A stretch of DNA of 64,000 nt, from positions 1 to 64,000 of the forward strand of contig JADZAC010000054.1 of the NCBI GenBank assembly GCA_020852835.1, given 5' to 3'. Every line of letters starts with the position of its first letter. Position 1 is the first letter of the stretch. This document shows, one piece after another, positions 1-64,000 of the stretch. The notes below the pieces were generated by a model. The model was not told the origin of the DNA. It made no database searches and worked only from the letters and a program-made list of their open reading frames with translations. The stretch is from Flavobacteriales bacterium (GTDB lineage Bacteria; Bacteroidota; Bacteroidia; Flavobacteriales_F; PHOS-HE28). Both the position numbers and the translations under genes were made by a program.

Positions 1-28
1 AGCGTTGTTATCCCGGTGCACGGGCCCT

Positions 29-916
29 TCACCGTCCCCCCATGCCCGAGCGCACATCCAGCCCCCAGCTAAGCTTATTGCGCAGGGTATCCAGGAAATC
101 CTGCCCTTCCAGTTGCACCAGCTTCACGGTGTGTTGGGCGCGGCGCACGTGCAGGGCGGGTGCATGGTCCATCACCACGCTGCGCGAATCGAGGTTCACC
201 AGGTATTTCTCGCTGCGGGCGTCCACGTTGAGGGTGAGCGTGCTTTTGCCCGGCACCACCAGCGGGCGCACGTTGAGGTTGTGCGGGGCGATGGGGGTGA
301 TGACCATGGCGTCGCAGTTCGGCGCCAGGATGGGCCCGCCACAGCTGAGCGAGTAGGCGGTGCTGCCGGTGGGGGTGGAAATGATCAGGCCATCGGCCCA
401 GTAGGTGTTGAGGAAGCGGCCATCGAGGTGGGCGTGCACGGAGATCATGGCGGCGCCGTCGCGCTTGTGGATGGTGACCTCGTTGAGGGCGGTGTCGTGC
501 GCATCGAAACCGGGGCATCCCTGGAGGGTGAGCAGGGCGCGTTCCTCGGTGGTGAAGCGGCGATCCACCAGGGCCTGGATGGCGTTGTCCACGTCTTCCA
601 GGCGGGTGTTGCTCAGGTAGCCGAGCCGCCCCAGGTTGATGCCCAGCATGGGCACAGGGGCGCGGCCGATGAAGTCCACGCTGTCCAGGAAGCTGCCATC
701 GCCGCCCAGGCTCACAAGCACGTCCAGCCGGCCATCGGCGGCGGTGTGCATCAGGCCGGTGCCAGGGCCCACGGGGTGGCCGCCCTCGGCCATTCGCCGG
801 GCCAGGCCCTGCTCCACCACGGGGGTGGCACCGGCGGTGGCCATGCGTGCCATGATGCCGTTGATGGTGGCGGCGGCCGATGCGGGGTACAACCGCCCGA
901 GGATACCGATGCGCAT
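29..916 (-). CDS. nadK: NAD kinase
   Basis: Cytosolic ATP-NAD kinase that makes NADP+ from NAD+. The 295-residue product has the family hallmarks: a GGDGS nucleotide-binding motif near residue 70 (SLGGDGSFLDS), an LNEVTIHK segment near 145, and the TPTGSTAYSLS motif near 184. Length is normal for bacterial NadK. The reading frame stays open well upstream, but homology begins at MRIGILG, so the ATG at 914-916 is taken as the start; it lies 11 bases after the stop of the Omp85-type gene. The order CBS protein, barrel protein, nadK on one strand suggests co-transcription. Family assignment is firm. Confidence 0.96.
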   Translation of the reverse strand: MRIGILGRLYPASAAATINGIMARMATAGATPVVEQGLARRMAEGGHPVGPGTGLMHTAADGRLDVLVSLGGDGSFLDSVDFIGRAPVPMLGINLGRLGYLSNTRLEDVDNAIQALVDRRFTTEERALLTLQGCPGFDAHDTALNEVTIHKRDGAAMISVHAHLDGRFLNTYWADGLIISTPTGSTAYSLSCGGPILAPNCDAMVITPIAPHNLNVRPLVVPGKSTLTLNVDARSEKYLVNLDSRSVVMDHAPALHVRRAQHTVKLVQLEGQDFLDTLRNKLSWGLDVRSGMGGR

Positions 917-927
917 GCCTATGCTGC

Positions 928-2352
928 TCAGAAGGGTTGGGTGAAATGTAGGTAGAAACCCGTTTCGCCAAGGCCATTGAGGCTGTACTCCATGCGCAGC
1001 ACTTGGTCGTAGCTGGTCACCAGGTCCAAGCCCAGGCCATAGCCCTGCTGCCATTGGTTGGCCATCGGGTTGGTGGCACCGGGCAGTTCGTCCACCACGT
1101 AGCCGTGGTCGGTGAAGGCGTTGAGGTATACGGCGATGTACAGCGTGCGGAAGGCCTCCAGCGGGATGGCTTCCACGCGGTAGGAGCGGGGCTGCACCAA
1201 GGCAAAGAGCACGTTGGCCTTGCCCAGCAGCCAATGCTGCCCGTCGATGATGTAGTACTCGTAGCCGCGGAGGTTGTCGCCGTAGCCCAGGCCTTCCTGC
1301 AGGAAGTAGTGGTCGTCGCTTCCGGCGGAAGCCTTGCCCGAAAGGCTCGCCCCCAAGCTCCAACGCCGCCCCCTTTTCCAGCTGCGCTGCACCGTGGCCA
1401 GCACGTTGGTCACGGCGGGCTGCGCGGGGCCCATGCCGTTTTGTTCCAGCACCAAACGGGCATAGCTGCCGCTGAGGGGGAAGGCCCGTGAGTCGCGCCG
1501 GTCCAGGGTGGCGGAATAGCGCAGGGCCAGGTAGGCCGTGCGAACTGCCCCGTGGCCCAGGTATTCCGGATTGCGCCGGATGGCGGTATCGCGCACGGCC
1601 AGCTCGTGCCAAGCCAGCCCGAGCCCATGGCGCATGTCGTGGCTGCGGCGGAAGGTGACTGCGGCGCCGACCTTCCAATTGTGCAGGATGTTCTGCGCAG
1701 GGGTCTTCAGCAGGATGCGCTTGTTGGCCAGCGTTCCGATGGTGATCTCATCCTGTTCACCATAGCCGCCCTCCACCTGGGCGCCCCAGCGTTGTTGCCG
1801 GTCGAAGAAGGGCACCTTGTAGCGCAGGCCGAAGCGGCGGGAGTAGCCTAATTGCACCAGGGCCGACAACGTTTCGTTGCGGCCGCGCATGTTGAAACGG
1901 TTCAGCTCCAGGCCGTAGTTGAGGCGGCCGAAGTCGCGCGTGAGCCACCAGGTATTGAAGTTGGGGTCGGCAAAGCGCACCATGGGCTGCGGCCACCAGT
2001 ACCAACGTTCGTTCACCGTAACGGTGATGAACACTTCATGCGGCCCCAGAAAGGTGGGCAGCAGCGTTACCGTGTTGAACAGGCCCAGGTTGAGCAGGTT
2101 CTGGCGGCTGCGCGCCAAGCGTTCGTACAGCTCCTTGGTGTCCACGGTATCGCCGTGCTCCACGGTAAGCTCGCGCAGGATGATCCGCTCCTTGGTCTGT
2201 TTGTTGCCTTCCACCAGAATGCCCGAGATGCCGTAGGGCCCGCTGAAGTCCGTGGGGAAGGTCTGTGCCGCGGCGAACACGGCCAGTTGCAACAGTAGCA
2301 GCAGGGCCGCAGCCCGGCCCAAACACCTCAGGCCTTTGCGGCTTAGGCTCAT
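928..2352 (-). CDS. Small Omp85/BamA-type outer-membrane protein (POTRA plus barrel)
   Basis: The 474-residue product starts with a signal peptide (about residues 1-29, ending AVFAAA). One POTRA-like domain follows at about 40-115 (a VEGNKQTKERIILREL segment, then RSRQNLLNLGLFN), and then a surface-antigen beta-barrel. It ends in aromatic Phe (HFTQPF), as outer-membrane barrels do. Full BamA carries five POTRA domains and is much longer, so this is a reduced relative. It sits between a CBS protein and nadK. Its substrate is unknown; roles in outer-membrane protein insertion or secretion are possible by family only. The call as an Omp85-superfamily barrel is good, the exact role is not. Confidence 0.82.
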   Translation of the reverse strand: MSLSRKGLRCLGRAAALLLLLQLAVFAAAQTFPTDFSGPYGISGILVEGNKQTKERIILRELTVEHGDTVDTKELYERLARSRQNLLNLGLFNTVTLLPTFLGPHEVFITVTVNERWYWWPQPMVRFADPNFNTWWLTRDFGRLNYGLELNRFNMRGRNETLSALVQLGYSRRFGLRYKVPFFDRQQRWGAQVEGGYGEQDEITIGTLANKRILLKTPAQNILHNWKVGAAVTFRRSHDMRHGLGLAWHELAVRDTAIRRNPEYLGHGAVRTAYLALRYSATLDRRDSRAFPLSGSYARLVLEQNGMGPAQPAVTNVLATVQRSWKRGRRWSLGASLSGKASAGSDDHYFLQEGLGYGDNLRGYEYYIIDGQHWLLGKANVLFALVQPRSYRVEAIPLEAFRTLYIAVYLNAFTDHGYVVDELPGATNPMANQWQQGYGLGLDLVTSYDQVLRMEYSLNGLGETGFYLHFTQPF

Positions 2353-2444
2353 CCGAGGCGGTCAAAAGCGCGTTCGGCGCAAGCAATTGCCTGCATCACC
2401 ACCCCGTCTTCCACTGCGTGCCTTGGCATCACCACGGGTTCCGC

Positions 2445-3107
2445 TCAGATCTTCATGATCCGCATCAGCGCATCGTAGCGTTGGCGCATGTCCTCTTCCA
2501 TGCGTGAGGGCTGGAAGGTGGTGCGCACGGTGAATTGGAACCGGTCGAAGGCCTGCAGGATGCCGCTGATGTCGTCGCGGTTGATCTTCAGGGTGACCTC
2601 CATGCGCATGCTCTCGGGCAGGTCGGAACAATACATGCTCAGCACCCGGGCGCCTTCCTCCTCCACGATGCGGGCCAGTTGCTGCAAGGAGTAGTCGTTG
2701 CGTGCCATTTCCAGCACCACCACGCTGCCCGGCACATCGGCATTCACCACGCGCGCCATGGCCTGCACGGCCTCCGTGCCGTTCACGGCACCCAGGTAGC
2801 GCCCGCCCAAGTCCAGCACGGGCACCACGGCGAGGTCCCGATCGGCCATCAGCTTGAGCACATCGTACACGTGCTGGCTACCACGCACGTAGGGCAGTTC
2901 CACACGGTCCATCACCTGGTCCACGGTGGCGGCGGGGTTGTTGCTGTTCAGGGCGGCTTCCTCCTTCAAGATCCCGGCCAAGCGGCCTTTGGCAACCACC
3001 GGCAGCATAGGCACATGGAATTCGTCCATCAGGTCCAATGCCCGCGAGAGCGGGTCCTTCGGACCGAGCGGCAGGATGGTGCGCGAGAGCAGTTCACTGG
3101 CTAACAT
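2445..3107 (-). CDS. CBS-domain protein with C-terminal ACT-like domain (AcuB-like)
   Basis: A 220-residue soluble protein. Two CBS motifs fill about residues 1-125 (first around [18 protein letters not shown], second around [16 protein letters not shown]). An ACT-like fold is likely in about 130-220, where [12 protein letters not shown] and [10 protein letters not shown] occur. CBS pairs bind adenine nucleotides and act as energy or ligand sensors; no enzymatic domain is present. It is the first gene of the leftward group with the barrel protein and nadK, and is divergent from pdxJ across a 74-base gap. The target is unknown. The domain call is solid; AcuB-like is a resemblance only. Confidence 0.85.
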
Positions 3108-3135
3108 GGGAATGGGTATTGCACCGCAAGGGGGC

Positions 3136-3143
3136 TACTTTTG
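3136..3143 (+). promoter_or_regulatory. Bacteroidota -7 element upstream of pdxJ
   Basis: TACTTTTG matches the TAnnTTTG -7 consensus of Bacteroidota exactly and lies 38 bases before the pdxJ ATG in the divergent gap with the CBS gene. A TTG sits about 14 bases upstream, closer than the usual -33 spacing, so the -33 box is uncertain. Confidence 0.55.
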
Positions 3144-3181
3144 GGGCCGGGCCACGGGACCAAGGTAGGCGGCCTGCGAGG

Positions 3182-3895
3182 ATGACCAAGTTGAGCGTGA
3201 ACATCAATAAGCTGGCCACGCTGCGCAACGCGCGTGGCGGCAATAATCCCGACGTGCTGGCCTGGGCAGGGCAGATCGAACGTTTCGGGGCACAGGGCAT
3301 CACCGTGCACCCCCGCCCCGATGAGCGCCACATCCGCTACAGCGACGTGCGGGCGCTCAAGCCGCTGCTCACCACGGAGTTCAACATCGAAGGCTATCCC
3401 GAACAGAGCTTCATCGACCTGGTGCTGGAAGTACGGCCTGCCCAGGTCACGCTGGTGCCCGACCCTCCCGGCGTGCTCACCAGCAATGCGGGCTGGGATG
3501 CACGCCTGCGCAAGTCGGAACTGAAGGCCGTGATCGCGCGGTTCAAGGCTGCGGGCATCCGCACGTCCATCTTCATGGAAACCGATGTGGAGCAGCTGGT
3601 CCATGCCGCTGAAACGGGCACCGACCGCATTGAATTGTACACCGGCCCGTACGCCGAGGGTTTTGCCCGGGACCGCGAAGCGGCTGTGGCCCCCTTTGCG
3701 CGGGCCGCGGAGAAAGCCGCGGAGATGGGCCTCGGCCTCAATGCCGGCCACGACCTGGACTTGCACAACCTGGCGTGGTTCAAGGCCCATGTGCCCGGCC
3801 TGCTCGAAGTATCCATCGGCCATGCCCTGATCTGCGATGCCCTCACCTACGGCATGGAGAACACCGTTCAACTGTACCTGCGCGAGCTGCGATGA
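3182..3895 (+). CDS. pdxJ: Pyridoxine 5'-phosphate synthase
   Basis: Cytosolic enzyme that condenses 3-amino-2-oxopropyl phosphate with deoxyxylulose phosphate in the DXP-dependent vitamin B6 pathway. The 237 residues match PdxJ over the whole length: N-terminal [28 protein letters not shown] near 41-53, NIEGYP near 71, the VTLVPD segment near 96, and [10 protein letters not shown] near 186. The frame runs upstream of 3182, but the ATG before TKLSVNIN is where homology starts and follows a -7 element. Its stop overlaps the next start (ATGA), so it is translationally coupled to the hydrolase. Confidence 0.97.
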
Positions 3896-4656
3896 CCGTG
3901 GACCTCTTCCACCGCCGCGAGGGCGCAGGCACACCGGTGGTGGTGCTGCACGGACTGTACGGCAGCAGCGACAACTTCGGAAGCATTGGACGCACGCTCA
4001 GCGCGCACTACGACGTGGTGCTGGTGGACGAACGCGACCATGGCCGATCACCGCACACTTCGCGCATCACGTATCCGCTGATGGCGGAGGATGTGCACGC
4101 ACTGTTCTTGCGGCTCGGCCTGAAGGACGTGGTGCTGGTGGGCCACAGCATGGGCGGCAAAACGGCCATGTCCTTCGCCCAGCGCTGGCCGGAGCTGTTG
4201 AAGCACTTGGTGGTGATCGACATCGGCCCCCGGGCTTACGCCATCGGTGATCATGGCCCGATCGTGGAGGCGCTGGCCACCAGCGACCTGCCGAACAAGA
4301 CTTCGCGGCAGCAGGTGGAAGCGCACCTGGCCCGCACCATCACCGAACCGGGCGTTTTGCAGTTCCTGATGAAGAGCCTCTACTGGGCCGAGCCGGGCAA
4401 GCTGGCCTGGCGCTTCAATGTGCCGGTGCTGCAGCGCGACATGGGCGACATCATCGGCGCCATCGGCCACGAGGTGGTGCAGGTGCCCACACTTTTCATA
4501 CGCGGCGGCAAAAGCCCGTACATACCCCGTGAAGACCTTGCGCAGATCAAGGAACAATTCCCCAATAGCCGCGTGGAAACCATTCCTTTCGCGGGGCATT
4601 GGGTACACGCGCAAGCACCGGAGGAGGTGATGGACCTGATCCGTTCGGTGGCATGA
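3892..4656 (+). CDS. Alpha/beta-fold hydrolase (YbfF-like esterase)
   Basis: A 254-residue alpha/beta hydrolase. Visible features are the oxyanion region VVLHGLYGS near residue 20, the nucleophile elbow GHSMGG near 89, and the C-terminal catalytic His in AGHWVHA near 237. The overall pattern ([20 protein letters not shown]) resembles YbfF-type acyl esterases. The ATG overlaps the pdxJ stop by four bases and its own stop overlaps the next start the same way, so three genes form a tight operon. The substrate cannot be told from sequence. No signal peptide, so probably cytosolic. Confidence 0.88.
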
Positions 4657-5270
4657 GGCACGTACTGTTGCTGTGGATCCTGCTGGCAGGTGGCACCGTG
4701 CATGCGCAGGACAGCATGCGCTACAGTGCGGGTTATGCGTTCAAGGAAGGGGTATACTTGGATTTTCAGGCCTTCCGCAACAATGCGCCCAGCATCCCCA
4801 AGGCCGCGCTCACCACCGCGCAGGGCCGGCCCGTGGGCGACCTGCGCAACACCGGCGGCAAGCTGTTCCGCCCGGACAGCACGGGCCAGCGCGTGAGGCT
4901 GGACCTGGAGCGCACCTGGGGCTTCTGCAACGGCGGCGTGGTGTACGTGCGGGCCGGCAACGGTTTTTCCCGCATCGGGCTCATGGGCTCCCTGGCCCAT
5001 CTGGTCTATGATGCCACCTACCGCAGCTTCGACCCGTACATGGTGAACGGTGCCACTACCTATACCGTGGAGGAACAGCGCTTTCTGGACATGGCCACCG
5101 GAGCCTTCCTGCCGGTGAGTGCCGCCGGCATCCGCCCGGTGCTGGCGCGGGACCCCATCCTCAAGGAGGAATTCGATGCACTGTCCAAGAAACAGCGCAA
5201 GCGCAATGAAACGCTCTTTTTGTTCATGCGCCGCTACAACGACCGGCATCCGCTGTATTTTCCCAAGTAA
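4653..5270 (+). CDS. Small secreted protein of unknown function
   Basis: The 205-residue product has a clear N-terminal signal peptide ([18 protein letters not shown]) and no further membrane segments. I do not recognise a domain. The mature part contains a region with LRNTGGKLFRPD, a WGFCNGGVVYVRAG stretch and a very basic C-terminus (SKKQRKRNE). The ATG overlaps the stop of the hydrolase gene (ATGA), the reason for choosing it over an earlier in-frame ATG inside the upstream gene. Likely periplasmic or outer-membrane associated; no function assigned. Confidence 0.75.
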   Translation: MRHVLLLWILLAGGTVHAQDSMRYSAGYAFKEGVYLDFQAFRNNAPSIPKAALTTAQGRPVGDLRNTGGKLFRPDSTGQRVRLDLERTWGFCNGGVVYVRAGNGFSRIGLMGSLAHLVYDATYRSFDPYMVNGATTYTVEEQRFLDMATGAFLPVSAAGIRPVLARDPILKEEFDALSKKQRKRNETLFLFMRRYNDRHPLYFPK

Positions 5271-5308
5271 CCGGCTGCGGCGACAGGGCGTTCAGCCCCA
5301 TTGCGGCG

Positions 5309-7486
5309 CTAGTGGCACACGCTCACCATGCGCCGCGCCCGCGATCCCGCTTGTTCCACCTCCAGCAGATAGAGGCCTGCGGGCAGCTGTGAAACTGGGA
5401 TATCCTGGATCCCTTGGGCACGCTGGCGGAATACCGCACGGCCCGCAGCATCGCGGAGCATGATGCGTGCCGTGCCGCTCCCGGCCGGGCACACGTGCAG
5501 CACTTGGTCCGCTGGTACCGGCCATGCTTCCGGGGCGGGGTGGCCCCCGCTTTCTTCCACGGCCAGCACGGCTTGGTGACGTGCCGCCCACTCCTGGTAA
5601 AACTGGTTGGCCACTTCGGCGCTGTGGATGATCAAGGTGTTTTCGTCGTTCACCGAGGAAGCGGAAGCCGTCCAGTTGTGGCTGCCGGTGATCACCAGCG
5701 GGTCCGTTCCTGCAGCTTCGTCAAGGATCGCGTACTTGTGGTGCAGCAGCCCTGGTTCATTGTAATGGGAGTACAGCTCAATGCCCTGCCCGGTGAGGTA
5801 GTCGAACTCGGAACCGGTGCTGCCAATGTCCTCTACATCGCCTTGTACGAGCATGAACGGCCGCTCATGTGCGTTGAGCACCGCATCGCCCAGGTCGTTG
5901 TCGGTGAACACGTACAAGGCCAGGAGCACGCTGTGCTGGGCATGGTCCAGCAGTTGAATGGTGCGTTCCTGCATGCCATCGGTAGGGGAGAAGAAGCTTT
6001 CCACGAACGACCCGCCGATGAAGAACAGGTGCGGGGTGTTGTCCGTTTTTTCCGCGCCGAAGCGGCTGTTGGCGGGCACGGGCTGCGCTCCGGTACCGCC
6101 CCACATCTCCTCGAACTCCATGCGATAGCACCGGGCCAGGGCTTGGTCCTGGATGAAGACAAGGTTGTTGTAGTCGTCGAAGAAGCTCTGGGTGGTCCAG
6201 TTGCAGGAGCCGCTCATCACCACGGCCCGCTGGTCATCCTCGGCGTCGATCACCATGAATTTGTTGTGCATGCCGCTGCCTTCGCTGTTGGTGCGGAAGA
6301 GCACCGGGATCGCGGGATCCAGGTCGTTGAGCGCGGTGTTGGCAGTGTTGCCCTCGGCGATCCAGCGCACTTGTACGCCGCGGTCCCTGGCGGCGTTCAC
6401 TGCGGCCACCACCACCGTGCTGTTGGTGTTGTATATGGCGATGTCCAGGGTGCTTTGCGCGCGGTCGATGTAGGCTTTGATAGTGTCGTCCGTGGCTTGG
6501 AAGAGCCCCAGGGCATCGGTGCCATTGCCCATGTTCGTGTCCACGTCCTTGGTGAAGTACACCTGGATGGATTGGCTGGAGGTGCTTACGGTGGAATGGA
6601 TGGCAAGCTCCGCGAAGGCCGTATCGCCATCGGCCACGGAGAAGGGTTGAACGTAGTAGAACGTGGCGGGCTGTAGCCCACTGAACGGCAGGATGTGCGA
6701 AGTGGTGGCCGTGCCCGCGGTGGCGTACATGCCCAGTGCCGGCGTGGTGCCGTAGTAGGCCTCGGTGCTGCCCGGAAGGTTGGTGCCCCACATCAGGTTG
6801 AAGCTGCTGGTGCCGGGGTTGGCCCACACCACGGGCGGCACGATGAGGATGCCCGTATGCGGCGTGATGTCAGTGGTGCCGCGCGGCAGCAATTGGTAGC
6901 CGCTGGTGTATGGGGCATCCGTATCGTACTGGGACACGAGGCCGGTGATGTCCACCGGCCCGGAGGGAACCGGGGTGCCCACCAGGGGATGGCCGTTCCG
7001 CAAGTACACGGTTGCGTTTCCGGTACCGTCCTGCACGATCCAATTGCCCGGGCTGAAGGTGCCGCTGCCGCTGAAGTACACGCCTTCCATGCGCACCAGT
7101 TGCGATTCCACGGATTCGACCAGTCCGTTGGCCGCCACTGCCACGGCAGCTGGAATGGCGTTCCCGTTACTGTTCACGGTGTGCGCGGTGATCGGTGTGA
7201 TCTCCAGCAAGCCGTTGAAGCTCGTAAGCGTGCCCGTGATGGTGATGTCATCGCCGGGCTGTGGGCTGAAGCCGGGCACGGAACCACTTCCGGGGTAGGC
7301 CGCAATGCCGGCACCAGCGTCCTGCAGGTAGCGGATGCTGCCCAGGGAAGGCCCCGAAGTCACGCGGCCGCTTACGGTAACCTGGCTGCCCAACGGGGCG
7401 GTACGTGCATCGGCAATGGGTTGCGCACCGGCAGGCCCGGCCAGCACCTGCAAGCAAAAGCCCAATACCACTGCAGTTGCTCTCAT
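5309..7486 (-). CDS. Secreted phospholipase D-superfamily protein with T9SS sorting domain
   Basis: A modular 725-residue exported protein. In order: signal peptide (to about 22, LAGPAGAQ); two OB-like DUF5689-type modules (about 25-210, with SQVTVSGRV and VDITGLVSQY); a fibronectin/phosphatase-N-like domain (about 225-300); then a PLD pair with HNKFMVID near 406 followed by GSCNWT, and HHKYAILD near 580 followed by GSHNWT. These are the two HxK catalytic motifs of PLD-type nucleases and lipases. The last 70 or so residues look like a T9SS type A sorting domain (LPAGLYLLEVEQAG). Likely exported by the T9SS and anchored or released at the surface. A nuclease is favoured because a nuclease-family gene lies divergently alongside, but a phospholipase is possible. 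Confidence 0.88.
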   Translation of the reverse strand: MRATAVVLGFCLQVLAGPAGAQPIADARTAPLGSQVTVSGRVTSGPSLGSIRYLQDAGAGIAAYPGSGSVPGFSPQPGDDITITGTLTSFNGLLEITPITAHTVNSNGNAIPAAVAVAANGLVESVESQLVRMEGVYFSGSGTFSPGNWIVQDGTGNATVYLRNGHPLVGTPVPSGPVDITGLVSQYDTDAPYTSGYQLLPRGTTDITPHTGILIVPPVVWANPGTSSFNLMWGTNLPGSTEAYYGTTPALGMYATAGTATTSHILPFSGLQPATFYYVQPFSVADGDTAFAELAIHSTVSTSSQSIQVYFTKDVDTNMGNGTDALGLFQATDDTIKAYIDRAQSTLDIAIYNTNSTVVVAAVNAARDRGVQVRWIAEGNTANTALNDLDPAIPVLFRTNSEGSGMHNKFMVIDAEDDQRAVVMSGSCNWTTQSFFDDYNNLVFIQDQALARCYRMEFEEMWGGTGAQPVPANSRFGAEKTDNTPHLFFIGGSFVESFFSPTDGMQERTIQLLDHAQHSVLLALYVFTDNDLGDAVLNAHERPFMLVQGDVEDIGSTGSEFDYLTGQGIELYSHYNEPGLLHHKYAILDEAAGTDPLVITGSHNWTASASSVNDENTLIIHSAEVANQFYQEWAARHQAVLAVEESGGHPAPEAWPVPADQVLHVCPAGSGTARIMLRDAAGRAVFRQRAQGIQDIPVSQLPAGLYLLEVEQAGSRARRMVSVCH

Positions 7487-7702
7487 GGTTGCAAAGAAAT
7501 GCACCGCAGCGGTGCAACGGCCATGGCCAGTTGCCGCAGTCCGCCGTGCCTGTTCAGTTGCGGTCTCATGCTTCGCCGCCGTTGCTTTTCTTCCTCGGCA
7601 TCTTGGCGTCTTGTTCCCTGTTGCACACTTGGGGTCCGCTCACCTTCCATTGCCCCACCGGAAACACTGAACCGGTAACTTGCCCCCCGATCGCTCCCAC
7701 CA

Positions 7703-8749
7703 ATGAACATCCCTTCCCGCCTGTCCCTTGCGGTTGCCGTCATGGCCTGCCTTCCCGGCGCTTTCGCCCAGCAGCAAGAAGTGCGTTACGCTCCGCGGCC
7801 CATCGGGTTCTACAACATCGAAAACCTGTTCGACACCATCGATGGCCCCAATGACGATGCGGAGTTCCTGCCCGGCAGTGCCAAACAATGGACCTCGGAA
7901 CGCTACCACCGGAAGCTGCAGCACATGGCGCGCGTGATCGGTGAGATGGGCACGGAGATCCTGCCGGACGGCGTAGTTTGCCTGGGCTTGGCCGAGGTGG
8001 AGAACGGCGGCGTAGTGGCCGACCTGGTGGCTACCCCGCCGCTCAACAAACGGGGGTACCGGTTCGTGCACCACGATGGCCCGGACCGGCGCGGGGTGGA
8101 CGTGGCCTTCCTGTACAACCCGGCCTACTTCACGCTGCTGCACAACCGCACCTATACCCTTCAAGATCCGGCCGATACCGCATTCCGTACGCGCGATGTG
8201 CTGGTGGTGAGCGGGCTGATGGACGGTGACACCGTGAGCATCCTGGTGAACCATTGGCCCTCGCGCCGGGGCGGCGAAAAACGCTCATTGCCCAAGCGCA
8301 TCCTGGCAGCTGAGCTGGGCCGCCACATCATCGATTCGCTGTTGGCACGCAACGCGGATGCCCGGATCCTGTACATGGGCGACCTCAACGACGACCCCGT
8401 GGATCCCGCTGTAAGGAAATTCCTCAACACCACCGGCGACAAGGAACTGGCCACCGGGAAAAAGTTGTACAACCCCATGTACGACCTCTACCGCAAGGGC
8501 ATCGGCACCTTGGCGTGGCGCGACAGCTGGAACCTCTTCGATCAGATCATCCTCTCGCCGGGGGCGGTTTCGGGCAAGGGAGGTACGTTGAAGTATTACG
8601 GCGTTCGCGTCTTCAACCCCGCGTACCTGCGGCAGGCGGAAGGAAATTTCGAAGGGTACGGTTTCCGCACCTTCGTGGGCGACCAGTACATCGGCGGCTA
8701 CAGCGACCACTTCCCCGTGTACGTCATCCTGGTGAAGGAGGTGAAGTAG
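7703..8749 (+). CDS. Exported endonuclease/exonuclease/phosphatase family protein
   Basis: The 348 residues carry a signal peptide (about 1-22, ACLPGAFA) and an EEP (DNase I/ExoIII-like) domain. Catalytic signatures are visible: FYNIENLF near 35, the metal-ligand Glu in LAEVEN near 98, NHWPSRRGG near 178, GDLNDDP near 230, and the terminal DHFPVYV. The EEP fold includes DNases, RNases and phosphodiesterases, so the substrate is open. It is divergent from the secreted PLD protein, which hints at a joint role in breaking down extracellular nucleic acid. No T9SS sorting domain is present, so it is probably periplasmic. Confidence 0.88.
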   Translation: MNIPSRLSLAVAVMACLPGAFAQQQEVRYAPRPIGFYNIENLFDTIDGPNDDAEFLPGSAKQWTSERYHRKLQHMARVIGEMGTEILPDGVVCLGLAEVENGGVVADLVATPPLNKRGYRFVHHDGPDRRGVDVAFLYNPAYFTLLHNRTYTLQDPADTAFRTRDVLVVSGLMDGDTVSILVNHWPSRRGGEKRSLPKRILAAELGRHIIDSLLARNADARILYMGDLNDDPVDPAVRKFLNTTGDKELATGKKLYNPMYDLYRKGIGTLAWRDSWNLFDQIILSPGAVSGKGGTLKYYGVRVFNPAYLRQAEGNFEGYGFRTFVGDQYIGGYSDHFPVYVILVKEVK

Positions 8750-8926
8750 TTCCCGGGGCATGGCATGCGGGTGGCGGGCCGGCGCGTCATCCGGCGTTCA
8801 GCTACTGCGTTTTGCACGCGGGCCCGAGGTTCATGCTTCGCCGACCGGAGACTGGCCGGGCGGCCGTACGTTCGGCTTCGGCCCCATCTGCCGCGAACCC
8901 CGCGTGAACACCTCCGTCCCGGCCAA

Positions 8927-8934
8927 TACCTTTG
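8927..8934 (+). promoter_or_regulatory. -7 element immediately upstream of hldD
   Basis: TACCTTTG is an exact TAnnTTTG match ending only 4 bases before the hldD ATG. If transcription starts the usual few bases downstream, the mRNA would be leaderless or nearly so. Confidence 0.6.
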
Positions 8935-8938
8935 CCCC

Positions 8939-9898
8939 ATGATCGTGGTCACCGGCGCCGCTGGATTCATCGCCAGCCGCCTATTGCATGAGCTGCAGCA
9001 ACAGGGCTACGCCGACCTGGTGGCAGTGGACGATTTCTCCCGGGCGGACAAGGCGCGCAACCTCGAAGGGATCAAGCTTGCTGCCCGCGTGGACCGCAAG
9101 CAGTTCCCGGCGTGGATCGACGCCAACGAGAAGCTCATCCAGTTCATCTTCCACCTGGGCGCCCGCACCGATACTACGGAGTTCAACAAGGCCGTGTTTG
9201 ATGAGCTCAATGTGCATTACAGCCAGCAAGTGTGGGATCGCTGCGCCCAGTATGCCATTCCCTTGGTGTATGCCTCCTCCGCCGCCACCTACGGCAACGG
9301 CGAGCTGGGCTATGGCGACACCAACGATGAGCTCCCCTTCAAGCTCCGCCCGCTCAATCCCTACGGTGAAAGCAAGAACGAATTCGACATGTGGGCCCTA
9401 AGCCGGGCGGACAAACCCTTCTTTTGGGCGGGCCTGAAGTTCTTCAACGTTTACGGCCCCAACGAATACCACAAAGGCCGGATGGCCAGCGTGGTGTTCC
9501 ACGCCTTCAACCAGATCCAGGCCACCGGCGCCATGAAGCTTTTCCGCAGCCACCGGCCCGACTTTGCCGACGGTGGGCAGCTGCGCGATTTCGTCTACGT
9601 GAAGGACGTGTGCGAAGTATGCATCTTCCTCATGGAGCACCGCAAGCACAGCGGGCTGTACAACCTGGGCAGCGGCCAGGCGCGCACCTTCCAGGACCTG
9701 GCCCGCAATGTGTTCAGTGCCATGGGCCGGCCGGAACAGATCGGCTTCATCGACACCCCTGCCGACATCCGCGACAAATACCAGTACTTCACCGAGGCGG
9801 AAATGGGCAAGCTGCGCAGCATCGGGTACACCAAGCCGTTCCACAGCCTGGAGGAAGGCATATCGGATTATGTGACGCAGTACCTGTTGAAGGCATAG
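8939..9898 (+). CDS. hldD: ADP-L-glycero-D-manno-heptose 6-epimerase
   Basis: An SDR-fold epimerase that makes the ADP-L-glycero-D-manno-heptose used in LPS inner core. The 319 residues show the Rossmann motif TGAAGFI at about 5-11, LGARTDTTE near 74, the SSAATYG region near 115, and the catalytic YGESK (Tyr near 141, Lys near 145). FFNVYGPNEYHKGRMAS is typical of HldD and separates it from general NAD-dependent epimerases. The open frame extends upstream, but homology begins at MIVVTGAAG, just after a -7 element. It implies heptose-containing LPS in this organism. Confidence 0.94.
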   Translation: MIVVTGAAGFIASRLLHELQQQGYADLVAVDDFSRADKARNLEGIKLAARVDRKQFPAWIDANEKLIQFIFHLGARTDTTEFNKAVFDELNVHYSQQVWDRCAQYAIPLVYASSAATYGNGELGYGDTNDELPFKLRPLNPYGESKNEFDMWALSRADKPFFWAGLKFFNVYGPNEYHKGRMASVVFHAFNQIQATGAMKLFRSHRPDFADGGQLRDFVYVKDVCEVCIFLMEHRKHSGLYNLGSGQARTFQDLARNVFSAMGRPEQIGFIDTPADIRDKYQYFTEAEMGKLRSIGYTKPFHSLEEGISDYVTQYLLKA

Positions 9899-9900
9899 TT

Positions 9901-9953
9901 GTCCATGGTGAGCAGCGCAAGCCACCGTGCACCATGGATGCCGCACCATGGAC
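9901..9953. repeat. CCATGG-centred inverted repeat between hldD and the MerR gene
   Basis: GTCCATGGTG (9901-9910) pairs perfectly with CACCATGGAC (9944-9953) across a 33-base loop, and a second partial copy CACCATGGAT starts at 9930. It lies in the convergent gap, so it may end transcription, though there is no T-run. The CCATGG core recurs in the palindromes at 17.6-17.9 kb. Confidence 0.5.
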
Positions 9954-10040
9954 GACCGGCAACCCGGCGGGGGCTGAAAAATGTTCTTGGAAGCGGGCGG
10001 AAGACCCTCGCACAGCCCTAGGGTATTCCTGGGATAGCCG

Positions 10041-10406
10041 CTAAAAAGCGGCCTCGCGCAGCTCGATCAATCGTGCACGGATACGCAGGAGCACGGATCG
10101 CACTTCCTCCACCGGTGGGGCGATCGAGGGTGGTGCTTCGGGCACTTCAAGGACCTCCGCTTTGCGCAACTGGCCTTTGGCGCCTTGCAGCGTGAAGCCT
10201 TTGTCCTTCACCAAATGCTGGATGCGCCGAAGCTGCTCAATGTCCTGGCGGTTGTACAGCCGGTCGCCGCGGTTGGTGCGCTTGGGGCGCAGCGTGCCGA
10301 ACTCCTTCTCCCAATAGCGCAGCAGGGATGCATTCACGCCCAGGTCATCGGCCACCTCGCCAATGGTCCAGTACATGCGCTCTATGGTCTTCTCCTTCAG
10401 GGGCAT
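10041..10406 (-). CDS. MerR-family transcriptional regulator
   Basis: A 121-residue protein with an N-terminal MerR winged helix: WTIGEVADDLGVNASLLRYWEKEF (about 14-37) followed by the NRGDRLYNRQDIEQLRRI wing and helix. The C-terminal 45 residues are short and lack the Cys ligands of metal-sensing MerR proteins, so the signal is unknown. Bacteroidota commonly encode such a short MerR beside an M23 peptidase, as here. I chose the ATG at 10404-10406 rather than a GTG one codon upstream. A TATCTTCG element (10412-10419, minus strand) lies five bases before the start. Confidence 0.88.
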   Translation of the reverse strand: MPLKEKTIERMYWTIGEVADDLGVNASLLRYWEKEFGTLRPKRTNRGDRLYNRQDIEQLRRIQHLVKDKGFTLQGAKGQLRKAEVLEVPEAPPSIAPPVEEVRSVLLRIRARLIELREAAF

Positions 10407-10411
10407 CACCG

Positions 10412-10419
10412 CGAAGATA
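10412..10419 (-). promoter_or_regulatory. -7-like element of the MerR gene
   Basis: Reads TATCTTCG on the minus strand, a TAnnTTYG form of the Bacteroidota -7 box, five bases upstream of the ATG, so the transcript may be nearly leaderless. Confidence 0.45.
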
Positions 10420-10472
10420 GGCGGTTGGCGGCATTCGCTCTTTTGCCCGCCCGGCTCATGCTGTGGGCCGGT

Positions 10473-11441
10473 TCAATCCATGGATTGGCCGGCATTCCCG
10501 GCGATCTCCACCATCTGGGCGTATTCCTCCGGGCTCAGGCTGTTGAACAGGAAGTTCACCGGGTTCATGTGCACGCCGTCCTTGATCACCTCGTAGTGCA
10601 GGTGCGGGCCGGTGCTCAGCCCCGTGCTGCCCACGTCGCCGATGAAATCCCCGCGCTTCACCTTCTGGCCGCGCCGCACCTCCACATCGGACATGTGCCC
10701 GTAGAGCGTTTTGTAGCCATAGCCATGGTCGATGATCACGTGGTAGCCGTAGCCGCTGGTGTTGTACCCGGCGAATTCCACGGTGCCGTCGCCGGTGGCG
10801 TGGATGGGCGTGCCTACCGGGCTGGTAAAATCCAGCCCCAGGTGGTCCTTGCGGATCTTGTAGATGGGGTGCACCCGCACACCGTAGCCGGAGCTCAGGC
10901 GTGTTTGGTCGCGCGGGATGGGTTCCACCGAGGGAATGCTGGCCAGCATGTCCTGCTTGCGCATGGCCAGCTTGGCCACATCATCCAGCGAGAGGCTCTC
11001 CACATACATCCGCTTGGCGATCTTGTCCAGGCGTTTGCGCGTGCCGATGACCAGTTCGCTGTTGGCGAACCCCTCCAGGTCCTTATAGCGGTTCACGCCG
11101 CCGATGCCGGCCATGCGCACGGTGGAGGGGATCGGGTCCGCTTCGAAGATCACGCGGTACACGTTGTCGTCGCGCCGTTCAATGTCCTCCAGCACTTCTT
11201 CGAGCTGCACCAGCTGCTTGTTGATCAGCTCGTACTCCACCATCAACTGCTCGTTCTCGCGGCGCAGGGTGGCCTCCTTGGGCGAATCCACGAACTGGAA
11301 GGCCAGAAAGATGCCGATCACCCCCAGCAGCAGGCCGGGTGCCAAGGCCAGGGAAACCCGCTTCACCTTCTTCCAGCCGCTGAGCCGGATCCGCTCAAAG
11401 TTGAGCGTGTCGGGATTGAACCTGTACTTGTGTTCGGCCAT
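10473..11441 (-). CDS. M23-family metallopeptidase (membrane-anchored murein hydrolase or regulator)
   Basis: The 322-residue protein has a short cytoplasmic N-terminus, one membrane segment (about 30-50, LALAPGLLLGVIGIFLAF), a coiled-coil (about 58-95) and a C-terminal LytM/M23 domain. Zinc-site motifs are intact: HLGLDF near 194, and HLHYEV near 281, with GHM near 255. It should act on peptidoglycan in the periplasm as an endopeptidase or as an activator. It is divergent from alaS with facing -7 elements. The frame is open further upstream, but MAEHKYRF is the consistent family start. Confidence 0.93.
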   Translation of the reverse strand: MAEHKYRFNPDTLNFERIRLSGWKKVKRVSLALAPGLLLGVIGIFLAFQFVDSPKEATLRRENEQLMVEYELINKQLVQLEEVLEDIERRDDNVYRVIFEADPIPSTVRMAGIGGVNRYKDLEGFANSELVIGTRKRLDKIAKRMYVESLSLDDVAKLAMRKQDMLASIPSVEPIPRDQTRLSSGYGVRVHPIYKIRKDHLGLDFTSPVGTPIHATGDGTVEFAGYNTSGYGYHVIIDHGYGYKTLYGHMSDVEVRRGQKVKRGDFIGDVGSTGLSTGPHLHYEVIKDGVHMNPVNFLFNSLSPEEYAQMVEIAGNAGQSMD

Positions 11442-11462
11442 GGGCTGCCGGCGGAAGAGGCG

Positions 11463-11470
11463 CGAAGGTA
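11463..11470 (-). promoter_or_regulatory. -7-like element of the M23 peptidase gene
   Basis: Reads TACCTTCG on the minus strand, 21 bases before the ATG, back to back with the alaS element at 11480-11487. Confidence 0.5.
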
Positions 11471-11479
11471 CACCTCCAC

Positions 11480-11487
11480 TAATTTCG
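11480..11487 (+). promoter_or_regulatory. -7-like element of alaS
   Basis: TAATTTCG followed by CGG, a TAnnTTYG match about 75 bases before the alaS ATG. This leaves a short untranslated leader in which I see no clear structure. Confidence 0.45.
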
Positions 11488-11562
11488 CGGCCCCTTGTGG
11501 ATCGTGAAGAAATCCTGCACCACGCCCCCTGGGATCGATCCATTGGCCCCTCATTCCCCGCC

Positions 11563-14163
11563 ATGCCCACATCGCAGCAGATCCGCCAAGCCTTCCTGGA
11601 CCACTTCGCCAAACACGGCCACACCATTGTGCCCAGCGCCCCCATGGTGGTGAAGGACGACCCCACGCTCATGTTCACCAATGCGGGCATGAACCAGTTC
11701 AAGGACCTCTTCCTGGGCAACCGGCCGGTCACGCATCCGCGCATCGCCGATACGCAGAAGTGCCTGCGCGTTTCCGGAAAGCACAACGACCTCGAGGAGG
11801 TGGGCATCGACACCTACCACCATACGATGTTCGAAATGCTGGGCAACTGGAGCTTCGGCGACTACTTCAAGCCGCAAGCCATCCGGTGGGCCTGGGAATT
11901 GCTCACGGACACCTACGGGATCGATCCAGCCAACATCTACGTTACCTACTTCGGCGGCGACAAGGCCGACCGGCTGGAGGCCGACACGGAAACGCGCGAC
12001 CTGTGGCTCAACTACCTGCCTGCCGAACGGGTGATGCCCTTCGGCCGAAAGGACAACTTCTGGGAGATGGGCGATACGGGCCCCTGCGGTCCCTGCACGG
12101 AGATCCACGTGGACATCCGCACGGCGGAAGAAAAGCGGGCTGCACCTGCCACCGCCCTGGTGAACAACGACCACCCGCAGGTGATCGAGATCTGGAACAA
12201 CGTGTTCATGCAGTTCGAGCGCAAGGCCGACGGCTCCCTGCAACCCCTGCCCGCCAAACACGTGGATACCGGCATGGGCTTCGAGCGGCTGTGCATGGTG
12301 CTTCAGGGCAAGCAGAGCAACTACGACACCGACGTGTTCCAGCCGCTGATCCAAGCGCTGGCAATGGCCTGCGGAAAGGCCTACGGCCGGGAGAACAAGG
12401 CCGACATCGCCATGCGCGTGGTGGCCGACCATTTGCGCGCCATCGCCTTCGCCATTGCCGATGGGCAACTGCCTTCCAATACGGGGGCGGGATACGTGAT
12501 CCGCAGGATCCTGCGCCGCGCCGTACGGTACGGCTACAGTTTCCTGGGCCTCCAGGAACCATTCATCCATGCGCTGGTCCCCGTGCTGGTGGACCAAATG
12601 GGAGGGCAGTTCCCCGAGCTGGCCAAGCAGCATGCCTTGGTGGCCAGCGTGGTGCTCGAGGAAGAAAAGGCCTTCCTGCGCACCTTGGAAACAGGCACCC
12701 GGCGCCTGGAGCAACTGGTGGCCGAAAATTCCGGCACTCTGCCCGGGGCCAAAGCCTTCGAGCTCTTCGACACCTTCGGGTTCCCCATAGACCTTACCCG
12801 CCTCATGGCTCGCGAACAGGGGTTGGAGGTGGACATGCCGGGCTTTGAACGCGAGCTCGCCAAACAGAAGGACCGCTCACGCGCCGCCACCGCCATCACT
12901 GCGGGCGATTGGACCGAACTGGCCCAAGGCACCACGGAATTCACGGGCTATGATGCGTTGGAGGCGGAAGCCCGCATCTTGCGCTGGCGCAAGGTGAAGG
13001 ACAAGACGGGCGACCACTTCCAAGTGGTGCTGGACCATACGCCGTTCTATGCCGAAGGCGGAGGGCAGGTGGGCGACCAGGGCTGGCTGGAGCAGGGCGG
13101 CCGTAAAATTCCCGTGCTGGATACCCGGCGGGAGAACCAGCTCATCATCCACCTTACGCGGGAGCTGCCCGCCGAGGTTGGCACACCGCTGGTTGCCAAG
13201 GTGGACGGCCACCGCCGCAAGCTCATCCGCCGCAATCACAGCGCCACCCACCTGCTGCACCATGCGTTGCGCAAGGTGCTCGGCACCCATGTGGAGCAAA
13301 AAGGTTCGCTGGTGGCGCCGGACCGGCTGCGCTTCGACATCTCGCACTTCGCCAAGATCACCCCGGAGGAACTGGCCCGCGTGGAGGCCGAAGTGAAAGC
13401 TGCCGTGCAGGCCGACCTGCCCTTGGAGGAATTCCGCAGCACCCCGTTGGAGGAAGCCCGCGCCATGGGCGCCATGGCCTTGTTCGGGGAGAAATACGGC
13501 GACCGGGTGCGGGTGATCAAGTTCGGCGACAGCGTGGAGCTCTGCGGTGGTACGCATGCCCCGCGCACAGGTGAGATCGGCGCGGTGCGCATCGTGCATG
13601 AGGGCGCTCTGGCCGCGGGCATCCGCCGCATCGAGGCCATTACCAGCGAAGCCGCCGATCAGTTCGTGCAAGAACGCCTGAACACCCTGGAAGCCGTGCA
13701 AGAACTGCTCAAGCACCCCAAGGATGCCGTGGCTGCAGTGAAGCACCTGTTGGAGCAGAACGCCGCCTTGGCCAAGGAATTGGAGAAGGCCGCGCAGGAG
13801 CGTGTGGCACGCCTCCAGCAAACCATCCTGGCCAACGCAAGATCGGTAAACGGCGTGCGCGTGGTGGCGGAGGAAGTGGACCTCGACGCCAACGGCATGC
13901 GCGACCTGGCCTTTCACCTCAGAGAAGCCAATCCGGACCTGCTGCTGGTGCTGGGCGCCCGCCAAGGCGACAAGGCGCTGCTTGCCGTGATGGCCGGTGC
14001 AGAACTGATCGCCAAGGGGCACGGCGCCCCGCAGGTGATCAAGGCACTGGCTTCGGAGATCAAGGGCGGCGGCGGGGGCCAGCCGTTCTTCGCCACAGCC
14101 GGAGGCAAAGACCCCGAAGGCTTGCCGCGCGCGCTGAACAAGGCAAAAGAGCTGATGGGCTAG
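11563..14163 (+). CDS. alaS: Alanyl-tRNA synthetase
   Basis: Class II synthetase that charges tRNA-Ala and deacylates Ser- and Gly-tRNA-Ala. The 866 residues have the normal bacterial layout: catalytic core (HTIVPSAPMVVKDDPTLMFT near 19, FWEMGDTGPCGPC near 167), editing domain zinc motifs HSATHLLHH near 559 and CGGTHAPR near 661, then a DHHA1 C-terminal domain with the glycine-rich GGGGGQPFFATAGG near 836. The frame is open far upstream, overlapping the M23 gene, but homology starts at MPTSQQIRQAFLDHF. A strong hairpin follows the stop. Confidence 0.98.
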   Translation: MPTSQQIRQAFLDHFAKHGHTIVPSAPMVVKDDPTLMFTNAGMNQFKDLFLGNRPVTHPRIADTQKCLRVSGKHNDLEEVGIDTYHHTMFEMLGNWSFGDYFKPQAIRWAWELLTDTYGIDPANIYVTYFGGDKADRLEADTETRDLWLNYLPAERVMPFGRKDNFWEMGDTGPCGPCTEIHVDIRTAEEKRAAPATALVNNDHPQVIEIWNNVFMQFERKADGSLQPLPAKHVDTGMGFERLCMVLQGKQSNYDTDVFQPLIQALAMACGKAYGRENKADIAMRVVADHLRAIAFAIADGQLPSNTGAGYVIRRILRRAVRYGYSFLGLQEPFIHALVPVLVDQMGGQFPELAKQHALVASVVLEEEKAFLRTLETGTRRLEQLVAENSGTLPGAKAFELFDTFGFPIDLTRLMAREQGLEVDMPGFERELAKQKDRSRAATAITAGDWTELAQGTTEFTGYDALEAEARILRWRKVKDKTGDHFQVVLDHTPFYAEGGGQVGDQGWLEQGGRKIPVLDTRRENQLIIHLTRELPAEVGTPLVAKVDGHRRKLIRRNHSATHLLHHALRKVLGTHVEQKGSLVAPDRLRFDISHFAKITPEELARVEAEVKAAVQADLPLEEFRSTPLEEARAMGAMALFGEKYGDRVRVIKFGDSVELCGGTHAPRTGEIGAVRIVHEGALAAGIRRIEAITSEAADQFVQERLNTLEAVQELLKHPKDAVAAVKHLLEQNAALAKELEKAAQERVARLQQTILANARSVNGVRVVAEEVDLDANGMRDLAFHLREANPDLLLVLGARQGDKALLAVMAGAELIAKGHGAPQVIKALASEIKGGGGGQPFFATAGGKDPEGLPRALNKAKELMG

Positions 14164-14176
14164 CGCTGCCTGGCTT

Positions 14177-14217
14177 TGAACGACAAAGGGTTGCACTGTG
14201 CAACCCTTTGTCGTTCA
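14177..14217. terminator. Perfect 19-bp hairpin between alaS and the convergent membrane-protein gene
   Basis: The left arm at 14177-14195 (core AACGACAAAGGGTTGCA) pairs without mismatch with 14199-14217 across a CTG loop. It sits 13 bases after the alaS stop and before the end of the convergent gene. There is no strong T-run on either side, so it may be a bidirectional terminator or an mRNA-end stabiliser. Confidence 0.7.
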
Positions 14218-14258
14218 GTAGATCCCTGCCGCAGCTCCTCTTGAGCGATGGACCGCGC

Positions 14259-14702
14259 TCAGGCCAAGCTGGGCCGGTGCCCGTGATTGGCCGCATGGGG
14301 CACCGTCGGCTTGCCGAAAACAGGTCCCTCGTAGTCGGTATCGTAGCTCATGCCCAAGTTGAAGATGTACAGGCCGTTGAGCAGCACCACCAGCACATAA
14401 TCCAGCAGGGAGCGTTTGCCGAAGCTCTGGCACAGCTCGATCCACACTTTGGGTATCAGGTACAATTGCCCGTAGATGGGGATAAAGAACAACAACAGAT
14501 GCCACGCGGGCCGACCAATGATCTTCAGGAAGATCACCATGTTCCAAACGGGAACCACGGCGGCCACACCAGGCTGGTCGGCTTTTTCGTAGAGGCGCCA
14601 CAGGGCCACCACGGACAGCACCACCATGAATCCGAGGATGTAGAACAGGCTGCCGCCGAACTGGTTGTAGAGGTATTGGTAGGGGTGATCCAGGAAGGAC
14701 AT
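14259..14702 (-). CDS. DUF5684-like small membrane protein
   Basis: A 147-residue protein with about four hydrophobic segments: LFYILGFMVVLSVVALWRLY (about 15-34), VPVWNMVIFLKII (about 45-57), WHLLLFFIPIYGQLYLI (about 61-77), and a C-terminal LLDYVLVVLLNGLYIF. The PVWNM...FLKIIGRP...FFIPIYG pattern is that of DUF5684, which resembles the membrane part of some signal peptidase I proteins. No catalytic Ser/Lys pair is visible, so it is not itself a peptidase. The start at MSFLDHP is chosen because the upstream open frame shows no conservation. Function unknown. Confidence 0.75.
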   Translation of the reverse strand: MSFLDHPYQYLYNQFGGSLFYILGFMVVLSVVALWRLYEKADQPGVAAVVPVWNMVIFLKIIGRPAWHLLLFFIPIYGQLYLIPKVWIELCQSFGKRSLLDYVLVVLLNGLYIFNLGMSYDTDYEGPVFGKPTVPHAANHGHRPSLA

Positions 14703-14857
14703 GGCGATCGGGTTTTTAGACTGGCCCCCCCGGTGGCGGAGGTCATTGGAAAGACGGTGCCCCACCAATAGGGTTGCCTGCCTTGCCTGCGGGGAACTGC
14801 CAAGAATGTTAACAGGCGGCTGTTCACCGAACCGATCGGCACCTGCTGCGGCAGACC

Positions 14858-16024
14858 TCAGGGATTGGCGTACCGCTTCACGTCGCTCTCGCTGATCTCC
14901 GCCCCGCCCAAGATCACCAAACGTTCCACCACGTTGCGCAGTTCACGTACGTTGCCGGTCCACGGCAGCTTCTGCAACTCCTTCACGGCTTTTTCACCCA
15001 CCTTTTTTGGGGCGATGCCCTGCTCGGCGCACACCAGGCCGATGAAGTGCTGCACCAGTTCGGGAATGTCCTCGATGCGGTCCTTCAGGTCGGGCACGTG
15101 GATGGGGATCACGCTCAGCCGGTGGAAGAGGTCTTCGCGGAAGCGGCCCTCGGCAATTTCCTTGCGCAGGTCCTTGTTCGTGGCCGCGATCACCCGCGGG
15201 TTCACCTTGATCTCCTTGTCGCCCCCCACGCGGGTGATGCGGTTTTCCTGCAACGCGCGCAGCACCTTGGCCTGGGCGGCCAGGCTCATGTCGCCGATCT
15301 CGTCCAAAAAGAGCGTGCCCCCGTCGGCCAGCTCGAACTTGCCCTTGCGCTGGGCCACCGCGCTGGTAAAGGCCCCTTTTTCATGTCCGAACAGTTCGCT
15401 CTCGATCAGCTCACCGGGGATGGCCGCGCAGTTCACCTCAATGAAGGGGCCGTCCTTGCGGGTGCTGCGCTCGTGCAGCATACGTGCCACGCCTTCCTTG
15501 CCCGCGCCATTGCCGCCGGTGATCAGCACCCGCGCATCACTGGGCCCCACTTTGTCCACCATTTCGCGGATGGCCTCCAGCGCTTTGCTGCCCCCCACCA
15601 TGCGCACATCGGCCTTGCCCCGCTGCACCTTCTGGCGAAGCGTCTTGGTCTCTTGCACCAGCGAACCGCGCTCCAGCGCGTTGCGCAGGGTCACCAGGAT
15701 GCGGTTCAAGTCCGGCGGCTTGGCAATGAAGTCGAAGGCGCCCTTCTTGATGGCGTCCACGGCCGTATCGATGGTGCCGTGCCCGCTGATCATCACCACG
15801 GGGATGGTATCGTCATGGGCCATCAGTTTCTCCAGCACCTCCATGCCGTCCATCTTGGGCATCTTGATGTCGCACAGTACGGCGTCGAAGCCGCCTTTTT
15901 TGGCCTTTTCCAGGCCGGTGGCGCCGTCCTCGGCTTCCTCCACCTTGTGTTTTTCGTGCTCCAGGATGTCGCGCAAGGCGGTGCGGATCGCCTTCTCGTC
16001 ATCGATGATCAAGATCTTGGCCAT
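14858..16024 (-). CDS. Sigma54-activator-type response regulator lacking an HTH domain
   Basis: The 388 residues hold a receiver domain (1-120; IDDE acidic pocket, phospho-acceptor Asp in LCDIKMP near 52, Lys in IAKPP near 102) and an AAA+ sigma54-interaction domain (about 140-370). Within the latter are Walker A GGNGAGKE near 170, GAFTSA near 220 in place of GAFTGA, Walker B TLFLDEIGD near 238, and WTGNVRELRNVVERL near 357. The protein ends at RYANP, right after the AAA+ lid, so the Fis-type DNA-binding helix is absent. The partner kinase is not in this window. It could act through protein contacts or as an enhancer-independent activator. A near -7 element CATCTTTG lies upstream on the minus strand at 16060-16067. 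Confidence 0.92.
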   Translation of the reverse strand: MAKILIIDDEKAIRTALRDILEHEKHKVEEAEDGATGLEKAKKGGFDAVLCDIKMPKMDGMEVLEKLMAHDDTIPVVMISGHGTIDTAVDAIKKGAFDFIAKPPDLNRILVTLRNALERGSLVQETKTLRQKVQRGKADVRMVGGSKALEAIREMVDKVGPSDARVLITGGNGAGKEGVARMLHERSTRKDGPFIEVNCAAIPGELIESELFGHEKGAFTSAVAQRKGKFELADGGTLFLDEIGDMSLAAQAKVLRALQENRITRVGGDKEIKVNPRVIAATNKDLRKEIAEGRFREDLFHRLSVIPIHVPDLKDRIEDIPELVQHFIGLVCAEQGIAPKKVGEKAVKELQKLPWTGNVRELRNVVERLVILGGAEISESDVKRYANP

Positions 16025-16090
16025 GCGTTGCCCGCCATTGCTTGCTATTGGCGATGCGGCAAAGATGGGACCCGTTCCGGCTTGTGCGGA

Positions 16091-17323
16091 TCAGGGCCTG
16101 GGCGCCGCATTGGCGGCCGGGGGCAGGTGCGGGCGTATCCGCGGCAGCAGGCCGGCGATCAGGCCCAGCAGCGGCAGGAAGGCGCACACTTGGAAGATGA
16201 ATTCAATGCTCGTGTGGTCGGCCAAGGTGCCCAACAGGGCCGAGCCGATGCCTGCCATGCCGAAGGAGAAGCCGTAGAACAGCCCACTGATCATGCCCAG
16301 CTTGCCGGGCACCAGTTCCTGCGCGTACACCACGATGGCCGAAAAGGCCGAGGACATCACCAGGGCGATCACTGCGGCGAGGATGCCGGTCCATACCAGT
16401 CCGGCATGGGGCAGCAGCAGGGTGAAGGGCGCTGCGCCAAGTATGGAAAACCAGATCACGTACTTGCGCCCGTAGCGGTCGCCGATGGGCCCTCCCAAGT
16501 AGGTTCCGATGGCCCCGGCCAGCAGGAAGATGAACAGGTGCATTTGGGCATCCTGCACCGAAAGGCCGAACTTGCCCATGAGGTAGAAGGTGTAATAGCT
16601 GCTCATGCCCGCCAAGTAGAACTGCTTGGAGAAGACCAGCACCAGCAGGATGATGATGGCACGGCGCACGGTGTCGGCCGGTATGCCGTGCGGCAGCACC
16701 GACTTGCCCGGCCGGCGTGCGCGGATGGCCTGCGTGCGTTTGTACCACCTGCCTACGCGGTAGAGCACGGCGATGCCGATCAGCGGGATCACCATGAACC
16801 AGCCCAGGCTGCGCAGGCCGTAGGGCACCACGATCAGAGCGGCCAACAAGGGGCCCAGTGAGGAACCGAAGGTGCCCCCCAGCTGGAACACCGATTGGGC
16901 CAGGCCGCGCTTGCCGCCGGCGGCGGCGTTGGCGATGCGGGAAGATTCAGGGTGGAAGATGGACGAGCCCATGCCCACGAGCATCACGGCGGCCAGCAGC
17001 GCGGCATAGCTGCCCGCCTGCCACAGGGCTGCGATGCCCGCCAGGGAGAACAGCATGCCCACCAGCAGTGAGTAGGGGCGTGGCCGCTTGTCGGTGTAGC
17101 GGCCCACAAAGGGCTGCAGAATGGAGGCCGTCAGCTGGAAGCAGAGCGTGATCAGGCCCACCTGGGTGAAGTTCAGCGCGAACTTGTCCTTTACGATCGG
17201 GTAAATGGCGGGGATCAGCGATTGCACAATGTCGTTCAGCATGTGCGACAGGCTGATCGCGAACAGCACGGAGACCACCGTGCGCTGCGCGAAAGCGGAC
17301 GGAGAGCTGGCCTGCTTGAACAT
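16091..17323 (-). CDS. MFS transporter (fosmidomycin-resistance Fsr-like)
   Basis: A 410-residue inner-membrane transporter with about twelve hydrophobic segments. FAISLSHMLNDIVQSLIPAIYP near 19 and the later GGPIGDRYGRKYVIW loop (MFS motif A-like) match the Fsr/YfnC subfamily of drug:proton antiporters. GSSIFHPESSRIANAAAGGKRG near 125 is also typical. The natural substrate is unknown. The start MFKQASSPS at 17321-17323 follows a minus-strand TACTTTCG element by 8 bases; a longer open frame upstream shows no conservation. Confidence 0.88.
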   Translation of the reverse strand: MFKQASSPSAFAQRTVVSVLFAISLSHMLNDIVQSLIPAIYPIVKDKFALNFTQVGLITLCFQLTASILQPFVGRYTDKRPRPYSLLVGMLFSLAGIAALWQAGSYAALLAAVMLVGMGSSIFHPESSRIANAAAGGKRGLAQSVFQLGGTFGSSLGPLLAALIVVPYGLRSLGWFMVIPLIGIAVLYRVGRWYKRTQAIRARRPGKSVLPHGIPADTVRRAIIILLVLVFSKQFYLAGMSSYYTFYLMGKFGLSVQDAQMHLFIFLLAGAIGTYLGGPIGDRYGRKYVIWFSILGAAPFTLLLPHAGLVWTGILAAVIALVMSSAFSAIVVYAQELVPGKLGMISGLFYGFSFGMAGIGSALLGTLADHTSIEFIFQVCAFLPLLGLIAGLLPRIRPHLPPAANAAPRP

Positions 17324-17331
17324 GGACGGCG

Positions 17332-17339
17332 CGAAAGTA
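17332..17339 (-). promoter_or_regulatory. -7-like element of the MFS transporter gene
   Basis: TACTTTCG followed by CGCC on the minus strand, 8 bases upstream of the ATG. Same TAnnTTCG-CG form as at 52576 and 60770. Confidence 0.5.
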
Positions 17340-17592
17340 CCGTGCTTGCGCCACGGGCGGCCACGAAGGCGGGGACCAGTGCGCCATGGCGGCAGTGCAT
17401 AGGGGGAAGTGCGCATGACCCTGCCCTGGGGGGCTCGACTGGGCAAACGCAATTAACCTTGGGGCTGGTCACAATTCAAGATCGGCTCGATCAGGTCTTG
17501 GCCCGAAGATGAATGCGCGTGCCGGATCGGCTTTGTACCGGGCCGCTCCCGCACAGTACAGAGCCCGATGCCGTGCTGAAGGCACGGCACAG

Positions 17593-17620
17593 TTCAGCCC
17601 ATGGGGTGCCATGGGCTGAA
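17593..17620. repeat. 12-bp perfect inverted repeat with CCATGG core
   Basis: TTCAGCCCATGG (17593-17604) pairs perfectly with CCATGGGCTGAA (17609-17620) around a GGTG loop. It shares the AGCCCATGG core with the larger hairpin at 17728-17772. Confidence 0.75.
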
Positions 17621-17727
17621 TTGCGTGTAGATGCCGCAGAGGGCTGCAGGCCCCAAACATCATGAGTGGTGTTCTTCATTGCCCCGGTCCACCCCGTCTA
17701 TGTGCGTGGCCTTCAGCCCCGCTCGAA

Positions 17728-17772
17728 CCCGCGCTGCAAGCCCATGGCACCGCCATGGGCTTGCAGCGCGGG
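17728..17772. repeat. 21-bp perfect inverted repeat with 3-base loop
   Basis: The arms 17728-17748 and 17752-17772 are perfectly complementary; each holds GCGCTGCAAGCCCATGGC or its complement. Such a long GC-rich stem would be very stable in RNA or as a DNA cruciform. It lies about 215 bases upstream of the permease start and lacks a T-run. Confidence 0.8.
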
Positions 17773-17986
17773 CCTTTGGCCCTTTGAGGCGGTGCCCGCG
17801 GAGCAGCTGCACCGGGCAGGTCTTCGGCCTTGCCGTCCAGTGCGAAGTGCGAAGACGGATCCAACGATCATCAACATGGTCCATGGACCCGCAATGGCCC
17901 ATGAGGAAGAACTGTGAGATGTGTTTGCCCGGGGGCGAGAAGGCTGGTTTCTGCTTTCGTATAGCTTAGCGGCCAACGAACAGCCT

Positions 17987-19402
17987 ATGAGCCATCTCCA
18001 TCGCAAGCCACTGGACGTATTGTTGAACGAGGCTGCGGACCAAGGGGAGGGCACTTTGGTGCGCCGCCTCGGCGCGGGCAGTCTGGTGGCCTTGGGCATC
18101 GGGGCCATCATCGGCGCAGGCCTCTTTTCCCTTACCGGGGTGGTGGCTGCCGAGCACGCCGGCCCTGCCGTCACCCTCTCCTTCATCATCAGCGCCATCG
18201 GCTGTGCCTTTGCGGGGTTGTGCTACGCGGAGTTCGCCAGCATGATCCCCATCGCCGGCAGCGCGTACACCTACAGTTACGCCACGATGGGCCGCTTTTG
18301 GGCCTGGATCATCGGGTGGGACCTGGTGCTGGAATATGCCGTGGGCGCGGCCATGGTGTCCATTTCCTGGAGCCAATACCTCAACAAACTGTTGATGATG
18401 CACGGCATGCACATTCCCACTGCGGTGATGGCGGGGCCCTTTGAGGGGGGCATCATCAACCTGCCGGCCGTGTTCATTGTGGTGTGCATGTCGCTGCTCC
18501 TGGCCCGGGGCACCCGCGAAAGCGCCGGGGTGAACGCCGTGATCGTGGTGCTCAAGGTGGCCGTGGTGCTGCTCTTTATCGCCTTGGGCTGGTCCTATAT
18601 CAACCCGGAGAACCTGGTGCCCTACATCCCGGAGAACACCGGCAAGTTCGGCGCGTTCGGCTGGAGCGGCGTATTGCAGGGCGCGGGCATCATCTTCTTC
18701 GCCTACATCGGGTTCGATGCGGTGAGCACCGCCGCGCAGGAAGCCAAGAACCCGGCGCGGAACATGCCCATCGGCATCCTGGGCTCTTTGGCCATTTGCA
18801 CGGTGCTGTACGTGCTCTTCGGCCATGTGATGACCGGCCTGGCCCACTACACCGAGTTTGGCGGCACGCACGACAAGCTGGCCCCCGTGGCCACCGCCAT
18901 TGCCCACACGCCCTATGTATGGCTGCAGCAAGGGGTCATCATCGCCATTCTTGCGGGCTTTTCCTCAGTGATCCTGGTGATGCTCCTGGGCCAGAGCCGC
19001 GTGTTCTTCAGCATGAGCCATGACGGGCTGCTGCCCAAGGTGTTCTCCGACGTGCACCCCAAGTACCGCACTCCGGTCAAAAGCAACATGCTGTTCATGG
19101 TGTTCGTGGGTCTTTTCGCCGGGTTGGTGCCAGGCAAGGTGGTGGGCGAAATGACCAGCATAGGCACCCTGCTCGCCTTCATCCTGGTGAGCATCGGGGT
19201 GATGATGATGCGCAAGCGCATGCCCGATGCTCCCCGTGCCTTCCGCACGCCCCTGGTGCCCTTTGTGCCCATCATGGGCGTTCTGGTGTGCGGGGTGATG
19301 ATGGCGGCACTGCCCTGGGATACCTGGTTGCGCCTGGTCGTATGGCTGCTCATCGGCATCGTGATCTACTTCAATTACAGCGTGAAGCACAGCAAGTACT
19401 GA
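17987..19402 (+). CDS. APC-family amino acid permease (cationic/YhdG-like)
   Basis: A 471-residue inner-membrane transporter with 12 or more hydrophobic segments. The first carries the APC motif GIGAIIGAGLFSLTG near 39. IFFAYIGFDAVSTAAQEAKNPARNMP near 243 is the signature of the cationic amino acid transporter branch. The C-terminal half keeps the usual SRVFFSMSHDGLLPK. The substrate is probably a cationic or small neutral amino acid, by family only. The start MSHLHRK is chosen; the in-frame ATG 22 codons earlier has no homology support. Confidence 0.9.
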   Translation: MSHLHRKPLDVLLNEAADQGEGTLVRRLGAGSLVALGIGAIIGAGLFSLTGVVAAEHAGPAVTLSFIISAIGCAFAGLCYAEFASMIPIAGSAYTYSYATMGRFWAWIIGWDLVLEYAVGAAMVSISWSQYLNKLLMMHGMHIPTAVMAGPFEGGIINLPAVFIVVCMSLLLARGTRESAGVNAVIVVLKVAVVLLFIALGWSYINPENLVPYIPENTGKFGAFGWSGVLQGAGIIFFAYIGFDAVSTAAQEAKNPARNMPIGILGSLAICTVLYVLFGHVMTGLAHYTEFGGTHDKLAPVATAIAHTPYVWLQQGVIIAILAGFSSVILVMLLGQSRVFFSMSHDGLLPKVFSDVHPKYRTPVKSNMLFMVFVGLFAGLVPGKVVGEMTSIGTLLAFILVSIGVMMMRKRMPDAPRAFRTPLVPFVPIMGVLVCGVMMAALPWDTWLRLVVWLLIGIVIYFNYSVKHSKY

Positions 19403-19607
19403 ACGAAAGGACCTGCGCACAATGGCCTTTCACCGGGCGGCATGCGAGGTGGGACTTGCGGCGGGCACGAGCTTGCTTCCGGGATCGGCGCATCGGACCG
19501 GGCAGCTATCTCACGCGTGAATACCGGTTGTTCAACCTTTTTTTTTCGAGACACGCCCCGGGATGCACCGGATCGTGTGAACTTTGATGCACCAATCCGT
19601 TCCCTCC

Positions 19608-20480
19608 ATGAAACACGGTATACTCCTCTCCGCGCTGCTGATGGGCGGCACATGCACACAAGCCGGGGCCCAGGTCCCCAATGGCGGTTTTGAGTCATGG
19701 TCCACGCCCACGGGCGCCAGCTACCAGGATCCCGACCAGTGGGTAACGTTCAACGCGTTGACCTCCATTGTGCCCGGCATGGGCCTTTCCTGCGAGAAGA
19801 TCACCCCCGGTGCCGTGGGCAGCGCCGCAGTGAAGGTTACCACCCGTTCCGCCATAGGCATTGGTGTCATGCCGGGGGTAATTGCCATTGGCAACATGAG
19901 CGGGGTCACCGGGTTTGCTTACGGCAGCCGCCCGGCCACACTGACCGGCCAGTGGCAATGCGGGGTGATCGCCGGGGATTCCGGCGCCATTGCGGTGGGG
20001 TTGACCAAATGGAACGCCGCCACGCAGACCAGCGAGAGCATCGGGGGAGCCGTGTTCACCTTCAGCGGCAACGTTTCCGGCTGGCAGGCCTTGAACGTTC
20101 CTTTTGTGTACACCAGCCTTTCAACCCCCGATACCGCTTACGTGATGGTGGCCTCCAGCATTGGAAGTCCCAGTACAGGGGGCAGCTGGGTGCAGGTGGA
20201 TGCCTTGGCCTTCAGCGGCACGGCCACCGGCATTGCCGAGCAGGCACCGGAAGGGCTGCGGGTGTATCCTTCGCCGGCATCGAACCGGGTTACCATAAGC
20301 GGTGCCCAGCCCATGGCCCGGATCACGCTTTTTGAAACCACCGGCCGCACGATGCTCAGCCAGGGGGTGGGCGGAACCACGGCCGAGCTGGACGTTGCCC
20401 ACTTGCCGCAAGGGCGCTACTTGGTGCGTGTGGAACTGGTGGACGGCACGCAGTCGGTGAGCTCCTTTGTGAAGCGTTGA
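19608..20480 (+). CDS. Secreted protein with PCMD-like domain and T9SS sorting domain
   Basis: A 290-residue exported protein. The signal peptide spans about 1-22 (LLSALLMGGTCTQAGA). The mature N-terminus begins VPNGGFESW, typical of the Bacteroidota PCMD-type jelly-roll domain found in carbohydrate-binding or surface proteins. The last 75 residues form a T9SS type A sorting domain: IYPSP-like VYPSPASNRVTI near 218, then LPQGRYLVRVEL. It is likely carried to the surface by the GldKLMN machinery encoded here. The ligand is unknown. The start MKHGILL gives a clean signal peptide; an ATG eight codons earlier is possible. Confidence 0.82.
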   Translation: MKHGILLSALLMGGTCTQAGAQVPNGGFESWSTPTGASYQDPDQWVTFNALTSIVPGMGLSCEKITPGAVGSAAVKVTTRSAIGIGVMPGVIAIGNMSGVTGFAYGSRPATLTGQWQCGVIAGDSGAIAVGLTKWNAATQTSESIGGAVFTFSGNVSGWQALNVPFVYTSLSTPDTAYVMVASSIGSPSTGGSWVQVDALAFSGTATGIAEQAPEGLRVYPSPASNRVTISGAQPMARITLFETTGRTMLSQGVGGTTAELDVAHLPQGRYLVRVELVDGTQSVSSFVKR

Positions 20481-20501
20481 TCCGCGGTACGCGGGCCAGC
20501 A

Positions 20502-21434
20502 TCACGGCATCTGGCCGAGCAACCGTGCTGCGGCGCCTTCCTTCAGCGAGCAGCGGCTCCAGTGGATGCGTTGGATGCCGTGCAGCAGCACGCGTTCGAT
20601 CAGCACCAGCGCCGGAATGATGGTGTCCACCCGGTGTGGTGGCATGCCGGGCAGCATGGCACGGGAAGCCCGGGGCATTGGGAGCAGTTCGTCCTTCAGG
20701 GCATCAAAGGCCGTGATATCAAAAGCCAGGGTGGCGGCACCGGGCGGCAGCGCCCTTCCCTGTCGGAGGGCCACCAGGTGTGCTACGGTATCGAATGATC
20801 CCGCCGAGCCTGCAAGCGTTGCAGGCCAATGGCGGTCCATCACTGCCCACAGGCCCTCGAGTTGCGCATCGATGTGCGCAGCCATGCGCAGCTGTGTCCC
20901 CATGTCCAGCGGGCCGGGTTCCGGAAAGCGTTCCAACAGCCGGGTGGTGCCCAGTTCGAAGCTGTGCTTCCACATCAACGCCCTATCGGTGGCCAGGATG
21001 AATTCCGTGCTGCCCCCGCCGATGTCCATCACCAGCATGGGCTTGCCGGTGAAGGAAACTGCTTGGCGCACGCCATCGAGGATCAGGCCGGCCTCCTCCT
21101 CACCGGGGATGATCTGCACGGTGATGCCCAATTCCCGGTGGATCCGCGCGGCAAATTCGGCACCGTTGCTGGCGCTGCGCATGGCGGAGGTGCCGAAGGC
21201 GCCGGTCCGTTCAGCGCCCAGTAGTGCGGCCTTGGCGCACAGCGTGCGCAAGGCGGCCAGGCCGCGCTCCATGGCTTCCTCGGTCAGCTTGCCTTGTTCC
21301 ACTCCGCCACGCCCCAGGAACACCCCCAGCTCTTCGTCGTGCAGCACATCCAACCCGGTGGTACGCCCGGCGGGCCGCTCCGCTACAAGGAGTTTGAAGG
21401 TGTTGGTGCCCAAATCGATGATGGCGATGCGCAT
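20502..21434 (-). CDS. Ppx/GppA-family exopolyphosphatase or pppGpp phosphohydrolase
   Basis: A cytosolic 310-residue ASKHA-fold phosphatase. Phosphate-binding loops are present: DLGTNTFKLL at 7-16, GTSAMRSASNG near 82, and DIGGGSTEF near 143, with the catalytic Glu in IPGEEEAGL near 116. It lacks the C-terminal HD-like domain of full-length Ppx/GppA (about 500 residues), as common in Bacteroidota. Whether it acts on polyphosphate or on pppGpp cannot be decided. It is convergent with the T9SS cargo gene with only 21 bases between them. Confidence 0.9.
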   Translation of the reverse strand: MRIAIIDLGTNTFKLLVAERPAGRTTGLDVLHDEELGVFLGRGGVEQGKLTEEAMERGLAALRTLCAKAALLGAERTGAFGTSAMRSASNGAEFAARIHRELGITVQIIPGEEEAGLILDGVRQAVSFTGKPMLVMDIGGGSTEFILATDRALMWKHSFELGTTRLLERFPEPGPLDMGTQLRMAAHIDAQLEGLWAVMDRHWPATLAGSAGSFDTVAHLVALRQGRALPPGAATLAFDITAFDALKDELLPMPRASRAMLPGMPPHRVDTIIPALVLIERVLLHGIQRIHWSRCSLKEGAAARLLGQMP

Positions 21435-21495
21435 GGCCTCAACAAGTTGGGTTGCGGTCCGGGAACCGTGGAAGCGGTTGCGGCACGAGACTGCT

Positions 21496-22836
21496 TCACC
21501 CTTTATAGAACAACCATTTGCCCAGTTCCTTCCAGGTCACCTTCTTGCCGTACATCAAGATGCCGGTGCGGTAGATGCGGCCGGCCAACCAAGTGGTGAA
21601 AAAGAAGGTGGCCACGAGCAGCACCATGCTCAGGGCCAGTTCACCGGGGTGGGAGAAAGCGTTGCCCGTGGCGATGCGCACCATCATCACCACCGGCGAG
21701 GTGAACGGGATGATCGAGCACCAGAACACCGCAGGGCCGTCGGGATTGTACACGGCCGTTTGGGCGATCATGATGGCGATGATCATCGGGACGGTGATGG
21801 GCAGCATGAACTGCTGGGTATCGGTTTCACTGTCCACAGCGGCACCCGTGGCCGCGAAGAGCGAGCTGTACAGCAGGTAGCCTCCCAAGAAGTAGAAGAG
21901 GAACAAGAGGATGATCCAGGTCACGGGCAGTTCGTCCCACACCTGCATGGCCACGCCCAGCATTTCGGCGGAGGCGCCCGGTGTGTCCACGGCCGGAGCC
22001 TGGTCCCCGAGCTGTTCCTGCAATTGGGTGGTCATTTGGGCGGCCGGTTGTTGCACGGCCTCGCCACTGATGGCGTCCTTGGCAAAGCTCAAGCCCACGG
22101 TGCCCAGCACCAAGGTGAGGGCCACCCACAGCAGGAACTGGGTGAGGCCCACCATGGCCACGCCCACGATCTTGCCCATCATCAGTTGAAAGGGCTTCAC
22201 CGAGCTGATCAACACCTCCACCACGCGGTTCTGCTTCTCTTCCATCACACCGCGCATCACTTGGGCCCCGTACAGGAAGATGAACAGGAAGATCAGGTAG
22301 CCGAAGCCGAAGCCCAGCCCGGCCTTGATCTGGTCGTAGCTCTGCTTGCCCGCTTTCTCAATGTCGAACAACTGCACCTTCAGCGCGGTCTTGATCTTGC
22401 GGTAGGTGTCCGGGTCCACGTTGTTGAGGCGCAGTTTCTCGCGCTCCAGTACCGATTCGATCTCCTTGGAGAGGTAGTTCTGCACGGTGATGCTGGGCAG
22501 GTTCTTGTAGAAGATCTGGATGGTGTTGTTCTCCAGCACCAGCGGATTCACCTCCACCATGGCGTTGTACGGGCTGGCCTTGAACACCGAGTCGCTCAGG
22601 TCCGCCTGCTCATAAAAGAACTTCACGTCGCTGCTTTCCTTGAGCTTGTTGGTGAGCAGTTGCGCCTTGTCGATCACCACGATGTGCTGCACACCGTTTT
22701 CCTGCATGCCCAGGAAGCTCACCAGCACCATGCCGCCCACCAGCAGCAGGGGGCCCAGGATGGTCATGATCAGAAAGCTCGGCTTGCGTACGCGGGTGAT
22801 GAATTCCCGCCAGATGATCAGCTTGATCTTGTCCAT
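21496..22836 (-). CDS. ABC-2 type transporter permease (NatB-like)
   Basis: A 446-residue inner-membrane protein. One membrane segment lies near the N-terminus (FLIMTILGPLLLVGGMVLVSF, about 21-41), then a large extracytoplasmic loop (about 45-175), then five or so segments; VMRGVMEEKQNRVVEVLISSVKP near 195 is the ABC-2 permease signature. It forms the membrane part of an exporter with the ATPase 29 bases upstream in the same operon. NatB/YhaP-type exporters move sodium or other small molecules; the substrate here is unknown. The start at MDKIKLI is set by homology, since the frame continues upstream inside the ATPase gene. Confidence 0.92.
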   Translation of the reverse strand: MDKIKLIIWREFITRVRKPSFLIMTILGPLLLVGGMVLVSFLGMQENGVQHIVVIDKAQLLTNKLKESSDVKFFYEQADLSDSVFKASPYNAMVEVNPLVLENNTIQIFYKNLPSITVQNYLSKEIESVLEREKLRLNNVDPDTYRKIKTALKVQLFDIEKAGKQSYDQIKAGLGFGFGYLIFLFIFLYGAQVMRGVMEEKQNRVVEVLISSVKPFQLMMGKIVGVAMVGLTQFLLWVALTLVLGTVGLSFAKDAISGEAVQQPAAQMTTQLQEQLGDQAPAVDTPGASAEMLGVAMQVWDELPVTWIILLFLFYFLGGYLLYSSLFAATGAAVDSETDTQQFMLPITVPMIIAIMIAQTAVYNPDGPAVFWCSIIPFTSPVVMMVRIATGNAFSHPGELALSMVLLVATFFFTTWLAGRIYRTGILMYGKKVTWKELGKWLFYKG

Positions 22837-22865
22837 TGTGGCTTTCGCGTTGAAAACACGGTGGT

Positions 22866-23807
22866 TTATTCGGTGGTGCCGACGGCCACTGTGGCCGGTT
22901 CCTGGTTGCTCACGGCGCGGATAAAGATCTCGTGCATGCCGGGCACCTCTTCGCGTACCCCCGTGATCTGGGCCGCCGGCAAGGTGGCGGCCAGCACGTT
23001 GTTCAGCGTGGCGCCGTGCAGCAGTTTCACGCGGGCTGTGCAAGCGCCGTCCTCTTCCCTGTGTTCCAGCAGTTCGCCGTGGTAGGCCAAGGCGTTGGCG
23101 AAGGCCACGGCATTGCCCGTGAATTCCACGCGGAAGGTGGCGTTGCTGTACTGCTTGCGGATGTCCTTGACGCTGCCGCTGAGCACCACGTGGCTGCGGT
23201 CCACCAGGGCGATGTGGTCGCAGAGCTCCTCCACGCTGCCCATGTTGTGCGTGCTGAGCATGATGGTGGTGCCTTCGGCGCTCATGCGCAGGATCTCCTG
23301 GCGGATCAGGTCGGCATTGATGGGGTCGAAGCCGCTGAAGGGTTCGTCCAGGATCAGCAGCTCGGGCTGGTGCAGCACCGTGGTGATGAACTGCACCTTC
23401 TGGGCCATGCCCTTGCTGAGCTCTTCCACTTTTTTGTTCCACCAGTGGGCCATGTCCCAGCGGGCAAACCAGGCCTTCAGGCGATCGGTCGCCTCCCGTT
23501 TCTCCATGCCCTTGAGCTGTGCGAGGTAGAGGGCCTGTTCGCCCACCTTCATTTTCTTGTACAGGCCGCGTTCTTCCGGCAGGTAGCCCATGCGCACCAC
23601 GTCTTCCGCCGTCATCGGGTGGCCGTCGAGCAGCACCCGGCCGCTGTCCGGCCCGGTGATCCGGGTGATGATGCGGATCAGGGTGGTCTTCCCTGCGCCG
23701 TTGGGGCCCAGAAGGCCGAAGATCTTGCCCTTGGGCACCTCCAGGCTTACGCCGTCCAGCGCGAGATGGTCCCCGTAGCGTTTCACGATGTTCTCAACTG
23801 CAAGCAT
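22866..23807 (-). CDS. ABC transporter ATP-binding protein (NatA-like)
   Basis: A 313-residue cytosolic ATPase that energises the ABC-2 permease encoded next. Walker A is GPNGAGKTT near 35, the Q-loop is in GYLPEERGLY near 74, the signature is ELSKGMAQKV near 130 (LSKGM rather than LSGGQ, usual in this subfamily), and Walker B is LLILDEPFSGFDP near 154. A switch His follows in STHNMGS. The C-terminal 80 residues form the DUF4162-type regulatory extension. A minus-strand TACCTTCG element lies at 23843-23850. Confidence 0.95.
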   Translation of the reverse strand: MLAVENIVKRYGDHLALDGVSLEVPKGKIFGLLGPNGAGKTTLIRIITRITGPDSGRVLLDGHPMTAEDVVRMGYLPEERGLYKKMKVGEQALYLAQLKGMEKREATDRLKAWFARWDMAHWWNKKVEELSKGMAQKVQFITTVLHQPELLILDEPFSGFDPINADLIRQEILRMSAEGTTIMLSTHNMGSVEELCDHIALVDRSHVVLSGSVKDIRKQYSNATFRVEFTGNAVAFANALAYHGELLEHREEDGACTARVKLLHGATLNNVLAATLPAAQITGVREEVPGMHEIFIRAVSNQEPATVAVGTTE

Positions 23808-23842
23808 GCCGATGTGCGTATATCAGGCGCAACGCGCGGGGC

Positions 23843-23850
23843 CGAAGGTA
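23843..23850 (-). promoter_or_regulatory. -7-like element of the ABC exporter operon
   Basis: TACCTTCG on the minus strand, 35 bases before the ATPase ATG. Confidence 0.42.
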
Positions 23851-24022
23851 ACCGCTCGGGCAAGCGTGAAGGCACCGCTGGTGACGCCACGCTCCCGCTC
23901 ATCCATTCGGGTCGGCCAAGCACAGCGCGTTGGCAATGGCCCTGCCCGCTACGGACCAAGCTTTGGCCTGCCCTTCGCCCCGGGGCCAACGAACGGGGTT
24001 CTGCGAGCGGGTGCCCTGCACC

Positions 24023-25003
24023 CTACGCATAGATCTCACTCCGGCTCAGCATACGCTGCTGCACGGGGTCCCACACTTTCAGGCGCAGGCATTTGATCAC
24101 GTCCCAAGGCAACAGGCTGGTCTTCTTGGCTTGCTGCAGTTCGGGAATGGCCTTGTACACCTCGGGCAGGCGGTAAAACGGGATGCGCGGGTTGAGGTGG
24201 TGGATGTGGTGGTAGCCGATGTTGGCCAGGAACCAGCGCATCACCGGGCTCATGCGCATGTGGCTGCTGCTTTTGAGGGCGGCATCGTGGTAGGTCCAGC
24301 CGTCCTTCTCGGCAAATTGCACGCCGGGGTAATTGTGCTGTGCATAAAAGAGATAGCTGCCCAGGCCCAAGCTGATGAGGAAGGGGATAAAGAAGCCGAA
24401 CACCAGCCCGGCCCAACCGGCCAGCAGGAAGATGCCGGTGCCGATGGCGAAATGGAACAGGAGCGCCACCAAGCTGTCCCAGTGTTTGCCCGTGTTGTTC
24501 ACCAGCGAGCGGATGCACATGCCGTAGATGAACATGAAGATGTAGCCCAAACCGATGGTGATCGGATGGCGGACGAAGAGGTACGCCGTGCGTTCACCCC
24601 AGGGGGAAGAAAGGAACTTTTCCTTGGTCACCACCGGAAAGGAGCCGATGCTGCTGGTGTACAGCTTGCTGTTGTGGGCGTGGTGGTAGTTGTGGCTGCG
24701 CTCCCAGATGCTCACCGGTGCCAGCATGTACCAGCCGAACACGGTAAAGATCCCCTTGGCCGCCTTGGAGTTTTGCAGGATGCTTTGGTGCAGGAAGTCG
24801 TGGTAGATCACGAACATGCGCCCCAAGGTGAGCGCCACCAGTACCGCGCACACCACCTTGGCCCAGAAGGGCGTGGGAAGAAAGACGCCGGTATATCCCG
24901 CCGCCAACACCACCAAGGTGATGATCAGGTGCCACCAACTGCGGCCGCGGTATTCCTTGGCATAGGCGCGAGTGGCCAGTATGAGGTCCTTTCCTTGAAG
25001 CAT
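24023..25003 (-). CDS. Membrane fatty acid desaturase
   Basis: A 326-residue integral membrane diiron enzyme. The three histidine boxes are complete: HDFLH near 69, HNYHHAH near 104, and HHIHH near 270. Four or so hydrophobic segments surround them. It should introduce a double bond into acyl chains, tuning membrane fluidity; it may equally be a hydroxylase or beta-carotene-type enzyme of the same fold. The upstream gene on the same strand encodes an LpxL-like acyltransferase, but the gap of 224 bases makes co-transcription uncertain. Confidence 0.9.
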   Translation of the reverse strand: MLQGKDLILATRAYAKEYRGRSWWHLIITLVVLAAGYTGVFLPTPFWAKVVCAVLVALTLGRMFVIYHDFLHQSILQNSKAAKGIFTVFGWYMLAPVSIWERSHNYHHAHNSKLYTSSIGSFPVVTKEKFLSSPWGERTAYLFVRHPITIGLGYIFMFIYGMCIRSLVNNTGKHWDSLVALLFHFAIGTGIFLLAGWAGLVFGFFIPFLISLGLGSYLFYAQHNYPGVQFAEKDGWTYHDAALKSSSHMRMSPVMRWFLANIGYHHIHHLNPRIPFYRLPEVYKAIPELQQAKKTSLLPWDVIKCLRLKVWDPVQQRMLSRSEIYA

Positions 25004-25227
25004 GGGGGTGCTAATTTATACCCGTTCCAAAGAAGTGCCACGGCATGGTCCTTTGCACCTCCCATGCCGAAGCAAGCTCCTGCTGCGATTTCCCGGGGCA
25101 TGCACAAAGGACTATGGCGCTTGTACCGGCCATCCTGCAAATGGCATCCCAAGGATCGGTGATGTTGGCTGAAGGAGCTTGGTGCCTGAAGCCCCTCTGT
25201 GGGCAACTGGTTTAGGAGCACGGACAA

Positions 25228-26094
25228 CTACGCCCTCCTGTGCTTCCACCTCCGGTGCGTCCATAACCAGATCGCCGGGTGCCGCCGGATGTCCTCCTCC
25301 AACCTGCGTGTGTGCCGCTCGCTGATCGCCCCTTCGGCCGTACCGCCCGGGCGGGCTTCCAGCAGTTCGAAGCGCATGGCATAGTGGCCGCGCCGGGTTT
25401 GGTCGATGCCCAGGTAGATCACCGGCCGGTCCAGCTTGCGCGCAATGTTCTCCGTGCCCCAAAATACCGGAGTGTCCTGGTGCAGGAACATGGTCCAATA
25501 GGCATGTTTCGGAGAGGGGGTCTGGTCGGCGATAAAGGCTGTGGCGGTGAGCGCGTTCCGGTCGCGCAGCATGCAGCGCAGGGTGTCCTTCATGGGGTAG
25601 AGCCCGTTGCCCAGGCGGGTGCGCATGCGGATGAAGAGCCCGTCGAAGTGCTTGTTCTCCAACGGATGGTAGATCACGTTCAGGTGGTGCAGGCCCAGCT
25701 GGCTGAAGCGCGCACCGCCCAGCTCCCAATTGCCCCAATGCCCCATCACCAGGATCACGCTCTGCCCTGCAGTATGGTACCGCTGAAGCACTTCGGCCCC
25801 CTGCACGCTGATCCGCTTGTTCACCTGTTTGGGAGTGATGGCCAGCGTCTTGATCGTTTCCAGCATCAGGTCGCAGAACCAGCGCCGGAACTCCTGCTCT
25901 ATCTGCTTCAGCTCGGCTTCGCTCTTTTCCGGGAAGCTGTTGCGCAAGTTCTGCCGGACCACCTTCAGGCGGTAGCCGAACGCCCCGAACACCAGCAGCT
26001 GCATCCCGTCGCTCAGGAGGTACAGCAGCGGGAAGGGAAGCAAGGCGATGCCGTAGATCAACGGCAGGGAGAGGTAGTAGCCGATGGCGCCCAT
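25228..26094 (-). CDS. LpxL/HtrB-family lysophospholipid or lipid A acyltransferase
   Basis: A 288-residue inner-membrane acyltransferase. The N-terminal hydrophobic stretch (GYYLSLPLIYGIALLPFPLLY) anchors it. The catalytic HX4E motif is in MGHWGNWELGG near 121, and FIADQTPSPKHA near 189 with FWGTENIARKL near 210 match the family. Such enzymes add secondary acyl chains to lipid A or build related lipids such as ornithine lipids. The start at MGAIGYYL is favoured because the 72 codons upstream look unlike protein. Confidence 0.87.
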   Translation of the reverse strand: MGAIGYYLSLPLIYGIALLPFPLLYLLSDGMQLLVFGAFGYRLKVVRQNLRNSFPEKSEAELKQIEQEFRRWFCDLMLETIKTLAITPKQVNKRISVQGAEVLQRYHTAGQSVILVMGHWGNWELGGARFSQLGLHHLNVIYHPLENKHFDGLFIRMRTRLGNGLYPMKDTLRCMLRDRNALTATAFIADQTPSPKHAYWTMFLHQDTPVFWGTENIARKLDRPVIYLGIDQTRRGHYAMRFELLEARPGGTAEGAISERHTRRLEEDIRRHPAIWLWTHRRWKHRRA

Positions 26095-26321
26095 GGGAAG
26101 CCAAAGAAAACACCGGCTCCGGTGATGGCACCACTTCGTGACCAGGGTGCCTGACGGAGCGGGATGCCCCCGGCACACCCGGAGATGATCGGTCCTTGCG
26201 GCCCGAAGGATCCCCCGCCTGCACCATTTTTCTTCCCCGTAGGGGAATGCCACGGACCGGTTGCGAGTGCGCCTGTTTTTCAAAAGAACGCCTTTGCTTT
26301 GCACCCCCAAACAGGCAAGGC

Positions 26322-28892
26322 ATGGCCAACAAGGAAGGAAGCGATCTGGTGATCGTGGAGTCGCCCGCCAAGGCGAAGACCATAGAAAAGTACCTCGGCC
26401 CGGGCTACACCGTGCTCAGCAGCTTCGGCCATGTGCGCGACCTGCCCGAGCGCGACCTGAGCGTGGACGTGGACAACGGATTCGAGCCCAATTACATCGT
26501 GCCCGACGAGAAGAAGGGCAAGCTGGCCGAGCTGCGCAAGCAGGCCAACAAGGCGGCCACCGTATGGTTGGCCACTGATGAAGACCGCGAAGGAGAGGCC
26601 ATCAGCTGGCACCTCAAGGAAGCGCTGGACCTGCCCGATAGCAAGGTGAAGCGCATCACCTTCAACGAGATCACCAAGAGCGCCGTCACCGCTGCCATGG
26701 CCGCCCCGCGCGCCATCGACATTCACTTGGTGGATGCCCAGCAGGCGCGCCGGGTGCTGGACCGCTTGGTGGGCTACGAGCTCAGCCCGGTGCTTTGGCG
26801 CAAGGTGAAGCCCAGCCTCAGCGCGGGCCGCGTGCAAAGCGTGGCCGTACGCCTTATTGTGGACCGCGAGCGCGAGATCACCGGCTTCAACGCCAAAAGC
26901 GCCTTCCGCATCAGCGCGCAATTCCTTACCGGCACCAAGGCAGCGGTCAAGGCCGAACTTCCCCAGCGCTTCGCCTCGGAGGCGGAAGCCTTGGCTTTTC
27001 TGCAAGGCTGCATCGGCGCGGCATTCACGGTACATGCCGTGGAAAAGAAGCCTGCCAAGCGCAGCCCCGCGGCGCCCTTCACCACCAGCACCCTGCAGCA
27101 GGAAGCCAGCCGCAAGCTCGGCTTCGGGGTGGACCGCACCATGCGCATCGCCCAGCACCTGTACGAACAGGGCCACATTACCTACATGCGTACCGACAGC
27201 GTGAACCTCAGCGAGCTGGCCATCAACGCCGCCGCCGAGGCCATCACCGCGCAGTACGGCGCGCGCTACAGCAAGCCGCGCCGCTTCGCTACCAAGAGCA
27301 AGGGCGCGCAAGAGGCCCACGAAGCCATCCGCCCGGCCGACATGCGCGTGCGCAACGCCGGTGCCGACCGCGATGCCGAGCGCCTTTACGACCTGATATG
27401 GAAGCGCACCTTGGCCAGCCAGATGGCCGAAGCCGAGCTGGAGAAAACCGTGGTGGACATCGCCATCAGCACTCGCCCGGGCGACCTGCTCAAGGCCCAA
27501 GGTGAAGTGATCACCTTCGATGGCTTCCTGAGGGTGTACCTCGAAGGCAAGGACGACGAGGGCGACGAAGAGCAGGAGGGCCTGCTGCCTGAGATGCGCC
27601 AGGGTGAACCGCTCGCTCTGCAGGAAATGACCGCTACCCAGCGCTACGACCGCCCCGCACCGCGCTACACCGAGGCGAGCTTGGTGAAGAAGCTCGAAGA
27701 GCTCGGCATCGGACGCCCCAGCACCTACGCGCCCACCATCAGTACCGTGCAAAAGCGCGGCTACGTGGTGAAGGAGAACCGCGATGGGGTGCAGCGCCCG
27801 TACCGCATCCTCACCTTGGCCGGTGGAAACATCAGCGACAAGACCACCACCGAGAACGTGGGTGCCGAGAAGCAGAAGCTTTTCCCCACCGACATCGGCA
27901 TGGTGGTGAACGACTTCCTGGTGGAGCACTTCCCCACCATTGTGGACTTCCACTTTACCGCCAAAGTGGAGGAAGAGTTTGACGGCATCGCCGAAGGACG
28001 CGAGGACTGGCGCGCCATGCTCAAGCGTTTCTACCAGCCCTTCCACACCACCATCGGCACCGTGGTGGAAACCGCCGATCGTGCTTCCGGGTCGCGGGTG
28101 CTGGGCCAGGACCCCAAGAGCGGCAAGGAGGTGGTGGCACGCATCGGCAGGTTCGGCCCCATGGTGCAGATCGGAAGCGCCGACGATGAGGAAAAACCCC
28201 AATTCGCCTCACTGCGCAAGGAACAGAGCATTGCCACGATCACCTTGCAGGAGGCGCTGGACCTGTTCAAATTGCCGCGCACCCTGGGCAGGAGCGGGGA
28301 GGAGGAAGTGGTGGTGAACGTGGGCCGCTTCGGTCCTTACGTGAAGATCGGGAGCACCTTCGCCAGCCTCACCCCGGACGATGACCCCTTGGAGATCGAC
28401 CTGCGCCGCGCGTTGGAGCTGGTGGAGCTGAAGAAGACGGCCAACGCCACCCGCGACCTCGGCGAGTACAAAGGCGAGCAGATCGTGCAGGGCCGCGGGC
28501 GCTTTGGGCCCTTCGTGAAATTCGGCAAGACCTACGCCAACATCCCCAAAGGCGAAGACCCCGCCACGGTTACCCTGGAACGGGCCGTGGAGCTGATCGA
28601 GGCCAAACTTGCCGGGGTGCGGCAAAACATCCTGAAGGCATTTGAGGGAACCACCGTGGAGATCATCGATGGCCGCTATGGCCCGTACCTCACCGACGGC
28701 AACAAGATCGCCAAGATGCCCGAAGGCAAGCAGCCTGCCGAGGTGACCTTGGAGGAGGCGCAGAAGCTGCTGGCCGAAGCTCCGGAGCGGAAGGGCCGCG
28801 GTCGCAGAAGTACAGCACCGAAGAAGGCTGCTGCAAAAAAGGCTGCACCCAAGAAAAAGGCGGCCAAGAAGAAGGCCGCCGGCAAGAAGTAG
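26322..28892 (+). CDS. topA: DNA topoisomerase I
   Basis: Type IA topoisomerase that relaxes negative supercoils. The 856 residues include the TOPRIM domain (VIVESPAKAKTIEKYL near 9, ATDEDREGE near 84) and the catalytic Tyr in ITYMRTDS near 287. The C-terminal third lacks Cys4 zinc fingers and instead has GRFGP-type repeats (near 610, 666, 724 and a GRYGP form near 785). It ends in a Lys/Ala-rich tail of about 30 residues. The start MANKEGSD is set by homology. In Bacteroidota this gene often precedes the T9SS gldK cluster, as here. Confidence 0.97.
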   Translation: MANKEGSDLVIVESPAKAKTIEKYLGPGYTVLSSFGHVRDLPERDLSVDVDNGFEPNYIVPDEKKGKLAELRKQANKAATVWLATDEDREGEAISWHLKEALDLPDSKVKRITFNEITKSAVTAAMAAPRAIDIHLVDAQQARRVLDRLVGYELSPVLWRKVKPSLSAGRVQSVAVRLIVDREREITGFNAKSAFRISAQFLTGTKAAVKAELPQRFASEAEALAFLQGCIGAAFTVHAVEKKPAKRSPAAPFTTSTLQQEASRKLGFGVDRTMRIAQHLYEQGHITYMRTDSVNLSELAINAAAEAITAQYGARYSKPRRFATKSKGAQEAHEAIRPADMRVRNAGADRDAERLYDLIWKRTLASQMAEAELEKTVVDIAISTRPGDLLKAQGEVITFDGFLRVYLEGKDDEGDEEQEGLLPEMRQGEPLALQEMTATQRYDRPAPRYTEASLVKKLEELGIGRPSTYAPTISTVQKRGYVVKENRDGVQRPYRILTLAGGNISDKTTTENVGAEKQKLFPTDIGMVVNDFLVEHFPTIVDFHFTAKVEEEFDGIAEGREDWRAMLKRFYQPFHTTIGTVVETADRASGSRVLGQDPKSGKEVVARIGRFGPMVQIGSADDEEKPQFASLRKEQSIATITLQEALDLFKLPRTLGRSGEEEVVVNVGRFGPYVKIGSTFASLTPDDDPLEIDLRRALELVELKKTANATRDLGEYKGEQIVQGRGRFGPFVKFGKTYANIPKGEDPATVTLERAVELIEAKLAGVRQNILKAFEGTTVEIIDGRYGPYLTDGNKIAKMPEGKQPAEVTLEEAQKLLAEAPERKGRGRRSTAPKKAAAKKAAPKKKAAKKKAAGKK

Positions 28893-29044
28893 GCTGGGAT
28901 CCCATGGCCTTGCCGGGGAATGGACAGCTTCTCGCCCATTGGAGCCGCCAACTAACACCCCGCTGTGCGCATCTGTGTCTGTCCGCGCTGCGGCAGCACA
29001 TGGCCTGAGGCGACCTTCGCTGCATTCGCCACGCCCGCCAGCCC

Positions 29045-30214
29045 ATGGAATCCAGCCTCTTTTTCAAACCTTCCGCAGTTTTTGGTGAGCGCCGCCCCGA
29101 GTGGGCCGCCAACACCTTGGGTGATGGTGTTGCTTTCCACACCAACCAAGGTTTTCCTGCACTGGAGGGGGTGAAGGTGGCCATCTTCGGCGTATTGGAC
29201 GACCCCGGCCATGCCAAGCCGCGCGGTTGCGTGGATGCACCCGATGCCGTGCGTGCACAGTTGTACAAGCTCTTTATGCCGGCCAACGGTTTCGGCATCG
29301 CCGACCTGGGCGACATCCATCCGGGCAACACCGCCGAGGATACCCGGCATGCCCTGGCCTCGTCCATCGCCGAATTGATCCGGATGAACATCGTGCCGGT
29401 GATCCTGGGTGGTGGCCAGGCACACACCTTTACCCAGTACCTGGCCTACGAAAAGCTGGAGCGCACTGCCAACCTGGCCTGCATTGATGCGCGCTTCGAC
29501 CTGGGCGAGCCGGGCCAAGGCCTTGCCGAAAGCAGCTACCTCAGCCACATCGTGCTGCGCCAGCCCAACTTCCTGTTCAACTACAGCAACCTCGGCTTCC
29601 AGACCTACTTGGTGGACCAGCCCGGCATCGAACTCATCGACAAGTTGTTCTTTGATGCCCACCGCCTGGGAGAGATCCGCGCCAACCCCGCCGATGCCGA
29701 GCCGGTGCTGCGCAATGCGGATACGGTCAGCGTGGACATGACCAGCATCCGCCGCTCGGACGCCCCGGGCACCACCCGCCCCGGCCCCAACGGCTTCCAC
29801 GGCGAAGAGGTGTGCCAGCTGATGCGCTATGCCGGGATCAGCGAAAAGGTCACCTCCATCGGGCTCTACGAAATGGACCCCTGGCGCGACCAGGACCAGG
29901 CCACCGCCCAGCTGGCCGCACAGATGGTATGGTGTTTCCTCGATGGCTTCGGCAGCCGCACCAACGACCTGCCCTGGCTGGACCGCAAGCGTTTCACCCG
30001 CTTCCATGTTCCCATCAAGGGGCATGAGCAGGAACTCATTTTCTACAAGAGCACCGTCAGCGACCGCTGGTGGATGGATGTGCCCTACCGCGCCGAGCGC
30101 GAAGCCCGCTTTGAGCGGCACCACTTGGTGCCTTGTGCCTACAGCGACTACACCGCGGCCTGCCGGGAGGAAGTGCCCGACCGTTGGTGGCGCACCTTCC
30201 AAAAGCTGGCTTGA
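29045..30214 (+). CDS. Arginase/formimidoylglutamase-fold protein with degenerate metal site (T9SS-linked)
   Basis: A 389-residue ureohydrolase-fold protein. In active family members Mn2+ is held by GGDHS, DAHxD and SxDxDxxDP. Here these read GGGQAH near 119, DARFD near 148, and SVDMTSIRRSDAP near 229, so several His and Asp ligands are gone. PNGFHGEEVCQLMRYAGIS near 248 is well formed, suggesting a maintained protein, not a decaying gene. From memory, a similar 'formimidoylglutamase' lies beside gldK in many flavobacteria. It probably has no hydrolase activity and may serve T9SS or gliding. It has no signal peptide, so it is cytosolic. The next gene is porP/sprF. Confidence 0.85.
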   Translation: MESSLFFKPSAVFGERRPEWAANTLGDGVAFHTNQGFPALEGVKVAIFGVLDDPGHAKPRGCVDAPDAVRAQLYKLFMPANGFGIADLGDIHPGNTAEDTRHALASSIAELIRMNIVPVILGGGQAHTFTQYLAYEKLERTANLACIDARFDLGEPGQGLAESSYLSHIVLRQPNFLFNYSNLGFQTYLVDQPGIELIDKLFFDAHRLGEIRANPADAEPVLRNADTVSVDMTSIRRSDAPGTTRPGPNGFHGEEVCQLMRYAGISEKVTSIGLYEMDPWRDQDQATAQLAAQMVWCFLDGFGSRTNDLPWLDRKRFTRFHVPIKGHEQELIFYKSTVSDRWWMDVPYRAEREARFERHHLVPCAYSDYTAACREEVPDRWWRTFQKLA

Positions 30215-30359
30215 TCCCAAGGATGGGGGGTAAGCAGGGGCCACGGAAAATGTTGAAAAGTTCGGGCCGTATGCTTTTTTGCTATTTTGGCGGCTGCTAT
30301 TTGGGCGTATTGCCCCTGTTGAAAACCGTTGAGAGCCGCGTCAAATCTGGAAAAAGCGC

Positions 30360-31295
30360 ATGAGGAGGATCATTATCGCAGGTGCCTGTGCCTTGGTGGG
30401 AAGCGTTGCCTTCGCCCAGCAAGACCCGCAATTCACCCAGTACATGTTTGACCGCCTGTCGGTGAATCCGGCCGTGGCCGGGTCAACCGGCAACATCTGT
30501 GCCACCATGCTGCTTCGCCAGCAATGGTCAGGCTTTGATGGCGCCCCCAAGACCGGGTTGATCAACCTCCAGGGTCCCTTGGCAAGGATCAACAGCGGCC
30601 TGGGGCTGTCCGTGTATTTCGACAAGCTGGGCCAGGAAAAAAGCACCATCGCCCGCTTGAGCTACGCCTACCACCTCAAGGTGGGTGGCCAGAGCACCCT
30701 CAGTGCAGGCCTCTACGCCGGCCTTTCCGGCCGGGCGTTGGACGGCAACTGGGTGGCCATTGACCCGGTGGCCACCGACGAGGCCATCCCTTCAGCAGGC
30801 AAGAGCGCCAGCGGTTTCGACCTGGGTGCAGGCATCTATTTCAAATCCCCTCAGCTTTGGTTGGGCATCTCCAGCACCCAGCTGCCGGAAACCGAGCTCA
30901 AGGACGTGAGCATCACCAACAAGCGCCATTTTTATGTGCAGGCCGGCTACGATTGGGCCCTTGGCGGAAACAAGAAGTACACCCTGCAGCCCAGCATCCT
31001 GCTGAAGACCGACGCGGGCTCCACCCAGCTGGACCTGGGGGCCTTGTTCCTCTACGACAATATGTTCTGGCTGGGCGTGGGCTACCGCACCGAAGATGCC
31101 ATCGCCCCCATCTTGGGCTACCAGTACCAGTTCCCCAAGGGTGATAGCATGCTGCGCATCGGCTACAGCTATGATGTGACCACATCGGAGCTGAAGAACC
31201 ACAGCAGCGGCAGCCACGAAGTGATGCTCAGCTACTGCTTCATGATCGTTAAACCGGTGGTGAACGAAATCTACCATCACCCCCGATTCCTCTAA
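30360..31295 (+). CDS. PorP/SprF-family outer-membrane protein
   Basis: A 311-residue exported barrel protein. The signal peptide is about 1-19 (GACALVGSVAFAQ), followed by the family hallmark QDPQFTQYMFDRLSVNPAVAGS. Repeated amphipathic strands follow (LGLSVYFDKLG, LGAGIYFKSPQLWLGIS). In the T9SS, PorP/SprF proteins are outer-membrane partners of the trans-envelope complex or of specific cargo such as SprB. It stands just upstream of gldK, the usual place for the copy tied to the core machinery. Final segment PRFL is weakly conserved. Confidence 0.92.
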   Translation: MRRIIIAGACALVGSVAFAQQDPQFTQYMFDRLSVNPAVAGSTGNICATMLLRQQWSGFDGAPKTGLINLQGPLARINSGLGLSVYFDKLGQEKSTIARLSYAYHLKVGGQSTLSAGLYAGLSGRALDGNWVAIDPVATDEAIPSAGKSASGFDLGAGIYFKSPQLWLGISSTQLPETELKDVSITNKRHFYVQAGYDWALGGNKKYTLQPSILLKTDAGSTQLDLGALFLYDNMFWLGVGYRTEDAIAPILGYQYQFPKGDSMLRIGYSYDVTTSELKNHSSGSHEVMLSYCFMIVKPVVNEIYHHPRFL

Positions 31296-31419
31296 TCGAG
31301 CGTAACAAAAGGACCAGATCACCGTTGGAAACTTGTCCACCCCTCCCATACTGGAGTTGGTACCCAAGGAACCCTGCAAGGAACCTGGACAAGTCGGGAA
31401 CGGTATAACAAGGAAGACC

Positions 31420-32772
31420 ATGGAGCTACGTCCCATCCTATATCTCTGCGGGATTGCCGTGCTGGCCAGTTGTGGCAGCGGGGGGCAAGGGCAGCTGATC
31501 GGCGCCCAGAACCGCCCGGCCTACTACCAGGTGGATCCCTACGGGATGAACTACATCCCCATGGGAAGCTACACCATGGGGCCCAGCGACCAGGATGCTC
31601 CCTACGCCCAGGTGGCCAAGTCCAAAACGGTCTCCATACAGGCCTTCTATATGGACCAGACCGAGATCAGCAACAATGAATACCGCCAATTCGTGGAGTA
31701 TGTGATCGACTCCACGGCAAAAAAGATCCTGGGTGAAGAAGACATCGGCGAGCATGTGTTCAGCGAGGACGAATTCGGCGAGGAGATCGATCCGCCGGTG
31801 ATCAATTGGCGCACCCGCATCGACTGGTATGGCGAGGAAGAGACCGAAGCACTTGCCGACATGTTCTACCCGGAGAGCGAGCGTTTCTATCGCCGCAAGG
31901 AGATCGACACGCGCAAGCTCATGTTCGAGTACTACTGGATCGACCTCAAGGAAGCCGCCCGCAAGAGCGGCCGCGACCTGGACTTGGGCTATACCAACAC
32001 CAAGGGCGGCAAAACTTCCATCCAAGGCCATAGCGACCGCAGCAAGTTCATCATCAAGGAGATCATCAACGTTTACCCCGATACGCTGGCGTGGGTGCAT
32101 GATTTCACCTACTCGTACAACGAGCCGATGACCGAGAACTACTTCTGGCACCCGGCCTACGACGAGTATCCGGTGGTGGGCGTCACTTGGAGCCAGGCCA
32201 AGGCCTTCAACGTGTGGCGTACCCAAAACATGATGAATGCATGGCTTCAGTCGCAGGGAGAGCCCTTCATCAACCACTTCCGCCTGCCCTCCGAAGCGGA
32301 ATGGGAGTACGCGGCGCGCGGCGGCCTGGACCTGAGCCCTTGGCCATGGGGCGGTCCATACGTCCGCAACCGCCAGGGCTGCTTCTTGGCCAACTTCAAG
32401 CCCTTGCACGGCAATTACACCGATGACGGCGGCATCCACACCCTGCCGGTGGACAGCTACTCGCCCAACGACTACGGCTTGTACAACATGAGCGGCAACG
32501 CGGCCGAATGGACCAACACGGCCTTTGACGAGAGCGTGTACGATTTCGACCACGACATGAACTCGGAGTACACTTACGACGCCGTGGAGAACGACCCCCC
32601 CTCGATGAAGCGCAAAGTGGTGCGCGGCGGCTCGTTCAAGGATGTAGGCCTGTACCTGCAGACCGGTACCCGTGCCTATGAGTACCAAGACACGGCCAAG
32701 TGCTACATCGGCTTCCGCAGTGCGCTGACCTTCCTGGGTCGCGGCAAGGCGGTGAGGTCCGAAGACCTCTAG
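31420..32772 (+). CDS. gldK: T9SS ring lipoprotein GldK/PorK
   Basis: A 450-residue outer-membrane lipoprotein. The lipobox VLASC puts the lipidated Cys near residue 17. The rest is a formylglycine-generating-enzyme-like (sulfatase-modifying) domain: IPMGSYTMGPSDQD near 46, FYMDQTEISNNEYRQF near 76, and the C-terminal LPSEAEWEYAARGG near 287 with VVRGGSFKD near 405. With GldN it forms the periplasmic ring of the T9SS. The ATG at 31420 gives the lipoprotein signal; an earlier in-frame ATG lies within the intergenic leader. It leads the run gldK, gldL, gldM, gldN. Confidence 0.96.
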   Translation: MELRPILYLCGIAVLASCGSGGQGQLIGAQNRPAYYQVDPYGMNYIPMGSYTMGPSDQDAPYAQVAKSKTVSIQAFYMDQTEISNNEYRQFVEYVIDSTAKKILGEEDIGEHVFSEDEFGEEIDPPVINWRTRIDWYGEEETEALADMFYPESERFYRRKEIDTRKLMFEYYWIDLKEAARKSGRDLDLGYTNTKGGKTSIQGHSDRSKFIIKEIINVYPDTLAWVHDFTYSYNEPMTENYFWHPAYDEYPVVGVTWSQAKAFNVWRTQNMMNAWLQSQGEPFINHFRLPSEAEWEYAARGGLDLSPWPWGGPYVRNRQGCFLANFKPLHGNYTDDGGIHTLPVDSYSPNDYGLYNMSGNAAEWTNTAFDESVYDFDHDMNSEYTYDAVENDPPSMKRKVVRGGSFKDVGLYLQTGTRAYEYQDTAKCYIGFRSALTFLGRGKAVRSEDL

Positions 32773-32870
32773 GCCGGACAAACGGAATCACGGTGCGGCA
32801 TTTGGAACCTGCCGCGCCATTCATGGACAGCAAGGAAGAACCCGATCAACCCTAAAGCAAGGAAAAACAG

Positions 32871-33659
32871 ATGAAACCAGGCAGCAAGCGGTGGAAGAAT
32901 TTCATGGCCAAGTTGTACGGATTGGGCGCCGCAGTGGTGCTGGTCGGTGCACTCTTCAAGATCCAGCACTGGCCCATGGCCGACTTCTTCCTCATCATCG
33001 GTCTTACCACCGAGGCCATCATTTTCGCCTTCTCGGCCTTTGAGCCCCCGCACGAGGAACCCGATTGGAGCTTGGTGTACCCCGAGCTGGCATCCGCCGA
33101 TCATGCCATTGGCCAGGACTTCAAGACCGAAGACCAGCGCTCGATCACCGAGCAGTTGGATGACATGCTGGAGAGTGCCAAGATCGAACCCGAGCTCATC
33201 GAAAGCCTGGGCGCCGGCATGCGCAGCCTGAGCGACCAGGCCCGGGCCATGGGCGAGATCACCGGTGCCGCCTCTGCCACCAGCGAGTATGCCGATTCCC
33301 TCAAGGGGGCCTCGGCCAAGGTCAGCGCACTGAGCGACAGCTATGCGAAGGCCAGTGAGAGCCTCGTTGGCCTGACCGCCAACGTGGATGCCGGCCGCAG
33401 CGCCGGAGAAAGCCTGGGCCGCATGAGCAAGAACCTCAGCGACCTCAATGAGATGTACGAACTGCAGTTGCGCACCAGCCGTGAAAAGCTCGAGGCTGCC
33501 AACCAAATGTTCGCCGGCATGAGCGACATGATCGCCAACCTCAACGAAAGCGTGAACGACACCAAGCGTTACAAGGACAACATCTCCGAGCTGAGCAACA
33601 ACCTGGCCAAGCTCAACACCGTCTACGGCAACATGTTGGCCGCCATGACGGTGCGTTGA
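32871..33659 (+). CDS. gldL: T9SS motor protein GldL/PorL
   Basis: A 262-residue inner-membrane protein. Two membrane helices lie at the N-terminus (LYGLGAAVVLVGALFKIQHW, about 15-34, and ADFFLIIGLTTEAIIFAFSAF, about 38-58), and the acidic residue of the motor is in TTEAI near 48. The long cytoplasmic tail (about 70-262) is helical and coiled-coil-like. GldL and GldM form the proton-driven motor that powers secretion and gliding. It starts 98 bases after gldK, with an AAGGA-like stretch just upstream. Confidence 0.96.
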   Translation: MKPGSKRWKNFMAKLYGLGAAVVLVGALFKIQHWPMADFFLIIGLTTEAIIFAFSAFEPPHEEPDWSLVYPELASADHAIGQDFKTEDQRSITEQLDDMLESAKIEPELIESLGAGMRSLSDQARAMGEITGAASATSEYADSLKGASAKVSALSDSYAKASESLVGLTANVDAGRSAGESLGRMSKNLSDLNEMYELQLRTSREKLEAANQMFAGMSDMIANLNESVNDTKRYKDNISELSNNLAKLNTVYGNMLAAMTVR

Positions 33660-33712
33660 TCGCATCCACGACCTGTTAGGAACCAAACCAACGACCAAAT
33701 CCAGAGCCCGAC

Positions 33713-35356
33713 ATGGCAGGTGGAAATCTGTCCCCGCGACAGAAAATGATCAACTTGATGTACTTGGTGCTGACCGCGCTGTTGGCGCTGAACGTATCCA
33801 AGGACATCCTCGACAGCTTCATCATCGTGAACGAAGGCTTGGAGAACACCAAGTCCACGTTCAAGGAGAAGATGGACGCGACCTATGCGCAGTTCGGCAC
33901 TTTGGCCAAGGAGAACCAGGCCAAGTACGGGGCGGCATGGGCCGATGCACAACAAGTGCAGCTGCAAGCCTCCAAGCTCGTAGCGCACATCGATACCCTC
34001 AAGGGCCTGATCATCTCCAAGGCGGACGGACTGCCCTTGGACAAGGTGATGGGCAAGGCCAATGGCGTGGATACCGTGCTGAACCTGGAGTTCGTCAATA
34101 GCAAGGACAACAACACCCACATCACGGAAATGATGGTGGGTTCCGAGCCTGCCAAGCCCAAAACCGGGCCCAACACCGCCTTGGAACTTCAGGCCATGCT
34201 GGAGGATTTCCGCGATAAGGTGAAGAAGGCGGCTGCCAACGACCCCAAGTTGCAAGCCAGTGCCGACGACATGTTCAACTTTGAACCGCGCAAGGATGCC
34301 AGCGGCACCATGAACAACTGGGCGTCGATGAACTTCTACCACGTGCCTTTGGCCGCAGGCATCACCATCCTCTCCAAGATGCAGACGGACATCCGCACCA
34401 TGGAGAATGAACTGGTGGGCCGCATGATGAGCGGGGTGGAAGCCAAAACCTTCAAGTTCAACACGCTTACGGCCATCATCCAGCCGCTGAGCAGCTACGT
34501 TACCGTGGGGGGCAAATACCAGGCAAACATCTTCTTGGGCGCCTATGACAACCAGAATGCACCCGAGGTGTACATCGGCCGTGTCGATACCACGGCAACA
34601 CCTGCGGCGATCGTCGGCGATGCGGTGAAGCTGCCCATGAACGGTGCCATGGCCGTGCTGGAACAACCTGCCTCCAGCGCAGGCTTGAAGACCGTCACCG
34701 GCATCATCAAGTTCAAGCCTGTGGGCGGTGAGCTGCAGGTGCAACCGTTCAAGGCGGAATACGAGGTGGCTGCGCCCAGCCTGGTGGTGAGCCCCACCAA
34801 GATGAACGTCTTCTACCGCGGGGTGGACAACCCGGTGAGCATCAGCGTGGCAGGCTACAGCGCCACCAACATCGCTCCCAGCATGACCAACGGAACCTTG
34901 TCACGCAGCTCGGACGGTTATGTGGTGAAGCCCGGCTCGGGCAATACGGCCACGGTGAACGTGACCGTGACCAATGCCGACGGCAGCAAGAAGAGCTTGC
35001 CGGGCGTGGAGTTCCGCGTGAAGAACGTGCCCAACCCCACCCCTTACTTTGCCGGCAAGGGCGTGAATGACGAGAATGTGCGCAAGACGGAACTTTCCGC
35101 CGCCCAAGGGGTGATCGCCAAGATGGAGAACTTCGAGTTCGATCTGCGGTTCGAAGTGGTCAGTTACACCGTTACCGCCACCATCGCGGGCAACGTACTG
35201 GAAAAGCCCTGCCGGGGCCCGGCACTTTCTTCCGATGCCAAGGAGGTGCTCAACCGCGTCAAGTCCGGCCAAAAGGTCTTCATCGAGAACATCAAGGCCA
35301 AAGGGCCCGACGGCTCCATCCGCAACTTGGGCGCCCTGTCCTTCAAAGTGATCTGA
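33713..35356 (+). CDS. gldM: T9SS motor/stalk protein GldM/PorM
   Basis: A 547-residue inner-membrane protein with a single N-terminal helix (LMYLVLTALLALNVS, about 15-29) and a long periplasmic part made of a helical domain (about 40-225) and three beta-rich domains. The segment NPVSISVAGY near 378 and the C-terminal ISFKVI-like end (GALSFKVI) match the D3/D4 region. In the T9SS, the GldM dimer crosses the periplasm and contacts the GldK/GldN ring. It sits 53 bases after gldL and 22 before gldN. Confidence 0.96.
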   Translation: MAGGNLSPRQKMINLMYLVLTALLALNVSKDILDSFIIVNEGLENTKSTFKEKMDATYAQFGTLAKENQAKYGAAWADAQQVQLQASKLVAHIDTLKGLIISKADGLPLDKVMGKANGVDTVLNLEFVNSKDNNTHITEMMVGSEPAKPKTGPNTALELQAMLEDFRDKVKKAAANDPKLQASADDMFNFEPRKDASGTMNNWASMNFYHVPLAAGITILSKMQTDIRTMENELVGRMMSGVEAKTFKFNTLTAIIQPLSSYVTVGGKYQANIFLGAYDNQNAPEVYIGRVDTTATPAAIVGDAVKLPMNGAMAVLEQPASSAGLKTVTGIIKFKPVGGELQVQPFKAEYEVAAPSLVVSPTKMNVFYRGVDNPVSISVAGYSATNIAPSMTNGTLSRSSDGYVVKPGSGNTATVNVTVTNADGSKKSLPGVEFRVKNVPNPTPYFAGKGVNDENVRKTELSAAQGVIAKMENFEFDLRFEVVSYTVTATIAGNVLEKPCRGPALSSDAKEVLNRVKSGQKVFIENIKAKGPDGSIRNLGALSFKVI

Positions 35357-35378
35357 TCCCGCTAATCCCTACAAGCCC

Positions 35379-36239
35379 ATGAGAACCTCCACCAGCATCC
35401 TGTTCGGCACGCTGATCTGTGCAGGCATGGCCTTGGTTCCCGCAGCGGGCCAGGCGCAAACGGTGCTCGATGGCGCCTATATCAAGGAGCACACCAAAAC
35501 CCAGCGCGTGGTGCCCTATCCGTTTATCCGCGAGGCGGATGTGATGTGGTACCGCCGGGTATGGCGCGAGATCGACCTGCGCGAGAAGATCAACCACCCG
35601 TTGTACTATCCCACCGAACCGATCCAAGACCGCAAAAGCTTGTTCGACGTGATCAAACAAGGTGTACTGGAGGACGGTTCGATCACCGCCTATGACCCGG
35701 GCCCGATCGGTACGGACGATGAATTCACCAAGCCGATGCTGCCCGCCGAGGTGAAGGCACTGCTCACCAAGTCCGATACCACCCAGACCGAGGACATCTA
35801 CACCGGGGAGATGAAGACGGAGATCGTCACCACTGAAGTGAACAGTGATGGGATCCGCAAATACCTGCTCAAGGAAGATTGGATCTTCGACCGCCAGCGC
35901 TCGGTGATGGACATCCGGATCATCGGCCTTTGCCCCATGAAGGAGAACATCGGGCCGGACGGCGAGATGCGCGGCTATACCAAGCTGTTCTGGCTGTATT
36001 TCCCGGAGCTGCGCTACGTACTGGTGAACTGGGACGTGTACAACCGCGAGAACGATGCGGAACGGCGCTCCTTCGACCACCTCTTCTGGACGCGCCAGTT
36101 CAACAGCACCATCACCAAGATGAGCAACGTGTACGACCGCAACATCGCCCAGTACAAAACGGGCATTGATGCGCTGCTGCAAGGCGAAGAGATCAAGGAG
36201 TACCTGTTCAACTTCGAGCACGACCTCTGGAATTTCTGA
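35379..36239 (+). CDS. gldN: T9SS periplasmic ring protein GldN/PorN
   Basis: A 286-residue periplasmic protein with a signal peptide (about 1-26, ALVPAAGQA). The mature part contains the GldN signature: VPYPFIREADVMWYRRVWREIDLREKINHPLYYP spans about 47-80, and DWIFDRQRSVMDIRIIGLCP about 167-186. It pairs with GldK in the ring linked to PorP and GldM. The gene is last in the T9SS run and is followed 22 bases later by a strong terminator. Confidence 0.96.
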   Translation: MRTSTSILFGTLICAGMALVPAAGQAQTVLDGAYIKEHTKTQRVVPYPFIREADVMWYRRVWREIDLREKINHPLYYPTEPIQDRKSLFDVIKQGVLEDGSITAYDPGPIGTDDEFTKPMLPAEVKALLTKSDTTQTEDIYTGEMKTEIVTTEVNSDGIRKYLLKEDWIFDRQRSVMDIRIIGLCPMKENIGPDGEMRGYTKLFWLYFPELRYVLVNWDVYNRENDAERRSFDHLFWTRQFNSTITKMSNVYDRNIAQYKTGIDALLQGEEIKEYLFNFEHDLWNF

Positions 36240-36261
36240 CCCGCCGCCCGCACACGCACAT

Positions 36262-36294
36262 GAAGGCCCTGCGCATGCGGGGCCTTCTGTTTTC
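36262..36294 (+). terminator. Rho-independent terminator after gldN
   Basis: GAAGGCCC (36262-36269) pairs with GGGCCTTC (36280-36287); the loop contains a further GC-CATGC pairing. TGTTTT follows. It marks the end of the T9SS operon, 22 bases past the gldN stop. Confidence 0.75.
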
Positions 36295-36322
36295 CGCTCG
36301 GGCCCGCCCCGGGCGGAAGGTG

Positions 36323-36330
36323 TAACTTTG
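36323..36330 (+). promoter_or_regulatory. -7 element of the ABC-F gene
   Basis: TAACTTTG, an exact TAnnTTTG match, 11 bases before the ATG and just after the T9SS terminator, so the ABC-F gene has its own promoter. Confidence 0.62.
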
Positions 36331-36341
36331 CCGCCCCAAAA

Positions 36342-38270
36342 ATGATCAGTGTAACCAACCTCGAACTGCACTTCGGTGAAAGGCCGATGTTCGACAACGT
36401 CTCCTTTTTCATCGGCGCGGACGACCGCATCGGCCTGGTGGGCCGAAATGGCGCGGGGAAGAGCACGTTGTTGAAGATCCTTGCCGGGCAGCAGCACTAC
36501 GACAAGGGAGCCATCGGCAAACCCAAGGAACTGGCCATGGGCTACCTGCCCCAGCAGATGGACCATGACCTGCACCTGAGCCCGTGGCAAGTGGCGGAGA
36601 AGGCATTTTCGGAGGCCATGCACCTCAATGCGGACATTGAGCGCATCGCCCAACAGCTCGAGCAGGCAAAGACCGATGAGGAGGCCATGGAACTCGCCAC
36701 CGTGCTGGCCCATGCGCATGAACGGCTGAACACCTTGGGGGTGGCCGACCATGAAATGAAGATCGAGCGGATGCTCAAGGGCATCGGCTATGCGGAACAA
36801 GACATGCACCGCCCCATGTCCGAGCTGAGCGGCGGATGGCGCATGCGTGCCGAACTGGCCCGGATCCTGCTGATGCAGCCGGACCTGCTGCTGCTGGATG
36901 AGCCCACGAACCATTTGGACCTTCCGGCGATCCAGTGGCTGGAAGACCTGCTGCGCAGCTACCCAGCGGCCTTGGTGCTCATCAGCCACGACAAGACCTT
37001 CCTCGACCGGCTTACCACGCGCACCATTGAGGTCACCGGTGGCCAGCTCATCGACCGCAAAGTTCCTTGGAGCCAATATGTTGAGCTGCGCAAGGTGGAA
37101 CGGGAACAGCAATCGGCCGCCGCCAAGGAACAGCAACGCTACATCAAGGAAACCGAAGCCCTGATCAACAAGTTCCGGGCAAAGGCCAGCAAGGCGGCAT
37201 TTGCGCAAAGCCTCATTACCAAGTTGGACAAGCTGGAACGCATCGAGGTGGAAGATGAGGACCTGCGCAAGATGTTGGTGAAATTCCCGCCTGCGCCGGC
37301 CAGCGGCAAGCTCGTTTGCGAGGTGCTGGGCGTGAGCAAGGCCTATGGCAGCAAAGCGATCTTCGACAAGGCCGAGCTTACCATCGCCAAAGGCGAACAT
37401 CTCGCCTTGGTGGGGGCCAATGGCACGGGCAAATCCACCCTGGTGCGCATGATCATGGGCGAGGAGCCCTACGAAGGAGAGATCCGTTCGGGGCACAATG
37501 TGATCGTGGGCTACTACGCGCAGGACATGCCCGAGCGCATGGTGCCGCAGCGCACCGTGCTGGAAACCGCCGAGGATGCCGCCAGCGAAGACAACCGCCC
37601 GCGTGTGCGCGCCATGCTCGGTGCGTTCATGTTCAGCGGGGAGGATGTGGACAAGAAGGTGAAAGTGCTCAGCGGGGGCGAGCGCGCACGCCTGGCCTTG
37701 TGCTGCATGCTGCTCAAGCCGCTCAACTTCCTGATCCTGGACGAACCCACCCACCACTTGGACATCCAAAGCAAGGATGTGCTCAAGGAAGCCCTCAAGA
37801 ACTACGATGGCACTTTCCTGCTGGTGAGCCACGACCGCGACTTCCTTACCGGGCTCACCGACCGGCTGCTGGAGCTGGACCACCTGCGCATCCGCGACCA
37901 GCATATGGACATCCTGGAACTGATCGCCAAGCGGAAGGCTCTGCAAGGGGCCGACATCGGAAAGAGCTCGGTACGCGTAAAGGAGCAGAAAGCCAAGACC
38001 GGAGGAGACCAGCGGGAGAAGCGCGACAGGGAGAAGGAGCTGCGCAAAGCGCGCAACAGCGTGGAAAGGCTGGAGAAGCAGCTGGCCGAGCTGGAACAGG
38101 AAGAAAAGCAGTTGCAAGCCCGGGTGTTGCAGGGTGCACCCTCCGCCGAACAGGTGCAGGAGGGGTATGTACAATTGGGTGAACTGGCCCAACGCATAGC
38201 CGGGGTGATGGAAGCATGGGAGGCAGCATCCAACCTGCTGGCGGAACTTGGCGAGGAAGCGGCGGGGTGA
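36342..38270 (+). CDS. ABC-F family ATP-binding protein
   Basis: A 642-residue cytosolic protein with two ABC domains and no membrane segments. The first has GRNGAGKST near 36, signature ELSGGWRMR near 163, and LLLLDEPTNHLD near 184. The second has GANGTGKST near 357, VLSGGERARL near 444, and FLILDEPTHHLD near 464. The linker is rich in charged residues, and the C-terminal 100 residues form a basic coiled coil. ABC-F proteins act on the ribosome (EttA-, Uup- or ribosome-protection-type). Its neighbours are an initiator tRNA, era and der, which fits translation or ribosome assembly. Confidence 0.93.
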   Translation: MISVTNLELHFGERPMFDNVSFFIGADDRIGLVGRNGAGKSTLLKILAGQQHYDKGAIGKPKELAMGYLPQQMDHDLHLSPWQVAEKAFSEAMHLNADIERIAQQLEQAKTDEEAMELATVLAHAHERLNTLGVADHEMKIERMLKGIGYAEQDMHRPMSELSGGWRMRAELARILLMQPDLLLLDEPTNHLDLPAIQWLEDLLRSYPAALVLISHDKTFLDRLTTRTIEVTGGQLIDRKVPWSQYVELRKVEREQQSAAAKEQQRYIKETEALINKFRAKASKAAFAQSLITKLDKLERIEVEDEDLRKMLVKFPPAPASGKLVCEVLGVSKAYGSKAIFDKAELTIAKGEHLALVGANGTGKSTLVRMIMGEEPYEGEIRSGHNVIVGYYAQDMPERMVPQRTVLETAEDAASEDNRPRVRAMLGAFMFSGEDVDKKVKVLSGGERARLALCCMLLKPLNFLILDEPTHHLDIQSKDVLKEALKNYDGTFLLVSHDRDFLTGLTDRLLELDHLRIRDQHMDILELIAKRKALQGADIGKSSVRVKEQKAKTGGDQREKRDREKELRKARNSVERLEKQLAELEQEEKQLQARVLQGAPSAEQVQEGYVQLGELAQRIAGVMEAWEAASNLLAELGEEAAG

Positions 38271-38329
38271 TCCCCGGCTATCGCCTCTTAATACTGCGCC
38301 TTGCGGCGCTTATCCAATACTTGGGCGAT

Positions 38330-38443
38330 CCACGGATCCACACGGATGGACACGGACCGCGAACGTCTCCGGATATCGGACGCAAAGGCGAGACCACTTC
38401 CTACATCGCGCATTTATCAGTGTTCATCTGCGTGCATCCGTGG
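38330..38443. repeat. Imperfect 24-base terminal inverted repeat, about 114 bases in all
   Basis: The left end (38330-38353, CCACGGATCCACACGGATGG...) is about 20/24 complementary to the right end (38420-38443, ...CTGCGTGCATCCGTGG). The element lies in the spacer between the ABC-F gene and the tRNA. 'Cacggat...catccgtgg' modules of this kind recur in intergenic DNA of many environmental bacteria. It could be a REP or MITE-like relic. No open frame belongs to it. Confidence 0.55.
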
Positions 38444-38536
38444 TTGAGAATTCGGGAAAGTCGCGACCGCGGGGCGCGCAAGAGGTGATAGCCCTGCGGG
38501 GTGATCCCGGATGTTACCGTGTTCGCGAAATAGTAC

Positions 38537-38544
38537 TATATTTG
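38537..38544 (+). promoter_or_regulatory. -7 element of the initiator tRNA gene
   Basis: TATATTTG, an exact TAnnTTTG match, ending 9 bases before the first base of the tRNA. Confidence 0.62.
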
Positions 38545-38553
38545 CGCCCCTAT

Positions 38554-38626
38554 TGCGGGGTGGAGCAGATGGTAGCTCGTCGGGCTCATAACCCGAAGGC
38601 CGTAGGTTCGAGTCCTACCCCCGCTA
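38554..38626 (+). tRNA. Initiator tRNA-fMet (CAU)
   Basis: A complete 73-base cloverleaf: 7-base acceptor (38554-38560 with 38619-38625), D stem GAGC/GCTC, anticodon stem TCGGG/CCCGA with loop CTCATAA, five-base variable loop, T stem GTAGG/CCTAC with TTCGAGT, and discriminator A at 38626. The anticodon is CAT at 38587-38589. Initiator identity follows from three consecutive G:C pairs in the anticodon stem, an unpaired first position (T against T instead of the usual C-A), and the A11:T24 pair. CCA is not encoded. Confidence 0.95.
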
Positions 38627-38631
38627 CTACT

Positions 38632-38660
38632 GAACCCGGCGAAAGCCGGGTTCTTTTGTT
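38632..38660 (+). terminator. Rho-independent terminator after tRNA-fMet
   Basis: GAACCCGGC (38632-38640), GAAA tetraloop, GCCGGGTTC (38645-38653), then TTTTGTT. It separates the tRNA from era, whose ATG follows after only 9 bases. Confidence 0.88.
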
Positions 38661-38669
38661 AGAGCGACC

Positions 38670-39545
38670 ATGGAGCACCGCGCGGGCTACATCAACATCA
38701 TTGGCAGGCCCAATGTGGGCAAAAGCACCCTGCTGAATGCGTTGCTGGGCGAGCAGCTGGTGATCGTGAACCCCAAGGCGCAAACCACGCGGCACCGCAT
38801 CCTGGGCATCCTCAACGGGGAGGACCACCAGCTCATCCTTTCGGACACGCCCGGCATTCTGGAGCCTGCGTACAAACTGCAGGAGAGCATGATGCAGGCC
38901 GTGGATGAAGCGTTGGGGGATGCGGATGTGCTGGTGGTGATGGTGGAACTGGGTGAAACACCGGCAAAGAGCGCCGGGCTGCTCAGCAAGGCGCAGCGGT
39001 TCACGGGGCCCATCGTGGTGCTGATCAACAAGGTGGACAAAGGCGATGAGGGCCGGTTGAACGAGGCGTTCGATCAATGGCAGGCGGCCTTCCCCGAAGC
39101 CTGCGTGCTGCCCATTTCGGCATTGCACGGGCTGCACATCAAGGAGCTGCGCTCCAAATTGATCGGTATGCTGCCGGCCCATCCGCCATACTTCCCCAAG
39201 GATGAGCTCAGCAACCGCGACATGCGGTTCTTCATCAGCGAGATCATCCGCGAAAAGGTGCTCAGCATCTATAAGCAGGAAATCCCGTACAGCACCCAGG
39301 TGGTGGTGAACAGTTACGAGGAAGGCCCGGAGCTGGTGAAGGTGCAGGCGGATGTGGTGGTGATGCGCGAAAGCCAGAAAGGGATCATCATCGGCAGGGG
39401 CGGGGGCGCATTGAGGCAATTGGGCACCGAAGCCCGAAAAGCCATGGAGAAGTTCATCGGCAACAAGGTCTTTTTGGACCTGAAGGTGAAGGTGGACGAA
39501 GACTGGCGGGGGGATGACCGAAAACTGCGCCAATACGGATATTGA
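38670..39545 (+). CDS. era: GTPase Era
   Basis: A 291-residue ribosome-assembly GTPase that binds 16S rRNA near its 3' end. G1 is GRPNVGKST near 11, G2 the TTRHR region near 37, G3 DTPG near 58, G4 NKVDKG near 120, and G5 ISAL near 149. The C-terminal KH domain has GRGGGALRQLG near 235. Its ATG lies 9 bases beyond the tRNA terminator and I see no -7 element in between, so expression may depend on read-through or an unrecognised promoter. der follows in the same direction. Confidence 0.97.
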   Translation: MEHRAGYINIIGRPNVGKSTLLNALLGEQLVIVNPKAQTTRHRILGILNGEDHQLILSDTPGILEPAYKLQESMMQAVDEALGDADVLVVMVELGETPAKSAGLLSKAQRFTGPIVVLINKVDKGDEGRLNEAFDQWQAAFPEACVLPISALHGLHIKELRSKLIGMLPAHPPYFPKDELSNRDMRFFISEIIREKVLSIYKQEIPYSTQVVVNSYEEGPELVKVQADVVVMRESQKGIIIGRGGGALRQLGTEARKAMEKFIGNKVFLDLKVKVDEDWRGDDRKLRQYGY

Positions 39546-39625
39546 CCACCATCCGGCAGCCCTCGAGGTGCCCGGGCCGGACACGATCGAACCAATGAAC
39601 ATCGCGCCTCATGGCGCTCCAACAA

Positions 39626-40930
39626 ATGGCAAACATCGTCGCCATCGTGGGCCGGCCCAACGTGGGCAAAAGCACTCTCTTCAACCGCTTGGTCGAGAAC
39701 CGGGCGGCCATCACCACCCCTATGGCCGGCACCACCCGCGACCGGTTGTACGGCCAAGCGGAATGGAACGGGAAGCACTTCTCGGTGATCGATACCGGAG
39801 GCTATGTGCAGGGCAGCGACGACATCTTCGAGGCGGAGATCCGCAAGCAGGCCGAACTGGCCATCGAGGAGGCGGACTGCATCCTGTTCCTGGTGGATGC
39901 CTTGCATGGCCTCACCGGCATGGACCAAGCGGTGGCAGGGGTCTTGCGCAGGGCCAACAAGCCGGTGTTCCTGGTAGCCAACAAGGTGGATACCCATGAC
40001 AAAGAGGTGTACGCCGCAGAGTTTTACAAACTCGGCCTGGGCGAGGTCATGGCCATCAGCGCACAAAGCGGTGCCGGCACGGGCGAACTGCTGGATGCCG
40101 TGGTGGCCACCTTCGCCAAGCCCGCCGAACCGGAGGCGGACGAACGGCCAAAGATCGCCATTGTGGGCAAGCCCAATGTGGGCAAATCATCCCTGGTGAA
40201 CACCCTCTTGGGCACGGAGCGGAACATCGTAACGCCCGTGGCGGGCACCACACGCGACAACGTCAACACGCGGTTCACGGGCTTCGGTTTTGACGTGACC
40301 CTGCTGGACACCGCGGGCATCCGCCGCAAGAGCAAGGTGGATGAGGATATTGAGTTCTACAGTGTGCTGCGCAGCGTGAGGGCCATTGAGGAAAGCGATG
40401 TGTGCATGCTGCTGGTGGATGCACAGGACGGTGTTCAGCACCAGGACCAGCACATCTTCTCACTGATCGCGAAGGCAGGAAAGGGCGTGGTGGTGGTGGT
40501 GAACAAGTGGGACCTGCTGCACAAGGAAACCAACACCGCCAAGGAATACGAGGCACAGGTGCGGGCCAAGCTCGCGCCGTTCACCGATATCCCAGTGGTG
40601 TTCACCTCGGTGATCGAAAAACAGCGCATTCACAAGGCCCTGGAACTGGCCATGCAGGTGCATGCAAACCGGCGCAAGCGCATTGCCACCCGCAAGCTCA
40701 ACGATGTGCTGCTGCCCGAGATCGAGCACCGGCCGCCTCCTTCGGTAAAAGATAAAGTGGTGCGCATCAAGTACGTCACCCAGTTGCCCGGCGTAGTGCC
40801 GGCATTCGCCTTCTTTTGCAACCTGCCGCAATATGTGCCGGACAGCTATGCCCGGTTCCTCGAAAACAAGTTGAGGGACCATTTTGGGTTTACCGGGGTC
40901 CCGGTACGGGTGTTCTTCCGGAAAAAATAG
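39626..40930 (+). CDS. der: GTPase Der (EngA)
   Basis: A 434-residue double-GTPase for 50S ribosome assembly. The first G domain has GRPNVGKST near 8 and DTGGY near 56; the second has GKPNVGKSS near 181, DTAGIRRKSK near 227, and NKWD near 294. A C-terminal KH-like domain follows (KYVTQLPGVVPAF near 382). Two in-frame ATGs, 39611 and 39626, could start it; the second gives the canonical MANIVAIVGRPN. It lies 80 bases after era. Confidence 0.97.
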   Translation: MANIVAIVGRPNVGKSTLFNRLVENRAAITTPMAGTTRDRLYGQAEWNGKHFSVIDTGGYVQGSDDIFEAEIRKQAELAIEEADCILFLVDALHGLTGMDQAVAGVLRRANKPVFLVANKVDTHDKEVYAAEFYKLGLGEVMAISAQSGAGTGELLDAVVATFAKPAEPEADERPKIAIVGKPNVGKSSLVNTLLGTERNIVTPVAGTTRDNVNTRFTGFGFDVTLLDTAGIRRKSKVDEDIEFYSVLRSVRAIEESDVCMLLVDAQDGVQHQDQHIFSLIAKAGKGVVVVVNKWDLLHKETNTAKEYEAQVRAKLAPFTDIPVVFTSVIEKQRIHKALELAMQVHANRRKRIATRKLNDVLLPEIEHRPPPSVKDKVVRIKYVTQLPGVVPAFAFFCNLPQYVPDSYARFLENKLRDHFGFTGVPVRVFFRKK

Positions 40931-41055
40931 GCTGCCAGCAGGGAAGCAGGTGCCCATGGCTTCGGGGAGATGATGATCGCCACATCCGCCCGGGCGGCTT
41001 GGATCAAATTAACGCTGCCAAGGGCCTGTGGCGAGCCCGCACCTTGCGCATCGGT

Positions 41056-41063
41056 TACATTTG
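41056..41063 (+). promoter_or_regulatory. -7 element of the periplasmic chaperone operon
   Basis: TACATTTG, an exact TAnnTTTG match, 12 to 28 bases before the alternative ATGs of the first parvulin gene. Confidence 0.58.
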
Positions 41064-41084
41064 TCGCCCTTTGCAATGCCATAC

Positions 41085-43232
41085 ATGATGATGAAGCGGA
41101 TCTTGTTCGGGGCCACGTTCGGTTTTCTTGCCCTGATGACCTCGGCCCAGACCACCCCCGGCGATCCGGTGCTGATGACCGTGGACGGCCAGCCGGTGCT
41201 GCGCAGTGAATTTGAGGCCATCTACAAGAAGAACAACAAGGACGCGCCGGTGACCAAGGAGGCCCTCGACGAATACTTGGACCTGTTCATCAACTACAAG
41301 TTGAAGGTTCGGGCCGCCGAGGCAGCAGGCTTGGATACATCGGCCAAGTTCAAGTCGGAGCTGAGCGGATACAGGGCCCAGTTGGCAAGGCCGTATCTGA
41401 TCGATCGCGGATTGAACGACCACCTGATGCAGGAGGCTTTCCAGCGCAAAGGCGAAGAAGTTCGCGCCAGCCATATCTTGGTGAACCTGGGCCCGGATGC
41501 CAGCCCGGAGGACACGGCAGCCGCCTGGAAGCGAATCATGGCCCTACGGGCACGCGTGGTGGGCGGGGAGGACTTCGCCAAAGTGGCCGAAAGCAGCAGC
41601 GATGACCCGAGCGCCAAAAGCAATGGCGGCGACCTGGGCTATTTCAGCGTGCTGCAGATGGTCTATCCCTTTGAAACGGCCGCGTACAACACCCCGGTGG
41701 GGCAGGTGAGCCAGCCGGTGCGCACCAAGTTCGGCTACCACCTGGTCAAAGTGGTGGACCGCCGGCCTGCGCAAGGGGAGGTGAAAGTGGCGCACATCAT
41801 GATCCGCTCCGTGGACGGTGACAGCCCGGAGAAGCAGGCCGCAGCCGAAACCCGGATCCAAGAAGCGTACAACCGGGTGAAAAGCGGTGAGATCACCTTC
41901 GCAGACGCCGCGCTGAAGTACAGCGACGATGCAGCAACCAGCGGCAAAGGCGGCGAGCTGCCTCCGTTCGGAACGGGCAAGATGATCCCCGAGTTCGAGG
42001 CAAAGGCTTTTGCCCTGCAGCATGATGGTGATATGTCCATCCCGTTCCGCACGCCATACGGCTGGCACATCATCCAGCGCTTGGGCTATACCCCGCCGCC
42101 GACATTTGAAGAAGCCAAGGCCGACCTGAAGTCCAAGATCGCGCACGATAGCCGGGCGGAGATCACCCGCCAGAAGTTCCTCGCCGACCTGCGGAGCGCT
42201 TACCAGTACAAGGATTTCCCCAAGAACCTGGTGGCCGTGGTGAAAGCCTTGGACACCACCGTGTTCAAGAAGGGAACCATGATCATGGACACCTTGCTGC
42301 GCAAGGATGCAGGTCAAGCAATGGTGATGCACGGGGGCATGGCCTTCGACCGGACCATCACGGGCACGCTGCGGAAAGGCAAGCTGGTGGGCACCAATGC
42401 ACGGGTGGAAGAAATGGCGGCCTCCACCCCGGACGACACGGTGGTGGTGCGGGACATGCAGCGCGGCTGGATGAACGATGCACAGAAGAACGCCAAGCTC
42501 ACCAAACCGGTCTTCACCATCAGCGGCAAGAGCTACAGCCAATTGGAACTCTTGGACTACATTCAGCAAAAGCAGCGCCGCGAAGCCGTGCAGCCTTTGG
42601 CGCAGTACGTGCAGCAGCAGTTTGCGGCCTTTGTGGACGACCGGCTGCTGGCCTATGAGGACGGGCGCCTCGAAGAGAAATACCCGGAGTTCCGCATGCT
42701 GATGAAGGAATACCATGACGGCATCCTGCTTTTCGACCTGACCGACCGGATGGTGTGGAGCAAAGCGGTGAAGGACACCGCCGGGCTGGAGGAGTTCTAC
42801 GGGCAGCACAAGTTCGATTTCATGTATCCGGTGCGCTACGAGGCGGACATCTATACCTGCGCCGATGCCGCAACGGCCAAGCTGGTGCGCGGTTTGCTGA
42901 ACAAGGGCAAGCGCGGCGATGAACTGTTGGCGGCGGTGAACAAGGGTGAAACGAATGCGCTGGCCGTGGAAAGCGGGCTGTTCACCAAGGAGGAGAAAGC
43001 CGTGCTGAAGGATGCGGCCATGCCCGGCCTTACCGCTGACATGGCCCTGGACGGCAAAGTGGTGTTCGCAAACTTGAAGCAGGTGGTGCAGCCCTCCCCC
43101 AAGCCGTTGGATGAAGCGCGCGGACTGGTTACCGCAGCCTACCAGGACCAGTTGGAAAAGGATTGGATCAAGGACATGCGCGCGAAATACCCGGTGCGCG
43201 TGGAACAGGACGTGTTGTACAGCATCAAATAG
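41085..43232 (+). CDS. Periplasmic peptidyl-prolyl isomerase with two parvulin domains
   Basis: A 715-residue exported foldase. After a signal peptide (ILFGATFGFLALMTSAQ) comes a helical chaperone region (about 25-130). Two parvulin (PpiC) domains follow: first RASHILVNLG near 137 to GYHLVKVVD near 223; second VAHIMIRSVDG near 239 to GWHIIQRLG near 333. A long C-terminal half has no recognisable domain. It likely helps outer-membrane proteins fold in the periplasm. Start ATGs at 41076, 41085 and 41091 are all possible; an ATG at 41028 lies before the -7 box and is unlikely. First of three related genes. Confidence 0.9.
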   Translation: MMMKRILFGATFGFLALMTSAQTTPGDPVLMTVDGQPVLRSEFEAIYKKNNKDAPVTKEALDEYLDLFINYKLKVRAAEAAGLDTSAKFKSELSGYRAQLARPYLIDRGLNDHLMQEAFQRKGEEVRASHILVNLGPDASPEDTAAAWKRIMALRARVVGGEDFAKVAESSSDDPSAKSNGGDLGYFSVLQMVYPFETAAYNTPVGQVSQPVRTKFGYHLVKVVDRRPAQGEVKVAHIMIRSVDGDSPEKQAAAETRIQEAYNRVKSGEITFADAALKYSDDAATSGKGGELPPFGTGKMIPEFEAKAFALQHDGDMSIPFRTPYGWHIIQRLGYTPPPTFEEAKADLKSKIAHDSRAEITRQKFLADLRSAYQYKDFPKNLVAVVKALDTTVFKKGTMIMDTLLRKDAGQAMVMHGGMAFDRTITGTLRKGKLVGTNARVEEMAASTPDDTVVVRDMQRGWMNDAQKNAKLTKPVFTISGKSYSQLELLDYIQQKQRREAVQPLAQYVQQQFAAFVDDRLLAYEDGRLEEKYPEFRMLMKEYHDGILLFDLTDRMVWSKAVKDTAGLEEFYGQHKFDFMYPVRYEADIYTCADAATAKLVRGLLNKGKRGDELLAAVNKGETNALAVESGLFTKEEKAVLKDAAMPGLTADMALDGKVVFANLKQVVQPSPKPLDEARGLVTAAYQDQLEKDWIKDMRAKYPVRVEQDVLYSIK

Positions 43233-43240
43233 CGCCCCTA

Positions 43241-44104
43241 TTGGCCTGTCACCTGCATACCGGTTGGACGAGGGCGGCGATCATCGCCGCCCTTGCCCTT
43301 GCGGCCTGTAAGGACGGCGAGGTGGAAACGGGCAAAGTGGTCGCCGAAGCCTATGGCGACAAACTCTACTGGAGCGACCTGCGCGTGGTGGTGCCCCTGG
43401 CTGCAAGCCCTGAAGACAGTGCGGCCATCGCGCGCCGCTTTATAGACAATTGGGCCAGGGACCGGGTGATGCTCCATATGGCCGAACAAAACCTGGACAA
43501 ATCGCAGGTCAACCTGGAGGCCCAGCTGAAGGCCTACCGGGAATCATTGCTCACCTTTGCTTACGAGCAGGCGTTGGTGGCCCAGAACTTGGATACCGTG
43601 GTCACCGGCTCACAGATCCAGGACTACTACGACAAGAACATGGCCAACTTCCAGCTGCGCGACAATCTTGTCCGTGTGCGTTGGTTCAAGTTCCGGGACC
43701 ATGACCGCAGGCAAGTAAAGCGCGTGGACCAATTGTGGCGCAGCAATGATCCCGAAGACCTGCATAAGCTGGAACTGCTCTTGGCCAGGCAAGGTGTTCC
43801 CATCGTGGACTCCCGCGAAGAATGGCTGGAATTCGGCGCCCTGCAACAACAAGTTCCCCTTCGGCCGAACAACCCCACGGACTGGTTGCAACGCCAAACC
43901 AAGGTTACCGTGGAGGATTCCTCCGGTACCTATTTTGTCAACTTCCTCGACCACCGGCTCAAGGACAGCACCACGCCCATCGACCTGGTGGAGCCGCAGA
44001 TCCGGGCCATCATCATCAACCAGCGCAAGCTCAAGTTCGTGGAGCGCATGCGTGAGGAACTGTACACCAATGCCGTGGCCAACAAGGATGTCCGTTTTCC
44101 CTAG
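43241..44104 (+). CDS. SurA-like periplasmic chaperone lipoprotein without parvulin domain (non-ATG start)
   Basis: A 287-residue predicted lipoprotein. AAIIAALALAAC gives a lipobox with Cys near 24. No ATG lies between the upstream stop and this signal; a TTG at 43241, 8 bases after that stop, is the best candidate (an in-frame ATG at 43163 is deep inside the upstream gene). The body resembles the SurA N-terminal helical region (NLDKSQVNLEAQLKAYRESLL, YYDKNMANFQL) but no parvulin core is seen. It lies between two parvulin genes and overlaps the next by 17 bases, so a shared function in outer-membrane protein folding is likely. Confidence 0.8.
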   Translation: MACHLHTGWTRAAIIAALALAACKDGEVETGKVVAEAYGDKLYWSDLRVVVPLAASPEDSAAIARRFIDNWARDRVMLHMAEQNLDKSQVNLEAQLKAYRESLLTFAYEQALVAQNLDTVVTGSQIQDYYDKNMANFQLRDNLVRVRWFKFRDHDRRQVKRVDQLWRSNDPEDLHKLELLLARQGVPIVDSREEWLEFGALQQQVPLRPNNPTDWLQRQTKVTVEDSSGTYFVNFLDHRLKDSTTPIDLVEPQIRAIIINQRKLKFVERMREELYTNAVANKDVRFP

Positions 44105-45470
44105 TTCCTTCGCTTTTGTGCTGGGCTTGCTGCCCGGTGTGCTCCTGGCCCAAGACGCCGGCCAGCAGCCTGCGCCCCCGGGCCGCTACATCGACGGGGT
44201 GATCGCCAATGTGGCCGGGCGGATCGTGCTCTACAGCGATCTTGCCGGCCGCTTGGAACAGGCCCGCCAGTCCGGCGAAACGGTCACCGATGCACTGGCT
44301 TGCGGCGAGCTGGAAGACCTGCTCTACCAGCAGCTCCTGCTGGAACAGGCCCGGATCGACAGCGTGTTTGCCGATGAAGCCCAAGTGGATGCAGAGCTCG
44401 ATCGGCGTATCAGCTACTTCGAGCAGCAGATCGGCAGCCGGGAGAAGCTGGAGAAGTTCTACGGGAAGAGCGTGACGGAGATCAAAGCCGACTTCCGCGA
44501 GCAGGTCTCCAACCAGCTGCTGGCCCAGCAGATGCAGCAGAAGGTCATCGGGGACGCCCGCGTCACCCCGCGCGAAGTGGAGCGGTTCTTCAAGGAAATT
44601 CCCGCGGACAGCCTTCCGTTCATCAATGCCGGGGTCGAGTTCGCCCGGGTCAGCATACTGGCCTCGCCCACCGAGGAGGAGGACCGCCGGGTGAGGCTCA
44701 AGCTGGAAGAGTACCGCGAGGCCATCGTAAAAGGCCAAAAGGACTTTTGCACCGTGGCCATCCTCTACAGCCAGGATCCGGGCTCTTCCGCGCAATGCGG
44801 TGAGCTGGGCATGGTGCCCATGGGCGTGATGGTGCCCGAGTTTGATGCCGTGGCCATGAGCCTCAAGGAGGGCGCTATTTCACCGGTGTTCAAGACCAAG
44901 TATGGCTATCACATCATGGAGATGGTCGAGCGCAAGGGAGACCAATACAACGCGCGGCACATCCTGCTCACGCCCAAGGCCTCGACCGCGGACGTGGAAG
45001 CGGCAAGGCAACGGCTGGACAGCCTGATGACCTTGGTGCGTGACGGCCAGGAGGACTTTACCACCGTGGCGCGTGAGCACAACCAGGATGCGGACACCAA
45101 AGGCACCAACGGCACCGTGCTGGAACCCAATACCAACAGCCCACATTGGGCCATTGGCGACCTGGACCAGCGCACCTTCATGGTGCTTGACAAGTTGCAG
45201 CCCGGGCAGATCAGTGCAGCCTTGGCTTTTGATGCCCCCGACGGCACCAAGGGCTACCAGGTGTTGCGGCTGCTCAAGCGCACCGAACCGCACCGCATGG
45301 ACCTGGTGCAGGATTACCCCTTGGTGCAACAGGCGGCGGAAGGAAAAATGCGCCAGGGCGCCGTAGATGACTGGGTCAAGGAGAAGCTGAGGACCACCTA
45401 TGTGAACATCATCGGGGCCTACCGGGGATGCGCGTTCCAGCATCCTTGGACGGAAGGCCCCGCAGAATGA
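44088..45470 (+). CDS. surA: SurA-family peptidyl-prolyl isomerase
   Basis: A 460-residue periplasmic chaperone. The signal peptide is about 1-21 (FVLGLLPGVLLAQ). The SurA N-domain follows (IDGVIANVAGRIVLYSDL near 33, RISYFEQQIGSREKLEKFYG near 105). Two parvulin-type domains come next: first about 185-280 (ending TKYGYHIMEMVERKGD), second about 285-400 (beginning ARHILLTPKAS). It escorts unfolded outer-membrane proteins. AAGG before the ATG at 44088 supports this start, which overlaps the upstream gene. Confidence 0.9.
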   Translation: MSVFPSSFAFVLGLLPGVLLAQDAGQQPAPPGRYIDGVIANVAGRIVLYSDLAGRLEQARQSGETVTDALACGELEDLLYQQLLLEQARIDSVFADEAQVDAELDRRISYFEQQIGSREKLEKFYGKSVTEIKADFREQVSNQLLAQQMQQKVIGDARVTPREVERFFKEIPADSLPFINAGVEFARVSILASPTEEEDRRVRLKLEEYREAIVKGQKDFCTVAILYSQDPGSSAQCGELGMVPMGVMVPEFDAVAMSLKEGAISPVFKTKYGYHIMEMVERKGDQYNARHILLTPKASTADVEAARQRLDSLMTLVRDGQEDFTTVAREHNQDADTKGTNGTVLEPNTNSPHWAIGDLDQRTFMVLDKLQPGQISAALAFDAPDGTKGYQVLRLLKRTEPHRMDLVQDYPLVQQAAEGKMRQGAVDDWVKEKLRTTYVNIIGAYRGCAFQHPWTEGPAE

Positions 45471-45498
45471 CCAAGGCTTGAACGCAAATACATACAGG

Positions 45499-46464
45499 AT
45501 GAGCGGAGGGAACAATGAGGTGCGTGCGGTGGAGGAATTCGGCGCGCGCTACGCCCAGTTGAAGGCGGAGATCGGCAAGGTGATCATCGGGCAGGAAAAG
45601 GTGGTGGAAGATGTATTGATCGCCATATTCAGCAAGGGGCATTGCTTATTGGTGGGCGTGCCGGGTTTGGCGAAAACGCTCTTGGTGAACACCGTGGGCA
45701 ATGCCTTGGGCCTTTCCTTCAACAGGATCCAGTTCACGCCCGACCTGATGCCCAGCGACATCATCGGTTCGGAAGTGTTGGACCAGGATCGGCGGTTCCG
45801 CTTCGTCAAGGGGCCGCTGTTCGCCAACATCATCTTGGCGGACGAGATCAACCGCACCCCGCCCAAAACGCAAGCGGCCCTGTTGGAAGCCATGCAGGAG
45901 AAGGCCGTTACTGCGGCCGGCAGCACCTACAAGCTGCCCGATCCCTTCTTTGTGCTGGCCACGCAGAACCCCATCGAACAGGAAGGCACCTACCCCTTGC
46001 CGGAAGCGCAGTTGGACCGGTTCATGTTCAATATCTGGGTGGATTATCCGTCTTTCCAAGAGGAGCTGGCGGTGGTGAAGTCGACCACCGGGGGCGGCAG
46101 TGCACAGGTGCAGCCGGTGATCGACCAGGAGCAGATCCTGTTCTACCAAGGATTGGTGCGGCGCATACCCGTTCCGGACAATGTGCTGGAATACGCGGTG
46201 AAGCTGGCCACGCGCACCCGGCCTGGCTTGAGCGGCACGCCGCAGGTGGTTGCCGACCACATCAGTTGGGGGGCCGGACCGCGGGCCAGCCAGTACCTGG
46301 TGATCGGGGCCAAATGCCACGCCATGGTCCGCGGCAAGTTCAGCCCGGACATAGCCGATGTGCAGGCCGTGGCGGAACCCATCCTGCGGCACCGTTTGGT
46401 GCGCAACTACAAGGCGGAGGCGGAAGGCGTTACCGTTGAGCGCATCATCCGCGAGCTGCTGTAG
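45499..46464 (+). CDS. MoxR-family AAA+ ATPase
   Basis: A 321-residue cytosolic ATPase with chaperone-like function. Walker A is VGVPGLAKT near 53, Walker B ILADEINRTPPKTQAALLEAMQE near 113, and sensor 1 LATQNPIEQEGTYPLPEAQLDRF near 149, all typical of MoxR. MoxR genes are usually followed by DUF58 and VWA partners; none is present here, since a convergent GAPDH gene follows. The ATG at 45499 is preferred over a TTG 7 codons earlier. It lies 28 bases after surA. Confidence 0.94.
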   Translation: MSGGNNEVRAVEEFGARYAQLKAEIGKVIIGQEKVVEDVLIAIFSKGHCLLVGVPGLAKTLLVNTVGNALGLSFNRIQFTPDLMPSDIIGSEVLDQDRRFRFVKGPLFANIILADEINRTPPKTQAALLEAMQEKAVTAAGSTYKLPDPFFVLATQNPIEQEGTYPLPEAQLDRFMFNIWVDYPSFQEELAVVKSTTGGGSAQVQPVIDQEQILFYQGLVRRIPVPDNVLEYAVKLATRTRPGLSGTPQVVADHISWGAGPRASQYLVIGAKCHAMVRGKFSPDIADVQAVAEPILRHRLVRNYKAEAEGVTVERIIRELL

Positions 46465-46503
46465 GCCGCCGCTTGCGTGCAGTAGCGGGCAAGGCCCACT
46501 GAG

Positions 46504-46541
46504 GTACAAAAAAGGCCGCCGTGCGGCAGCCCTTCTTGTAC
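46504..46541. terminator. Imperfect hairpin between moxR and convergent GAPDH
   Basis: GTACAA (46504-46509) pairs with TTGTAC (46536-46541), with inner AAGG-GCCG/GCGGC-CCTT pairing. A-rich on the left and pyrimidine-rich on the right, it could end transcription from both sides. Confidence 0.5.
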
Positions 46542-46557
46542 AGTTGAACGGTATTGC

Positions 46558-48012
46558 TCAGTAATACACCAAGCGGCGCACCTTGGCGATGTATTTCGCC
46601 AGGCGGATCACTTGCTTGGTATAGCCGAATTCATTGTCGTACCACGCGTAGAGCACCACGTTGCGCTTATCGTTGCTGGCAATGGTGGCGTTGCTGTCGA
46701 ACACGCTGCAGCAGGAATCGCCGATGATGTCGCTGCTCACCAGCTCGGGGTCCACCTGGTAGTGGATCTGGTTCACCAGGTCCCCTTGCAGGGCTGCGTG
46801 GCGCACCATTTCGTTCATCTCCTCGCGCGAAACGTCCTTGTTCACCGTAAGGCTCATGATGGCCAGGGAGCCGTTGGGCGTGGGCACGCGCACGGCGTTG
46901 GCCGTCAGTTTGTCCTTCAGGCTGGGAATGGCTTTGCTCACAGCGGAACCTGCACCGGTGGTGGTGATCACCATGTTGATGGCTGCGCTGCGGCCGCGGC
47001 GGGCTCCCTTGTGGTAGTTGTCCAACAGGTTTTGGTCGTTGGTGTAGGCGTGCACCGTTTCGATGTGGCCCTTGGCGATGCCCAGGTTGTCTTCCACCAC
47101 CTTGAGGATGGGGGCAATGGCATTGGTGGTGCAGCTGGCGGCGCTGTAAATGCGCTCGTTGTCCAGGTCGAGGCTTTTGTGGTTGATGCCGTACACCACG
47201 TTGGGGATCTCCTTGCCCGGGGCGGTGAGCACCACGAACTTGGCGCCCTTGGATTTCAAGTGGCGCTCCAATGCGGCGCGGTCCTTGAACACGCCGGTGT
47301 TGTCGATGATCATGGCGTCCTGGATCCCGTAGGCCGTGTAATCGATGTCCTCCGGATTGGCGGCGGCGATGAGCTGCACGCGTTGGCCGTTGACGATGAT
47401 CGCCTTGTTGGCCAGGTCTTCCTCCACGGTGCCCTTGAAAGCGCCGTGCACGCTGTCGTTGCGCAGCAGCGCAGCACGCTTCACGATCTCTGCATCGTTG
47501 AGGTTGCGGAGCACAATGGCGCGCAGACGGAGCTGCTGGCCTTTGCCGGCCTGTTTCACCAGTTCGCGCGCGGCGATGCGGCCGATGCGGCCGAAGCCGT
47601 AGAGCACCACATCCTGCGGCTTGAAGGTGTGCTTGTCCTGGCCGATGAAGTTTTTGAGCGTGGTGCCCAGGAAATCCGTTGCGGAAGCACTTCCGGAATG
47701 TTTGAACTCGTGCACCAGGCGGCCGATGTCGATCTTGCTCGGGGCTAGGCCCATGCCCAGCATGATGCGCGCCATTTCGGCGGCTGTGCCGATGTCGATG
47801 GGTTTGTTCACCACCGTTTCGGCATAGTTGAAGAGCTTGATCGCTTCGGAGGTGTTGATGTCCAGCAGGTGGTTGCGGAAGAGCACGAGCTCCACGCCGT
47901 GTTCATACATCAATTGGCCAACCGAGCTCAGCAGGTCCACTGCGGACTTTTCGCGGTCTACATACTCCTTCAGGCCAGCCTCATACTTGGCCTTTTTCTC
48001 CAAGGTCTCCAT
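46558..48012 (-). CDS. Glyceraldehyde-3-phosphate dehydrogenase with N-terminal extension
   Basis: A 484-residue GAPDH; the usual enzyme is about 335. The NAD domain starts near 135 (VVLYGFGRIGRIAARELV), the catalytic motif SAASCTTN is near 287 with Cys near 290, and the C-terminus has WYDNEFGYTKQV. The first 130 residues are an extra helical region (METLEKKAKYEAGLKEYV at the start) seen in a class of Bacteroidota GAPDHs. Glycolytic versus gluconeogenic use cannot be read from sequence. Leftward, convergent with moxR. Confidence 0.95.
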   Translation of the reverse strand: METLEKKAKYEAGLKEYVDREKSAVDLLSSVGQLMYEHGVELVLFRNHLLDINTSEAIKLFNYAETVVNKPIDIGTAAEMARIMLGMGLAPSKIDIGRLVHEFKHSGSASATDFLGTTLKNFIGQDKHTFKPQDVVLYGFGRIGRIAARELVKQAGKGQQLRLRAIVLRNLNDAEIVKRAALLRNDSVHGAFKGTVEEDLANKAIIVNGQRVQLIAAANPEDIDYTAYGIQDAMIIDNTGVFKDRAALERHLKSKGAKFVVLTAPGKEIPNVVYGINHKSLDLDNERIYSAASCTTNAIAPILKVVEDNLGIAKGHIETVHAYTNDQNLLDNYHKGARRGRSAAINMVITTTGAGSAVSKAIPSLKDKLTANAVRVPTPNGSLAIMSLTVNKDVSREEMNEMVRHAALQGDLVNQIHYQVDPELVSSDIIGDSCCSVFDSNATIASNDKRNVVLYAWYDNEFGYTKQVIRLAKYIAKVRRLVYY

Positions 48013-48053
48013 GATCAGGGGGTCGTGTTAGGAAAGATGGTTCGGGAAGGGGC

Positions 48054-48917
48054 TCAGCCCAGGTAGGCTTTCAACAGCTTGCTGCGGCTGGTGTGCCGCA
48101 GGCGGCGGATGGCCTTCTCCTTGATCTGGCGCACGCGCTCACGGGTGAGGTCGAACTTGGCTCCGATCTCTTCCAAGGTGAGGCCGTGGTTGATGTTGAT
48201 GCCGAAGAAGAGCTTCACCACGTCGCGTTCACGCTCGGTAAGCGTGCTCAGGGCGCGGTCGATCTCCTTGGAGAGGCTCTCATTGATCAGCACGCGGTCG
48301 GCCGGCATGCTGTCGTTGTTGGGCAGCACGTCCAACAGGCTGTTGCTCTCACCTTCCACGAAGGGGGCGTCCATGCTGATGTGCCGCCCGCTGACCTTCA
48401 TGGTGTCGGCCACCTTTTCCGGGGGCAGTTCCAGCAGGGTGGCCAGCTCATCGGCGCTGGGCGGCCGCTCAAACTCCTGCTCGAGCTTGGCGAAGGCCTT
48501 GTTGATCTTGTTCAGCGAGCCCACCTGGTTGAGGGGAAGGCGCACGATGCGGCTTTGTTCGGCCAAGGCCTGCAGGATGCTCTGGCGGATCCACCACACG
48601 GCGTAACTGATGAACTTGAAGCCGCGGGTTTCATCAAAGCGCTGGGCGGCCTTGATCAGCCCCAGGTTTCCCTCGTTGATCAGGTCCGGCAGGCTGAGGC
48701 CCTGGTTCTGGTATTGTTTGGCCACGGAAACCACGAAACGCAGGTTGGCCTTCACCAACTTGTCCAAAGCTGCGCTATCGCCCTTTTTGATCTTGCGGGC
48801 GAGCTCAACCTCCATTTCGGCATTGATCAATCCTTCCTTGCCGATCTCCTGCAGGTACTTGTCCAAAGACTGGCTTTCCCGATTGGTGATCGACTTGGTG
48901 ATCTTGAGTTGGCGCAT
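48054..48917 (-). CDS. rpoD: Primary RNA polymerase sigma factor RpoD (sigma-ABfr type)
   Basis: The 287-residue housekeeping sigma factor. It lacks region 1.1 and the non-conserved region of enterobacterial sigma70 and starts directly at [15 protein letters not shown] (region 1.2). Region 2 has [34 protein letters not shown] and [15 protein letters not shown]. Region 4 has [30 protein letters not shown]. This is the form found across Bacteroidota that reads -33/-7 (TAnnTTTG) promoters, many of which occur in this window. An ATG four codons upstream is less likely. A TACCTTCG element lies about 107 bases upstream. Confidence 0.97.
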
Positions 48918-49023
48918 ACGGCTAGTCACGGGCGTCGGTGGTGTTGGTGGATGTGGAGTGGCACTTCAATGAAGAGGTCCTGGTTGATAACACGCGAAGG
49001 GGGCTCTTCGTTCGCTCAGGCCG

Positions 49024-49031
49024 CGAAGGTA
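49024..49031 (-). promoter_or_regulatory. -7-like element of rpoD
   Basis: TACCTTCG followed by CGGCC on the minus strand, 106 bases before the rpoD ATG, implying an untranslated leader of about 100 bases. Confidence 0.42.
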
Positions 49032-49108
49032 CATCCACCCCAACCACGGGACAAGAGCGGTGGTACGGCATCCTTGGAATGCAGCTGAATAGCCTGATAA
49101 ACAGAGAT

Positions 49109-50563
49109 TTACACGCCCAGCCCGTAGTAGGCGCGGGTGCCGTTGGGGTACACCCCTTCGATCAGCACGCCGCCGGAACTGTTGTTCAGGGCTTTCTCAA
49201 TGTCCTGCGGGGCGGCCACCGGTTGTTGGCCGATCTTGGTGATGATGAAGCCCTCGCGGATGCCGATGCTGCGCAATTTGCCCCCGCTGAGGCGCACCAC
49301 TTTCACCCCGTTGCCGATCTTCAGGGCCTTGAGCTCGGCGGCACTGGCCGGTGCCAGTTCCGCACCCAGGGCGGGCATGGCCGTTTCGGCGGCCCGCGTG
49401 CCCTCCTCGCCGGTGCGCGCCAGCAAGGTGAGCTCCTTTACTTGCTCCTGGCCGTTGCGCACCATGGTGATGGACACCTTGTCGCCCGGGCTGAACTTGC
49501 TGATCTGGCCTTGCAGCTCGGGAACGTTGTTCACCTCCATGGTGCCCACTTTCACGATCACATCTCCGCCCTTCATGCCGGCCTTCTGCGCAGCACCGTC
49601 CTGCAGTACATCCTTCACGTAAACGCCCTTGAGCCTGTTTAGGTCGAAGTTCTTGGCCATGTCCTGGTCGATGTCGCTAATGGTGACCCCGAGGTAGGCA
49701 CGCCGAACATGGCCCACCTCCATCAGGTCGCGGGTCACCTTGTTCACGATGTTGGCGGGCACGGCAAAGGCGTAACCCGTGTAGCTCCCGGTGGTGCTGG
49801 CGATGGCGCTGTTTATGCCGATGAGGTTGCCCTCCGTGTCCACCAAGGCGCCCCCGCTGTTGCCGGGGTTTACGGCGGCATCGGTTTGGATGAAGCTTTC
49901 AATGGGGAAGATGTCCTGGTCCGGGTTGTACTCCAAGATGTTGATGTTTCGCGCCTTTGCACTGACGATGCCCGCGGTAACCGTGCTGGTGAGGTTCATG
50001 GGGTTGCCTACGGCCAGCACCCACTGGCCCACCTTCACTTCATCGCTGTTGGCGAAGGGCAGGGTGGGGAGCTGGTCGGCATCGATCTTGATCAGGGCGA
50101 TGTCCGTGCTGGGATCGCGCCCGATGACCGTGGCGGCGTATTTCCGTTTGTCATTGAGGTGCACCAGGATCTTGTCGGCGCCGTCCACCACGTGGTTGTT
50201 GGTCACGATATAGCCGTCATCGGAGATGATCACGCCGCTGCCAGCGCCCCGCACCTGTTGCGGTGCACGCTGCTGGTAGCCCCAGAAGAAATTGTACATC
50301 GGCGCTTGCTGCACGGTGGATTCGGTGGTGACGTGCACCACGGCATCGATGCTCTTGGCGGCGGCGCCGGTGAAGTCCGGCAGGGCCATGGGTGCCCCGG
50401 CCATGGGCATGCCCACCTGTTGCACGGGCGTAGCGATGGAAGGACCGGCATTGTCTGAGGCAGGGGCCAACCGGTCGTGCAGGCCCACGGCGATCAGGCC
50501 GCCGGCCACGGCCATGCCGAAGTATCCCAAGGTCCGCTTCAATTTTCCACTGTTGTTGTTCAT
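49109..50563 (-). CDS. DegP/HtrA-type periplasmic serine protease
   Basis: A 484-residue periplasmic quality-control protease or chaperone. An N-terminal membrane segment (GYFGMAVAGGLIAVGL, about 13-28) anchors or exports it. The trypsin-like triad is intact: His in TNNHVVDG near 122, Asp in DPSTDIALIK near 153, and Ser in NPGNSGGAL near 232. Two PDZ domains follow (about 275-370, with GVTISDIDQD, and about 400-484). It complements the SurA-type genes nearby in outer-membrane protein quality control. The ATG at 50561-50563 is preferred over one ten codons earlier. Confidence 0.94.
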   Translation of the reverse strand: MNNNSGKLKRTLGYFGMAVAGGLIAVGLHDRLAPASDNAGPSIATPVQQVGMPMAGAPMALPDFTGAAAKSIDAVVHVTTESTVQQAPMYNFFWGYQQRAPQQVRGAGSGVIISDDGYIVTNNHVVDGADKILVHLNDKRKYAATVIGRDPSTDIALIKIDADQLPTLPFANSDEVKVGQWVLAVGNPMNLTSTVTAGIVSAKARNINILEYNPDQDIFPIESFIQTDAAVNPGNSGGALVDTEGNLIGINSAIASTTGSYTGYAFAVPANIVNKVTRDLMEVGHVRRAYLGVTISDIDQDMAKNFDLNRLKGVYVKDVLQDGAAQKAGMKGGDVIVKVGTMEVNNVPELQGQISKFSPGDKVSITMVRNGQEQVKELTLLARTGEEGTRAAETAMPALGAELAPASAAELKALKIGNGVKVVRLSGGKLRSIGIREGFIITKIGQQPVAAPQDIEKALNNSSGGVLIEGVYPNGTRAYYGLGV

Positions 50564-50718
50564 GGTCGATGGTGCTTGGTCAAGCGTGTTCAAGGAACGC
50601 TTCCGCCCGTCGCAAGTTCATGCGGGCGCTGTTAAGGAGTGTTGATCGTACGGCAAGCGGGAAATGCATTTCAGGCCGATGCTGCGAGGAGCGTGCCAAG
50701 CCGATATTTGCTGACGAA

Positions 50719-51507
50719 ATGGCGATCATGCACTTCTCCAAATGGCACGGCGCAGGCAATGATTTTATCCTGGTGGATGATCGACAAGGCCAGTTGCCCG
50801 AGGATGCGGCGGGCTTGGCGGTGCGGCTGTGCGACCGCCACCTCGGCATCGGCAGCGATGGCTTGATCTTGCTGCGGCAGCCGCACCAAGCGGACACGGA
50901 TTACCACATGGAATTCCTCAACCCGGACGGCAGCCGCAGCTTTTGCGGCAATGGCAGCCGGTGTGCCTATGCTTTCCGGAGCAAACAGGACGGGGAGCGG
51001 GGAACCGCGCGGTTCACGGCCATCGACGGGGTGCACAACGCCCGCTGGGCGGGGAAGGAGGTGGAGGTGTCGATGCGCGATGTGCAGGGGGTGGAACGGG
51101 TTGACGATGAGGCCTACTTGCTGGACACGGGTTCGCCGCACCTGGTGGTTCGCGTGCCCGATCCCGCCCGGGTGGATATTGTGCCTGAAGCACACCGCTA
51201 CCGCTACAACGCCCGAATCGCCACAGCAGGCGTGAACGTGAACTTCGTGCGCTGGCATGCTGGCCGCGTGGAAATGCGGACCTATGAACGTGGCGTGGAA
51301 GCAGAAACCTTGAGCTGCGGCACCGGCGTTACGGCCGCTGCGTTGTGGGCCATGGCCCAAGGCTTGGCCACGGGGGTATGCGAAGTGCAGGCACCCGGCG
51401 GCTTGTTGCACGTGCGTGCAACAAGGCACCCGGACCGGTTCACGCAGGTACTGCTACAAGGGCCGGTACAGGAAGTTTTTCAAGGAACCGTGCACCCGGC
51501 CGCATGA
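50719..51507 (+). CDS. dapF: Diaminopimelate epimerase
   Basis: A 262-residue cytosolic epimerase making meso-DAP for lysine and peptidoglycan. The two catalytic Cys are in SFCGNGSRCAYAF near 77 and LSCGTGVTAAAL near 199. N-terminal KWHGAGNDFILVDD matches the family. Two nearby ATGs (50719 and 50728) are possible. The stop overlaps the mltG start (ATGA). A GATATTTG sequence (one mismatch to TAnnTTTG) lies about 10 bases upstream and may be the -7 box. Confidence 0.96.
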   Translation: MAIMHFSKWHGAGNDFILVDDRQGQLPEDAAGLAVRLCDRHLGIGSDGLILLRQPHQADTDYHMEFLNPDGSRSFCGNGSRCAYAFRSKQDGERGTARFTAIDGVHNARWAGKEVEVSMRDVQGVERVDDEAYLLDTGSPHLVVRVPDPARVDIVPEAHRYRYNARIATAGVNVNFVRWHAGRVEMRTYERGVEAETLSCGTGVTAAALWAMAQGLATGVCEVQAPGGLLHVRATRHPDRFTQVLLQGPVQEVFQGTVHPAA

Positions 51508-52532
51508 AAAAGGCGATCACCCTCCTGGTGCTGCTGGCACTGCTGGCCGGCGGCTTTTTCGCGTGGCGGGCATGGCGGACGATCTACGGACCGGCCACGG
51601 GTTTCGCACCGGAGGAACAAGTGGTGCTGATCCCCGGCGGCGCCGGACTGGACCAAGTGGTGGACACGCTCCTGGCCAAGGAGGTCATCCGGGATGAGCG
51701 GCTCTTCCGCTGGGTGGCCGAACGCAAGAAGTATGCGGCACGCGTAAGGCCGGGGCGCTACGTGGTGCCGCACGGCATGTCCATGAACGACCTGGTGAAC
51801 AAGCTGCGCAGCGGGGAACAGGACCCCGTGCGCATCACCTTCACCAACATCCGCAACCTGCCCCAATTGGCCGGCCAGGTGGCCAAGTACATCGAGGCCG
51901 ATTCACTGGCATTGCTTCATGCCATCACGGACCCCGCCACCGCCAATCGGCTGGGCTTCGATCAAGCCACCATCATCGCGCTTTTCCTGCCCAACACGTA
52001 CGAAGTATGGTGGACGGTAACCCCTGAGGAGCTCATTGGCCGCTTTGCGCGGGAGTACAAAGCCTTTTGGAATGCCGATCGCCAGGCCGCGGCACGCAAG
52101 CTGGGCCTCTCCCAAAGCGAAGTGAGCACCTTGGCCAGCATTGTGCAGGCCGAAACGGGCAAGGCCAGCGATGCCCCCATGATCGCCAGCGTGTACCTCA
52201 ACCGCCTGCGCATCGGCATGCCCCTGCAGGCCGACCCCACGCTGAAATATGCGCTGGGACTGGATTCGTTGAACCGCGTGCTGCATGCCGACAAACAAGT
52301 GGACTCCCCCTACAACACCTACACGCACAAAGGGCTCCCACCGGGGCCCATCAACCTGCCCGAGCCCCGCTTCATCGATGCCGTACTGCATCCGGCCACC
52401 ACGGATTACCTGTATTTCTGTGCCCGCGAAGACCTCAGCGGCTACAGCAACTTCAGCACCACCTACCAGCAGCACATGGTGTACGCCCGGCGCTACCAGC
52501 AAGCCCTGAACAAGCGGGGCATCTACCGCTGA
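51504..52532 (+). CDS. mltG: Endolytic murein transglycosylase
   Basis: A 342-residue inner-membrane enzyme that cleaves nascent glycan strands and sets their length. The membrane helix is at about 4-20 (ITLLVLLALLAGGFFAW). A LysM-like region follows (about 40-110), then the YceG domain with catalytic Glu in ASIVQAETGKASDAP near 218, LQADPTLKYAL near 250, and PPGPINLPEP near 280. Coupled to dapF by a four-base overlap, linking peptidoglycan precursor synthesis with strand termination. Confidence 0.96.
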   Translation: MKKAITLLVLLALLAGGFFAWRAWRTIYGPATGFAPEEQVVLIPGGAGLDQVVDTLLAKEVIRDERLFRWVAERKKYAARVRPGRYVVPHGMSMNDLVNKLRSGEQDPVRITFTNIRNLPQLAGQVAKYIEADSLALLHAITDPATANRLGFDQATIIALFLPNTYEVWWTVTPEELIGRFAREYKAFWNADRQAAARKLGLSQSEVSTLASIVQAETGKASDAPMIASVYLNRLRIGMPLQADPTLKYALGLDSLNRVLHADKQVDSPYNTYTHKGLPPGPINLPEPRFIDAVLHPATTDYLYFCAREDLSGYSNFSTTYQQHMVYARRYQQALNKRGIYR

Positions 52533-52575
52533 GCCCATCCCGCCGCACCGCTTGATGGGCGATGCGGGCATGCCC

Positions 52576-52583
52576 TACTTTCG
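52576..52583 (+). promoter_or_regulatory. -7-like element of the phosphohexomutase gene
   Basis: TACTTTCG followed by CGGC, 28 bases before the ATG. Almost the same 12 bases (TACTTTCGCGGC) stand before the Crp gene at 60770. Confidence 0.5.
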
Positions 52584-52611
52584 CGGCTTCATACCTATTT
52601 GGGAACCATCC

Positions 52612-54018
52612 ATGAGCAAGATCAAGTTCGGAACCGACGGCTGGCGGGCCATCATCGCGCAGGAATTCACCGTGGACAATGTGGCGCGCGTCACCGTCGG
52701 GCTGGCCCGATGGCTCAAGCAGCATTTCCCCAAGGATACCGCCGTGGTGGTGGGCCATGATTGCCGCTTTGCCGGGGAGCTGTTTGCCGAAACCACGGCC
52801 AAGGTCCTGGTGAGCAACGGCATCAAAGTGCACTTGGCCAAGGGCTTCGTCAGCACGCCGATGGTATCGCTGGGCACGTTGCGCGTGAAGGCCAGCATGG
52901 GCGTGATCATCACTGCCAGCCATAACCCGCCGGGCTACAACGGCTACAAACTGAAGGGCTCCCACGGCGGCCCGTTGATCCCCGAACAGGTGCAGGAAGT
53001 GGAGGACCTGATCCCCGATGTGCACGGGGTGGACCTGGCCAATGTGGACCTGGCCAAGGCCAGGTCCGCCGGGTTGCTGGCGGACATCGCCCTGGAGGAC
53101 ATGTACGTGCAGCATGTGGAACAAAGCTTTGACCTGGCGGCGATCCGCAACAGCGGGCTGAAACTGGGCTACGACGCCATGTACGGCGCTGGCCAACGAG
53201 TGCTGCCGCGCGTGCTTCCGGGCACCACACTGCTGCACTGCGACCACAATCCCGGGTTCCACGGGCAGGCCCCTGAGCCCATCCACAAGAACCTGCTGGA
53301 GTTCTCGGAGCTGATCAAGGCCAAGCAGCTCGATTGCGGCCTGGCCACGGACGGCGACGCGGACCGCATCGGCCTGTACAACGGCCGCGGCGAGTTCATC
53401 GACTCGCACCACATCATCCTGCTGCTGATCCACTATTTGGTGAAGTACAAGCAGTTCACCGGCAAGGTGGTGGTGGCCACCAGCACCACGCCCAAGGTGC
53501 AGCGCATGTGCCAGCATTACGGCCTGGAGTACCAGGTCACCAAGATCGGCTTCAAGTGGATCTGCGGCATCATGATCACCGATGATGTGCTGTTGGGCGG
53601 CGAGGAAAGCGGCGGCATTGCCATCAAGGGCCACATACCGGAACGCGACGGCATTTGGATGGGCCTCACCATTTGGGAGTTCATGGCCAAGAGCGGCAAA
53701 AGCCTCGATGACCTGATCCAGGAGGTGTATGCGATCGTGGGCCCGTTCAGCTATGATCGTGACGACCTGCACATCACCGAGGAACTGAAGCAGCAGGTGC
53801 TCAAGGCCTGCGAAGCGGACGCCTACAAGCAGTTCGGAGCCTTCCTGCCGGTGAAGCGCGACACCATGGACGGCTACAAGTTCCTCTTCGAGAACGAGGA
53901 ATGGCTGATGATCCGCGCCAGCGGCACGGAGCCGGTGCTGCGGCTCTACGCGGGCGGAGCCACCATGGAGCGCGCCCGCGACATCCTCAACGCCTGCCGG
54001 GCCACCATTGGTGCCTGA
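52612..54018 (+). CDS. Phosphoglucomutase/phosphomannomutase family protein
   Basis: A 468-residue cytosolic alpha-D-phosphohexomutase. Active-site parts are complete: phosphoserine loop TASHNPPGYNGYK near 102, metal loop DGDADR near 247, sugar loop GEESGG near 330, and phosphate loop RASGTEP near 432. Whether it handles glucose, mannose or glucosamine phosphates cannot be told; GlmM usually has a GANxS active-site loop not seen here. Start at MSKIKFGTDGWR. Confidence 0.93.
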   Translation: MSKIKFGTDGWRAIIAQEFTVDNVARVTVGLARWLKQHFPKDTAVVVGHDCRFAGELFAETTAKVLVSNGIKVHLAKGFVSTPMVSLGTLRVKASMGVIITASHNPPGYNGYKLKGSHGGPLIPEQVQEVEDLIPDVHGVDLANVDLAKARSAGLLADIALEDMYVQHVEQSFDLAAIRNSGLKLGYDAMYGAGQRVLPRVLPGTTLLHCDHNPGFHGQAPEPIHKNLLEFSELIKAKQLDCGLATDGDADRIGLYNGRGEFIDSHHIILLLIHYLVKYKQFTGKVVVATSTTPKVQRMCQHYGLEYQVTKIGFKWICGIMITDDVLLGGEESGGIAIKGHIPERDGIWMGLTIWEFMAKSGKSLDDLIQEVYAIVGPFSYDRDDLHITEELKQQVLKACEADAYKQFGAFLPVKRDTMDGYKFLFENEEWLMIRASGTEPVLRLYAGGATMERARDILNACRATIGA

Positions 54019-54043
54019 AGGCGGCAACCGGCGAGGTGCACCC

Positions 54044-54943
54044 ATGGGGCGGCCTGGCACAGGGCAATGGCGCATACCGGCCTTGATCTGGGCCTGCCTG
54101 CTTGCCGTGCTTTGCACAGCCCCGGCCCAAGGGCAGCAACCCGCCGGAACCGACAGCCTGCACACGGGCAGGGCATGGCTGGTGGCGGGAGGTGCCGCCA
54201 CCTTTGCCGCGGGTTCGCTCATCGCCTTGGACCAAGCCTGGTACCAAGGGCATGAGCGTTCCGCATTCCATCTGTTCGATGACGGGGATGAATGGATGCA
54301 GGTGGACAAACTGGGGCATGCCCACAGCGCCTACCAGCTGGGGCGCGCAGGCCATGCGGCATTCCGCTGGGCAGGGCTGAAGGAAGGCACGGCCACCTGG
54401 CTGGGCGGGTCCATCGGCCTGCTTTACCTCACTGGCATCGAGTACTTGGACGGATATTCCTCCGCATGGGGATCCAGCGGTTGGGACATGGCGGCAAACA
54501 TGGGCGGTGCAGCGCTCTTCATCGGCCAGCAACAGCTCTGGCGGGAACAGCGCGTCCTGCTCAAGTGGTCCGCGCACCTCACGGACATGGCGCCATTGCG
54601 CCCGGAGGTGCTGGGCACCACGATACCGGAGCGCCTGCTGAAGGACTACAACGGCACCACCGTTTGGCTTAGCGCCAACCTCAATTCCATGGGCTGGAAG
54701 GAGCTGCCGCCTTGGCTGAACCTGGCGGCCGGCATGGGCGCCCACGGCATGGTGAATGCCCGCAGCAACACCGGCGCCTACAGGCAGTTCTACCTCGCGC
54801 CGGACATCGCTTTTTCACGCATCCCCACCGATAGCAAGTTCCTGCGCACCGCCTTCTTCCTGCTGGACGCGCTGAAGATGCCCGCACCGGCCGTGGAGTT
54901 GCGCAGCAGCGGCAAGGTGGTGGGGCACTGGCTTTTCTTCTGA
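54044..54943 (+). CDS. DUF2279-like exported protein
   Basis: A 299-residue protein. A hydrophobic signal-like segment (ALIWACLLAVLCTAPAQG, about 12-29) is followed by a domain resembling DUF2279/YfiM: DEWMQVDKLGHAHSAYQLGR near 85 and GIEYLDGYSSAWGSSGWDMAANMGG near 137, with further hydrophobic segments. Function is unknown; the family is predicted to be a membrane or periplasmic protein. The ATG at 54044 is used; GTG or TTG codons 11 to 12 codons earlier overlap the mutase stop. Confidence 0.75.
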   Translation: MGRPGTGQWRIPALIWACLLAVLCTAPAQGQQPAGTDSLHTGRAWLVAGGAATFAAGSLIALDQAWYQGHERSAFHLFDDGDEWMQVDKLGHAHSAYQLGRAGHAAFRWAGLKEGTATWLGGSIGLLYLTGIEYLDGYSSAWGSSGWDMAANMGGAALFIGQQQLWREQRVLLKWSAHLTDMAPLRPEVLGTTIPERLLKDYNGTTVWLSANLNSMGWKELPPWLNLAAGMGAHGMVNARSNTGAYRQFYLAPDIAFSRIPTDSKFLRTAFFLLDALKMPAPAVELRSSGKVVGHWLFF

Positions 54944-55030
54944 TCTCTTGGGGCGGCGGAAAGGATCTTGCGAGCGGGCGATCAAACCTTGGGGCCGCTC
55001 CTCGGTCCTACACCCCAACAACACAACCCG

Positions 55031-55978
55031 ATGAAGCTGCCATTGCATCTGATGTTCGCGCTACTGCTTGCCACCACCGCTTGGGCACAGGACCCGGCAG
55101 CAGACAGCACCGGATTGCCCGGTGACGATTTCAGCTTGGCGGGTGCGCTGGATATTTTCAAGCAGGCCAAGGACCTGGAAAGCTTCGAGCGGGCGTTGAA
55201 CGCGGACAATAGCCAAGTGAACAACTTGGACCTGGACGGCGACGGCCAGGTGGACTACGTACGGGTAGTGGACCATCGGGAGGGCGACGCACATGCCATT
55301 GTGATGCAGGTGGCGGTTTCCCAGCATGAAACCCAGGACGTGGCCGTGATCGAGCTGGAGAAAATGACGAAGGACGAAGCCGCCTTGCAGATCCGTGGGG
55401 CGGACGAGCTCTATGGTCCGGATGTTTTTGTGGAGCCCTTTGACGAGGAGGATGCCGGTACCAAGCCCTCCAAGGGCCCCATGGCTCCGGAACTGGTGCG
55501 GGTGCACGTGTGGGTGAACGTTTGGGGCTGGCCCTGTGTAACCTGGATGTACGGGCCGCGCTACGTGGTGTGGTCCTCGCCGTGGTACTGGGGCTACTAC
55601 CCACCGTGGTGGAGGCCGTGGAGGCCGCATCCGTACCGGATGTTTTGGGGCTGGCAGCGGCCGCGTTACGTGGTTTACCGGCCGGTATACGTATGCCGGG
55701 TGCCGCGTGCGCATACGGTGTACGTGCCCCGTGCCACGTATTCACCGCGGGTACGCACCGCCACGGCGCCGGTGATCGAAAGGAGGAAGGCCGACCGGAA
55801 CCGGCCTGCCGACCGGGCAAAGGTTGCGGAAGGCAGCGATCGGCGCAGCCAGGCCGGGCAACCAGGCAAGGTGCACGACCAAAGCATGGCCACCAAAGGG
55901 GGGGCGAAGGAAAAAGCCGGCCGTGGGCACATGGAGAAGGGGCCGGGCAAACAAAAACGGGTGAAGCGCGGTCGGTAG
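55031..55978 (+). CDS. Exported Trp/Tyr/Arg-rich protein of unknown function
   Basis: A 315-residue protein with a signal peptide (about 1-19, FALLLATTAWAQ). Residues about 50-140 form an acidic folded domain with a LDLDGDGQVDYVRV segment that resembles a calcium-binding DxDxDG loop. Residues about 155-235 are dominated by Trp, Tyr, Pro and Arg (for example SSPWYWGYYPPWWRPWRPHPYR), and the C-terminal 80 are very basic. I know of related Bacteroidota hypothetical proteins but no assigned role. Trp/Tyr-rich patches can bind sugars or membranes; that is speculation. Convergent with the NUDIX gene 12 bases away. Confidence 0.78.
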   Translation: MKLPLHLMFALLLATTAWAQDPAADSTGLPGDDFSLAGALDIFKQAKDLESFERALNADNSQVNNLDLDGDGQVDYVRVVDHREGDAHAIVMQVAVSQHETQDVAVIELEKMTKDEAALQIRGADELYGPDVFVEPFDEEDAGTKPSKGPMAPELVRVHVWVNVWGWPCVTWMYGPRYVVWSSPWYWGYYPPWWRPWRPHPYRMFWGWQRPRYVVYRPVYVCRVPRAHTVYVPRATYSPRVRTATAPVIERRKADRNRPADRAKVAEGSDRRSQAGQPGKVHDQSMATKGGAKEKAGRGHMEKGPGKQKRVKRGR

Positions 55979-55990
55979 TTGGCCGTGGCC

Positions 55991-56548
55991 TCACCCCAGC
56001 CTGCCCTCCAGCAGCATCAATTGCACCTTCAGCACGGCGGCCACGGTGAGGCTGTCGCGCACTTCGCCACGCTGCACCATGGCGTACAGTTCCGCGAAAG
56101 GCAGCTTGCGTTGTTCCAGTTGCTCATCATGGTCGGGCTGGGGCGCGTGAAATGTGAGCCCTTGCGCCACAAAGATCACGGCCTGCTCATCGCTGGCGCT
56201 GTTGCTCAGGTCCATCTGCAAGATCTCCGTCCAACGCGCCGCTTCAATGCCCACCTCCTCGCGCAGTTCGCGCTTGGCGCTCTCCTGTGCGGGCACCCCG
56301 CGCTGGCCGCCGCCTTCGGGCATTTCCCAGTTGTACGCCTCCAGCGGATAGCGGTACTGGCCCACGATCCACGTGTTCAGCGCTTCATCCAGCGGGATCA
56401 CGCCCACGGCAATGTTCTTGAAATGGATCACGCCGTACACGCCTTGCTTGCCCCCGGGGTCGATCACCTCATGGTGCGTAACGGCGATCCACGGCGTTTC
56501 ATAGGCATGCCGCTCGCTCAAGGTGGTCCAGGGCCCGCGCTTCTTCAT
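55991..56548 (-). CDS. NUDIX hydrolase (ADP-ribose pyrophosphatase-like)
   Basis: A 185-residue cytosolic hydrolase. The Nudix helix is visible as RELREEVGIEA near 106, with GGGQRGVPAQES before it. The Glu normally eight residues before the RE pair is not at its usual place, though E-rich loops nearby may compensate, as seen in some relatives. QYRYPLEAYNWEMPEGGG near 77 resembles ADP-ribose pyrophosphatases. The start MKKRGPW is favoured by length over an ATG 28 codons upstream. Confidence 0.88.
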   Translation of the reverse strand: MKKRGPWTTLSERHAYETPWIAVTHHEVIDPGGKQGVYGVIHFKNIAVGVIPLDEALNTWIVGQYRYPLEAYNWEMPEGGGQRGVPAQESAKRELREEVGIEAARWTEILQMDLSNSASDEQAVIFVAQGLTFHAPQPDHDEQLEQRKLPFAELYAMVQRGEVRDSLTVAAVLKVQLMLLEGRLG

Positions 56549-56700
56549 GGGGGTAAAGATGTGGGGAATTGGACTGCCGCGAGCACGCCAAGCGAGCGTG
56601 GCGTAAAGCCCACTCGGCGTCTTGGCGGTCATCCCCGCATGCTTCGCGGTTTCGATTGAGATGTGTCCGACCTATTGGGCGTTTTGGCGGTGAACCTCCA

Positions 56701-57468
56701 TCACCTGCTCGAAGGATCCAGCCGGAACTGGATGTCCAGCTTCATCACGCTGCGCACCCGTTTTCCGTCCTTGATGGCCGGTTCCCAGCAGATCGTTCGC
56801 GCCAACCGCATGGCCTCCTCATCACAGCCGCCGCCGAGAAAGTTGAGGGTGCGCAAGTTGCTCACACTGCCGCCGGTCTCCACTACAAACTCAATGGATA
56901 CCTTGCCTTGGATATCGAGCCGGAACGCTTCGGGCGGGTATTTGAGGTTGGAGGCCAGGAAGGCCGGCAGCGCCTGCAGGCCGCCGTCCATTCGCGGTGC
57001 GGCAAGCGTATCCACTTGGCGGTCTGCATACAACACGTTGCTGCCGTCCACTTCCCGGTCTGCGGGCAGCGGCGAACAGGAGGGGCCCTTGGCGTGCAGC
57101 TTCCGGTAGCGTTTGGCATTGAACGGGATGGTGATGCTGTGGTCACTGTCGAGCACGGTACCGCCCACCGAGGCAGGTTTCCAGCGGATCATGCGCGCCA
57201 GGCGCAAGGCTTCGGCATCGCAGGCTGGCTCCAAGGGGATCTGCACCCGCAGTTGGCTGCTCGACCCGTCGGCCATTACCTTGAAGGCCACTACCACCTC
57301 GCCCTCGGTGCCAGCGGCCAAGGCCGCCTCGGGAAAGCGTTGTTCCTGCTGCAGCAACCAGTTCACCGCTTGTTTGCCGCCCAAAGGTTCCGGTGCGGAG
57401 AAACTTTGTGCGAGGGCGGCGGGCAACAACAGCAGCGCAGTGGCAAGCAAGGTGGTGATGCGTGGCAT
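56701..57468 (-). CDS. Exported protein with two TonB C-terminal domains
   Basis: A 255-residue protein with a signal peptide (about 1-20, LLLLPAALAQS). Two TonB_C-like domains follow: about 30-110 (RFPEAALAAGTEGEVVVAFKV) and about 165-250 (KYPPEAFRLDIQGKVSIEFVVE, ending VMKLDIQFRL). A normal TonB is anchored and has a Pro-rich linker and one domain; here both the linker and a clear ExbB-type membrane helix are missing. A soluble scaffold or cell-wall-linked protein is possible. Divergent from the Smr gene with 18 bases between start codons. Confidence 0.82.
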   Translation of the reverse strand: MPRITTLLATALLLLPAALAQSFSAPEPLGGKQAVNWLLQQEQRFPEAALAAGTEGEVVVAFKVMADGSSSQLRVQIPLEPACDAEALRLARMIRWKPASVGGTVLDSDHSITIPFNAKRYRKLHAKGPSCSPLPADREVDGSNVLYADRQVDTLAAPRMDGGLQALPAFLASNLKYPPEAFRLDIQGKVSIEFVVETGGSVSNLRTLNFLGGGCDEEAMRLARTICWEPAIKDGKRVRSVMKLDIQFRLDPSSR

Positions 57469-57474
57469 GATCCG

Positions 57475-57482
57475 TAAATTTG
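57475..57482 (+). promoter_or_regulatory. -7 element of the Smr gene within an 18-base divergent gap
   Basis: TAAATTTG, an exact TAnnTTTG match, ends 4 bases before the Smr-gene ATG, so a leaderless mRNA is likely. It overlaps the region upstream of the divergent gene's start. Confidence 0.6.
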
Positions 57483-57486
57483 CACA

Positions 57487-58077
57487 ATGTCCGCGCAACG
57501 GCAATTGGCACCCGGTGATGAAGTCTCCTTCCTCAATGAGGTGGGCGGCGGCATGGTATTGGCCAATGTGGGGCGGGACCGTGTGAAGGTGCGCACCCAT
57601 GACGGATTCGAGCTGGTGTACCCCGTGAATGAGCTGGTGCCCAACAGCTGCGATCCAAGCCGTGCGGTGAGCGATCATCATGCCCGCTTGCGGGCCTCCA
57701 ACGACCGGTTGGCCGAGCGCATCCAGCGGGACAAAGGGCGTGGGGCTTCACCGGAAAACAGTGGCCGTGCGCACCAGGCGGTGGAGGATCCGGCGGTGAT
57801 GGTGGTGGACCTCCACCTGAACAAGTTGGTGGAGGATGAACGGGCGTTGAGCGATGGGGAGAAGCTGAGCTTTCAGCTGGATTATTTCGAGCGTCGGCTG
57901 AATGCGGCGATCCGCGAGCGCAAGCGGCGCGTCATTGTGATCCATGGCGTAGGCGAAGGGGTGCTGCGCGAAGAAGTACGCAAGGCCTTGCAGTTCTATC
58001 AGGGCGTGCGCTTTGATGACGCGGACCCCCGGCGCTACGGCCACGGGGCCACGGCAGTGGAGATCCTTCACTACTGA
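57487..58077 (+). CDS. Smr-domain protein (DUF2027-type N-terminus)
   Basis: A 196-residue protein. The N-terminal 55 residues look like the small SH3-like part of Bacteroidota DUF2027 (PGDEVSFLNEVGGGMVLANVGRD). The C-terminal 90 form an Smr domain: DLHLNKLV near 107 (the DxH motif) and VIVIHGVGEGVLREEVRKAL near 148 (the HGxGxG motif). Smr domains cleave branched DNA or mRNA on stalled ribosomes. The middle region lacks the longer DUF2027 domain, so this is a shortened form. Confidence 0.88.
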   Translation: MSAQRQLAPGDEVSFLNEVGGGMVLANVGRDRVKVRTHDGFELVYPVNELVPNSCDPSRAVSDHHARLRASNDRLAERIQRDKGRGASPENSGRAHQAVEDPAVMVVDLHLNKLVEDERALSDGEKLSFQLDYFERRLNAAIRERKRRVIVIHGVGEGVLREEVRKALQFYQGVRFDDADPRRYGHGATAVEILHY

Positions 58078-58106
58078 GGCAGGTTCACCGGAACGTTCCT
58101 TGACAT

Positions 58107-58507
58107 CCCGCGCATCGCTCCGCCGCTTCTTCTGCCGCAAGGCCGGAGGGGAGGAAAGTCCGGGCAGCAAAGGGCACCGTGCTTCCTAACGGGAAGGGGT
58201 GCCGTCGGCGACGGCGGCACCACGGACAGTGCAACAGAAAGCAAACCGCCGATGGCCGCAAGGCACAGGCATGGGTGAAAGGGTGGTGCAAGAGACCACC
58301 GCGCCGCCAGTGATGGCGGCGGCTGGAAAACCCCACGGGCTGAAAGGCCAAATAGGCCGGGGATCCCGCCTTCGGGCGTGAAAAGGACGGCCCGTCCGAT
58401 CCCGGCGGGTAGGTCGATAGAGGCTGCGCGTGAGCGCAGTCCCAGATAAATGGCGGAGTTCCGCGTGCCCGCACGTGGAAACAGGATCCGGCTTACAGAT
58501 GCGCGGG
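58107..58507 (+). ncRNA. rnpB: RNase P RNA (bacterial type A)
   Basis: The 401-base RNA is the catalytic part of RNase P, which trims tRNA 5' ends. Helix P1 is formed by CCCGCGCATC (58107-58116) and GATGCGCGGG (58498-58507). Conserved core blocks are present: GAGGAAAGTCCGGGC at about 58151, ACAGAAA at about 58232, AGATAAATGG at about 58444, and the terminal ACAGGATCCGGCTTA at about 58481. Open frames over this stretch are shadows. A perfect terminator follows 13 bases downstream. No clear -7 box found upstream. Confidence 0.97.
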
Positions 58508-58520
58508 CCTTTTATTAAAT

Positions 58521-58559
58521 ACGGCCCCGGCGTTGCGCCGGGGCCGTATTTTTTTTTTG
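58521..58559 (+). terminator. Rho-independent terminator of rnpB
   Basis: ACGGCCCCGGCG (58521-58532), TTG loop, CGCCGGGGCCGT (58536-58547), then A and eleven or so T. The strongest terminator in the window. Confidence 0.95.
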
Positions 58560-58679
58560 CGTCCTGCGGCAAACGGTACACCGGCGCGCCGGCCGATCAA
58601 CCGCCACCCTGATGGGCATCATTGACATGCGGGCCGGCATGCAATTGCTTCATGTCCGGTAATAACCGTTTTCGCAGCC

Positions 58680-59411
58680 ATGTCCCGATTCCGCCTCCTG
58701 TTGTTGCTTGTCTTGGCCCTGGCAGCTTGTAAAAAGGATGGCCCGGCCCCGCCACAACCGCAACCGGCCTCCACCGCCTCCACCCTGCTGCTCGAACATG
58801 AAGTGGACGCCATGGGCCTGGCTTTCGACTCCATTCTGTACGTGAACGCAGCCGGGCATGCCTACGGGGTAACCCGCTTGGAATACTACCTGAGCGGGCT
58901 GACACTGCTCGGTTCACCGGGCACACCGGACCTGGAGATCCCAGGGCCTTGGTACGTGAATGCCGAGGGCCAGACCGCCTTTAAGCTCGGTACGCTCCCC
59001 GGCGGCACATACAGCGGGGTGGCCGTACAGTTGGGCCTGCCGCCGGGCTTGAACCAGACCGGCGCGCTGCCGGCCACATTGGAAAACTTGAACATGGCGT
59101 GGCCGGACCCCATGGGGGGCGGATACCACTTCATGAAGTTCGAAGGCCACTTCATACACAATGGCACGGCGGCTGGCTTCGCCATGCACCTGGGCCGTAA
59201 TGAGCAGCTGGTGCATTGCAGCATGCCCGCCACATTCACGCTGGACGGCACGGCGGACACCTTGGCACTGCGGTTCAATCTGAACGAAGTGTTCCGCAAC
59301 CCGCACACCTATGACCTGGCCACGGGCAACCAAAGCATGGGCAGCATGGTGCTCATGGGCCTGCTGCGCGACAACTGCGCCGATGCCTTCACCTTCGAGC
59401 ACCGGCCATGA
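58680..59411 (+). CDS. MbnP-family lipoprotein (copper-site protein candidate)
   Basis: A 243-residue lipoprotein: LALAACKKDG places a lipidated Cys near 17. The body matches the MbnP-like domain (LEYYLSGLTLLG near 63, GGTYSGVAVQLGLP near 105, GGGYHFMKFEGHF near 143, and the C-terminal DNCADAFTFEHRP). In methanotrophs MbnP binds copper through a kynurenine that MbnH makes from a Trp. A Trp just before the GGGYHFMKFEGHF segment (MAWPDP near 138) is a candidate. The stop overlaps the next gene by four bases, and that gene encodes the MbnH-like diheme partner. Confidence 0.85.
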   Translation: MSRFRLLLLLVLALAACKKDGPAPPQPQPASTASTLLLEHEVDAMGLAFDSILYVNAAGHAYGVTRLEYYLSGLTLLGSPGTPDLEIPGPWYVNAEGQTAFKLGTLPGGTYSGVAVQLGLPPGLNQTGALPATLENLNMAWPDPMGGGYHFMKFEGHFIHNGTAAGFAMHLGRNEQLVHCSMPATFTLDGTADTLALRFNLNEVFRNPHTYDLATGNQSMGSMVLMGLLRDNCADAFTFEHRP

Positions 59412-60442
59412 ACAAGGCCAGCGCCGCCCTGTTGTTCCTCTTCTTAGGCCTGTGGCTCGGCACGGGCTGCCGCCATGAAGCGCAAGAGCCGGTGGATCCC
59501 TGCGCCTCAGGCACCACGCCGCTGCAGCTGGACCTTCCGGCGTATGCACCGCCACCGGTGATCCCTGCGGACAACCCGCTTACCGTGGAGGGTGTGGCCC
59601 TGGGGCGCAGGCTGTATTACGACACCCTGCTCTCCCTCAATGGCCCGTACCAAGGCTTCGCCTGTGCCAGTTGCCACCACCAGGACAAGGCCTTCACCGT
59701 ACCCACGGCGGGAACCAATGTGCTCTCCCATGCCAACCTGGGCTGGAGCACCCATTTCCTGTGGAACGGAGGGGTGGAAGGCACCTTGGAGGATGTGATG
59801 CGCTTTGAAGTGGAGGAATTCTTCCAGGTGGACATCCAAGCGCTGCGCGCCCGCCCGGAGTATCCGGCACTGTTCCGGCAAGCGTTCGGCACCTGCAGCA
59901 TCACCGCCCGGGAGGTGGCCATGGCGTTGGCACAATGGATGCGGCGGATCACCTCGTTCAACAGCCGCTTCGACCAGTACTTGCGCTATGAGGGAACGTT
60001 GAGCCCGCAAGAGCTCAGCGGCATGAACCTTTTCCTTACCGAAGCCGGTGATTGTTTCCACTGCCACAGCCTGCCATTGATGACCGACAATGCCTTCCAC
60101 AACATCGGCTTGGACAGCATCTTCAGCGGCACCGGGGTTGGGCGCTACGCCGTTACCGGAAACCCCTTCGACCTGGGCGCGTTCAAGACACCCACCTTGC
60201 GCAACATCGCCCAAACCGCCCCCTACATGCACGACGGGCGGTTCCAGACCTTGGAGGAAGTGCTCGCTTTCTACAGCGGAGGGGTGCACCATTCGCCCAG
60301 CTTGGACCCGATCATGACCAAGCCGGGCACTGGCCTGACCTTGGGCCTCACCCCGCAGCAGAAAGCGGACCTGGTTGCCTTCCTGCACACGCTGACCGAT
60401 GAGGATTTCCTCACGGACCCTGCCTTGGGGAGCCCCTTTTGA
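59408..60442 (+). CDS. Diheme cytochrome c peroxidase family protein (MbnH/MauG-like)
   Basis: A 344-residue lipoprotein-type protein: LWLGTGC places Cys near 21. Two heme-attachment motifs CASCH near 82 and CFHCH near 218 define the MauG/bacterial cytochrome c peroxidase superfamily; ALGRRLYYDTLLS near 60 and FKTPTLRNIAQTAPYMHDGRF near 259 are typical. Members either reduce H2O2 or oxidise residues of a partner protein. The four-base overlap with an MbnP-like gene points to the MbnH role (Trp to kynurenine). The acidic or tyrosine axial ligand cannot be fixed by eye. Confidence 0.9.
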   Translation: MNKASAALLFLFLGLWLGTGCRHEAQEPVDPCASGTTPLQLDLPAYAPPPVIPADNPLTVEGVALGRRLYYDTLLSLNGPYQGFACASCHHQDKAFTVPTAGTNVLSHANLGWSTHFLWNGGVEGTLEDVMRFEVEEFFQVDIQALRARPEYPALFRQAFGTCSITAREVAMALAQWMRRITSFNSRFDQYLRYEGTLSPQELSGMNLFLTEAGDCFHCHSLPLMTDNAFHNIGLDSIFSGTGVGRYAVTGNPFDLGAFKTPTLRNIAQTAPYMHDGRFQTLEEVLAFYSGGVHHSPSLDPIMTKPGTGLTLGLTPQQKADLVAFLHTLTDEDFLTDPALGSPF

Positions 60443-60784
60443 CCGGGGCAAACGCATGCAGCGGGCCGTGCGTTGTCCGGCATGGCGCAACGTTGTGTTC
60501 GGCATCAAGGAATACCCTTCGGCATGGTGTGGTGTTGGCCCTTGGGCTGCGCGCATGCTGCGCACCTTGCTGAGCAGGGCCGGATCGGCCGTGCCCTTTG
60601 GCCGATCCTCAAGGCCGTTCGCGTATTTCACGCTGTATTCATCCATACCTCGCCCTGAGCGGGGCCGAAGGCCGGCACACCGATCCCCGAGCGCCGATCC
60701 GGGCCTTCGATCGTTGGACCTTGGATGCGCTTGCCCTGCGTTCCGGCTTCGCCACAATGCGTACACCTCTACTTTCGCGGCTCC
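60443..60784. other. 342-base intergenic region with repeats and promoter
   Basis: No supportable gene. It holds an inverted repeat GGATCGGCC (60582-60590) with GGCCGATCC (60600-60608), a 'CCCTGAGCGGGGCCGAAGG' REP-like stretch at about 60653-60671, and at the right end a TACTTTCG -7-like element for the Crp gene. Confidence 0.55.
60770..60777 (+). promoter_or_regulatory. -7-like element of the Crp/Fnr gene
   Basis: TACTTTCG followed by CGGC, 7 bases before the ATG, implying a very short leader. It shares 12 bases with the element at 52576. Confidence 0.52.
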
Positions 60785-61483
60785 ATGAACGAGAACGATA
60801 GTGCACCCTTGGCCACGTTGGAGGAATTGATCCGGCAGTATTGCTATCCCGAATGGAAGCAATTGCTCAAGGAGAAGAACGCCCAGCTCTCCTTTGCCAA
60901 GGGCCAGGCCATCTTTTCCGCCGGGGAGCGGGCCAGCCACATGTACATGGTGCATCAGGGGCGCGTGAAAGTGGTGGCCGACCTGGGGAAGGGCCGGAAC
61001 CGCATTGTCCGGCTGGCCGGCAAGGGAGAGGTGCTGGGCCATCGCGGGCTGGGGGATGAACCGGTGTATGCCGCCAGCGCCATAGCCTTGGGCCCCACGG
61101 TGATGAACATGATCCCGATGCCCTTGTTCCAGAGCACCCTGAAGGCCAACAACCTGTTCTGCTACCAGTTTTTGATGTACTTCGCGGCCCGCATGCGGCA
61201 ATTGGACCAGGATACGCGTGACCTGATGACCTTGGACGTGGTGAGGCGGGTGGTGAAGGTGCTGATGCTCTGCCGGGACACCTTCGGCATGGATGAGGCG
61301 GACCCGCGGAAGCTGGCGTTCACGCTTTCGCGCAAGGATATCGCCAGCATGGCCGATACCACCTACGAGTCCGTGGTGCGCGCCTTGGCATCGCTGCAGC
61401 AGCAGGAACTGGTGGAGCTGGTGGGCAAGGAAGTGCGCCTGCGCAAGCCCGCCGCGCTGGAACGCATGCTGGCAACACCGTAG
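60785..61483 (+). CDS. Crp/Fnr-family transcriptional regulator
   Basis: A 232-residue regulator. The N-terminal cyclic-nucleotide-binding-like domain (about 25-140) contains FSAGERASHMYMVHQGRVKVV; the C-terminal winged helix has SRKDIASMADTTYESVVRALASLQQQELVEL near 181-211. Cys residues do not form an Fnr-type Fe-S set, and the phosphate cassette of Crp is not clear, so the ligand is unknown. It is convergent with tnaA, with 17 bases between stop codons. The start follows a -7 element. Confidence 0.92.
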   Translation: MNENDSAPLATLEELIRQYCYPEWKQLLKEKNAQLSFAKGQAIFSAGERASHMYMVHQGRVKVVADLGKGRNRIVRLAGKGEVLGHRGLGDEPVYAASAIALGPTVMNMIPMPLFQSTLKANNLFCYQFLMYFAARMRQLDQDTRDLMTLDVVRRVVKVLMLCRDTFGMDEADPRKLAFTLSRKDIASMADTTYESVVRALASLQQQELVELVGKEVRLRKPAALERMLATP

Positions 61484-61496
61484 CGCCCCATGGGCG
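61484..61496. terminator. Short hairpin between crp-type gene and tnaA
   Basis: CGCCC (61484-61488) pairs with GGGCG (61492-61496) in the 17-base convergent gap. It has no T-run and is weak; it may serve both genes. Confidence 0.35.
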
Positions 61497-61500
61497 GGGC

Positions 61501-62877
61501 CTATGCCAATTCCTCGAAGTGCGCCGTGAAGTGCCGCAGGAAGCGGGGTTCCTTGATGATGCGCAGGCCGCGGACCTGGTCACGCGTGCGCATGATCTCC
61601 TCGAAAGTCTCGGCCACATATTCAATGTGGCTTTGGGTGTACACCCGGCGGGGAATGGCCAGCCTCACCAGTTCCATCCGGGCGGGCACCAGAGTGCCGT
61701 CGGTGGCATAGGTGCCGAACATCACCGAGCCGATCTCCACGCTGCGGATGCCGCCCAACCGGTACAGCTCGCATACCAGCGCCTGGCCGGGGTATTGGTG
61801 CGGCGGAATGTGGGGGTAGAGCGCCTTGGCATCGATGTACACGGCATGGCCGCCGATCGGGCGCATCAAGGGTACGCCCAGTTCGTGCAGCCGATCGCCC
61901 AGGAAGGTGGTGCTGCGGATGCGGTAGTTGAGGTAGTGCGGATCGAAGACCTCCTGCAGGCCGGTGGCGATGGCCTCCATGTCGCGGCCGCTGAGCCCGC
62001 CATAGGTGGTGAAGCCTTCGGTGATGATCAGCAGGTTGGTGCAGGCCTCGGCCAGCTCCGCGTTGCGCAAGGCAAGGAAGCCGCCCATGTTCACCATGCC
62101 GTCCTTCTTGGCGCTCATCACGGCGCCGTCGGCCAGGGCGAACATGCGCTGTGCGATCTCGCGGTAGGAGAGTTTCTCCATGCCGGGTTCGCGGTGCTTC
62201 ACGAACCAGCTGTTCTCGGCCACGCGGCAGCAGTCCAGCATAAAGGGTACGCCGTGCCGCTTGCATATGGCGGCCACGCCTTCGGCATTGGCCATGCTCA
62301 CGGGTTGGCCTCCACCGCTGTTGTTGGTCACCGTGAGGATCACAGCGCCCACCTGGCCCTTGTTGGCTTTGAGCAGCTCATCCAACCGGCCCAGGTCCAT
62401 GTTGCCCTTGAAGGGGTGTTGGGCGGCCGGGTCCTGTCCTTCGGGAATGGGAATATCGATGGCCGTGGCACCGGAGAATTCGATGTTGGCCCGTGTGGTG
62501 TCGAAGTGCGTGTTGCTGATGAAGACCTTGCCCGGCCCGCCGAGGTGCCCGTAGATGATGCGTTCCGCAGCGCGGCCCTGGTGGGTGGGCAGCACGTGGT
62601 GCATGCTGGTGAGGTCCTGGATGGTTTTTTCCATCCGTACCCAAGAACGTGAACCGGCATAAGCTTCGTCGCCCTCCATCACGCCGGCCCACTGGTGGGC
62701 GCTCATGGCCCCGGTGCCGCTGTCGGTCATCAGGTCGATCACCACGTCTTCGGAGCGCAGCAGGAACGGGTTGAAGTGCGCAGCCTTCAGTTGTACGGCC
62801 CGTTCCGCCTCGGTGCTCAGCCCGATGGGCTCCACGCTTTTGATACGGAAGGGCTCAATGATGGTACGGTGTTTCAT
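61501..62877 (-). CDS. tnaA: Tryptophanase
   Basis: A 458-residue PLP enzyme that splits L-tryptophan to indole, pyruvate and ammonia. The PLP-binding Lys is in SAKKDGMVNMGG near 257. MTDSGTGAMSAHQW near 50, HQGRAAE near 99, and VTNNSGGGQPVSM near 183 match the tryptophanase/tyrosine phenol-lyase family; overall resemblance is to tryptophanase, though tyrosine phenol-lyase cannot be wholly excluded. I see no TnaC-like leader peptide. It shares the strand with the Cys-rich gene 43 bases upstream, so the two may be co-transcribed. Confidence 0.9.
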   Translation of the reverse strand: MKHRTIIEPFRIKSVEPIGLSTEAERAVQLKAAHFNPFLLRSEDVVIDLMTDSGTGAMSAHQWAGVMEGDEAYAGSRSWVRMEKTIQDLTSMHHVLPTHQGRAAERIIYGHLGGPGKVFISNTHFDTTRANIEFSGATAIDIPIPEGQDPAAQHPFKGNMDLGRLDELLKANKGQVGAVILTVTNNSGGGQPVSMANAEGVAAICKRHGVPFMLDCCRVAENSWFVKHREPGMEKLSYREIAQRMFALADGAVMSAKKDGMVNMGGFLALRNAELAEACTNLLIITEGFTTYGGLSGRDMEAIATGLQEVFDPHYLNYRIRSTTFLGDRLHELGVPLMRPIGGHAVYIDAKALYPHIPPHQYPGQALVCELYRLGGIRSVEIGSVMFGTYATDGTLVPARMELVRLAIPRRVYTQSHIEYVAETFEEIMRTRDQVRGLRIIKEPRFLRHFTAHFEELA

Positions 62878-62920
62878 GGTCTCTGGAATAACAGGGGGAT
62901 GGACGGGGGTGAGGAGTGGA

Positions 62921-64000
62921 TCACGCCACGGGCAGGGGCTCGGGAAGCGCCATGGCCTTGATCTCGGCGGCATAGCGCTCCAGGTCGGTGCGCATGCGCT
63001 GCACATCGGCGGCGATCCGTTCTTGCAGCACGGGCAACAGGTCGGTGTAGTGCTGCACGCCATCGAGCAGGTTGCTGCGGAAGGCGGCCAGGCGCCGTTG
63101 TTGCTTGGCATTGGCCTCGGCGGCCACGCGCTTGAGCTCGCCGCGGAGGTAGTCCACGTAGAGCGAGAGTTCTTTGACGAACATGTGCGGCCTGTCGGCG
63201 CCGGCAAGCAGGTTGGTGCGGCCGTGGATGTGGTCCACCATGGTCTGCAGGGTGACCTTCTTGTGGAAGTAGGCGGCGTTGGGGCCGGGGCAAATGGCCA
63301 CGGCCTCCAGCTTGTGGGCGGGGGTGCGGCCGGCATTGAGGATGGCTGCGGCGCCGAGGCCTTCGCACAAACAATCCTTTTCGGTCACCGCGTCGATCTC
63401 GTGCTGCAGGGTGTCGGGATCAAGGCCGAGGGTCTTGAGCTGCTTGATCTTCAGGTGCTGGTACTGCCGGGAGGCGGTGCAGATGGGGATTTCGGTGAAT
63501 TCGGTGTTGTTGCGCAGGAACTCCTTGTAGCAGGCGCTGCCGGGCCGGTTCTTGGCGATGCGGGCCTTGCGCTGAGCTTCGGAGCTGCTGGGCCGGAAGT
63601 TGTGGAAGGGTACGCCCAATGGGGAAGCGTGACTGAGGAAGTAGTCCTGGGGCCGGGCATGGAGCAATTGGTCCAAGGTGGCCGGGTCCACGTTGGTGGC
63701 CTCGGGCACGAAGAGGAAGGGGCTGCCCCAGCCGGTGCCGTCCACGCCGTAGTACTCCCGCAGGAAAAGATCCTCGGCGGCCGTGCCGATGCCGCCTTGG
63801 GCAGTGATGCGCTGTGCCGGCCGTTGGGTGAACCCGGGCTTGCCGGCTGCGGCCAAAGCCATGTTGCAACTGTGCCAGAGCTCTTCGGCCAAGGCTTCGC
63901 GTTCCGATCGGAAGGCATCCAGGATGGGCCCCATGAGCAGGCCGTCCGTGGCGAAGGCATGGCCGCCGCAGTTGAGGCCGGATTCAATGCGGAACTCCGA
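62921..64000 (-). CDS. Cys-rich protein of unknown function, 5' end beyond window
   Basis: At least 359 codons, open to the right edge; the true start lies outside the window. Conserved-looking motifs: ESGLNCGGHAFATDG at the visible N-terminus, GGIGTAAE, DGTGWGSPFLFVPEAT, IPICTASRQYQ, and EKDCLCEGLG, then a C-terminal helical part. The spread Cys and Gly-rich loops would suit a flavin or Fe-S enzyme, resembling TIM-barrel flavoproteins such as the glutamate synthase or nitronate monooxygenase classes, but I cannot place it. Its 43-base spacing to tnaA suggests a joint operon. Confidence 0.6.
   Translation of the reverse strand, partial: SEFRIESGLNCGGHAFATDGLLMGPILDAFRSEREALAEELWHSCNMALAAAGKPGFTQRPAQRITAQGGIGTAAEDLFLREYYGVDGTGWGSPFLFVPEATNVDPATLDQLLHARPQDYFLSHASPLGVPFHNFRPSSSEAQRKARIAKNRPGSACYKEFLRNNTEFTEIPICTASRQYQHLKIKQLKTLGLDPDTLQHEIDAVTEKDCLCEGLGAAAILNAGRTPAHKLEAVAICPGPNAAYFHKKVTLQTMVDHIHGRTNLLAGADRPHMFVKELSLYVDYLRGELKRVAAEANAKQQRRLAAFRSNLLDGVQHYTDLLPVLQERIAADVQRMRTDLERYAAEIKAMALPEPLPVA

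Follow-up and report, generated by a model that had tools for sequence, protein, structure and literature searches.

A conserved ureohydrolase-fold protein with altered metal ligands, encoded beside topA and gldKLMN in many Bacteroidia, is probably a partner-binding pseudoenzyme

The closest described relatives of the protein reported here are the formimidoylglutamases (HutG; TIGR01227; 3m1r, 4mxr/4myn, and 1xfk), which share its ureohydrolase fold over residues 15 to 307 (Z of up to 36; approximately 20% identity). Unlike HutG, it lacks the metal ligands H126 and D234 (arginase numbering), mostly has Gln in place of H101, and carries a C-terminal module; HutG genes occur in hut-type clusters, whereas this gene occurs in a topA/gld neighborhood. 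The Trypanosoma brucei arginase-like protein, a ureohydrolase relative without the binuclear Mn cluster and with no known function, likewise retains the fold without the metal cluster but belongs to a eukaryotic lineage. Arginase-like proteins without the cluster are also mentioned in PMC11271267, in which MetCb/MfmB (8snf and 8x3g) is described as the metal-free pseudo-subunit of metformin hydrolase, with five of the six ligands gone in MetCb. Thus, the ureohydrolase fold can serve as a binding subunit. Like our protein, MetCb/MfmB belongs to the arginase family and has lost metal ligands; unlike it, MetCb is paired with an adjacently encoded catalytic ureohydrolase, whereas none is encoded beside our gene, the product of which has its own C-terminal module. 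Within the open-access literature (subscription papers and bioRxiv were outside the search), we found no description of the family and no paper joining the gene with the type IX secretion system (T9SS), gldK, topA, or Flavobacterium.

We refer to the family of the open reading frame at positions 29045 to 30214 of the window (i.e., the entire 64,000-nt stretch analyzed) as ARGL. As the sequence-only reading had placed it, the gene lies between topA on its 5' side and the porP-gldK-gldL-gldM-gldN run (30360 to 36239) on its 3' side (Table 1). Its G+C content and GC3 are approximately those of the neighboring genes. ARGL was found in 42 of the 45 genomes of the same group (68 to 95% identity) with dN/dS values of 0.04 to 0.25, which excludes an assembly accident; the gene is under strong purifying selection. 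Scans for promoters and terminators around the open reading frame were uninformative. No hydrophobic N-terminal signal was visible when the protein sequence was read, and the location of ARGL is presumed to be cytoplasmic.

Table 1. Coordinates of ARGL, its sequence features, and its neighbors in the window
Feature	Position	Strand	Basis or remark
topA, DNA topoisomerase I	26196..28892	+	Most constant upstream neighbor of ARGL; 152-nt gap here
ARGL, non-catalytic ureohydrolase-fold protein (389 aa)	29045..30214	+	ORF, Pfam, AlphaFold2, structure match
Q125	29417..29419	+	At metal-ligand position H101; Q in 143/174 family members
D148-A-R150-F-D152	29486..29500	+	At D124/H126/D128; His replaced
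R207-L-G ... E219-P220 ... R223	29663..29713	+	Family-specific conserved stretch
D231-M-T233	29735..29743	+	At D232/D234; second Asp replaced
C-terminal extension, residues 307-389 (start approximate)	29963..30211	+	Near-invariant F333, W342-W343, C364, Y369, P378
porP/sprF-like gene	30360..31295	+	Downstream neighbor of ARGL; 145-nt gap
gldK	31333-32772	+	T9SS motor and ring genes
gldL	32871-33659	+	T9SS motor and ring genes
gldM	33713-35356	+	T9SS motor and ring genes
gldN	35379-36239	+	T9SS motor and ring genes; end of the porP-gldN run

By fold, ARGL belongs to the ureohydrolase (arginase) superfamily. Residues 44 to 298 matched Pfam Arginase (PF00491; E value, 9.7e-22; 78 bits versus a cutoff of 22), and an AlphaFold2 model built from an alignment of 103 family members (pLDDT, 92.8; pTM, 0.93) matched solved ureohydrolases with VIA Z scores of 28 to 36. 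The best structural match was the Trypanosoma cruzi formiminoglutamase (Z, 36 over residues 20 to 306); together with the Bacillus subtilis formiminoglutamase, it aligned to residues 20 to 307 with Z scores of 34 to 36, an rmsd of 2.2 to 2.5, and approximately 20% identity. Residues beyond approximately position 307 lay outside these matches. They form an extension that is missing from HutG and true ureohydrolases and that was overlooked in the first reading (family consensus, FYKS..S.RWWMEVP...PCSY.DY..A...E.PDRWW). Folded alone, the extension was predicted to comprise four strands and two helices (pLDDT, 73). It had no Pfam match, its sequence profile matched no solved structure with an E value below 0.2 (best, 0.21), and a Foldseek search with the model returned nothing at an E value of 0.001 or better (best, 1.6). 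The C-terminal module is family specific and of no recognized fold.

ARGL is monophyletic, class-wide in Bacteroidia, and of a single origin. Among 247 sampled genomes of the phylum, full-length homologs (34 to 49% identity) occurred throughout the class, and the family profile matched 188 of the 197 genomes in the class sample. Matches in other classes mostly ended near residue 306, short of the extension, and the four that were fetched had five or all six ligands. On the tree, ARGL formed a single clade (support, 100/99) apart from HutG, the nearest group. HutG was also the best NCBIfam match, but the score (94.4 bits) was below the equivalog cutoff (229.15), which would make "formimidoylglutamase" a wrong label; two HutG controls from hut clusters scored 271.8 bits. 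In several of the same genomes, true HutG genes were located apart from ARGL, many of them in hut-type clusters, and many intact paralogs clustered with imidazolonepropionase- and urocanase-like genes (named by reading the sequences). ARGL is easily taken for a histidine degradation enzyme. The window genome contains three further arginase family genes with motifs readable as intact, and thus these enzyme activities need not come from ARGL. A second, highly divergent HutG-like gene was seen on the same contig, outside the window and approximately 40 kb downstream (G000:C54:69816-70373; locus L213), with all six ligands readable as intact (GGGHN, DPHAD, and ELDMD).

The three ureohydrolase motifs of the window copy read GGGQAH, DARFD, and SVDMTSIRRSDAP. 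They are altered together exactly as the sequence-only reading had stated, within a fold that is otherwise well kept, as it had also noted. In arginase numbering, the ligand positions changed from H101 to Q125, H126 to R150, and D234 to T233, with D124, D128, and D232 retained as D148, D152, and D231 (i.e., QDRDDT in place of the H-D-H-D-D-D of an active binuclear ureohydrolase). Three of the six ligands are therefore replaced and three are kept, so the description of the ligands as lost was too strong for this copy. When the aligned homologs were scored for ligands, the intact set occurred in 0 of 174 ARGL members versus 14 of 16 HutG controls, the two other controls each differing at one position; no homolog with intact ligands in the same genomic position was found anywhere. 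In the 389-residue protein, the 126 position (residue 150), occupied by Arg, Lys, and many other residues, ranked 377th in conservation, and the 234 position, mostly Ser, Thr, Asn, or Gly, ranked 245th. W296, W342, E219, F333, R223, C364, W343, Y369, R207, and P378 were nearly invariant and mostly differed from the corresponding HutG residues. In some ARGL copies, the recognizable N-terminal half was gone and the C-terminal invariants were retained. Given that the ligand positions drift while other residues remain invariant, the constraint falls on noncatalytic residues. Catalysis by ARGL is very unlikely, and the protein is most likely a binding or scaffold pseudoenzyme that probably works by partner binding and not as the enzyme that its family name implies. 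The earlier claim of a noncatalytic but conserved protein held, both in these counts and in the dN/dS values. ARGL is a striking case of pseudoenzyme evolution in which the catalytic center has nearly disappeared in some lineages and another set of residues is invariant.

We consider it fairly probable that ARGL is a cytoplasmic, nonhydrolytic pseudoenzyme of single origin that binds a partner through a new site and has an accessory function, perhaps helping the T9SS/gliding motor; its location, binding function, and partner are what we infer here. Its progenitor would have been a formimidoylglutamase-like ureohydrolase that gave rise to ARGL a single time, no later than the radiation of Bacteroidia, within an ancestral topA-ARGL-porP-gldK-gldL-gldM-gldN run. 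It would hydrolyze neither guanidino nor formimino compounds. The partner (a protein or a small ligand) would be bound through a putative site composed of the C-terminal half of the core (Q186, R207-L-G, E219-P-x-x-R223, C257...R-Y-A-G264, and W296) and the C-terminal extension (F333, R341-W-W, P-C364, D-Y369, P378, and W381). Such a protein would be accessory and losable and, where the gene run persists, may act from within the cytoplasm in support of the T9SS/gliding motor. The invariant noncatalytic residues show experimenters which positions matter. To our knowledge, few cytoplasmic partners of the T9SS motor are known, and a selected noncatalytic protein encoded in a T9SS gene run across much of the class is a testable candidate. 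The more specific proposal that ARGL, acting through a conserved candidate site unrelated to the dead center, is an unrecognized partner of the T9SS/gliding motor in the cytoplasm (or couples topA to the motor operon) is speculative, and we regard it as rather improbable.

The sequence-only reading had proposed a dedicated T9SS or gliding factor, which might bind the cytoplasmic part of GldL/GldM or T9SS assembly intermediates and modulate secretion or gliding. We regard such a role as possible but doubtful. The gene is encoded with T9SS genes well beyond the window: among the 235 genomes for which positions of both ARGL and GldL were listed, GldL lay within 12 kb of ARGL in 131 (75 of 124 in the class sample and 56 of 111 in Bacteroidales) and was invariably encoded downstream in the same orientation (median distances of 3734 and 3650 nt, respectively). 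The sequence-only reading had placed a similar gene there in many flavobacteria, and adjacency to gldK was seen in many Bacteroidia. The genomes with both ARGL and GldL, ARGL only, GldL only, and neither numbered 187, 1, 4, and 5 in the class sample and 136, 2, 50, and 11 in Bacteroidales (Fisher P values, 3e-7 and 5e-5, which ignore phylogeny and are not proof). GldL was thus present in 187 of 188 and 136 of 138 ARGL-containing genomes, respectively. However, the T9SS is ancestral and nearly universal in the class, and the co-occurrence tables therefore mostly reflect inheritance.

The T9SS also occurs without ARGL, which was missing from 50 of the 186 GldL-positive Bacteroidales. All such ARGL-less genomes that were tested carry SprA, and the four ARGL-less loci that were read contain gldK, gldL, gldM, and gldN, with porP in three. 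A tree of 100 GldL+GldM pairs required at least 5 changes for ARGL and 3 for GldJ, with ARGL lost at least five times in Bacteroidales that retained GldL/GldM. This repeated loss excludes ARGL as an obligate part of the T9SS. Conversely, 11 of the 13 GldL-negative Bacteroidales also lacked ARGL. Of the two exceptions, genome G642 contains SprA, and its missing GldL is probably an assembly gap; genome G617, a single contig, has no GldL, SprA, or GldJ and retains an open ARGL frame directly behind topA. Occurrence without the T9SS, as for ARGL in G617, has a parallel in SkpA of the translocon, the operon of which is also present in Bacteroidota without a T9SS (PMC10994853); SkpA is unrelated to ARGL and acts in another place, and the analogy concerns dual roles only. 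We also considered whether ARGL tracks the gliding-type (GldJ-positive) T9SS, given that ARGL in T9SS genomes was nearly confined to those with GldJ (135 to 2; full table, 135/32/18/2; Fisher P value, 7e-21). This candidate was rejected on the GldL+GldM tree: most GldJ loss falls in a single clade nested within a larger one that lacks ARGL, and elsewhere ARGL was lost while GldJ persisted. In a T9SS clade without full GldJ (e.g., Bacteroidales genomes G574, G372, G473, and G504), GldL frames were 340 to 370 aa long, versus 260 to 300 aa in many other genomes. The losses, G617, and the steadier association with topA mean that the dedicated factor was not borne out as stated. Its opposite, i.e., homologs scattered without a link to the T9SS, was likewise borne out only weakly, with neither neighbor at 34 of 93 loci but a T9SS in nearly all of the surveyed ARGL genomes. 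ARGL may have an accessory function in the T9SS or gliding, or an older one tied to topA.

A topA-linked or housekeeping role, in which ARGL would act for topoisomerase I or in some other process of the cytoplasm, with a position before gldKLMN that reflects ancestral order, appears somewhat unlikely to us. At the 93 ARGL loci with sufficient flanking sequence, both topA and gldK were adjacent at 35, topA only at 21, gldK only at 3, and neither at 34. With topA directly upstream at 56 of these loci (raw counts that ignore kinship), topA is a more constant neighbor than gldK. The topA-ARGL gap had a median of 48 nt over 74 loci, with a 4-nt overlap at five, and ARGL lies behind topA without gldK nearby in the T9SS-negative G617 and related loci. 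However, the loci with neither neighbor count against such a role, gene order beside an essential gene can last through inertia, and the searches with the C-terminal extension recognized no nucleic acid-binding motif or fold. The topA-ARGL-porP-gldKLMN order is present in distant lineages and is presumably ancestral.

The altered metal center might instead act as a sensor, in which the MnA-like remnant (Q/D/D/D) would hold a single metal, or else a guanidino or amino acid ligand, and the C-terminal module would relay the signal; we consider this clearly unlikely. Among the 174 family members, D124 was kept in 159, D128 in 160, and D232 in 161 (91 to 93%), and Gln occupied position 101 in 82%. 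With these four residues mostly retained, most family members could still hold one metal or ligand at an MnA-like site. However, copies of the Bacteroidales family f105 in which nearly all six ligands are changed (MLANAS and PSSTNS) still have either 16 or all 17 of the family invariants and lie directly before porP-gldKLMN.

It is highly improbable that ARGL is a ureohydrolase active with altered ligands: structures of the T. cruzi formiminoglutamase exist both with Mn and for an N114H variant, which suggests that a true enzyme can tolerate an altered ligand, but two MnB ligands of ARGL are replaced by highly variable residues, its HutG score is far below the cutoff, and true HutG genes exist separately.

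Several loci showed further variation. A second GldM-like gene downstream of an ABC-F gene occurred in relatives of the window genome (L100:19280-20956, L101:19336-20958, and L103:11019-11873) and was not found within the window. At L236 (in G617) and at f105 loci L386 to L389, L392, L393, and L395, the N-terminal half of ARGL was unrecognizable and the C-terminal half conserved, with the gene directly behind topA and no gldK in the stretch read. In the single-contig genome G336 (C1:921214-922371), ARGL was split into several frames with stop codons, with GldL approximately 3.6 kb away; either this copy has recently become a pseudogene or the sequence contains an error. Short, very degenerate ARGL relatives of family f6 (L080, L081, and L083) were encoded on the other strand from GldK/PorP genes, beside an OmpA-like outer membrane gene.
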